A model generated the notes under the pieces. It was given only the letters and a program-made list of their open reading frames with translations. It was not told where the DNA came from and searched no databases. A stretch of 28,460 bases of DNA from a virus, in the IMG/VR virus record IMGVR_UViG_3300008266_000354, positions 1 through 28,460 of that record; one strand, given 5' to 3'. Position numbers and translations under genes: made by a program. Of the stretch, positions 1-28,460 are shown piece by piece. How positions within the stretch are numbered: position 1 is the stretch's first letter; the number at the start of each line of letters is the position of its first letter.

Positions 1-12
1 GTGCGTGGCCCA
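1..12. repeat. 12-bp terminal direct repeat, left copy (candidate filled-in cos end)
   Basis: GTGCGTGGCCCA opens the window and is repeated exactly as its last 12 bases. A 12-base match at both tips is not expected by chance, and it is too short for a normal k-mer assembly overlap or a functional packaged terminal repeat. Lambda-type phages have 12-nt 5' cohesive ends; end repair before sequencing would copy the overhang at both tips. The right copy lies 122 bases upstream of the Nu1-like small terminase start, matching the lambda cos-Nu1-A order. The sequence CGTGGCCCACG across the junction is a small dyad. Confidence 0.7.
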
Positions 13-609
13 CGAACGCCCTGGGGGTGGGGTAAAAGATTCCTTAGTGACCCTCTTAGGATTAGGATTTTTTTCTATAATATTCCGCGCCCAATCCGCG
101 CAGCGATCGCCTGGCTTCGGCTGCATCTTTACGCGAGAGAGAATGCCCGGCGCTACCTTGCTTGCCCGTAGTAGCATCTTCTTAGCGCGAATGCTTACCG
201 CTTGCTTAGTCAGTTTCATTCGGCGGGCTAGTTCGGTTTGCTGCGGCGCATCGGGTAGGCCCAGGACAATCCTAATAAGATCGAAATGATTAACAACGGC
301 CCGATCATCCGATGCGCTTAACATAGCCAGGCAATCGCTGATAACTTCCTGCATTCGTTCTAGGCTAACCCAGGTATCGCTTTCGATCTGCGGTTCGGCG
401 CGCCTAGGATCATCGCCGTTCCATTGTTCCGAGTTGTCATAGATCGGGAACGAATGCCTAGGCAGTCCCATTTCGGAATACGGGCCGGCGTTGCGCTTAC
501 GATACTTAGCCTGTTCCCGTTTGCTCAGGCCGGCGAACCAGCGATCGAACGCCGCTTCTTCGGCGCGGCCTTCGCGCAGCGGCGGCGGGCTAGGTTGCTG
601 GTCAGGCAT
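1..609 (-). CDS. HTH protein crossing the genome ends, N-terminal part (codons 1-203)
   Basis: The ATG at 609 opens a frame with no stop to the window edge. It continues in frame from 28448 to a TGA at 28323, giving about 244 residues once the duplicated 12 bases are collapsed. The leader ends AACCCT-ATG, as in many genes here. Residues about 107-150 look like a helix-turn-helix of the sigma-region-4/MarR kind, with TELARRMKLTKQAVSIRAKK as the core; an acidic patch near 65-78 and a basic, proline-rich C-terminus flank it. The last codons of this part (W-A-T-H) are the cos sequence itself. It is the last gene of the early run and overlaps the small terminase start, so a late-gene regulator or a DNA-end binding role is plausible. 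This is inference; no family is recognised. Confidence 0.75.
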   Translation of the reverse strand, partial: MPDQQPSPPPLREGRAEEAAFDRWFAGLSKREQAKYRKRNAGPYSEMGLPRHSFPIYDNSEQWNGDDPRRAEPQIESDTWVSLERMQEVISDCLAMLSASDDRAVVNHFDLIRIVLGLPDAPQQTELARRMKLTKQAVSIRAKKMLLRASKVAPGILSRVKMQPKPGDRCADWARNIIEKNPNPKRVTKESFTPPPGRSWATH

Positions 610-614
610 AGGGT

Positions 615-643
615 TATTTACAACGGGTAAAGGCTTCTATCAA
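615..643 (-). promoter_or_regulatory. possible promoter for the cos-spanning HTH gene
   Basis: On the minus strand TTGATA (643-638) is followed after 17 bases by TAAATA (620-615). The -10 match is weak (three of six). If used, transcription would begin almost at the ATG at 609, making a nearly leaderless message. The TTTGA element overlaps the stop codon of the preceding gene, so part of the match is explained by coding constraint. Confidence 0.3.
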
Positions 644-978
644 ACTAACTTTATCCAAAGGTTTAACCGCGATTCGAAGCGCAGCAGGCCATAGCGAACG
701 GCATAGGTTCGCAGCCGCTTAAGCCTGGGCGGGCTAGGTTCAAGGCCGGCCTGGGCTAGCGCCGATGTAAATAGTTCTTTAGATTGGCTGCTGGTAAATC
801 CTTCAGGGAGGTTAACCAAGATCGCCTTGATGCGTTCGATACGGGCTGCCTTGCCTTCCCGTAGCCGGCGATTGATGCGCGCCAGGTTGGCTGCCATCGC
901 GGGCTTATGATCGCGCCAGGCTTTGCGCCATCTTATCGCTTTAGTTATCGCCCGCTTATTGAATCTTTTAGTTCCCAT
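640..978 (-). CDS. basic protein of unknown function, 112 aa
   Basis: A lysine- and arginine-rich protein, especially in the first 55 residues, with helical segments (RWRKAWRDHKPAMAANLARI) and a second basic helical stretch near the C-terminus. No family is recognised; the charge suggests nucleic-acid binding. Its ATG (978) lies inside the end of the upstream 86-aa frame with an 11-base overlap, and its TGA lies 31 bases before the HTH gene start at 609. The position, directly downstream of the replication genes, is consistent with an early accessory DNA-binding role, but this is inference only. Confidence 0.6.
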   Translation of the reverse strand: MGTKRFNKRAITKAIRWRKAWRDHKPAMAANLARINRRLREGKAARIERIKAILVNLPEGFTSSQSKELFTSALAQAGLEPSPPRLKRLRTYAVRYGLLRFESRLNLWIKLV

Positions 979-1228
979 ATACCAGGCGGCGGGCGGGGGT
1001 AGCGGTTAGGGGTGAAATCCCCTTTGTAGCGTAAGCGTAAAGCAAAGGGGTAAATCCCCTAACAATACCCTTTAGGGTATTACGCTTGTGCCAGGGTTGG
1101 AGTAGAAGAAAAGCCGCAGCCCGCCAGAAGCCCGCCAGGGCGGTTAGGGCGGGTAGGGTATAGGCCAGCCCGTCCGAAGGCCGCCACGGCCCGCCCAGGC
1201 TATCAGGATAGGCGGCAGGGTTATACAT
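968..1228 (-). CDS. small hydrophobic protein, 86 aa, doubtful
   Basis: The frame begins at an ATG overlapping the helicase stop by 8 bases and ends 11 bases into the next gene, which is the tight packing typical of this genome. Residues about 21-45 are hydrophobic and could form one membrane segment. The middle of the frame is built from strong inverted repeats (1006-1081), so its translation there may simply reflect structured DNA. The packing favours a gene and the repeats argue against one, so I keep it at moderate confidence with no function. Confidence 0.4.
   Translation of the reverse strand: MYNPAAYPDSLGGPWRPSDGLAYTLPALTALAGFWRAAAFLLLQPWHKRNTLKGIVRGFTPLLYAYATKGISPLTATPARRLVYGN
1006..1081. 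repeat. cluster of inverted repeats (origin or regulatory structure candidate)
   Basis: TTAGGGG-(6)-CCCCTTTG at 1006-1026 and CAAAGGGG-(5)-CCCCTAA at 1043-1062 are reverse complements in their arms, so they can form either one long hairpin with a 16-base loop or two separate GGGG/CCCC hairpins. A third element at 1064-1081, AATACCCT-TT-AGGGTATT, is a perfect 8-bp stem. No T-run follows on the minus strand, so these are not simple terminators. The cluster sits just past the helicase gene, a common place for replication or regulatory structures. Confidence 0.75.
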
Positions 1229-2537
1229 CTTGGGAGGCGATAGGGTCGTTATTCCGTTCCCAGCATATCTGCCCGCGAACCTTGGAATGCCTGATGCGTA
1301 GGCTATCGGTAAAGCGGCCCTGGCTGTCCTGCAGGCCGGCCCTTGCGCCGCGCTTGCCTAACTTCAGGATGAAATGGGGTAGTTCGTTATCTTCGCGGCG
1401 TAAGATCGCGGTCGATCTAAACCAATTGGCGAGTTCCGAACTCCCGGTAAAGTCATAGGTCGAAGTCACGCTGCCCTGTTCCTCTTTCTTCTTCGGCGGT
1501 TTGTTCTGATGGTGAACCGCGATAAGCGCGCAGCCCGTTCGCATTAGGCAAGGCTGCAGGATATGGCGCAGGAAATGGCTGCAGAAATCCTGCTTTGAAA
1601 CATCCCCGCCGGCGAATCCAAGAAGAGGATCAACGAAAGCCAGATCGCAGGAATGCCTGGTAATGAGTTCTTCCAGGGTCTGCCCGAAGGCTTCGCCGGT
1701 CTTTACGGCTTCGCGGTAGATAAAGATTTGTTCGGATAGGCGCGCGCGTTCGCTGGCGCTCAGGTTCAGCGCGGCGCAGCAGTCCGTCCATTGTTCGCTT
1801 AAATCGCCCAGGTCGTTCTCCGATTGCAGGATCAGGATACGCAGCGGCTTAACGGGTTTCATTCCCCATAGGTCGAAGCCAAGCGCCCAGCGGATTGCCA
1901 TCGTAGTAACCAGGGTAGATTTGCCGCAGCCGGCCTGGCCTGAGAATAGCAGGCTGCCGCCCTTACAAAGCCAGCGCTTGCCGATCAGGTTGTTAGGGTC
2001 GTTGTTTCGGTCGAAGGCTTCCAGGTCGGCTAGTTCCATCTTCTGCTCCCCCTCCTTCGGCGCGTAAGCCTGAAGGGCGGCCTTAGCCTGGGCGGTGAAT
2101 GACGCGGCAAGTTCGTTCGGCTTGAACGCGCCGGACTGCGCGCGCTGAATCGTTCCCTGGGCGATGCCGATTAGCAGGCGGGCCTGATGGGCTTCGCTGA
2201 CAATCGCCGCCGATGCGCGCAGGTTAGGGGAAGGGGCGAATAGCGCGCCGGTAAGTTCGTTGATGTAGGCGATGCCGCCGGCCTGTTCGATTACTCCCTG
2301 GTTACGCAGGTGGTTCGCTACTGTTATTTCGTCAGGCATCGCGCCTTCGGTATCGACCGCCTGGATAGCGTTCCAGATCAGTTGATGTTTCGGTTCGTAG
2401 AAGCAGGCCGGCGATAGGCCTAGTTCGGCGCAGGCCTTAAGGCTTGGCTTAGTGGAATCGGAATCGACCAGGACTGACGCGATCAGGTTGCGTTCAGCGT
2501 CAGGGTCAAAGGGTAGGGTCAGCGGTTGGGCTGGCAT
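1221..2537 (-). CDS. replicative helicase: DnaB N-domain plus RepA/RecA-like motor, 438 aa
   Basis: Residues about 10-130 match the DnaB N-terminal helical domain (DAERNLIASVL; then an N-E-L-T-G region near 93-97). Residues 185-400 are a RecA-fold ATPase: Walker A GQAGCGKS at 200-207, a sensor-like Q-S-E-N at 238-241, Walker B L-A-F-V-D near 299-303, and H-H-Q-N-K near 338. The motor resembles RSF1010 RepA-type hexameric helicases (AAA_25) more than DnaB's own C-domain. It should unwind the fork; no primase or polymerase is encoded, so host enzymes would be recruited. I chose the ATG at 2537, because the preceding context GACCT-ATG matches other starts and the frame up to 2627 is low-complexity and would overlap the kinase gene. 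Confidence 0.85.
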   Translation of the reverse strand: MPAQPLTLPFDPDAERNLIASVLVDSDSTKPSLKACAELGLSPACFYEPKHQLIWNAIQAVDTEGAMPDEITVANHLRNQGVIEQAGGIAYINELTGALFAPSPNLRASAAIVSEAHQARLLIGIAQGTIQRAQSGAFKPNELAASFTAQAKAALQAYAPKEGEQKMELADLEAFDRNNDPNNLIGKRWLCKGGSLLFSGQAGCGKSTLVTTMAIRWALGFDLWGMKPVKPLRILILQSENDLGDLSEQWTDCCAALNLSASERARLSEQIFIYREAVKTGEAFGQTLEELITRHSCDLAFVDPLLGFAGGDVSKQDFCSHFLRHILQPCLMRTGCALIAVHHQNKPPKKKEEQGSVTSTYDFTGSSELANWFRSTAILRREDNELPHFILKLGKRGARAGLQDSQGRFTDSLRIRHSKVRGQICWERNNDPIASQDV

Positions 2538-2604
2538 AGGTCGATAGATTGGGCGGCTGGTTGTGGCAGCCTGGGGTTGTGTTAGGGTTGGAGGTAGCGG
2601 GCAA

Positions 2605-3222
2605 TCAGATAAGCATAAGGGAAGCAAGGCCGCGCCCGTGGCGGTTGATCTGGTCGGCGCTGCCGGGCTTCCATCGGCTGCGGTCAGTCCATCCGATCGA
2701 TGAGGTAGCCGACCGAACCAGCAGCAGGTCGAAGTTAGTCGCTTCTTCTTCGTTCGCGGCTTCGATGCCGTCCGTATAGATCAGCAGGGTATAAAGCGGA
2801 ACGCCGCGCAGGGCGGCCCAATCGGCGCAGCGCTGCAGTTCGTTAGAGTAGCGAACATCGGTAACGATTACGCTAAGGCCGGCGGCGATATCATCGGCGG
2901 CCCGTTGCAGGGCAAGTTCAACGAAGCAATCCTGATGGATTGCGCGGCAGGCCTTGCCAAGTTCTACCAGCAGCGCGCGGTTCTTTACCTTAAAGGCTTC
3001 ATCGTTGAAGCCAGGCAGTTGCCAGCCAGGGCCGATGATATCGCGGATAGCCTGATCGGCTGCTACCTTCAGAGGATCGGCGAACGAAACCTTAACCGCG
3101 CCGTTGATTGCGCCGGCCTGCAGCCCGGCAGCCAGGGTATCTTTGCCGGCCCTGGCATAGCCGCAGACCAGGATCAGGGCGGGCCTGATGCGGTCGGCGG
3201 TCTTAGGCAGTTCGGTATTCAC
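2605..3222 (-). CDS. deoxynucleoside monophosphate kinase, 205 aa
   Basis: A P-loop kinase with Walker A GYARAGKDT (residues 21-29), the GKD variant typical of T4 gp1-like dNMP kinases. Further features are S-F-A-D-P-L-K around residue 52, a phosphate/lid region, and V-T-D-V-R-Y-S-N-E near 127-135, all matching this family. It would convert dNMPs to dNDPs for phage DNA synthesis. The frame is open upstream to 3399, but that part overlaps the SSB-like gene and is low-complexity. I prefer the GTG at 3222, one base after the SSB-like stop codon (TAA-A-GTG), which also gives the normal family length. The gene ends 67 bases before the helicase start. Confidence 0.85.
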   Translation of the reverse strand: MNTELPKTADRIRPALILVCGYARAGKDTLAAGLQAGAINGAVKVSFADPLKVAADQAIRDIIGPGWQLPGFNDEAFKVKNRALLVELGKACRAIHQDCFVELALQRAADDIAAGLSVIVTDVRYSNELQRCADWAALRGVPLYTLLIYTDGIEAANEEEATNFDLLLVRSATSSIGWTDRSRWKPGSADQINRHGRGLASLMLI

Positions 3223-3223
3223 T

Positions 3224-3712
3224 TTAGAACGGCGGGTTAGAATCGTCAGCGAAGCCGATCTCGGGCTGGGCTGCCGGCGTGGCCTTGGGCTTCGGCTGCC
3301 AGGCGGGCGGCTGGCCTTCCTGCAGGGAAGCGAAGCGGCTAACCTTCCGAACGATATGTTCGCTGCCGTCCTTCCAGACTTCGTTAACCTCGATAACATC
3401 GATAGCGATAACCTTGCCTTCGGCCTGACCGATGAAGGCCGCGAAGCCTTCCCGATCCTTAGGCGGCAGGCCGCCGCGCTTGCCGGTAGCCGTGTTGACG
3501 AACGCAGCGGCGCGCTTCAAAGCGCCTTCGGTCGAAGCATAGAACAGTTCGTTAATCTTCTGGCTGTCGTTCGTTACCAGCAGAACGCGAACCTTAACAT
3601 CGCCCTTGGAGGTAAGGCCGATATCGTCTTCGCGCAGTTTGCAGACGCGGACAGTATAGCGCCCAGGCTGGGCGATGGGCATTAGTTTCTGCTTATTAGA
3701 TTCAGGGGTCAT
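3224..3712 (-). CDS. single-stranded DNA-binding protein candidate, 162 aa
   Basis: The N-terminal 115 residues are mixed beta-type sequence (YTVRVCKLREDDIGL, VKVRVLLVTN, VIAIDVIEV) compatible with an OB-fold. A proline/alanine-rich linker follows, ending in I-G-F-A-D-D-S-N-P-P-F. That acidic tail ending P-P-F resembles the D-D-D-I-P-F tip of bacterial SSB, the docking site for repair proteins. It lies between the RecE-type exonuclease and the dNMP kinase, as SSB genes often do in phage recombination operons. Family assignment is inferred from tail and context, not from a recognised OB signature. The ATG at 3712 follows a pyrimidine-rich leader (AATCCT). Confidence 0.65.
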   Translation of the reverse strand: MTPESNKQKLMPIAQPGRYTVRVCKLREDDIGLTSKGDVKVRVLLVTNDSQKINELFYASTEGALKRAAAFVNTATGKRGGLPPKDREGFAAFIGQAEGKVIAIDVIEVNEVWKDGSEHIVRKVSRFASLQEGQPPAWQPKPKATPAAQPEIGFADDSNPPF

Positions 3713-3731
3713 AGGATTGGGAGGTTAAGGG

Positions 3732-4622
3732 TTAAGCGAAGGTAATGCCGGTATCGGCCTGGCTGCCGCCCAAAGCGCGCGGCTGCAGGGTAACGATCTG
3801 CTTAGGGTAGGCGGGCCAATGGTTCAGTTCGCGGGCCGCGTTGTAGGCTTCGATAGCCTGCTGCAGCAAAACGCCGCCTTCCGCGATCAGTTCACGCGAC
3901 AGTTCGACAGTAGCCGTAGCGTAAGGCTGGGCCTTCTCTACAAATACCAGGCGAAAGCCGGCGGGCCGTTCACCGAAAACGAGTTTGTAAATCAACTGAT
4001 AGAACGCGGCCTGCAGGTGATAGCCGCGCGCATAGACTTCGCGCAGGATGTTCTGCGGGGTAGCGTAGCCGGTATAGGTTTTGAGATCGTAGATAAACCC
4101 GTCCGCGCCGATCAGGTCGATCTGAGACTTAAGCGGCGTAGCGCCGTAGTCGGCGGTCAGGCAGAGTTCGGTCGCGATCGGCTTAACCTGCCAATGGGCA
4201 AGTTCGGCCTTAAGCGCGTTAGCATAGGCCAGCGATTCCAGGTATTCATCGCGGTCGGCTACGATCTTGCCGGCGGCCTGGCTGTCAAAGGCCTGCCAGA
4301 ACTGCAGCGCTTCGATATGCTCAGGCTTCGGCTTCTTCGCGGTGGCCTGCTTTTCGGTCGGGCGCTTCGGCGCATCTTCGGGTTCGCAGATAACCAGGGC
4401 GGCGAAATCATCCGGCTGCAGGGCCGCCATATGGGTAAGCCGACCGATGCGCAGGGCAGCGGTATCCTTGCGCGGGTTGGTGAGTTCGGCCTGATAGTGC
4501 TGCGGGCTATGCAAAATGGCTTTGCAGCCACTCTGGTTAAGCGCGTTCTTATGGGCATCGTATTGTTCGCGCGTCCAGGTAGCGGTCGGCAGGGCGGCGA
4601 TCTGTTCTTTAGTTAGGGGCAT
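3732..4622 (-). CDS. RecE-type PD-(D/E)XK exonuclease, 296 aa
   Basis: The N-terminal half has the pattern of exodeoxyribonuclease VIII/RecE C-terminal domains: N-Q-S-G-C-K-A-I-L-H-S-P near 29-40 and G-R-L-T-H at 60-64. The catalytic core follows: D169 in Q-I-D-L, D179 and K181 in Y-D-L-K-T, and Q204/Y208 in Q-A-A-F-Y, the QxxxY motif of the nuclease superfamily. It should resect duplex ends to give 3' single strands for the ERF annealase encoded upstream at 7104-6382. At 296 aa it corresponds to the nuclease domain alone, without the long E. coli RecE N-terminus. The start at 4622 has a CU-rich leader (CCCTCTCCCTAACC) and no SD. Confidence 0.85.
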   Translation of the reverse strand: MPLTKEQIAALPTATWTREQYDAHKNALNQSGCKAILHSPQHYQAELTNPRKDTAALRIGRLTHMAALQPDDFAALVICEPEDAPKRPTEKQATAKKPKPEHIEALQFWQAFDSQAAGKIVADRDEYLESLAYANALKAELAHWQVKPIATELCLTADYGATPLKSQIDLIGADGFIYDLKTYTGYATPQNILREVYARGYHLQAAFYQLIYKLVFGERPAGFRLVFVEKAQPYATATVELSRELIAEGGVLLQQAIEAYNAARELNHWPAYPKQIVTLQPRALGGSQADTGITFA

Positions 4623-4652
4623 CGGGTTGTTTTATTGTGGTTAGGGAGAGGG

Positions 4653-4928
4653 TCAGAAGCGCGGCGGCTTGTGCGGGGAGTAGGGTTTGAAATCGTGGAA
4701 GTTAAGAACCAGCCAGAAGGAAACGATAGAGTAACGGAAGGCCTTATGATTGTCCTTAGTCCAGGCCTGCAGGTTCGCCTTGAACGCCGGCAGGCTGTCG
4801 GCGCTAACCTCCAGGCTTACATCGGTCGAATCTATCAGCGCATATAGGGCGAACTTCGCCGCGCCGTTCTTATGCTGCGCGTAATGCTGGCGCGTTACCG
4901 CCTTAGGGATTGCTGGGAAATCAGGCAT
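4653..4928 (-). CDS. hypothetical protein, 91 aa
   Basis: The frame is open upstream, but the ATG at 4928 lies one base after the stop of the upstream HTH gene (TGA-T-ATG) and gives M-P-D-F-P-A-I-P-K. The C-terminal third is aromatic (Y-S-I-V-S-F-W-L-V-L-N-F-H-D-F). No family is recognised and no transmembrane segment is convincing. It ends 30 bases before the exonuclease gene, in the same operon. Confidence 0.65.
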   Translation of the reverse strand: MPDFPAIPKAVTRQHYAQHKNGAAKFALYALIDSTDVSLEVSADSLPAFKANLQAWTKDNHKAFRYSIVSFWLVLNFHDFKPYSPHKPPRF

Positions 4929-4929
4929 A

Positions 4930-5328
4930 TCAGTTGCGATAGTGGTTATTCGTAACGATGCCCTGGTTAAGAAACCAGCGGCAAACGCTGATAGGGGTTG
5001 CGCCGATCTTCGCGGCAATCGCTTTGTAAGTCATTCCCGATTTACGCAGGGTAGGGAGAACCTTACCCCAGGTAGCCTTATCAACGCGCGGGCGCTTGTA
5101 ACTGTTATGGATTCTGATCCCTAGCAGGTCGGCCCAGGTCGCGGCGGTTTCGCGGGTAACGCCTAGGCGGGCGGCGATATCGGGAAGGTTCAGGCGCTCG
5201 CGATCGTTCAGGCGTTCCAGGTCGGCGCGGACTGCCAGCAGTTTCGTATGCAGGCTGCGGCTGACATTGTAGCCGGAGGGAAGCGCAATCATTTCGCGCG
5301 GGCGGCGTTTCTTAGGTTCGGTCGGCAT
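4930..5328 (-). CDS. double helix-turn-helix protein, 132 aa (paralogue of 6377-5961)
   Basis: Two HTH motifs are visible. The first is LPDIAARLGVTRETAATWAD (about 48-67), followed by L-L-G-I-R-I-H-N; the second is YKAIAAKIGATPISVCRWFL (about 101-120). The N-terminus is basic. The layout and wording (R-E-R-L-N, D-I-A-A-R-L, L-G-x-R-x-H-N) are shared with the protein at 6377-5961, so the two arose by duplication. Likely a DNA-binding regulator of the early genes; the target is unknown. The start has the leader GCAACCCCT-ATG. Confidence 0.75.
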   Translation of the reverse strand: MPTEPKKRRPREMIALPSGYNVSRSLHTKLLAVRADLERLNDRERLNLPDIAARLGVTRETAATWADLLGIRIHNSYKRPRVDKATWGKVLPTLRKSGMTYKAIAAKIGATPISVCRWFLNQGIVTNNHYRN

Positions 5329-5483
5329 AGGGGTTGCGGTTTAGGCGGTTGGTATTTGTTCAGGGAAAAGAGGAACTGCCAGCGGGCGCGATCGGCTTCG
5401 CGGCCTTGGGCGGTTCGGGTTAGTTCGTAAGGGGTTTGCTGCTTAAGGCCTGGTCGGGCGCGGGCTTCGTTTGCTTTGCTCAA
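5289..5483 (-). CDS. possible small basic protein, 64 aa, TTG start
   Basis: This frame fills the space between the 83-aa gene and the HTH gene. It would start at a TTG overlapping the upstream stop (TTGA) and would end 40 bases inside the HTH gene, a longer overlap than usual here. It is rich in Arg, Gln and Pro with no recognisable domain. Without it, about 150 bases (5329-5479) would be non-coding with no other structure that I can see. Confidence 0.3.
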   Translation of the reverse strand: MSKANEARARPGLKQQTPYELTRTAQGREADRARWQFLFSLNKYQPPKPQPLCRPNLRNAARAK

Positions 5484-5731
5484 AGGGGACTGCGATCCTT
5501 TGCCGCGTTCCAGATATCAATCTTAGCCTGGGCGGTCTTAGGGTGGATATCTTTATTAACGCAGGCCTGAGCGAAGGCCCAGAGATGTTCGCCGGCAGCA
5601 GTAAGCCTAAGCGCTTCAGCCTTCAGCCGTTCGTTCTCAGCGCGCAGCCCGTTCGCTACATCGAACCAATGCCTTGCCAGGCGTTCAGGCACAAGCGAAC
5701 CGAACTCATCCAGGTTGGTTTTATCTTCCAT
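5480..5731 (-). CDS. hypothetical helical protein, 83 aa
   Basis: A mainly helical protein; residues 28-45 (R-A-E-N-E-R-L-K-A-E-A-L-R-L) have the heptad character of a short coiled coil. No family is recognised. It starts three bases after the stop of the 73-aa gene, with the leader GAACT-ATG, so it belongs to the same operon. Confidence 0.6.
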   Translation of the reverse strand: MEDKTNLDEFGSLVPERLARHWFDVANGLRAENERLKAEALRLTAAGEHLWAFAQACVNKDIHPKTAQAKIDIWNAAKDRSPL

Positions 5732-5734
5732 AGT

Positions 5735-5956
5735 TCAAGCGGCGTTAGGGTTAAAGCGGCTGGCCTTGGCTTCGCGCCTGGCCTTGCGGAACTGCCGGCC
5801 CGAAAGGTTAAGCGCCTTGCGGATATGGCGGGCCTTAACCTGGGCATCGATCAGAACGGCAGCAGCGGTTCGGCGGGCAGGGTCGGCGTTCTTCGTCAGG
5901 CTCATTAGTTCCTGGATCGGCGGGCAGCGGTTCAACTTAGGGTTATGCTTAGGCAT
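5735..5956 (-). CDS. small HTH-like protein, 73 aa
   Basis: The C-terminal half (V-K-A-R-H-I-R-K-A-L-N-L-S-G-R-Q-F-R-K-A) has the helix-turn-helix pattern with a very basic recognition helix. It lies four bases downstream of the double-HTH gene, forming a cluster of three possible DNA-binding proteins between the recombination genes. The start context is CTAAACCT-ATG. A regulatory role is inferred. Confidence 0.6.
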   Translation of the reverse strand: MPKHNPKLNRCPPIQELMSLTKNADPARRTAAAVLIDAQVKARHIRKALNLSGRQFRKARREAKASRFNPNAA

Positions 5957-5960
5957 AGGT

Positions 5961-6377
5961 TTAGCGGTAGTTCTGGAACTTGTAAGAAGTAATATCGCGC
6001 GGCCTATACTTAACCTTTAGGTGGCCTTCGTTCGCAAGCCATCGGTAGATAACGGAACGATCCATCTTAAGATCATCGGCGGTCTTAGTCGCGTTATACT
6101 TGTTAGCCTTATAGACGGGCAGGATTTTCTTAGTCCAGCCGGTATGATCGTGCTTATAAATCGTGCGCCCGTTGTGGTTGTGCAGCCGATGGCCTAGGAT
6201 ACGCAGCCAGGAACGAACGCAGCCGGCGCTGATCTGCAGGCGGGCGGCGATATCTTCTGAGTTCAGGCGTTCGCGTTCGTCTAACTGCGGAAGCATCGCG
6301 GCGAACTCCGTAATGCGCTTGTGCTTTAGGGCGCTCATTTGAACGCCATTGATTGCCAGCCATTCCTTAATCCTCAT
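5961..6377 (-). CDS. double helix-turn-helix protein, 138 aa (paralogue of 5328-4930)
   Basis: HTH one is SEDIAARLQISAGCVRSWLR (about 40-59), then L-G-H-R-L-H-N; HTH two is AADDLKMD plus R-S-V-I-Y-R-W-L (about 100-114). The order, spacing and several words match the protein at 5328-4930. I chose the ATG at 6377, four bases after the ERF stop, over an upstream ATG at 6422 that would overlap ERF by 41 bases. It may regulate the recombination operon. Whether the pair forms heterodimers or has diverged in target cannot be told. Confidence 0.75.
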   Translation of the reverse strand: MRIKEWLAINGVQMSALKHKRITEFAAMLPQLDERERLNSEDIAARLQISAGCVRSWLRILGHRLHNHNGRTIYKHDHTGWTKKILPVYKANKYNATKTADDLKMDRSVIYRWLANEGHLKVKYRPRDITSYKFQNYR

Positions 6378-6381
6378 CGGC

Positions 6382-7104
6382 TTAGGCGTTAGGGGTTTCA
6401 AGTTGGGCGCGGATAGCGTCAACGAAAGTCTGCATCATTCGGCCCTGTTGCAGCGCCGCGATCTTCGCTTCGTCTAGTTCCTGCAGCCCATCGCCAGCGC
6501 CCAGCCAGCCTTTGCGGCGCAGCAGTTCGGCGGCAACCTCTTGGGCCTGCGGCGTATTGATGCCGGCGGCGATGAACCAGGCCGGCTTCGCGGCAGCCTG
6601 GGCGGCCTGCTGCTTCGGCGCGCTATGCTGAATCGGGCGGCTGGCAGCGTTACCATCATCCTCCGTTTCATCATCGCTTGCAACGCCTACGATAGTCGCG
6701 ATCGCGTAGCGCTTAAGATAGGAAAGGGCGCTGCCGGTAGCCTGCAGGTTAAGGCCAGCGGCCTTGATACCTAGTTCGCCGAAATCGAAACGCTGCCCGC
6801 TTTTGCCGTGAAGGATTTCAGTTTTAACGCTGATGCGATCTTCGCTGGTGTAGGGAACTTGCAGGATAACCAGGCCATAGGAAGCCAGGGTCGGTTTAAC
6901 CTGGGCCAGCAAATCGCCTAGCCCGAAATACTTGCTGCGGAAATGCGGGTTAACGCGGGTAGCCTGGACATTACCGCAAGCGGCGATGCCTGCTACCAGC
7001 GCTTCGGTAGCGCTCATATCGCTTGATCTGATTTCGGCAGCCAGGATAGTTGCATCCTTAGCGGCTTCGGTGATCGGTTCTTCGTTCTTCTTAGGGCGGC
7101 TCAT
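6382..7104 (-). CDS. erf: ERF-family single-strand annealing protein, 240 aa
   Basis: Residues 53-72 (N-P-H-F-R-S-K-Y-F-G-L-G-D-L-L) and 124-150 (G-S-A-L-S-Y-L-K-R-Y-A-I-A-T-I-V-G-V, then acidic D-D-E-T-E-D-D) are the signatures of P22 Erf-like annealases. The protein anneals complementary single strands during phage recombination and probably genome circularisation. It pairs functionally with the RecE-type exonuclease encoded downstream. The C-terminal 80 residues are a variable Ala/Gln-rich linker and small domain, as usual for the family. The leader is a long CU-rich tract (CCCAACCCTCTCCC) without SD. Confidence 0.88.
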   Translation of the reverse strand: MSRPKKNEEPITEAAKDATILAAEIRSSDMSATEALVAGIAACGNVQATRVNPHFRSKYFGLGDLLAQVKPTLASYGLVILQVPYTSEDRISVKTEILHGKSGQRFDFGELGIKAAGLNLQATGSALSYLKRYAIATIVGVASDDETEDDGNAASRPIQHSAPKQQAAQAAAKPAWFIAAGINTPQAQEVAAELLRRKGWLGAGDGLQELDEAKIAALQQGRMMQTFVDAIRAQLETPNA

Positions 7105-7134
7105 TTGTTTTGTGGGTTGTGGGAGAGGGTTGGG

Positions 7135-7431
7135 TTAGGCCTTCGGCTGCGCGGCCTTCGCGGCGGCAAGTTCCGCGTAAGCCTGGGCGAAGTCGTGCAG
7201 GCGGTCGTGCCTAGTGCGGATCGTCTTACCGCGACCGATGCAAAGATTATAGTAAGCCGTTCCGTTGATAAGGGTAGGCTTCAGCCGGCGGGCAACGCTG
7301 CGATCGGGCAGAATGAAATACGGGCTTTCGCCGATCTGCGTAACGCCTTCGGTATAGACTACCAGGGCGGCTTTCTGTTCGGCGGCTGCGGTCGGCGCAG
7401 CCTGGGCGGGTTTGGTTTTAACTTTTGGCAT
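7135..7431 (-). CDS. hypothetical protein, 98 aa
   Basis: An Ala/Lys-rich N-terminus is followed by a compact basic region (S-V-A-R-R-L-K-P-T-L-I-N-G-T-A-Y-Y-N-L, G-R-G-K-T-I-R-T-R-H-D-R-L) that could bind nucleic acid. No family is recognised. It lies between the RuvC-like nuclease and ERF, 14 bases after the former, and its start follows CCCACG. Confidence 0.6.
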   Translation of the reverse strand: MPKVKTKPAQAAPTAAAEQKAALVVYTEGVTQIGESPYFILPDRSVARRLKPTLINGTAYYNLCIGRGKTIRTRHDRLHDFAQAYAELAAAKAAQPKA

Positions 7432-7445
7432 CGTGGGAAAAGGGG

Positions 7446-7895
7446 TCAGCCTAGGGCGGCAGGATTACGCAGCGCCCAATCCAACATTAAGAGCGCGTCA
7501 GAAGTTTGCAGCGTCAGGCCTTCGGTCGAAGGATAGCGGCGGGCGGCTTCGGCTTTGAGCGCGCCTTTCCATTGGGATTGCGAACGATCGCCGCGCGGAA
7601 TCCCTAGGCCAGCCTGCCAGGCCTGAGGCGTTACCAGAATCAGCCGCTGCTGCCGGCCTTGCGTAAAGCCTTCCAGCCAGCCAGCCGATTTGCCTAACTT
7701 GAAAGCGGCGCTGCTGGGGATAAGCCGCCCGACAAACGGGGGAACTTTCTCGATAACTACAGTAGCGTTAAAGGGAATGATATCGCGCAGTTCGCTAGGA
7801 TCGGCGGGCATCTTGAACAGGCGAATACCGGCCTGATCGGCAATAGCGATGCCGCCCGATTTAGCGCCAGGGTCGATAGCGGCGATAGTTTGCAT
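7446..7895 (-). CDS. RuvC-like Holliday junction resolvase, 149 aa
   Basis: An RNase H-fold nuclease: D8 in A-I-D-P-G-A-K-S-G-G, E49 in V-V-I-E-K-V, and an acidic C-terminal motif S-D-A-L-L-M-L-D (D133, D139) reproduce the RuvC catalytic set in order and spacing. At 149 aa it is close to the RuvC family length. It would resolve branched recombination or replication intermediates before packaging, matching the exonuclease-annealase system nearby. The start at 7895 has a CACAA-ATG context and lies 20 bases after the transglycosylase stop. Confidence 0.85.
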   Translation of the reverse strand: MQTIAAIDPGAKSGGIAIADQAGIRLFKMPADPSELRDIIPFNATVVIEKVPPFVGRLIPSSAAFKLGKSAGWLEGFTQGRQQRLILVTPQAWQAGLGIPRGDRSQSQWKGALKAEAARRYPSTEGLTLQTSDALLMLDWALRNPAALG

Positions 7896-7915
7896 TTGTG
7901 TTAGGCGGGTTACAG

Positions 7916-8353
7916 TCAGCGGGTAAGGCTGGCGGTCTTGCGTTTAGTTATGCTTGGGCAGCGTGAAATATCAAAACCCCTTTTAGCGTAGCCGGCGAAT
8001 CCTAGGTTATGCATCGCGTAGAGATCGGCGGTCGTAGCCTGCCGGCCCGTAGCGCGGGCGAAGCGTTCGCCTAGGTAGGCTAGCCAGGTTGACAGGTAGG
8101 CGCGGGCCGCGATCGGGTTAAAGGCTTGGCTATAGGGATAGGTCGGCAGGCCGCGCGCTGCGCGAACCTTGCTGCAGTCCTGCCAGGCTGCCCAATGGAA
8201 CTGCCCAAGGCCACGGGCTGCGCCGCCGTCCCCTAGCGCGGAAGCCTTGCCGGCGCTTTCGATACGGATAACAGTATCAACCTGCCAGCCTTCGACCGCT
8301 AGGGCCGTAGCGGCCCAGCCAGATAGGCAGAATAGGGCGGCGGCGGTTCGCAT
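7916..8353 (-). CDS. secreted lytic transglycosylase (endolysin candidate), 145 aa
   Basis: Residues 1-19 are a Sec signal (M-R-T then A-A-A-L-F-C-L-S-G-W-A-A-T-A-L-A). The mature part has the Slt/family-1 pattern: catalytic E32 in R-I-E-S-A-G-K, then G-A-A-R-G-L-G-Q-F at 44-52, and D-L-Y-A-M-H-N-L-G-F-A-G-Y near 115-127. It should cleave peptidoglycan glycan strands after export. A signal-directed enzyme does not need a holin for transport. The gene sits among early genes, far from the holin-like block, so it might act in lysis or in virion-independent wall remodelling. It overlaps the upstream stop (TGATG). Confidence 0.8.
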   Translation of the reverse strand: MRTAAALFCLSGWAATALAVEGWQVDTVIRIESAGKASALGDGGAARGLGQFHWAAWQDCSKVRAARGLPTYPYSQAFNPIAARAYLSTWLAYLGERFARATGRQATTADLYAMHNLGFAGYAKRGFDISRCPSITKRKTASLTR

Positions 8354-8649
8354 CAGGCGCGGCCCTTAGGGGTAATGTTGCCGTGTAGCGGCGCAGGATC
8401 GTTGCGCAGCAGAACCTGCCAGGAAATGCCGACCGCGCCGCCGGCTGCCTGATGCGCCGCGATCCAGGCTTCGCCCGCGCCTGCGTCCTGCATAGCCTGG
8501 GCGGTTTCGTCAGCCAAGGCCTGAGCCTGCCGGCGGCCTGCAGCCAAGTTGATATCGCCGCAGGTAACGCGGTCGTTGATGTAGCCGACCTGACAGGCCA
8601 GCAAGTGAAGCAGATACAGGCAGCGTTCGCGGACGGGCTGGGTTTCCAT
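8353..8649 (-). CDS. hypothetical protein, 98 aa
   Basis: A mixed protein with several cysteines (residues about 10, 19, 30) and an Ala/Gln-rich helix in the middle (A-G-R-R-Q-A-Q-A-L-A-D-E-T-A-Q-A-M). No signal peptide and no recognised family. It overlaps the transglycosylase start, so the two are translationally coupled and may function together. The leader is CTAACCGCT-ATG. Confidence 0.55.
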   Translation of the reverse strand: METQPVRERCLYLLHLLACQVGYINDRVTCGDINLAAGRRQAQALADETAQAMQDAGAGEAWIAAHQAAGGAVGISWQVLLRNDPAPLHGNITPKGRA

Positions 8650-8654
8650 AGCGG

Positions 8655-8774
8655 TTAGAACTTAGGGTTATCGATCAGTTCCAGCAGATCGGGATAATCG
8701 TTGCCGAAGAAAACCGAAGCGGCGAAGATGATCAGGCCGGCTAAGGCCAGGGCGATAAGGATAGCGCGAAGCAT
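8655..8774 (-). CDS. small single-TM protein, 39 aa
   Basis: This short frame reads M-L-R-A-I-L-I-A-L-A-L-A-G-L-I-I-F-A-A-S-V-F-F then a polar acidic tail ending N-P-K-F. One transmembrane helix (about 3-23) follows a single arginine. The leader CTAACCCCT-ATG matches other genes. It is encoded just upstream of the 98-aa protein and the transglycosylase, so a role in export control or lysis timing is possible. No family is recognised. Confidence 0.6.
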   Translation of the reverse strand: MLRAILIALALAGLIIFAASVFFGNDYPDLLELIDNPKF

Positions 8775-8779
8775 AGGGG

Positions 8780-9109
8780 TTAGTTGCTGTAATCGTCAGA
8801 AGGCAGTTCGTTGATTTGTTCCAGGCGCGCGGGGCTATCGTGTTCGGTCGGCGCTTCATCGCGCCTAGCGTTGCGGCTCAGGAACAAAGCCTGGCGGTAA
8901 ACTTCCTGGGCGGCCTTAAGGTTAGCGCCTTCGGCCTTAACGCGCAGGTAGGCTTCGCCGATCAGGGCCAGGCAGTCAGCCTGGGCGTGTTCTTCCAGGC
9001 AGGGGAATAGCGCGACAGCCTTCTTAAGATTCTTGCGCCAGGTTGCCAGGTTGGCTTTGCAGATCAGGCGATCGGCGTTAGCGATTTCGATTTCTTCAGC
9101 GGTAATCAT
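8780..9109 (-). CDS. hypothetical helical protein, 109 aa
   Basis: An alpha-helical protein with repeated Ala/Leu/Glu-rich helices, reminiscent of a TPR-like helical hairpin (A-D-C-L-A-L-I-G-E-A-Y-L-R-V) but too short to assign. The C-terminus is acidic (P-S-D-D-Y-S-N). The leader is a long CU-rich stretch (CTAACCCTTTCCC). Early operon, function unknown. Confidence 0.55.
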   Translation of the reverse strand: MITAEEIEIANADRLICKANLATWRKNLKKAVALFPCLEEHAQADCLALIGEAYLRVKAEGANLKAAQEVYRQALFLSRNARRDEAPTEHDSPARLEQINELPSDDYSN

Positions 9110-9145
9110 ATGCGTTCGGTTATTGGGTTGGGTTGTGGGAAAGGG

Positions 9146-9490
9146 TTAGCCGTTAATGCGCTTCGCTTCTTTCGCGGCGCGCTGCCAGCCGACCAGGGGA
9201 AACGATCCATCGGGGCGGGTCTGGCTGATGCCGGCTAGCAGGCCACGGCAGCGGGCCTGATAGGCGCGGGCGCAGCGGCGCTGATCGGCCCAATATCTGA
9301 AGGTTGAAAGCGTAGCGTAATCGCCGGGGTTTTCGCGAAGGGCTTGTTCCCAAGCGCTTTCCTGGCGGCTGCAGTTATCGGCATCCATTCCTGAGAGTTC
9401 CCAGGACATATGCAGCGTTTCGCGAACCGCCTTAACGGCAGGATCATTCAGGCTGGTAGGAACGGCGGGCTTGGCTTTGCGGGTAGTCAT
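9146..9490 (-). CDS. hypothetical protein, 114 aa
   Basis: Soluble protein with a basic N-terminus, an acidic, helical centre, and an Arg/Cys-rich segment (Q-R-R-C-A-R-A-Y-Q-A-R-C-R-G) near residue 70-83. The two cysteines could bind metal, but no complete motif is seen. The start at 9490 follows a particularly clear leader made of repeated CCCTAACC-like units. Confidence 0.55.
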   Translation of the reverse strand: MTTRKAKPAVPTSLNDPAVKAVRETLHMSWELSGMDADNCSRQESAWEQALRENPGDYATLSTFRYWADQRRCARAYQARCRGLLAGISQTRPDGSFPLVGWQRAAKEAKRING

Positions 9491-9525
9491 AGCGGGTAGG
9501 GTTGCGGGTTAGGGTTGGGAAGGGG

Positions 9526-9729
9526 TTAGCCGGCGAAGTTCTGGTTATAGTGGTTAACGCAGTCCAGAAAGCCGAAGGCGCTGGAAAGGTTAAAGGCCTT
9601 GCGGTAGCCGGTCAGCGCTTTGTCCAGGTTGCGATCGGCTTCGGCGCGGGTTTCTTTGTTCGCGGCCTTAAGCGCGTTGAACGCGATCAGGAACTTTTCG
9701 GCGGCGGCGGTTTGCTGGGCTGTTTTCAT
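9526..9729 (-). CDS. hypothetical small helical protein, 67 aa
   Basis: A short alpha-helical protein rich in Ala and Lys (T-A-A-A-E-K-F-L-I-A-F-N-A-L-K-A-A-N). No family is recognised. It is the first gene after a strong promoter-like sequence (9794-9766), which suggests it is made early and in quantity. Confidence 0.55.
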   Translation of the reverse strand: MKTAQQTAAAEKFLIAFNALKAANKETRAEADRNLDKALTGYRKAFNLSSAFGFLDCVNHYNQNFAG

Positions 9730-9765
9730 ATTTCGGTTTCGGGTTTGCGGGTTAGGAATATCGGG

Positions 9766-9794
9766 AAGGTAGATCAGGGTTAGGCTTGTGTCAA
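9766..9794 (-). promoter_or_regulatory. sigma70-like promoter (early) before the 67-aa gene
   Basis: On the minus strand TTGACA (9794-9789, a perfect -35 box) is followed after 17 bases by TACCTT (9771-9766). Three bases later comes GATATTCCTAACCCGCA, which is repeated exactly behind the next promoter upstream (10068-10041). Both also carry AAATAGTTTGA at or above the -35 box. The shared layout supports function even though the -10 box is weak. Confidence 0.55.
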
Positions 9795-9803
9795 ACTATT
9801 TGT

Positions 9804-10019
9804 TCAGCCCATACAAACGATATTGTCGGCATACATCAGGGTTCGCTCATCGTTCCAGCCGGCGGTTTCGGAGGGGTAGCCCAGGGCGATCATAACCTTA
9901 CGGAGAACGATGCAGGCGTTTGCTTCGTGTTCGGTTTCGCGGGCCTGCGAAACATCGCAGCAAAGTTTAAAGTATTCGTAGCGGTTAGAATAGCGGGCCT
10001 TGATTTGTTCGGTAGTCAT
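9804..10019 (-). CDS. hypothetical protein, 71 aa
   Basis: A small protein with three cysteines (L-C-C-D-V at about 19-20, and N-A-C near 36) and aromatic N-terminal half. No family is recognised. It has its own promoter upstream and a 17-base leader element identical to that of the next gene, so these two first early genes appear to be regulated alike. Confidence 0.55.
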   Translation of the reverse strand: MTTEQIKARYSNRYEYFKLCCDVSQARETEHEANACIVLRKVMIALGYPSETAGWNDERTLMYADNIVCMG

Positions 10020-10020
10020 A

Positions 10021-10088
10021 TGCGGGTTAGGAATATCAGGACAGTAGGGCGGCCTGCCCTGCCGTCAACGGGTAAATCAAACTATTTT
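10021..10088 (-). promoter_or_regulatory. sigma70-like early promoter with a dyad in its spacer
   Basis: TTGACG (10068-10063) and TACTGT (10046-10041) are 16 bases apart, followed by GATATTCCTAACCCGCA (10037-10021), the same element as in the 9766-9794 promoter at the same distance. AAAATAGTTTGA lies just upstream (10088-10077). The spacer contains AGGGC-GGCCT-GCCCT (10046-10060), an inverted repeat positioned where a repressor or activator could act. This is the best candidate for the main early promoter. Confidence 0.5.
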
Positions 10089-10225
10089 GCAGCCCGCCAT
10101 TTAGCCCGCCTTTGCTGGCGTTTTACCAGCCTAACCAGCCTTTGCAGCCGATCTACCTGCCCGGCCCGCCCTGCCTTTCTGGCGGCCTTTAGGGCCAGGG
10201 TAAGGGGAAGCATAGGGCGCGGCAT
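10082..10225 (-). CDS. very basic small protein, 47 aa
   Basis: About a third of the residues are Arg or Lys (Q-R-L-V-R-L-V-K-R-Q-Q-R-R-A-K-W-R). Starts at 10225 or 10213 are both preceded by T; I give the longer, which avoids the overlap that a start at 10312 would make with the HExxH gene. It ends with TAG just at the early promoter region. Possibly DNA- or RNA-binding; could also be non-coding. Confidence 0.4.
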   Translation of the reverse strand: MPRPMLPLTLALKAARKAGRAGQVDRLQRLVRLVKRQQRRAKWRAAK

Positions 10226-10265
10226 ACAACCCCAGCCAGAAGGCAAGCCAGGCGGCAAGGCCAGC

Positions 10266-10526
10266 CTATTCCCGAACGCGCCGGTAGTTCTGCCGCCAAA
10301 GCGCTTCGACAACTACGGCGGTTAGATGCCGAACCTTTGCTTCGCTGATCTCCATATCGCCGATATGCAGCGCTTCGTGAACCAGGGTATTCATCCGCGA
10401 TCGTTCGCCCCGATGTTTCCGATCGATGCGGATAACGAAGCGGTTGCCGCCCAGCGCTTCGGCTTGGCCCAGATCGGCAGCCAGGTTGGTTTCCTTGATT
10501 GTGAATCGCTTCTTAATCTTTGCCAT
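10266..10526 (-). CDS. mini metallopeptidase-like protein with HExxH, 86 aa
   Basis: Residues 47-60 read T-L-V-H-E-A-L-H-I-G-D-M-E-I, with the zinc-binding HExxH motif (H50, E51, H54) in a helix. A second helix follows with a nearby glutamate (I-S-E-A-K-V) and L-T-A-V-V-V-E-A-L-W, a layout seen in small phage SprT/ImmA-like proteins. At 86 aa it is near the minimum for such a fold. The substrate is unknown; degradation of a host regulator is one possibility. It starts 14 bases inside the end of the membrane protein gene upstream and ends in TAG. Confidence 0.65.
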   Translation of the reverse strand: MAKIKKRFTIKETNLAADLGQAEALGGNRFVIRIDRKHRGERSRMNTLVHEALHIGDMEISEAKVRHLTAVVVEALWRQNYRRVRE

Positions 10527-10851
10527 TGTTCGCGCCTAGGCGTTCAGCCCAGCCCATTAGTTTAACCGCGAGCGCGCCGCCGATCAGGCAGCAGCCCAGG
10601 AACAGCGCCAGGCATACATCGCGGCAGGTTGTCAGCGCAAGGGTCGCGCTGCTTAGGTTTCGTTCCAGGTTCTTATCATCGCTGCGCAGGCCGGCATCGC
10701 TGATCAGGAGAACCATCGCTTCAGTTGATCTAAAACTTGCCAGAATAAAATCGGCGGTCAGGTAAACAGTCAGCGCGCAGATCATCGAAACAACTACGCA
10801 GCCGATTACGGCTAGCCGCAGATTGTGGGCCTGATGTTCAGCGCTTTCCAT
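10513..10851 (-). CDS. membrane protein with two TM segments, 112 aa
   Basis: Hydrophobic segments at about 11-36 and 76-98 enclose a polar loop (R-S-D-D-K-N-L-E-R-N-L) of some 35 residues; the C-terminus is short and charged. This topology fits a holin partner, antiholin, or superinfection-exclusion protein. It overlaps the holin-like gene upstream by 14 bases and the HExxH gene downstream by 14 bases, so all three are probably translated together. Function inferred from topology and place only. Confidence 0.6.
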   Translation of the reverse strand: MESAEHQAHNLRLAVIGCVVVSMICALTVYLTADFILASFRSTEAMVLLISDAGLRSDDKNLERNLSSATLALTTCRDVCLALFLGCCLIGGALAVKLMGWAERLGANNGKD

Positions 10852-11248
10852 TGTTCTTCTTTCCCTTCTTCGGCTTGGCAGGTTTGCCGGTCTTAATGCC
10901 GGCGCTGCGCTTGGCTTCGTTAACCTTGCCTTGCATCTTCGCCTTCAGGAACTCCAGGCCGTAGTTCTGAATCTCAGGCGCTGCGAAGCCGGCGATGCCG
11001 CAAACGCAAACGCGCAGGCTTTCGCTAGTAATATAATCGCGGGCAGCCAGGTTGACGAAGTAGGCGGTAACGCAGGCCGCGACCGAACTGCGAACTATGA
11101 AGCCTAGGCTAGCCCGTTCGCTTTGCAGCAGCAGGCGGGCGATCATAGCCGAACCGCCCAAGGCCGCCGCGATAATGCCGGCCTTGATAGCCTGATCGGA
11201 AGTAACGGCTTCTAGGCCGTCAGTTGGGCTAGCGGCTGCGGCGCTCAT
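10838..11248 (-). CDS. holin-like protein, 136 aa
   Basis: Three hydrophobic segments (about 22-41, 49-68, 78-98) are followed by a strongly basic C-terminal tail (K-P-A-K-P-K-K-G-K-K-N-N-G-K-R), as in many class I holins. The G-F-A-A-P-E-I region after the third segment resembles HP1-like phage holins. Overlap with the lipoprotein gene (ATGA) places it in a lysis cassette. It would form the inner-membrane lesion that sets lysis time. The family call is by topology and motif resemblance. Confidence 0.6.
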   Translation of the reverse strand: MSAAAASPTDGLEAVTSDQAIKAGIIAAALGGSAMIARLLLQSERASLGFIVRSSVAACVTAYFVNLAARDYITSESLRVCVCGIAGFAAPEIQNYGLEFLKAKMQGKVNEAKRSAGIKTGKPAKPKKGKKNNGKR

Positions 11249-12078
11249 TCGGTCGGGCCTTTCGGCGGCTGCGGTTGTGCGGGCTGGTCAGGTTCGCTGG
11301 CAGGTTCTCCCAGGGTATCCTCTAGTTCGTAATCGGCAGGGTCGGCTGCCGGCTGCTGCGGCCTGGCCCAGCGCCAGAGTTTGACAGCCAGGGCGATCGT
11401 AACCTGCAGCGCAGCCAGGGCGAACGCGCCGCCGGCGATCCAGGGGAAATAGGCGCTATCGAAAACCCAGGGAAGGGACGCGACCGCAGCGCCGCCAATC
11501 ATAACCAGGGCCGCGCTGAACTTGCTAACGCCGATGTAGCCGCCGAAGGCCAGCAGCAGAACGCCTGCGCCCAGCATAGCCGCGCCGGCTAGGCCCAACT
11601 GCGCCGCGATCTTATCCTTCCGTTCGGCTTCGGCCTTAGCCTTATGGCCTTCGACCTGGCTGCGCAGTTCCGCGATATCGGCCTTAGCCTTAGCCTGCTG
11701 CGCTTCCATCTTCTGCCATAGGCTTTGAAGTTCTTCGTTCAGGCGCTTCCCCTTCGCGACCGCTTCGGCATAGGCCTTAGGGTCGGCGGCTGATGCGCGG
11801 GCGCGGGCCAGGGCCAGATCGCCTTCTGGAACGGGCGGCAGGAACGCAGCCGCTACGGATAGTTCAGATTCGACAACGGCGGGCTTAGATGCCGCGTTCG
11901 CTTCGCGGGCGGCCTGGACGGCTGCGCCGATCTTGCTATCAGCCTTGTCCTGCTTATCCCCGAAACTGTTGACGGCTTCGGCGCTAGGCTGCGGCTGCGG
12001 GTTAGGCAGCGTATTGCCTGGCTTGGCAGAACAACCCGCCAGCAGCAGAACCAGCAGCAGCGGCAGGCGGTAAAACAT
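11245..12078 (-). CDS. lipoprotein with coiled coil and three C-terminal TM segments (unimolecular-spanin-like), 277 aa
   Basis: The N-terminus is a lipoprotein signal ending L-L-A-G-C (Cys16 would be lipidated). A Pro/Ala-rich section follows, then a coiled coil at about 102-157 (L-N-E-E-L-Q-S-L-W-Q-K-M-E-A-Q), then hydrophobic segments at about 160-182, 186-206 and 212-233, and an acidic, proline-rich tail. Unimolecular spanins such as T1 gp11 have an outer-membrane lipid anchor, a helical periplasmic part and a C-terminal TM segment. Here the order is the same but with three TM segments and a cytosolic tail. It may fuse the two membranes in the last step of lysis. An inner-membrane lipoprotein with another role remains possible. 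Confidence 0.6.
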   Translation of the reverse strand: MFYRLPLLLVLLLAGCSAKPGNTLPNPQPQPSAEAVNSFGDKQDKADSKIGAAVQAAREANAASKPAVVESELSVAAAFLPPVPEGDLALARARASAADPKAYAEAVAKGKRLNEELQSLWQKMEAQQAKAKADIAELRSQVEGHKAKAEAERKDKIAAQLGLAGAAMLGAGVLLLAFGGYIGVSKFSAALVMIGGAAVASLPWVFDSAYFPWIAGGAFALAALQVTIALAVKLWRWARPQQPAADPADYELEDTLGEPASEPDQPAQPQPPKGPTE

Positions 12079-12082
12079 TGTT

Positions 12083-12220
12083 TTACTTCTTAAGCAGGCC
12101 GGCGGCTTCGCGGGCCTTTGCTTCAGCCTGGGCGAACTTAGCGCTATGCTTTCTGTAGATCAGAAGGCCAGCGGTCAGGCCGGCAATCGTGCCGACTAGG
12201 AAGGTAAGGATATAGGACAT
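12083..12220 (-). CDS. small single-TM protein, 45 aa
   Basis: It reads M-S-Y-I-L-T-F-L-V-G-T-I-A-G-L-T-A-G-L-L-I-Y, one TM helix with G-x-x-x-G packing motifs, then a basic amphipathic helix (R-K-H-S-A-K-F-A-Q-A-E-A-K-A-R-E-A-A). It starts seven bases after the fibre stop and ends five bases before the lipoprotein gene, so it is the first gene of the lysis block. Pinholin or antiholin function is possible; no family is recognised. Confidence 0.65.
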   Translation of the reverse strand: MSYILTFLVGTIAGLTAGLLIYRKHSAKFAQAEAKAREAAGLLKK

Positions 12221-12226
12221 AGGAAA

Positions 12227-14599
12227 TCAGGGAGTAGAAACGAAACGCAGGCCGATTCGGTAGGTAGAACCGCCGATTGAAATAAGCAGATCGTCAGTAT
12301 CGCTGCCGCTGCTATGGGTAGTAACTGAACCGACCGCGAAGGCCGCGCCGCTTCCGTTCTTAAATGCGGTAGCCTTAAGATTGCCGACAACTTCGACTTT
12401 ATCGGTAGCGGTATAACCGACCGCAACGCCGATGCCGACATTACCAGCAGCGTCAACGACCAGGGCGCTTGTATCTGGGGTAGTCGAATCTTCGACTAGC
12501 AGGGCCGCGCCCGTTCCTAGTTGGGTAATCTTATAGGCTGGGCTGGTGCTGGTAACGACTACATTCTGCGTCTGGCTGAAGTAGTTAGAAACCCCGTTAA
12601 GCGTAGCCAACTGAATAGCAGCAAGGCTGCCGGAGAATGTTTTACCTACATAGTTAAGCCTGGTATTGAAGTTGCCCGCAAGCGGCTCGATATCGGTAAG
12701 GAAAATATCCCCTTCGATAAGCGTTGAAGGTGCGGCGGCATTATCAGGGACAGCGCCTAGGTTGATCGAAGCAGCAGCGCCTGATGCGCGGGCAGCCAAG
12801 TTAACCCTACCCGTGAAGGTAGCGCCAGAATTACGCGCGTATAATTCAACGCTATTTTTAATTACCCCATCGATTGTTAAGGCAATAGAATCGGTAGGGT
12901 TCTGAATGGAAACATAGGTTTCCGTCAGTTGCCCCCGGTAAAGACTAGCGCCAGATTGAGAATCTTTCTTAAAACCTTCGTTGTCCATTCTGGTAAATAT
13001 AGAAGAAGATCCGTTCGTAATGGTAATCGTTCCCCTAGTTTGCTTATTATAATAAAGCGGTTCGGAAGGATCGCCGATAGTAATCGCAAAGCCGCTAGTA
13101 TTGTTGAAGTTAGAAACGCCGGTAAAGTTCGGATTCGCAAGCGGCGCGTAAGTCGAAAGATTCGGGGTTGTGGCAGCCGTTACCTGCGTAGTTCCATCGG
13201 GGAAAGTAAGCCCGCCGCCGTTAGGCGCTAGAACGAACTTACCATTAAAAGGCGTAAACTTGTGGTAGTAATGCGTCCCTGCGCCCGTGTCATTATAACT
13301 GTCAATAACCAGATCGGTATTAAGGATATTGCCCAGGGTAGGCGCAGCGATTTCCCCGCTGAAGGTAGCGCCCGAAAGGCTGGCCTTAAGCGCGAGCGCG
13401 GTATCAACGCTGCTAGTAGAATAAACGCCTAGGTTCGTTCGGGCCTGGCTTACGCTGGCGAGATCGGAAAGGTTATTAGCCTGGCGGGCATATCGCCCAT
13501 CGGCAGAAGCCTCGGTTAAATAGGTATCTAGGATAAGCGGCTGCACCGAACCGGCATCTATTACCGCGTTCTTAAGGGTGCAGGGAATCTGCAGGACAGT
13601 AAGGGTTTTGCTATCGCTGGTAATTTCAACTTCCAGGTTAGTCGCGATTTCTTCTGCGCCGTCCAGAAGGCTAATCGCTTCGGCGGTATTCAAGGACAGT
13701 TCGCCGACATAGCCGCTAAAGGAAATCAGGCCCGCGCCGTTAGCGGTCAGTCCGCCCGTTCCGGGCTGCGCGGTAACTGTGATATCGTAGGCGTAAGCAC
13801 CGACCTGGGAAACGCTAACCTTATCTACCAGCGCGCCTAGGTTAAGCGCGTTTTGAACATCGGTAGCCGAAGCGCCGATCGCGATCGAAGCGCTGCTGAC
13901 ATCCGTTCCCGTAGCAGCATCGAAGGCCAGGGAGAACGAGCCGCCCTTAGGGTCGGGCATAATGCTGGCGCGATAGGTGGCGCGGCTGCCATCCCAGGCC
14001 GAAAGGCTTGCGATAGAAATAGCGCTGGCAGGGGTAGCGGCGAAGGAGGTAGCCAGACCGGCGATAGTCCGCTGCAGGTGAACCAGGACAATCTGCGGGC
14101 GGGTAGAATCGCCGATCTGTAACTTTGAGACAGTAGCGGAAGAGAGGGGAATGAGCGCCGCGCCATCGGTCAGGATATCGCCGCGCGCGCCGTTCAGATT
14201 GAAAACGATATTATAGTTACCGCCGATCTTGCTAACAGTAACGCCGCCGGCAGCGGTGATAGAAGCCAGGGAATTAAGCGCGGTAGCCAGGGCGGCTGCC
14301 GTAATGTTATAGGCTAGCGCGCTGGTAGTATCGCCGCCGAACGAAGCCTTCCAAGTTCCAGCCAGGGGAGGCTCATCGATCGGCCCGACCGCAATCTTAA
14401 TCCCAGGCGTTCCAGGAAAGGCTACCTCTTGCCGCGGGTAACTGCTAATTCCCGTATCTTCGACTAGATAGATTTCGAACCTGGCGGTATCGCCCAGCGT
14501 AACAGCCGGGTTAGTGATCTGCGAACTGCCGTTAAAGTTCCCGAAGGCCAGGCCGGTTCGCGGATTGATAAACAGTTTGATAGCGGAAGGCAGGGCCAT
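12227..14599 (-). CDS. tail fibre / receptor-binding protein, 790 aa
   Basis: The N-terminal 80 residues probably attach to the tail. Two related beta-type modules follow (around 80-145 and 215-285), each with G-T/S-F-x-x-x-F at the start, an A-L-N-x-L helix and V-S-x-x-G-x-Y-x-I. Around 370-395 comes N-N-L-S-D-L-A-S-V-S-Q-A-R-T-N-L-G, the classic tail-fibre shaft repeat, then triple-helix-like segments with S-G-A-T-F-S-G / S-G-A-T-F-T-G. The C-terminal part has V-D-A-A-G-N-V-G-I-G and a distal strand-rich tip. It should bind the host surface. No chaperone gene is recognisable directly after it. Confidence 0.82.
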   Translation of the reverse strand: MALPSAIKLFINPRTGLAFGNFNGSSQITNPAVTLGDTARFEIYLVEDTGISSYPRQEVAFPGTPGIKIAVGPIDEPPLAGTWKASFGGDTTSALAYNITAAALATALNSLASITAAGGVTVSKIGGNYNIVFNLNGARGDILTDGAALIPLSSATVSKLQIGDSTRPQIVLVHLQRTIAGLATSFAATPASAISIASLSAWDGSRATYRASIMPDPKGGSFSLAFDAATGTDVSSASIAIGASATDVQNALNLGALVDKVSVSQVGAYAYDITVTAQPGTGGLTANGAGLISFSGYVGELSLNTAEAISLLDGAEEIATNLEVEITSDSKTLTVLQIPCTLKNAVIDAGSVQPLILDTYLTEASADGRYARQANNLSDLASVSQARTNLGVYSTSSVDTALALKASLSGATFSGEIAAPTLGNILNTDLVIDSYNDTGAGTHYYHKFTPFNGKFVLAPNGGGLTFPDGTTQVTAATTPNLSTYAPLANPNFTGVSNFNNTSGFAITIGDPSEPLYYNKQTRGTITITNGSSSIFTRMDNEGFKKDSQSGASLYRGQLTETYVSIQNPTDSIALTIDGVIKNSVELYARNSGATFTGRVNLAARASGAAASINLGAVPDNAAAPSTLIEGDIFLTDIEPLAGNFNTRLNYVGKTFSGSLAAIQLATLNGVSNYFSQTQNVVVTSTSPAYKITQLGTGAALLVEDSTTPDTSALVVDAAGNVGIGVAVGYTATDKVEVVGNLKATAFKNGSGAAFAVGSVTTHSSGSDTDDLLISIGGSTYRIGLRFVSTP

Positions 14600-14605
14600 A
14601 GGGTT

Positions 14606-14634
14606 AGGTCAGTTCAAAGTTGCCGGGCCGTCAA
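14606..14634 (-). promoter_or_regulatory. possible promoter for the fibre gene (nearly leaderless)
   Basis: In the 68-base gap before the fibre gene, TTGACG (14634-14629) is followed after 17 bases by TGACCT (14611-14606). The usual start point would then fall on the A of the ATG at 14599. The -10 box is poor, so support rests mainly on the -35 box, the spacing and the unusual presence of a gap in an otherwise packed region. Confidence 0.35.
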
Positions 14635-14667
14635 ACGGGTTAGGCTTCGGCCTAGATCGGGCGGGTT

Positions 14668-15159
14668 TTATATTCCGAAAAACAGATAAACAGTATCGCC
14701 CGTAGTCGGTTCGATAAATCGACTAGAGGTAACGCTTCCCCTTAGGAGGTTTGAAACCTGATATGATTTGCCGCCGCCGGCTAGGGTTTCGACCTGGATA
14801 AAGCCGATGCTAAGATAAGAAGCCGAAGCCGTATTATCTGGCGGGCTTGGCATTATCGAAATCGTAGATTGGGCGCTGGGGTATTCGGTAGGGCTATTAG
14901 GGATTGTCAGGACTACGATAGCGTTAGCGGTAGGCGCGGCTAGGAACGCGCCATGCAGGCCGATCTGAACTCCGTTTATAGTCGGCAACTGATTGTTAAT
15001 CGTGCCGCGTGTAACCCTGAAAACTGTTTCGCTGGCATCGTCTTTAATGTCCTCATAAACGAAGAACGCCTGCGTAACTTCTGAGCGCGGGAAATCAACG
15101 ACCAGGGACTGCCCGCCCGAAGAATTATTAACTGTATAACCAACGCCTTGCTGCAGCAT
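14668..15159 (-). CDS. tail-tip/baseplate protein candidate, 163 aa
   Basis: A strand-rich protein (Q-S-L-V-V-D-F-P, A-I-V-V-L-T-I-P, Y-L-S-I-G-F-I-Q-V-E-T) ending G-D-T-V-Y-L-F-F-G-I, without charged clusters. Such composition is usual for small structural proteins between tape measure and fibre. No family is recognised; the structural call rests on position and composition. Start context GCGAACAT-ATG. Confidence 0.55.
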   Translation of the reverse strand: MLQQGVGYTVNNSSGGQSLVVDFPRSEVTQAFFVYEDIKDDASETVFRVTRGTINNQLPTINGVQIGLHGAFLAAPTANAIVVLTIPNSPTEYPSAQSTISIMPSPPDNTASASYLSIGFIQVETLAGGGKSYQVSNLLRGSVTSSRFIEPTTGDTVYLFFGI

Positions 15160-15171
15160 ATGTTCGCGGGT

Positions 15172-15882
15172 TTAGTTCTTCTTAGGGTAAATCTTACTAT
15201 GATATCCGCCAGGGCTGATGCGGATCGTAAAGTTTACTTTGTAAAGGTGGGCAAACTTTTCGTAACTCAGGCCGGTAAGCATCGCAAAGCGATCGTGAAA
15301 GAGGGAAATCTTCTGATTACCAGAAGGCAAAACTACATCTTCCATTCCGGGCATTTTAAGGAAAGTTTGGCCTACCATATTAACCCCGTCCTGGACTACG
15401 GATTTAGACGCGCTGAAAAACGAAGCCGTGATCTGGCTATCGGCGGTCAGGAAAGACTTAACCCCTACCAGGCCGTTATCGACTGCGGCCTTATTCGTTT
15501 CCTTAAACGACTGCGTAACGGAATCCCAGCCTAGCGGCTTCAGGATTTTAACGAAATCCTTATGCGCCTGGATCGGCTGCGTTCCCGTAACTACATCGCC
15601 TTTAATCTGAATCTTCGTAATCTCGCCCTGTTCAATGCCGACATATTCCGCGATGATCTGCGATCGTTCGCCCTTGATGATCGTATAAGTTGACTTGTGG
15701 CATTTCAGCCTGCCGTCCTTAGGGTGAACATCGCCGTTCTTCGGCGCGCGCGAAGCGGCCTGATCGCCAGGGCAGGCGAAGGTTAGGCGCGAAGTAAGCA
15801 GCCCGTAGCCGTCCGATTCAATCGACCAATCCGGCTGGAGTTCCAGCCCGTTGATATTTCCTTTAGTAACGATTCGGGACAT
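15172..15882 (-). CDS. tail protein candidate (distal tail/tip), 236 aa
   Basis: The gene follows the tape measure by five bases, the position of distal-tail or tip proteins in siphoviruses. The N-terminal half is beta-rich (G-L-L-T-S-R-L-T-F-A, S-T-Y-T-I-I-K-G-E-R-S-Q-I-I-A-E-Y), compatible with a Dit- or gp27-like fold but without a clear signature. The C-terminal half has mixed helices and ends lysine-rich. Function assigned by order only. Confidence 0.55.
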   Translation of the reverse strand: MSRIVTKGNINGLELQPDWSIESDGYGLLTSRLTFACPGDQAASRAPKNGDVHPKDGRLKCHKSTYTIIKGERSQIIAEYVGIEQGEITKIQIKGDVVTGTQPIQAHKDFVKILKPLGWDSVTQSFKETNKAAVDNGLVGVKSFLTADSQITASFFSASKSVVQDGVNMVGQTFLKMPGMEDVVLPSGNQKISLFHDRFAMLTGLSYEKFAHLYKVNFTIRISPGGYHSKIYPKKN

Positions 15883-15887
15883 ATGTT

Positions 15888-17321
15888 TTAGACAGTATAA
15901 GTTCCTCCCCTAGATGTGCTAGGTTTGGTAAAGTTGGTATCGGGAACTTCGGGCAGGGTCTTAACATTCAACTTCTGCAGTTCGATCAGAATCTTCTGGC
16001 TGATATCCAGGGCGGCGGCCTGGTAATCAATACCGCTGGTCATAGCCTCGCCGGCGAGCGCGCCGCCGATATCGCGGAGGCTGCTGCCGGTGAACTTGCC
16101 GGCGGCTTCGGCGGCCTTGGCTTCAGCGTCCAGGGCTTTGCCTAGTTCATCCTTTTTCTGCTTCTCTTTGTCGGCAGCGATCTTCGCGGCATCGGCATCG
16201 GCCTTTTCCTTTTCCTTCGCGGCATCGGCATCGGCCTTTTCTTTGGCCTTCGCGGCATCGGCAGTTTCCTTTTCCTTCTGCTTCTTCGCGGCGGCTTCGT
16301 CAGCGATCGCCTTAAGTTTGTCGGCTGCTTCTTTAGCGGCGGCTTGGGCATCGGCGGCTTCCTTTTCTTTGCGCGCCTTTTCGCGGGCGGCGTATTCTTT
16401 GATAATCAGGTCGCGTTCCTCATCGGTCAGGGTATCCTTTACGAAGGTATCAGCGGCGCGCCGACCTTCCTTGTAATTGATGCGCCGCCCGTAGCCTTCC
16501 ATAATCATAGAACCGCCGCTTTGCTTCCGCATTTCTTCTTCGGTCAGGGTAGGGAAAAGTTCGGCCTTGATTGCCTGTCGGCCCTGGCCTGCTTCGCCTT
16601 GAAACATTTTTTCGCGGGCCTTCTCTCTGGCAGTTTCAACCTTTTCCTTAAGTTCTTCTTTCTTCGTGTTCATCTCATCTTCTCGAAGGATCGCGGCTTC
16701 TTCTTCGCTGAGAACATCGCCGGCATCGGTATAGCCTTGGGTTGCTTCCTGGGCTTTGCGCAGGATCGGAATAAGTTTTTCGACCGAAGAACCTAGCAGG
16801 CCTGACGCGATCTTAAACTGCGTTGCATCGTCCGCGCCGGTGGACATAGCGCGGCCCAATCGTTCGATTACCTCGATAGGCTTAATCGCGCCGGCGGCGA
16901 TATCGGAAGCAGCGAATCCAAGCGCCTGCAGCGCGGCGGCCTGGCTGCTGGTCGGGTCTTTAGCGGCATCGATCGCTTTACGAACTTCGACATAGGCCTG
17001 CGCTACAGTATCGATTCCAACCCCAGCCGCTTCGGCTGCGCTGCCTAGGCGCTGATATTCTTCTACGCTGATATTCAAGGCCTTCGCCTGGTTCGGAAGT
17101 TCAGCGCCGAACTTAATCGCTTCGGCTACCTTCTGCTTATATTCCTCGATCGCGCTGCCGATAGCGCTGATACCAGCCTGGACAAGAGCCATAGGGCCGG
17201 CAACGCCTAGCGCCATCTTAGCCAGGTCGCTGCCGAAACTGTTAATTTTCTTGTTAACAGTATCGACAACTTTCGAAGTGTTATCCTTCGCGTTGATTGA
17301 GAACTCTAGGCTATTGCTCAT
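15888..17321 (-). CDS. tail tape measure protein, 477 aa
   Basis: The N-terminus (S-I-N-A-K-D-N-T-S-K-V-V-D-T-V-N-K-K-I) is typical of tape measures. A hydrophobic alanine/glycine-rich stretch (about 35-58) and long helices follow. Residues about 315-410 are a charged Ala/Lys/Glu/Asp coiled coil with an 11-residue internal repeat. It sets tail length and is threaded through the tail tube. With about 1.5 angstrom per residue the tail would be near 70 nm, short for a siphovirus. No peptidase or transglycosylase domain is present. The start overlaps the previous stop (ATGAGCAATAG). Confidence 0.8.
   Translation of the reverse strand: MSNSLEFSINAKDNTSKVVDTVNKKINSFGSDLAKMALGVAGPMALVQAGISAIGSAIEEYKQKVAEAIKFGAELPNQAKALNISVEEYQRLGSAAEAAGVGIDTVAQAYVEVRKAIDAAKDPTSSQAAALQALGFAASDIAAGAIKPIEVIERLGRAMSTGADDATQFKIASGLLGSSVEKLIPILRKAQEATQGYTDAGDVLSEEEAAILREDEMNTKKEELKEKVETAREKAREKMFQGEAGQGRQAIKAELFPTLTEEEMRKQSGGSMIMEGYGRRINYKEGRRAADTFVKDTLTDEERDLIIKEYAAREKARKEKEAADAQAAAKEAADKLKAIADEAAAKKQKEKETADAAKAKEKADADAAKEKEKADADAAKIAADKEKQKKDELGKALDAEAKAAEAAGKFTGSSLRDIGGALAGEAMTSGIDYQAAALDISQKILIELQKLNVKTLPEVPDTNFTKPSTSRGGTYTV
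16183..16281. repeat. 33-bp tandem repeat inside the tape measure gene (three units)
   Basis: The word TTCGCGGCATCGG recurs at 16183, 16216 and 16249, a period of 33 bases, so the frame is kept and an 11-residue unit (A-D-A-A-K-E-K-E-K-A-D type) is repeated. The third unit has diverged. Such in-frame repeats in a ruler protein can change tail length by recombination slippage. Confidence 0.85.
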
Positions 17322-17907
17322 TCGGTTTCGGGCTTTCCCCTACAGTTGCCGCGCCGTCAACCGCGCCGGGTTTGTCCAGGCTGGCGATTAGTTCTTCGTC
17401 ATCCGTTGAAAGGATATCCATCTTAGCGCCTCCCTGGATTGAGAAAACAGCAGCAAGCCAGATCGCCTTAGCCTCCGGCATTTGCATAGCCTCCGAATAG
17501 GATATGCCGTTTTTACATAGGGCGGCTACGACCGATAACTGCCAGGGAACAGTTCCTTCGCCGCCGCGCTGGCTGTCCTTCTTTTCGTAGAACTTAGGCC
17601 AATCCTTATGCGTATCGATATGCGCGACAAAGGCGCGGCAGCCCTGGGCGAATAGTTTACGATCCAGGGTAAGCCGCAGCATAAGCCAGCGGTCAGCCCA
17701 GGTAGGCTTTCCGAAAGGTTCTTCGGCGCACACCTTCAGGCCGATAATCAGATCAGCCGGCGTAATCTCCTTATCGGCTTCCAGAAACGGGGAATCGATG
17801 CCCTGCAGCCAAACCCGATGTTTGATGCAGAAGGGTAAAAGAATGCGGCCCAGAACATTCGTTCGGGCCGCTATCAGGTGCGCGTTCAGAAATCTTCGGT
17901 CAGCCAT
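17311..17907 (-). CDS. tail assembly chaperone-position protein, 198 aa
   Basis: It lies between the tail tube candidate and the tape measure, where lambda has gpG/gpGT. The N-terminal 140 residues are helical with conserved-looking words (L-G-R-I-L-L-P-F-C, I-T-P-A-D-L-I-I-G-L-K-V-C). The C-terminus is acidic and disordered. I found no in-frame slippery heptamer or overlapping extension, so the usual frameshifted long form seems absent or not visible. Function inferred from order. Confidence 0.55.
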   Translation of the reverse strand: MADRRFLNAHLIAARTNVLGRILLPFCIKHRVWLQGIDSPFLEADKEITPADLIIGLKVCAEEPFGKPTWADRWLMLRLTLDRKLFAQGCRAFVAHIDTHKDWPKFYEKKDSQRGGEGTVPWQLSVVAALCKNGISYSEAMQMPEAKAIWLAAVFSIQGGAKMDILSTDDEELIASLDKPGAVDGAATVGESPKPNEQ

Positions 17908-17933
17908 AAACCGACCTTAGCGCCTGGCTGCGC

Positions 17934-18278
17934 TTAGGCAATACCTTCGTAGTCGATCGCGCTAACGCTGATGCGCATATAACCCTTCGCTTCGCCGCGT
18001 TCTTCGATCGTCTGGATAAAGCCCGAAAAGGCGATGCCGTTGCCGGTGAACGAAAGCGCATCCCCGATGCTGGCAGAGTAGGTAGTCGGAACGAGGCCTT
18101 CGACCTGGAGGGTCGTGCGTTCGTCATACATCTTAACGCCGATCACAACGCCGCTTGCGTTCGTAACTTCATCCGAATTGGCAAAGGATTTGCTGACAGT
18201 ATAGGACTGCACAGTAAGGCCGGTAATAGTGCCGTTAATGCCGTGGATGTGGGCAGTTCCCTTGGTTACAGTAGCCAT
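17934..18278 (-). CDS. small tail tube protein candidate, 114 aa
   Basis: A strand-rich protein (I-T-G-L-T-V-Q-S-Y-T-V-S-K-S-F, E-V-T-N-A-S-G-V-V-I-G) ending R-I-S-V-S-A-I-D-Y. Alternating hydrophobic beta strands with short turns and a position after the tail terminator candidate fit a tube-forming subunit. It is short for a tail tube protein, so a structural partner is possible. A 30-base gap with a TTTGAC word precedes it. Confidence 0.55.
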   Translation of the reverse strand: MATVTKGTAHIHGINGTITGLTVQSYTVSKSFANSDEVTNASGVVIGVKMYDERTTLQVEGLVPTTYSASIGDALSFTGNGIAFSGFIQTIEERGEAKGYMRISVSAIDYEGIA

Positions 18279-18308
18279 AGAAGTTAGTTGTTATAATTGC
18301 GGGCTTAG

Positions 18309-18746
18309 TCAAACGGCGGCTAACACAACCAGAAGTTCAAGGTTTAGCGTAGTCATAAAGGCCCGATCGCCGCGCCCTTCGTCTATGCTTTGAACATCGA
18401 TGTAATAAACAGCCGCGTCCCCGATCGCAGCGAACGATGCCTTAACGCCGGCCTGATCCTCTAGCCGGCCCTGGACATTCTGGCAGGCGGTGCGGTGAGC
18501 GCTAAGGCTGCCGCTGTCGATCTGCGTAAAGATGCCTACGCTGACGCGGCAAAGGTAGTTGCCTAATCCCTGGGCCAGCCCAGGCGGCGCGCCGGCTGAT
18601 TCGCAGGCTACGATGATATTATCCGGCTGGTCGATCTTGTCGGCCTGCGCGGCGGCCCTGATCTGATAGCCAGCCAGGTCGGCTTCGCCCTGCAGGTTCG
18701 CGACCAGGGCGGTTTCGATGATATCCAGGATAGATTTAGTTCCCAT
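18309..18746 (-). CDS. tail terminator / minor tail protein candidate, 145 aa
   Basis: The start at 18746 (M-G-T-K-S-I-L-D-I-I-E) is preceded by AACTTT-ATG, as at three other morphogenesis genes; the open frame above it is the overlap with the previous gene. An N-terminal helix, then beta strands (D-N-I-I-V-A-C-E-S-A, L-C-R-V-S-V-G-I-F-T) and a C-terminal L-N-L-E-L-L-V-V fit gpU/tail-terminator-like proteins of this size. Identification by order and size. Confidence 0.55.
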   Translation of the reverse strand: MGTKSILDIIETALVANLQGEADLAGYQIRAAAQADKIDQPDNIIVACESAGAPPGLAQGLGNYLCRVSVGIFTQIDSGSLSAHRTACQNVQGRLEDQAGVKASFAAIGDAAVYYIDVQSIDEGRGDRAFMTTLNLELLVVLAAV

Positions 18747-18750
18747 AAAG

Positions 18751-19734
18751 TTAGGCCTGCTTTTGGCCTGAGTTAAATCGGTCGGCGGCAATCTTCTGGA
18801 AATGCCCAACGCGAAGGCTAAGGTTTCCGGCCCGTTCAAGTAATACCCTGGTAGCCGTAGCCGCGCGGGTAGCAGCGCCGAAGATGTTGCCGATATCGTT
18901 CTTAACGATAATGTTCAGGCGCTTATCCCCAGGGGAGAGAGTTCCGGCTGCGGCAAGTTCAGCGCCGACAATGCTAACTTGCCCGTAGTTAGATGCGTGG
19001 CGCTTGATCCAGGCGGGCAGCGCCTTAACCCCGAAGTTCTTTCTAACCCCGTTGATCTTAGGCGCGCCTAGTTTGTTGATAGCCGCAAACCAGCCGGCCT
19101 TCATAAAGCCGACCCTGCGCTGCCTAGTCTTGATGTATTGTTTGATTGCGGATTCGGGCGCGATCTTCTGGCTGCCTGGGTTATGCTTAGTCGAAGGCCC
19201 GTTGTTGCGCCTGATGCGCCCGCGATAGAACCGGCGTTCGCGATCGTGTTCTTCCTTGATGCCGCCAGGGCCGACCAGGTTATAAGCGCGATAGATGAAA
19301 AGGTTTCGGGCCTTGCTATAGGATCGGGCGAAATCCTGATCGTCATAAATCTTCTGCAGAACCCCAGCCTTCGGGCGCTTGCCTTGCTTCCATTTCGCGA
19401 ACTTGTTGCCGCTGCCCGTTGCCGGACTAACGGCAGCAGCCAGGCTTTTGCTATCGGGCATAATGACCGCTTCGACATCGCGCGCGACCGCAGCGTTACC
19501 CCAGGTTTCGGCAATCTTCTTATCGCCCTGGCCGCCGCCTTCCCCGTCAATCGGCGGCGAAAAGACCATCGCGGCGCGGCAGGTAAGCGCGGCTTCTTCT
19601 TTGACCAGATCGACTAGCGCCTGGCCCGTGAACTTCGCGTAATCGGCGAACTGCGCAGAAAGCAAATCCTGCTTATGCTTATCAAAGGAAACCGATAGCG
19701 GGCCGTTCCCCGTGGTCAGCGGGCTTACATTCAT
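18751..19734 (-). CDS. head-tail/minor tail protein, 327 aa, unknown
   Basis: A basic protein (R-R-F-Y-R-G-R-I-R-R-N-N, K-T-R-Q-R-R-V-G-F-M-K) lying between the 110-aa connector candidate and the tail terminator candidate. HK97 gp10-like proteins occupy this place but are shorter. The central basic region of about 60 residues could be an insertion. The start at 19734 overlaps the previous stop as ATGA. The family is not recognised. Confidence 0.6.
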   Translation of the reverse strand: MNVSPLTTGNGPLSVSFDKHKQDLLSAQFADYAKFTGQALVDLVKEEAALTCRAAMVFSPPIDGEGGGQGDKKIAETWGNAAVARDVEAVIMPDSKSLAAAVSPATGSGNKFAKWKQGKRPKAGVLQKIYDDQDFARSYSKARNLFIYRAYNLVGPGGIKEEHDRERRFYRGRIRRNNGPSTKHNPGSQKIAPESAIKQYIKTRQRRVGFMKAGWFAAINKLGAPKINGVRKNFGVKALPAWIKRHASNYGQVSIVGAELAAAGTLSPGDKRLNIIVKNDIGNIFGAATRAATATRVLLERAGNLSLRVGHFQKIAADRFNSGQKQA

Positions 19735-20063
19735 CGGAATTGGTCAGCGTCCTGGGTAGTCATCTGCAGCCAGGCAGTTCCAGGCTTATGACTAAAGCCG
19801 ACAACGCGCAGGCTGCGCCCGTCAAAGGTAAGGGTTCGCCCGATCTGCATATGCGCCTTCGCAGCCAGGGCCGCGCTAGTGGCAGGGACTTTGATAACAA
19901 CGCTGATCGTATCCGACAGGCCGCCGGCTGCGAACGATTGGGTTAGGGTAGGTTCGCCGACCGCAGCCAGGTATTCCGTTCCGTTGATCGTAACAGTTTG
20001 CCCGATTTCCTGAACGATTGCCTGGGCATCGGCAAGCCAAGCGGCTGATAGGGCGCTATCCAT
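19731..20063 (-). CDS. head-tail connector candidate, 110 aa
   Basis: A small protein with an N-terminal helix and a beta barrel-like C-terminal part (G-R-T-L-T-F-D-G-R-S-L-R-V-V-G-F), resembling head-completion or stopper proteins (gpFII-like fold) that close the portal after packaging. It is the first gene after the capsid terminator. The ATG at 20063 follows GCAATTGT. Assignment from size, strands and order. Confidence 0.55.
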   Translation of the reverse strand: MDSALSAAWLADAQAIVQEIGQTVTINGTEYLAAVGEPTLTQSFAAGGLSDTISVVIKVPATSAALAAKAHMQIGRTLTFDGRSLRVVGFSHKPGTAWLQMTTQDADQFR

Positions 20064-20207
20064 ACAATTGCAGCCAGGGACAAACGACCAGCCCAGCCCG
20101 CAGGCTGCCCTGGCTTTGCTGCCTGGCTTGCCCGTAGCGGCCCGTTTGCCGGCCTGCCTATGCCTATCCCTACCCTAGCCCGCCCAGGCCGCCAGGATCG
20201 CAGGCAC
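20064..20207. other. non-coding gap between capsid terminator and connector gene
   Basis: About 144 bases with no convincing frame and no clear promoter. It is GC-rich with short dyads such as CAGCC-CGCA-GGCTG. If the terminator works, genes downstream need read-through or a promoter in this gap. I see no TTGACA-like box, so read-through is the simpler reading. Confidence 0.5.
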
Positions 20208-20237
20208 AAAAAAGGCCCGCCGGTTAGGGCGGGCCTT
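20208..20237 (-). terminator. intrinsic terminator after the major capsid gene
   Basis: AAGGCCCGCC and GGCGGGCCTT form a perfect 10-bp stem around a 6-base loop (20212-20237). On the minus strand the stem is followed by six Ts (20213-20208), two of which pair as the base of the stem. It starts 22 bases after the capsid stop codon and is the clearest terminator in the window. Confidence 0.92.
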
Positions 20238-20259
20238 CGAAGGCAGGCAGCAGAACCGC

Positions 20260-21141
20260 TTAGGCGGTCTTGATGCGCTTAAGGCTGGTAGCGCGACCGA
20301 CACCGAAGCCGGCGCGAATGCTCGCCGTGAAGCGAACGATACCATCCGTTCCCTGAGACTTGAGAACCTGGACAGAGAGGCCAGAAGCGTCAGCAGCCTG
20401 GGAGACTTCGCCGGGGAACATCGAAGCGTTAGGGAGGGAGAAGCCGGCAACGATCGCGTCCGCGCCCATCGCGAAGCCGCCGAGGTTTTCGGAGTTAGCC
20501 GGGAGATCGGTGAACTCGTAGATATTGAAGCCGACAACCTGACCGAGAACGCCGGTAGAAACCAGCGGGCCAGCAGCGCCAGCGCCGTTGAACGAACCGC
20601 TGGTAAGGGTGGCATCCTTGCGGATAGCGCCAGCGTAAGCGCCGGAGAGGATAAGGGAGCGAGGATCGCCGGCCTTAGCATCGTTCAGATCGGTGTTCAG
20701 ATCGACAACCTGGGCGTAGTTGAAGTTAGCAGCGGTGATAACTTCGTTAGCGGAATAGTTAGCGTTCAGGATGAGCGCGCCCATTTCAGCGTGAACCTTC
20801 TTAACCAGGGCGTTGATCGCTTCAGGGACGAAGGCGTTGACCATATAGGCTTCGCCGTATTCGCTGATTTCGTCAGGCGAAAAAGCCTTCGTAGAATGAA
20901 GGTGCTTAAGCGTGACAGTAGCAGCCGAGAGGTTGGCATCATCGGCTTCGTGATAGCCGCCGTTAGCCTTGGAGTATTCCTTAGCAGCGCCGCCAGAGAC
21001 GAGCGAAACCTGCATCGTCTTACCGGTGGCGGTCGGGGTGAGGTTGGTAGAAACGGCGGAAAGGATAGCGAGACGACCGCGAAGGCCGGCAAGCACCTGT
21101 TCAGCCAGGACATTGGGCGAAGCCGCAATAGTGTTGGACAT
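20260..21141 (-). CDS. major capsid protein, 293 aa
   Basis: Position after protease and scaffold candidate, length, and composition (few Cys, many Ala/Gly, P-D-E-I-S-E-Y-G-E-A-Y-M-V near 89-101 and V-G-F-N-I-Y-E-F-T-D-L-P near 204-215) fit an HK97-fold capsid protein of the P22-coat/gp5-like group. Codons differ from the neighbours: more CTC/CTT Leu, CGT Arg, TCC Ser and GGT Gly, the pattern of very highly expressed genes. Its leader is an unbroken CU-rich tract, and a strong terminator follows. The scaffold-like gene lies upstream, so no N-terminal delta domain is needed. Confidence 0.85.
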   Translation of the reverse strand: MSNTIAASPNVLAEQVLAGLRGRLAILSAVSTNLTPTATGKTMQVSLVSGGAAKEYSKANGGYHEADDANLSAATVTLKHLHSTKAFSPDEISEYGEAYMVNAFVPEAINALVKKVHAEMGALILNANYSANEVITAANFNYAQVVDLNTDLNDAKAGDPRSLILSGAYAGAIRKDATLTSGSFNGAGAAGPLVSTGVLGQVVGFNIYEFTDLPANSENLGGFAMGADAIVAGFSLPNASMFPGEVSQAADASGLSVQVLKSQGTDGIVRFTASIRAGFGVGRATSLKRIKTA

Positions 21142-21179
21142 AGGAGTTAGGAGTTAGGGAGAGAGGGAAAGGGAAAGCC
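21142..21179 (-). promoter_or_regulatory. polypyrimidine leader of the capsid gene
   Basis: The mRNA upstream of the capsid ATG is almost entirely C and U (CTTTCCCTTTCCCTCTCTCC then CTAACTCCTAACTCCT). It has no purine-rich SD. Being the longest such tract in front of the most expressed gene, it suggests the tract itself promotes initiation, perhaps by ribosomal protein S1 or a host factor. Confidence 0.55.
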
Positions 21180-21626
21180 TTAGCGCGTGGCGGTAAGGAT
21201 CGCGCGATGCGCGGCGAAGAAAGCGGACTTATCAGGGCCGGGCTTCATACCGAGGAAAGCCTTTCGGATTTCTTCGGCGCTGGCCTGCGTGTCGGCCTTG
21301 CCTTCGTCAGCCGGCGAAAGGGCGGCGGGCTTGCAGCCGACAGAAGCGGCAATCTTCGCGGCTTCTTTGCTGGCGCTAACCTGGCCCTGCATCGCGGCTT
21401 CGATCTGCTTAAGCAGTTCGGCCTTATCGGATTCAAGGGCGGTAAGCGCGGCCTTGGCTTCGGTCAGCGCAAGGTTAGCGGCTTCGGCTTCGGCCTTGAC
21501 GGAAGCCAGGGCGGAATCGCTATCGGAAACCAACTTTTCAAAGTTGGCCTGCAGGTCGCAGCGTTCGGCGATAGCAGCGCTAAGTTCGGCCTGGGCCTTA
21601 AGGAACTGTTCTTCGATGGAAGCCAT
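21180..21626 (-). CDS. coiled-coil scaffold candidate, 148 aa
   Basis: Residues 1-90 form a long coiled coil (Q-F-L-K-A-Q-A-E-L-S-A-A-I, then L-E-S-D-K-A-E-L-L-K-Q-I) followed by a small alpha region ending K-S-A-F-F-A-A-H-R. Location between prohead protease and capsid protein and this fold fit an assembly scaffold of the gpNu3 or GPO kind. A decoration protein is less likely given the helix content. The start is preceded by GCAAAGTT. Confidence 0.65.
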   Translation of the reverse strand: MASIEEQFLKAQAELSAAIAERCDLQANFEKLVSDSDSALASVKAEAEAANLALTEAKAALTALESDKAELLKQIEAAMQGQVSASKEAAKIAASVGCKPAALSPADEGKADTQASAEEIRKAFLGMKPGPDKSAFFAAHRAILTATR

Positions 21627-21647
21627 AACTTTGCGGGTTCGGTCAAA

Positions 21648-22481
21648 TTAAACCCTGCGCTTCGCGGCCTGCGGCTGCGCGGCAGCCTGGGGAACGCCGG
21701 CTTCAAGGGAAGCCAGCAAGGCCTTAAGGGTCGGCGCGCTGCCGGTAGCAAGGCCTTTAGCGATCGCGACTTTGCCCTGCATCGATTGGCCCTGCATATC
21801 CTCATCTTTAACCAGGCTGCGCTTAAGGCGAACGGCAGCCTTAAAATCGGCGGCGATCGCGTTGACTTCGGCCTGTAGGTAGCCGGCCTGTTCTTCGGTC
21901 AGGGACAGCCCAGGGATTCCCATCCCCTTAAGCGGGCCGCTGCTGATCACAACGGGCTTGATGCCGGCGGCTTCGGCGGCTGCGCTTTGATCCATATAAG
22001 CGAGATAGATCCCGATTGAACCTACGGAAGCGCTACCCGATACCAGAAGCCGGTCGCTAGCCGAGGCGATCCAATAGGCCGCGCTGTTCATAGAACCAGA
22101 AGAATAGGCGATCGTTTCAATTCCCAGGCCGCGAATCTTATCGGCTAGTTCTTCGACCCCTTCGGTCGTGCCGCCGTCAGAATTGATATCGAAAAGAATC
22201 CGCGCAGGATTCGCGGCAACGGCTTCGTCAATCCAATCGTTAACCTGGTCAACATCGGTAGCGCCTAGGCGTTCGATAGGGGAAAGGCTGCGCCCGATCA
22301 TCCCGACAATCGGAATGACATAGGTAGAACCGACCTGGTAAGGCTTGGGCGAAGGGCCGAAGAACTGCGCCAGGATATCCGTAAGCCCGTGTTTCTTTAC
22401 GGCTTCAATATGGCTTTCCGCGATAGAGTAATCTACCAGGAACGGGCGGCCTGAATTAATCGCTTTGATAAGGGAACGCAT
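21648..22481 (-). CDS. S49-family prohead protease (lambda gpC-like), 277 aa
   Basis: The ClpP/SppA fold is clear: I-N-S-D-G-G at 100-104, nucleophile Ser133 in S-M-N-S-A-A-Y-W, and general-base Lys185 in S-G-P-L-K-G. It would cleave scaffold and portal or capsid parts during prohead maturation. I take the ATG at 22481 (leader CTAACTTT), four bases after the portal stop; the open frame up to 22775 is a shadow of the portal gene. There is no long C-terminal scaffold extension, consistent with a separate scaffold gene. Confidence 0.85.
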   Translation of the reverse strand: MRSLIKAINSGRPFLVDYSIAESHIEAVKKHGLTDILAQFFGPSPKPYQVGSTYVIPIVGMIGRSLSPIERLGATDVDQVNDWIDEAVAANPARILFDINSDGGTTEGVEELADKIRGLGIETIAYSSGSMNSAAYWIASASDRLLVSGSASVGSIGIYLAYMDQSAAAEAAGIKPVVISSGPLKGMGIPGLSLTEEQAGYLQAEVNAIAADFKAAVRLKRSLVKDEDMQGQSMQGKVAIAKGLATGSAPTLKALLASLEAGVPQAAAQPQAAKRRV

Positions 22482-22485
22482 AAAG

Positions 22486-23973
22486 TTAGGCGGCGGGCTG
22501 ATCGGTAGGCTGCGAAGGATCGATTCCTTCCATCGCGACTTCGGCGGCGGTCGGCTTGCCTTCGCCTTCCTGCAGCCAATTAAAGCCGGGCTTATATAGC
22601 GTCCAGGTCGGGATTCCTTCGGCCTTCGCCAATTCAAAGATAAACTTAAAATCTTTCGCGCGCTTAACCATTTCGCTGCGCATATCCAGGCCGCGCTGCG
22701 CGTAGAGTTCGGACATAGACAAAAGGCCGAGTTCGACATCGGCGCGATCGTTCGCGGCTTCGCGGCCCGCGTCAACAGTCAGGCGCTTGGGAGTAGTCCA
22801 AGAAACATTAGCCCAATCTCCTTCGGGAACTTCGCCCTGGGAAACGGCCCACCCCATACAGAAGCCCCAAACCTTTTGGCATAGTTTATCGATCGCTACC
22901 GATTGCCAGCGGCTAAATACCCGGTCGGCCTTCGCGGTAATCAACCGAACGCCGCTGCCCGAAATCGCGGAGGGATCGCCGACAAACTCATAAGGCAAAG
23001 TTCCGCGCAGAATATCGGCCTGGACAGATTTAAGGAATCCGGCGAACACCGGCGAAGGGCGGTTTGATGCCAGCGAACTTAGGCTTTCGCCGGGTTCTAA
23101 AGCCAGCAGTTTGCCGCCCATCCTGGACGCGACAGATTCAAGGTTCGCGCTGCCGCTGCCTTCTAGTTCGGCCTTCATATCCTGAGGAATGAATCCGCCG
23201 TTGCGGTGCAGGACGCGCGTAACATCGGCATCGTTGCGAACCGCCAGCATCTCCAGGCGCAACAGTTCATCTTCGGTTTGGATATCGTTCCAGGAATGCT
23301 GCAGGATCGGAAGCCCGCGCGAACCGCTGGCCCAATCCATTTCGGCGATATGGCAGACAGAAGCGGCAGGATAGAACGCGCTGCTGTTATCGCCCTGAAT
23401 GATATTATATCCGACAAGCCGGCCCTTGCTATCGAACTGCACCCCGTCAGCCATACCGGCAGGAACGGGCTTGCCGATCGGATTGCCCACGCGGTGAGCC
23501 TCTACGACCTGCAGGCGCGGGCGGCCTTCATCGATTGCCAGGATAACGAAACAATCCCCATCGCGGAGCGCTGCCCTTAGGGTGATTCGCTGAATATCGT
23601 AGAACGAAAAGCGCCCGCATACGGAGGCTTCGGCAGCCCAGGCTTTGAACCAGGCTTCATAGGCCGCGCCTACATCGGCTTCGGCTGCGCCGCTTTGCGG
23701 CGTGATTCCGTCCCCGATACAGTAAAGCGTATAGTCGTTGAACACCTGGCGCACCAGGCCGAAGTTCCTTTCGCCGTAGCGAATCCGCTTAATCATTTCC
23801 AAGCGATCGCTTGGCTGGTAATCAACGGAGAAATCGGCGGCCTGCCCGTAGATCGTGGCGCGGTTGGAACTGAATCCAACCGAACTGAACGATTGGCTGC
23901 CGGCAGCCTGCGGCTTAAGCGGCTGCTGGGCAGCGGCAGGCTTCAGGTTTTTCGCTACGGATTTCTTAGGCAT
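22486..23973 (-). CDS. portal protein, lambda gpB family, 495 aa
   Basis: The sequence has the lambda-type portal pattern: R-Y-G-E-R-N-F-G-L-V-R near 65-75, a middle section with R-A-A-L-R-D-G-D-C-F-V-I and P-A-A-S-V-C-H-I-A-E-M-D, and a D-I-L-R-G-T-L-P-Y-E-F-V-G-D-P-S-A region near 330-350. The dodecamer forms the DNA channel and docks terminase. The order large terminase, gpW-like, portal, protease copies lambda. The leader has AACTTT-ATG. The proline/alanine-rich N-terminus is likely disordered. Confidence 0.88.
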   Translation of the reverse strand: MPKKSVAKNLKPAAAQQPLKPQAAGSQSFSSVGFSSNRATIYGQAADFSVDYQPSDRLEMIKRIRYGERNFGLVRQVFNDYTLYCIGDGITPQSGAAEADVGAAYEAWFKAWAAEASVCGRFSFYDIQRITLRAALRDGDCFVILAIDEGRPRLQVVEAHRVGNPIGKPVPAGMADGVQFDSKGRLVGYNIIQGDNSSAFYPAASVCHIAEMDWASGSRGLPILQHSWNDIQTEDELLRLEMLAVRNDADVTRVLHRNGGFIPQDMKAELEGSGSANLESVASRMGGKLLALEPGESLSSLASNRPSPVFAGFLKSVQADILRGTLPYEFVGDPSAISGSGVRLITAKADRVFSRWQSVAIDKLCQKVWGFCMGWAVSQGEVPEGDWANVSWTTPKRLTVDAGREAANDRADVELGLLSMSELYAQRGLDMRSEMVKRAKDFKFIFELAKAEGIPTWTLYKPGFNWLQEGEGKPTAAEVAMEGIDPSQPTDQPAA

Positions 23974-23978
23974 AAAGT

Positions 23979-24239
23979 TCAGTCCTGGTAATTAGTCCAA
24001 TCGGTTCGGATAACGCGCGCTTGCGGCTGTCCATAAACCCCAGGGTTAAGAAGTTGCAGCGCATACATCGCTTCGGAAAGCCGATCGCGGGCCGGCATCG
24101 TTACCTGCTTCCCGACCGAACTGCCGCTGTCGGAATAGTTCGTCATAACTACGCCGCTGGTAACTTCAGCCAAAGCCTTTGCTTTGATTGCCAATAGTTC
24201 CGCTTCAGTTAGCCCGATGAATACGCCGCTGATTGCCAT
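23979..24239 (-). CDS. gpW-like head-tail joining protein, 86 aa
   Basis: Starting at the ATG at 24239 it begins M-A-I-S-G-V-F-I-G-L-T-E-A-E-L-L-A-I-K-A-K-A-L-A, the helix seen at the start of gpW proteins, followed by Y-S-D-S-G-S-S-V-G and a C-terminal helix. Lambda W also lies between A and B. Monomers attach beneath the portal after packaging. The frame extends to 24290 but that part lies in a gap with other structure. Confidence 0.75.
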   Translation of the reverse strand: MAISGVFIGLTEAELLAIKAKALAEVTSGVVMTNYSDSGSSVGKQVTMPARDRLSEAMYALQLLNPGVYGQPQARVIRTDWTNYQD

Positions 24240-24350
24240 ACGATTGCGGCTCAGGTCAAATAATTGGGCGGCTGCTGGCCCAGCCCACAACCCAGGCGAT
24301 CGACCAGCGCCCAGAAACTAAACCAGCAGCCGTTACCTTTGCGTTGTGCG
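24240..24350. other. 111-bp gap with an inverted repeat before the gpW-like gene
   Basis: GGCTGCTGG at 24270-24278 is repeated inverted as CCAGCAGCC at 24323-24331, with GGCGATCG and CAGCGCCC between them. It could form a large stem-loop in the transcript between terminase and gpW. A TTTGACC word lies at 24260-24254 just before the start. No proper promoter spacing is seen. It may adjust expression between the low-level terminase and the structural genes. Confidence 0.5.
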
Positions 24351-26195
24351 TCAACTGTTCCCATTGTCAACGGCAGGCTGCGCCGCGATCGCGTCCGGCG
24401 TTTCGGTTGCTTCGCGTCCGATCACTCCCCAGCGAACCGCCAGGACAAGCCCCATAAGTGCGCAGTCGAAGGCGTGATTCCCGATCTGTCGGTTTGATTC
24501 GGGAAGAATCCAGATAGGCTTACCGCTGCGGCTGTCGGTGATCCTTACTTCGCTGGTTAACTGTTTTACATATTCTTCGGAAACATCGCGGGCGTATGTA
24601 TGCAGCCGGCGGTTGCGCAGGCCCGCCAGGAAATCCTTAGATGCAAGGTTTGAATAAACGATGAGTTCCGCGCGCTCCCTCAGGCCAGGGACAATAATCC
24701 TTTGCTTATCGGAATAGAATCTGCGGGTAGTTTTACCCTGACCATCGGCAACCGCGAAATCATTCTGGCCCGAACCGCGTAGCGCCTTCCATCCGCGTTT
24801 AGCCGTTTGCCCATATACCTCTTGCGTATTATCGCCGCTATCGACTCCGACCAGGGCGCGCGAAACCTGATGCGCCTTTGCCAGATCGTCTAGGCCGTTC
24901 CAGGTTTCAATCCGACCGAACCAGCGTAGCCGGCTGCTGCCGTTCCTGGCCCAACTGCGAACCTCTGCCCAGAAGTAGCCGCGCTGACAATCGATAGCCA
25001 GCGTTCGGAACGGAACGGAATGTTCAGGGATTCCCAGGCTGCTATCGGTGATCTTCGCGGTGGGCGTAATCCAGGCTTCATTCTGCCAAGTATCAGCCAG
25101 GCCATAATCGCCGGCTTCGACTAGCGCCGCCATCGTGCCGCCTTCCTCCGACCAGGGCTGCGCGAGTCGCTTCTGTTTCCATATGCGCCTAGGTTCTTCA
25201 TCGCCGTAGGCATCGAACGCTTCTTTCGCTTTTAGCATCTTTGCGCCCTCCTTTCCGAACGAAGAATTAATAAGGCAGTTCCAATGCAGCCCGACAGTTC
25301 CCCAGGTTGCGCCCTGGTTCGTAGCCTTGAAACCAGCGCCGCGCTTAGGATCGTTCGCTTCGGCCCGAACGCCTGGGCTGTCCTTAAGCCGAACGCGGCA
25401 GGCGCAGCATTCGTAAGTCGTGCCGGCTTCTACCTTATTCAAATCCCATATCCCATTTACCTTAGCGTCCTCTGGATAACGAACGAACTCCCAGCGATAG
25501 GGTTGCAAATGCCCGCAGGCCGGGCAGGCCATATGCCACTCCCTTTGATCTGATGCCTGGTATAGCGCGCTAAACTCATCGCCGGTTCTGCCGCCCTGGC
25601 CCATATAGATTGCGCGGCCTAGCCAACTGAAAGCCTGCAGGCGCGCAGCCGCTTCTGCCAAGTGACCGCGCGGCGCTAGCCAGGCTTCATCGACTATAAC
25701 AGTTCGCAGCGAAAGGCGCTGTAAGTTGTTCTCATTCCATATGCCGCGACAGTAAACAGTTACCCCGTTCTTAAAGTCAGCGGTCGTAGATTTATCGTTG
25801 TCCCCATCGGATAGCAAAGCCTGAACCGGCGGGCATTGTTTCCAAAGCGGGCGAACATAGCGAAGAAAGAAATCCTTAGCCTCAGGATCGTTAGCCTGTA
25901 GGGTCATCATAGGCCCAGGCGCGTTGACGATCTGCCAGGCCATATAGACGCGCTGCAGCAGGGATTTGCCCGACTGAGTAGCCGCCAGAATTACGGCGGT
26001 CTTAGTCTCAGGATCGCAAAGGATTCTTAAGGCTTCCGCCAGCCAGGGCGTTCGGGCTAGGGACAGCCGCCCGCGAACCGGCGAATCGGGAACTTCCAAT
26101 ATATTACCTTCGGCCCATTCTACGGGATCGCCGGAATAGTTCGGCCTAACGACCGCCTGCGCGGCAGCCAGAATAGCAGCCTGCTGTTCGGTCAT
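24351..26195 (-). CDS. terminase large subunit, lambda gpA family, 614 aa
   Basis: Walker A A-T-Q-S-G-K-S at 72-78; Walker B V-I-V-D-E at 166-170. A zinc-finger-like pair C-P-A-C (224-227) and C-C-A-C (263-266) is typical of GpA terminases. Nuclease acids appear in L-A-I-D-C-Q-R (about 403), G-V-D-S-G-D (about 452) and H-A-F-D-C-A-L (about 585). It packages DNA and cuts at cos. Start ATGA overlaps the upstream stop, indicating coupling. GpA-type enzymes make 5' staggered cos cuts, in agreement with the 12-base terminal repeat. Confidence 0.92.
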   Translation of the reverse strand: MTEQQAAILAAAQAVVRPNYSGDPVEWAEGNILEVPDSPVRGRLSLARTPWLAEALRILCDPETKTAVILAATQSGKSLLQRVYMAWQIVNAPGPMMTLQANDPEAKDFFLRYVRPLWKQCPPVQALLSDGDNDKSTTADFKNGVTVYCRGIWNENNLQRLSLRTVIVDEAWLAPRGHLAEAAARLQAFSWLGRAIYMGQGGRTGDEFSALYQASDQREWHMACPACGHLQPYRWEFVRYPEDAKVNGIWDLNKVEAGTTYECCACRVRLKDSPGVRAEANDPKRGAGFKATNQGATWGTVGLHWNCLINSSFGKEGAKMLKAKEAFDAYGDEEPRRIWKQKRLAQPWSEEGGTMAALVEAGDYGLADTWQNEAWITPTAKITDSSLGIPEHSVPFRTLAIDCQRGYFWAEVRSWARNGSSRLRWFGRIETWNGLDDLAKAHQVSRALVGVDSGDNTQEVYGQTAKRGWKALRGSGQNDFAVADGQGKTTRRFYSDKQRIIVPGLRERAELIVYSNLASKDFLAGLRNRRLHTYARDVSEEYVKQLTSEVRITDSRSGKPIWILPESNRQIGNHAFDCALMGLVLAVRWGVIGREATETPDAIAAQPAVDNGNS

Positions 26196-26695
26196 TTGCG
26201 GCGCTGCTTATGCAGCCTGTCCAGGTCGGCCTTGCGGAAATGCTGCGCCGGCTTCGTGCAGCCGATGTTCGCGGCGATGCGGAACATTCGCGGTTTAAGT
26301 TTATGCCGCTGCGCCATTAGATGAACCGCCTGGATTGTCAGGCCGATGCGGTTGGCATAGTCGCGCATTGAAACCCAGCCCTTCGGGATTCGGTCAATGC
26401 CTTCGGCCTGCATCGACTGGCGCGCAGCCAAGGGATCGGTGAACCGCCGCGAAGGCCGGTAGATATAGGCCAGCCCGTGTTTGCCGTTTTCGTGCAGCGT
26501 ATGCATAACCTTGCGCTCCAGATATCCGCGATCGAACAACCGCTTCGCCAGGTTGCTGGTAGAGTTCAGGGTTAGCAGCCGAAAGATTCGCCGCAGTTCG
26601 TGCAGGTCGAACCAGCCTTCGGGCTTCTGATCTCTGCCCGTAAGCGCAGCCAGAAGGATAGTTAGGCCTTTCTTCATTTGCGCTTCGGTTGCCAT
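26192..26695 (-). CDS. two-HTH DNA-binding protein in terminase module, 167 aa
   Basis: Residues about 27-65 look like a winged helix (F-D-L-H-E-L-R-R-I, S-N-L-A-K-R-L-F-D-R-G-Y-L). Residues about 106-135 form an HTH (W-V-S-M-R-D-Y-A-N-R-I-G-L-T-I-Q-A-V-H). The C-terminus is very basic. It is coupled to the large terminase (ATGA) and overlaps the phosphoesterase by 22 bases. It could bind cos as an accessory terminase factor or regulate the module; the Nu1-like gene is the better small terminase. Confidence 0.7.
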   Translation of the reverse strand: MATEAQMKKGLTILLAALTGRDQKPEGWFDLHELRRIFRLLTLNSTSNLAKRLFDRGYLERKVMHTLHENGKHGLAYIYRPSRRFTDPLAARQSMQAEGIDRIPKGWVSMRDYANRIGLTIQAVHLMAQRHKLKPRMFRIAANIGCTKPAQHFRKADLDRLHKQRRK

Positions 26696-27441
26696 AGTTT
26701 GAAATCCGTTTGAAAGAACCAGCGATCGCCGACCTTATGGCATAGCCAGATTTTCCAATCGTTGCCCTGAACCCAGCCGGCAACCCAGCCGCTACCCCAG
26801 CGGCTAGTTCCCAAGCGGGCCGTAGCGTAGCCTGGTTCTTTGTCGCATAGGCAGCCGGCGCTGAAAGCCTGCCCGCCTTTGTCGCGCTGAAGCGCTACGG
26901 ATTCTAAACGATGGATATGCCCGCAGACCATCGCGCCGCCGGCCTGGGCGTAATGCTGGCCCTGCAGCGTTACCGCGTTCAGCCCGTGGGCGTAGCCGTG
27001 AACGAACGCGATCGGCCCTAGCCGGAATACGCCGCGCGAATAGTGGTAGGGAAGTATCTTCTTAGCGCCGGCCTGGCGGGCTTCGCGGTTGATGCGGTCT
27101 TTGATATCCTGGCAGTAGTCGCGGATCAGCGCGCTGGAACTTGAACTGATAAGCCGATCTAACCTGTGTTCGTGATTACCCCATAAATAAACATCGGGTT
27201 TATATGCCCGCAAGAAATCGATGCCCTGGGCCAGATCGTCAGCCAGGCTTTCGCCGCTTTCCGCATCGCCAGAACCGATGCCCTGGCGCAGCGCGCGCAG
27301 GTCGAAGGCATCGCCTAAATGTATTTTGATATCAGGGGAATATTCGGCGCAGTAGGCCAGCAGCGCAGCGATGCTTTCCCCGTCCCCGTGATCCCCGTGA
27401 TTATCGCCGCAGGCAACGAACTTGATTAGTTTCTGGCTCAT
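26674..27441 (-). CDS. calcineurin-like metallophosphoesterase, 255 aa
   Basis: All five motifs are present: D-N-H (13-15), G-D-A-F-D (43-47), G-N-H-E (88-91), H148 in V-H-G-Y, and G-H-I-H (174-177), which bind two metals. Members remove phosphate from proteins or cleave nucleic acids or cyclic nucleotides. It is coupled (ATGA) to the coiled-coil gene upstream and sits inside the terminase module. A function in end-processing or in countering a nucleotide-signal defence is imaginable; the sequence shows only the fold. Confidence 0.85.
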   Translation of the reverse strand: MSQKLIKFVACGDNHGDHGDGESIAALLAYCAEYSPDIKIHLGDAFDLRALRQGIGSGDAESGESLADDLAQGIDFLRAYKPDVYLWGNHEHRLDRLISSSSSALIRDYCQDIKDRINREARQAGAKKILPYHYSRGVFRLGPIAFVHGYAHGLNAVTLQGQHYAQAGGAMVCGHIHRLESVALQRDKGGQAFSAGCLCDKEPGYATARLGTSRWGSGWVAGWVQGNDWKIWLCHKVGDRWFFQTDFKLWQPKRK

Positions 27442-27749
27442 AGTTTCTTCGCGGCTTCCCAGGCTAAAACTTCAGGGTGTTCGTTACTCATATCCATTAG
27501 GTTGTTAAGATCGTTGACCAGGGTAACTAGATTATCGCCGGCATCGCGAAGCCGTTTGTTCTCTGCCTTTAGTTTCTTAATATGATCCTTCGCAAGTTCA
27601 GCGGCGTAGAGGTAGGCGGTCAGCGGATCGGGCTGCTGCTTAAGTTCCGCGACCTGCGCCTGCAGTTCCGCAATCTCTTTGTTACAAGCGGCAACCGCCT
27701 GATCGGCGATATGCAGCGGGATCGTTCGTTGTTTGTTTAGTTCGCTCAT
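27438..27749 (-). CDS. coiled-coil protein, 103 aa
   Basis: A nearly continuous coiled coil (A-A-C-N-K-E-I-A-E-L-Q-A-Q-V-A-E-L-K and H-I-K-K-L-K-A-E-N-K-R-L-R) with a shorter C-terminal tail. It lies four bases after the small terminase and overlaps the phosphoesterase (ATGA). The leader is AACTTT-ATG. It might dimerise with either neighbour. No family is recognised. Confidence 0.6.
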   Translation of the reverse strand: MSELNKQRTIPLHIADQAVAACNKEIAELQAQVAELKQQPDPLTAYLYAAELAKDHIKKLKAENKRLRDAGDNLVTLVNDLNNLMDMSNEHPEVLAWEAAKKL

Positions 27750-27753
27750 AAAG

Positions 27754-28326
27754 TTAACGGGCTAGTTCCTCCCTGATCTGCCGCGTCCATTTCTCCAGAA
27801 CCTTGATCGCGGTTTCTGGCCTGTCCCCGTTGCAGGCTTCGGCGCAATCCAGCGGCAACTTATCCAGGCGCGAAACTACCTTCGCAGTCCAATCGGATAT
27901 AATGGATTCGGCTTCGGATAGTTTGATATAGGTTCGGGCTTCCAGGGCGCGCCTGACTTCTTCGGCTTCCAGGGCTATCAGGGTTTTCAGCGATTGGTTA
28001 TAGGCTGTCTGCAGCCGCGCCTGATTGTTATTCCCTTCTTCGATTGCAGCCAGGTAAACATCGCGCGCCCGCTGCACAAGCCGCCGGTGCTGTTCCAGCG
28101 CGCCGCCCAGGCTGTTATCGGTCAGGCCTTCGATATTGTCAGGCCGCGCGGTCGGGATCGGCGCAGGCTTCGTTCGGCCCGCAGCCCGTTCGGCGCGCCA
28201 GGCCTTCGCCGCTTCAATGCTAGCGTTCGGCATTCCCTCTTGCGCTAACTTCGCGACATAGCCTTTAGACAAGTTCAGCGCGGCGGCTAATTGTTTCTGC
28301 GTTACCTTGGTAGGTTGATTGGTCAT
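27754..28326 (-). CDS. terminase small subunit, Nu1-like, 190 aa
   Basis: The N-terminus (V-T-Q-K-Q-L-A-A-A-L-N-L-S-K-G-Y-V-A-K-L, then G-M-P) is the Nu1-type winged HTH that binds cosB. A linker follows, then a long helix (A-L-E-A-E-E-V-R-R-A-L-E-A-R) and the D-W-T-A-K-V-V-S-R-L-D-K-L-P segment found in Nu1/DUF1441-like proteins. It recognises cos and recruits the large subunit. It starts 122 bases from the terminal repeat, a spacing like lambda, and overlaps the HTH gene's stop codon. Confidence 0.8.
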   Translation of the reverse strand: MTNQPTKVTQKQLAAALNLSKGYVAKLAQEGMPNASIEAAKAWRAERAAGRTKPAPIPTARPDNIEGLTDNSLGGALEQHRRLVQRARDVYLAAIEEGNNNQARLQTAYNQSLKTLIALEAEEVRRALEARTYIKLSEAESIISDWTAKVVSRLDKLPLDCAEACNGDRPETAIKVLEKWTRQIREELAR

Positions 28327-28460
28327 AGTTGATAGCGGCCTGATACAATAGTTTTCAACTGAGGCTTAACCTGGATTCGCGCGCCTGGATCGGCAGCCGG
28401 TAGCCTTCCCGGCGGTTTCGGCAAAGCGATTTGCGATTTTTGCCCGTGGTGCGTGGCCCA
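28323..28460 (-). CDS. HTH protein crossing the genome ends, C-terminal part (about 41 residues beyond cos)
   Basis: This is the continuation of the gene starting at 609, reading H-G-Q-K and on through a proline- and lysine-rich tail ending G-R-Y-Q-L before TGA (28325-28323). The TGA overlaps the ATG of the small terminase (28326-28324) as ATGA, the usual signature of translational coupling in tight phage operons. That coupling supports the reality of the frame across the ends. In the linear virion the gene would be cut into two pieces and become whole only after the ends anneal. Confidence 0.7.
   Translation of the reverse strand, partial: WATHHGQKSQIALPKPPGRLPAADPGARIQVKPQLKTIVSGRYQL
28449..28460. 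repeat. 12-bp terminal direct repeat, right copy (candidate cosN)
   Basis: This is the right copy of GTGCGTGGCCCA. The segment between it and the small terminase start (28327-28448) is where a cosB-like terminase binding region would be expected by analogy with lambda, but I could not identify repeated binding sites in it. The segment also encodes the C-terminal end of the HTH protein that starts at 609. Because 12 is a multiple of three, the reading frame stays open whether or not the duplicate is collapsed. Confidence 0.7.

Follow-up and report, generated by a model that had tools for sequence, protein, structure and literature searches.

A predicted DNA-binding protein gene reads through the cos packaging site in a family of lambda-type phages known from metagenomes

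Cos phages and genes split by DNA processing

Cos phages are textbook systems, and cos is normally drawn in a gap between genes. In lambda, late transcription has to cross the joined cos before it gets to the terminase genes. The lambda cos is flanked by annotated genes (nu1 begins at 191, and the final annotated CDS finishes at 47944 of 48502), and no open frame longer than 41 codons crosses the join, in agreement with the original prediction that no lambda gene spans cos. In the phage described here, by contrast, cos is located inside a gene. Its sequence makes up the whole IMG/VR virus record IMGVR_UViG_3300008266_000354 (28,460 bases, hereafter the window). It shares with lambda a GpA-family large terminase (TerL), 12-nt ends, a small terminase (TerS) gene beside cos and late genes that can be reached only via joined cos. 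Dependence of late genes on circularity is therefore not new in itself, since lambda late transcripts also cross the joined cos. HK97 and Sfi21 resemble the window phage in having cos near the terminase genes, and HP1 in having defined cohesive ends. No annotated gene crosses the ends of lambda, HP1, HK97 or Sfi21, a small control of four reference phages in which open frames spanning the join reach 104 codons at most (HK97, unannotated).

P22 packages DNA by the headful mechanism with terminal redundancy. A P22 virion may still hold an intact copy of the interrupted gene, whereas the cos ends of the window phage leave none. The P22 pac site lies within the TerS gene, so that P22-type phages share with the window phage a packaging recognition or cut site inside a coding sequence (PMC9611059). 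In the BPs mycobacteriophages attP is located inside the repressor gene, and the tail of the protein depends on integration (PMC4557955). BPs is the nearest functioning parallel to such a divided gene: in both cases the processing site lies in the gene of a DNA-binding regulator, putative in our phage, whose C-terminus depends on the state of the genome. Integration in BPs replaces a degradation-tagged tail to give a short stable repressor, whereas in the window phage terminase does the cutting and the short form has no stop codon. The site within the helix-turn-helix (HTH) gene of the window is a packaging end and not an attP acted upon by an integrase. Phrase-limited searches of the open-access literature found no precedent for a cos-spanning gene.

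Genome organisation and physical ends

The window is a complete genome of a lambda-type (GpA-terminase) phage with a 12-bp terminal repeat. Nearly all of its long frames are located on the minus strand (Table 1). From 28460 onwards, in gene orientation, they encode TerS, a coiled-coil protein, a metallophosphoesterase, a 167-aa protein and the GpA-family large terminase, followed by portal-like and protease-like frames. The opposite end of the window carries a nucleotide kinase-like protein, a DnaB-type helicase, two small frames and then the HTH gene. The TerS gene begins about 134 nt inside the left end (gene orientation), beside cos, as in lambda-type cos packaging. The large terminase passes the cut-offs of both GpA-family profiles (PF05876, 103.5 bits against 25.6, E 2e-29; PF20454, 44.1 against 22.5, E 2e-11). 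The TerS and TerL genes, adjacent in lambda, are separated here by the coiled-coil, metallophosphoesterase and 167-aa protein genes (26192-27749), the last of these without a known family. In the mechanical frame listing, the protease-like frame (ending at 21648) is taken from an upstream TTG and overlaps the portal-like frame (22486-23973) by about 290 nt; its true start is probably later than this TTG.

No cultured relative was found at the nucleotide level or by the HTH protein, and TerL gave only matches of 20-25%. No prophage relative was confirmed among species genomes, and the phage family is known from metagenomes only. Promoter and terminator scans gave nothing of note above shuffles.

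Table 1. Features of the window relevant to packaging and to the HTH gene.
Feature	Position	Strand	Evidence
cosN (cohesive end), copy at the right end in gene orientation; gene sense TGGGCCACGCAC	1..12		12-bp terminal repeat; 8 contigs end at the exact last base
Conserved cosQ-like element, GGTCACTAAGGAATCTTTT in the window	34..52	-	Present in all lineages; TAA 33-34 nt before cosN
Predicted helix-turn-helix core, residues 83-160	130..363	-	AlphaFold2 block means of about 72-90 pLDDT; MarR_2/HTH_24/KorA-like matches
HTH gene, 5' part up to the end of the molecule: 203 codons, 4 of them in cos	1..609	-	Open frame; 88-96% identity in seven joined contigs; pN/pS 0.16
Terminase large subunit, GpA (lambda) family	24351..26195	-	PF05876, PF20454; phrog_15, E 1.3e-52
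Terminase small subunit TerS, 190 aa	27754..28326	-	phrog_57, E 3.5e-12
ATGA stop/start overlap of the HTH gene and TerS	28323..28326	-	Identical in all 10 window-clade sequences; found in two further groups
HTH gene, 3' part past cos once the ends are joined: 41 codons plus TGA	28323..28448	-	Same frame; coding signature in the window's clade
Candidate cosB: conserved element GGAAGGCTACCGG, about 50 nt beyond cosN	28397..28409	-	Related GGAA..C.ACC.G in all lineages
cosN (cohesive end), copy at the left end in gene orientation	28449..28460		12-bp terminal repeat; 10 contigs including the window start at the exact first base

The two terminal 12-mers of the window are copies of one sequence (GTGCGTGGCCCA as presented), which is present once in the circle. 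Fifteen IMG/VR contigs including the window share these ends to the base. The 12-mer is present at both ends of three of these contigs (28.5, 30.7 and 31.3 kb): besides the window, these are G001 (30,743 bp), with TGGGCCACGCAC at 1-12 and 30732-30743, and G010 (31,259 bp), a member of the other clade with TGGGTCATCCAC at 1-12 and 31248-31259. Exact ends at the twelfth base of cos were found in L081, L083, L086, L090, L091, L105 and L110, while three further contigs (L076, L082, L095) end a few bases off cos. A scan with the cos core returned 28 stretches with the preceding G and 36 without it, and all eight additional ones are contig ends starting at the first cos base.

Since independent contigs terminate at identical bases, and three of them have the repeat at both ends, we take the contig ends to be physical cos ends. 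IMG/VR classes the record as linear without end repeats, and the ends could be arbitrary products of assembly with a 12-bp repeat arising by chance. The probability of such a chance match is about 1 in 1.7e7. Moreover, two full-length relatives (G015, G017) are circular assemblies with an internal cos and end overlaps of 123 and 127 nt, so assembler overlaps in this family are 123-127 nt long and not 12. Together with the ends common to independent contigs, these overlaps rule out an artefact for practical purposes, and we regard it as extremely improbable. Circularly permuted, terminally redundant ends typical of headful (pac) packaging were not observed either: the ends are fixed and identical, and only 12 bp are repeated in whole-length virion-type contigs. 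Retention of the 12-mer at both ends would fit fill-in of 12-nt overhangs, presumably 5', during library preparation. The original prediction had named ends located elsewhere as the result that would speak against it, and on this point it stands.

The HTH gene across joined ends

The HTH frame is open from ATG 609 to base 1 and continues in the same frame from 28460 to the TGA at 28323-28325. When the ends are joined via a single cos copy, the frame passes from base 1 directly to 28448; it spans the whole cos region and comprises 244 codons. As 12 is divisible by 3, readings with one and with two cos copies are both in frame. The original prediction gave the coordinates correctly (ATG 609, resumption at 28460, TGA 28323), but a restart at 28460 counts the four cos codons twice, giving 248 residues instead of the true 244. 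It was also right that cos encodes four residues (the 12-mer reads WATH) and that the HTH stop codon overlaps the TerS start (TGA 28323-28325 and ATG 28324-28326 in ATGA). The pN/pS value given in Table 1 for the 5' part refers to the segment upstream of the linker, from -597 to -120 relative to cos.

Since the gene runs through the whole packaging site, terminase splits it in every virion. Judging from the sequence, it follows directly that no virion carries an intact HTH gene and that the full-length protein can be made only from joined ends, be it a circle or a concatemer. Both statements had been made in the original prediction for the case that the ends are cos ends, and the real cos ends, the predicted DNA-binding gene and the coding signal past cos in the window's clade bear them out. 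By the same anatomy, TerS would need joined ends as well, to the extent that it is translated by coupling to the HTH gene.

The HTH product is predicted to be a DNA-binding protein. Profile matches are weak and mixed: MarR_2 was matched by all 20 members of the family, KorA (TrfB; KORA) by nine and Sigma70_r4 by one, with additional matches to HTH_24, and the MarR_2 score of the window protein (21.2 bits against a cut-off of 27) lies below the curated threshold. Fold neighbours are also weak and include sigma region 4 and homeodomain-like HTH proteins (Z about 4 or less, best PDB Z 4.1); eight uncharacterised proteins of uncultured phages are better fold matches than the PDB neighbours. In the AlphaFold2 model built with 20 homologues, residues 163-244, including the cos codons, have pLDDT below 50. 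According to this model, the cos cut would leave the DNA-binding core whole, and the tail encoded by cos belongs to a region predicted to be disordered.

The HTH gene reads through the joined cos in at least 23 contigs, seven from the window's clade and 16 from clade 2. The former (L002-L008) are independent, 88-96% identical to the window and present in the joined form, with one cos copy inside an unbroken frame of 243-244 codons. In clade 2, where the HTH protein is 43-57% identical, all 16 crossing contigs checked read through cos in another frame, encode GAST and not WATH, and have the stop codon at +61 to +103. In one sister pair only (L019/L020, the same as L111/L104) the HTH gene stops 46-47 nt before cos. 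The original prediction had listed homologues with a non-crossing frame as counter-evidence, and this pair is such a case; crossing was retained in all other lineages seen, at 43-57% identity, so it is conserved, though not universal. A short GTG-started frame (VAKEIYL..AWFIHHRQKT..; L019:1433-1580, L020:5244-5382) crosses cos in the sister pair in the window-clade frame; it may represent a relic, or a tail that has become separate.

The coding signal past cos was evaluated in the window's clade on the 40 codons that separate cos from the stop, with the alignment columns permuted 2000 times. Pairwise differences are concentrated at third positions (454 against 281 and 229), and pN/pS is 0.48-0.49 in the gene frame against 0.9-1.1 in the other two. 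Permuted alignments gave a mean of 1.02, and three of 2000 were as low as observed. In the distal 20 codons pN/pS is 0.35, a value reached by none of the 2000 permutations. The first 20 codons (60 nt) past cos carry no codon signal by themselves, which is expected because DNA sites are also constrained there. The real tail has neither stops nor indels, while only 11 of 2000 permuted alignments were free of stops. Clade 2 gives a weaker signal (55/1000 and 69/1000). These codon patterns argue that the part past cos is coding in the window's clade, where they rule out a chance open frame. An independent small ORF starting after cos is also unlikely: L021 has no ATG, GTG or TTG past cos in the gene frame, and L027 has only an ATG near the end. 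Since L021 lacks a usual start there, translation must come across cos.

Two conserved elements flank cosN. The cosQ-like element (consensus across lineages GGTNNCTAAGAAATCTATT, with a TAA-to-cosN spacing of 33 or 34 nt) occupies what we take to be the place of cosQ in lambda. It is a candidate cosQ by position, although the lambda sequence differs. The element on the other side, GGAAGGC.ACC.G, resembles a part of cosN. It is a candidate cosB, a putative TerS-binding site, and the lambda sequence differs here as well. On a tree of HTH cores, the cosQ-like element has shifted phase within the HTH gene at least two to three times, yet the frame at cosN stays constant throughout clade 2: the difference between the 33- and 34-nt spacers offsets every phase change. 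The two sequences of the early-stopping sister pair differ from each other by 1 nt in this stretch (96 against 97), so that here the frame is not preserved. Between cosQ and cosN the sequence is C-rich and has hardly any stops, with two of three frames open, so the different crossing frames of the two clades were dropped as proof of selection. Because the stretch is stop-poor, only the compensation of single-base indels in clade 2 and the codon signal carry weight.

Three of four groups end the HTH gene in an ATGA overlap with TerS. The overlap is found at three different cosN-to-stop distances: 135 nt in the window's clade, 103 nt in group 2b and 76 nt in group 2c. The simplest reading is that it provides translational coupling from the HTH gene to TerS, which would have been kept through three lengths of the cos-TerS region. 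Such coupling is not universal, since in group 2a and its neighbours the HTH stop lies at least 22 nt before TerS. Inspection by eye revealed no clear Shine-Dalgarno sequence before TerS in the ATGA overlaps. Likewise, in the window's clade no Shine-Dalgarno-like sequence precedes the HTH start (609) or the TerS start (28326); the host may use weak or leaderless initiation.

Possible reasons for the open frame

The cosQ-like element, cosN and the region between cosN and TerS all lie within the last gene before cos. Injected linear DNA could yield a message of 203 codons at most; it would lack a stop codon and would presumably be cleared by ribosome rescue (trans-translation). Once the cohesive ends have annealed and been ligated, a single transcript could run from the replication genes through the HTH gene and cos into TerS. 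The full-length HTH protein would be made from such joined DNA, and ribosomes finishing it would re-initiate on TerS. The packaging signal would thus be overprinted on the disordered tail of a protein needed only after circularisation.

Translational coupling to TerS is the likeliest reason for a frame kept open through cos, and we consider it probable that coupling together with economical overprinting is the main one. Counting against this are the gap before TerS in clade 2a and its neighbours, the weak codon signal of clade 2, the missing signal in the first 60 nt past cos of the window's clade, and the ease with which a frame crosses once it has reached the stop-poor cosQ-cosN stretch. This ease would also suit a neutral origin, in which an HTH gene that once ended before cos lost its stop codon and now reads through the site, the part past cos being unselected. 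The near absence of stops in two of three frames, the crossing of the two clades in different frames, the disorder of the tail and the weak clade-2 signal are all compatible with such a run-on. It does not account for the coding signature of the window's clade (3/2000, and 0/2000 in the distal half), with no stops or indels, for the ATGA overlap retained at three different distances, or for a clade-2 frame that is compensated at cosN, the compensation being lost exactly where the gene stops early. We therefore hold a neutral run-on to be rather unlikely.

Coupling with overprinting must also be weighed against selection for the split itself, with the full-length HTH protein acting as a regulator, e.g., of late or terminase genes, timed by end joining. 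The conservation of the split across lineages with 43-57% identity, the position of the gene between the replication genes and the terminase, the predicted DNA-binding nature of the product (MarR/KorA/sigma region 4-like) and the indels that compensate each other to keep the frame at cosN would all suit such a switch, and the attP-split repressor of mycobacteriophage BPs is an example of a topology-dependent one (PMC4557955). However, the whole HTH core precedes cos, and the cut removes only a fast-evolving disordered tail, wholly different between the clades (WATH and GAST frames); moreover, one sister pair manages without crossing. A selected circularity switch, the kind of sensor proposed in the original prediction, is thus possible but doubtful. 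The same doubt applies to the idea that the packaging site was placed deliberately inside a TerS-coupled regulator gene, as an AND-gate reading circularity before the packaging genes are switched on, which would restrict production of both TerS and the full-length regulator to joined DNA. The truncated 203-residue form could also function early, from linear DNA, with the full-length one taking over later. It would retain the whole HTH core, but its message has no stop codon and its release needs ribosome rescue, and nothing in the sequence favours a separate early role. Ribosome rescue usually tags the product for degradation. We find such a two-form protein very improbable.

Overall, overprinting of cos on a TerS-coupled tail would account for the data at least as well as a selected circularity sensor, and with either the dependence on joined ends is built in. 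A conserved family with cos inside a translated gene overlapping TerS suggests that one sequence can serve at once as packaging signal, as protein code and for translational coupling. Production of a packaging protein would thereby be tied to the same joined site it will act on, which offers a simple testable route to ask whether phages sense completed circularisation. For annotation, the family serves as a warning that a gene interrupted by the ends of a linear phage record can be real and should be read across the join.
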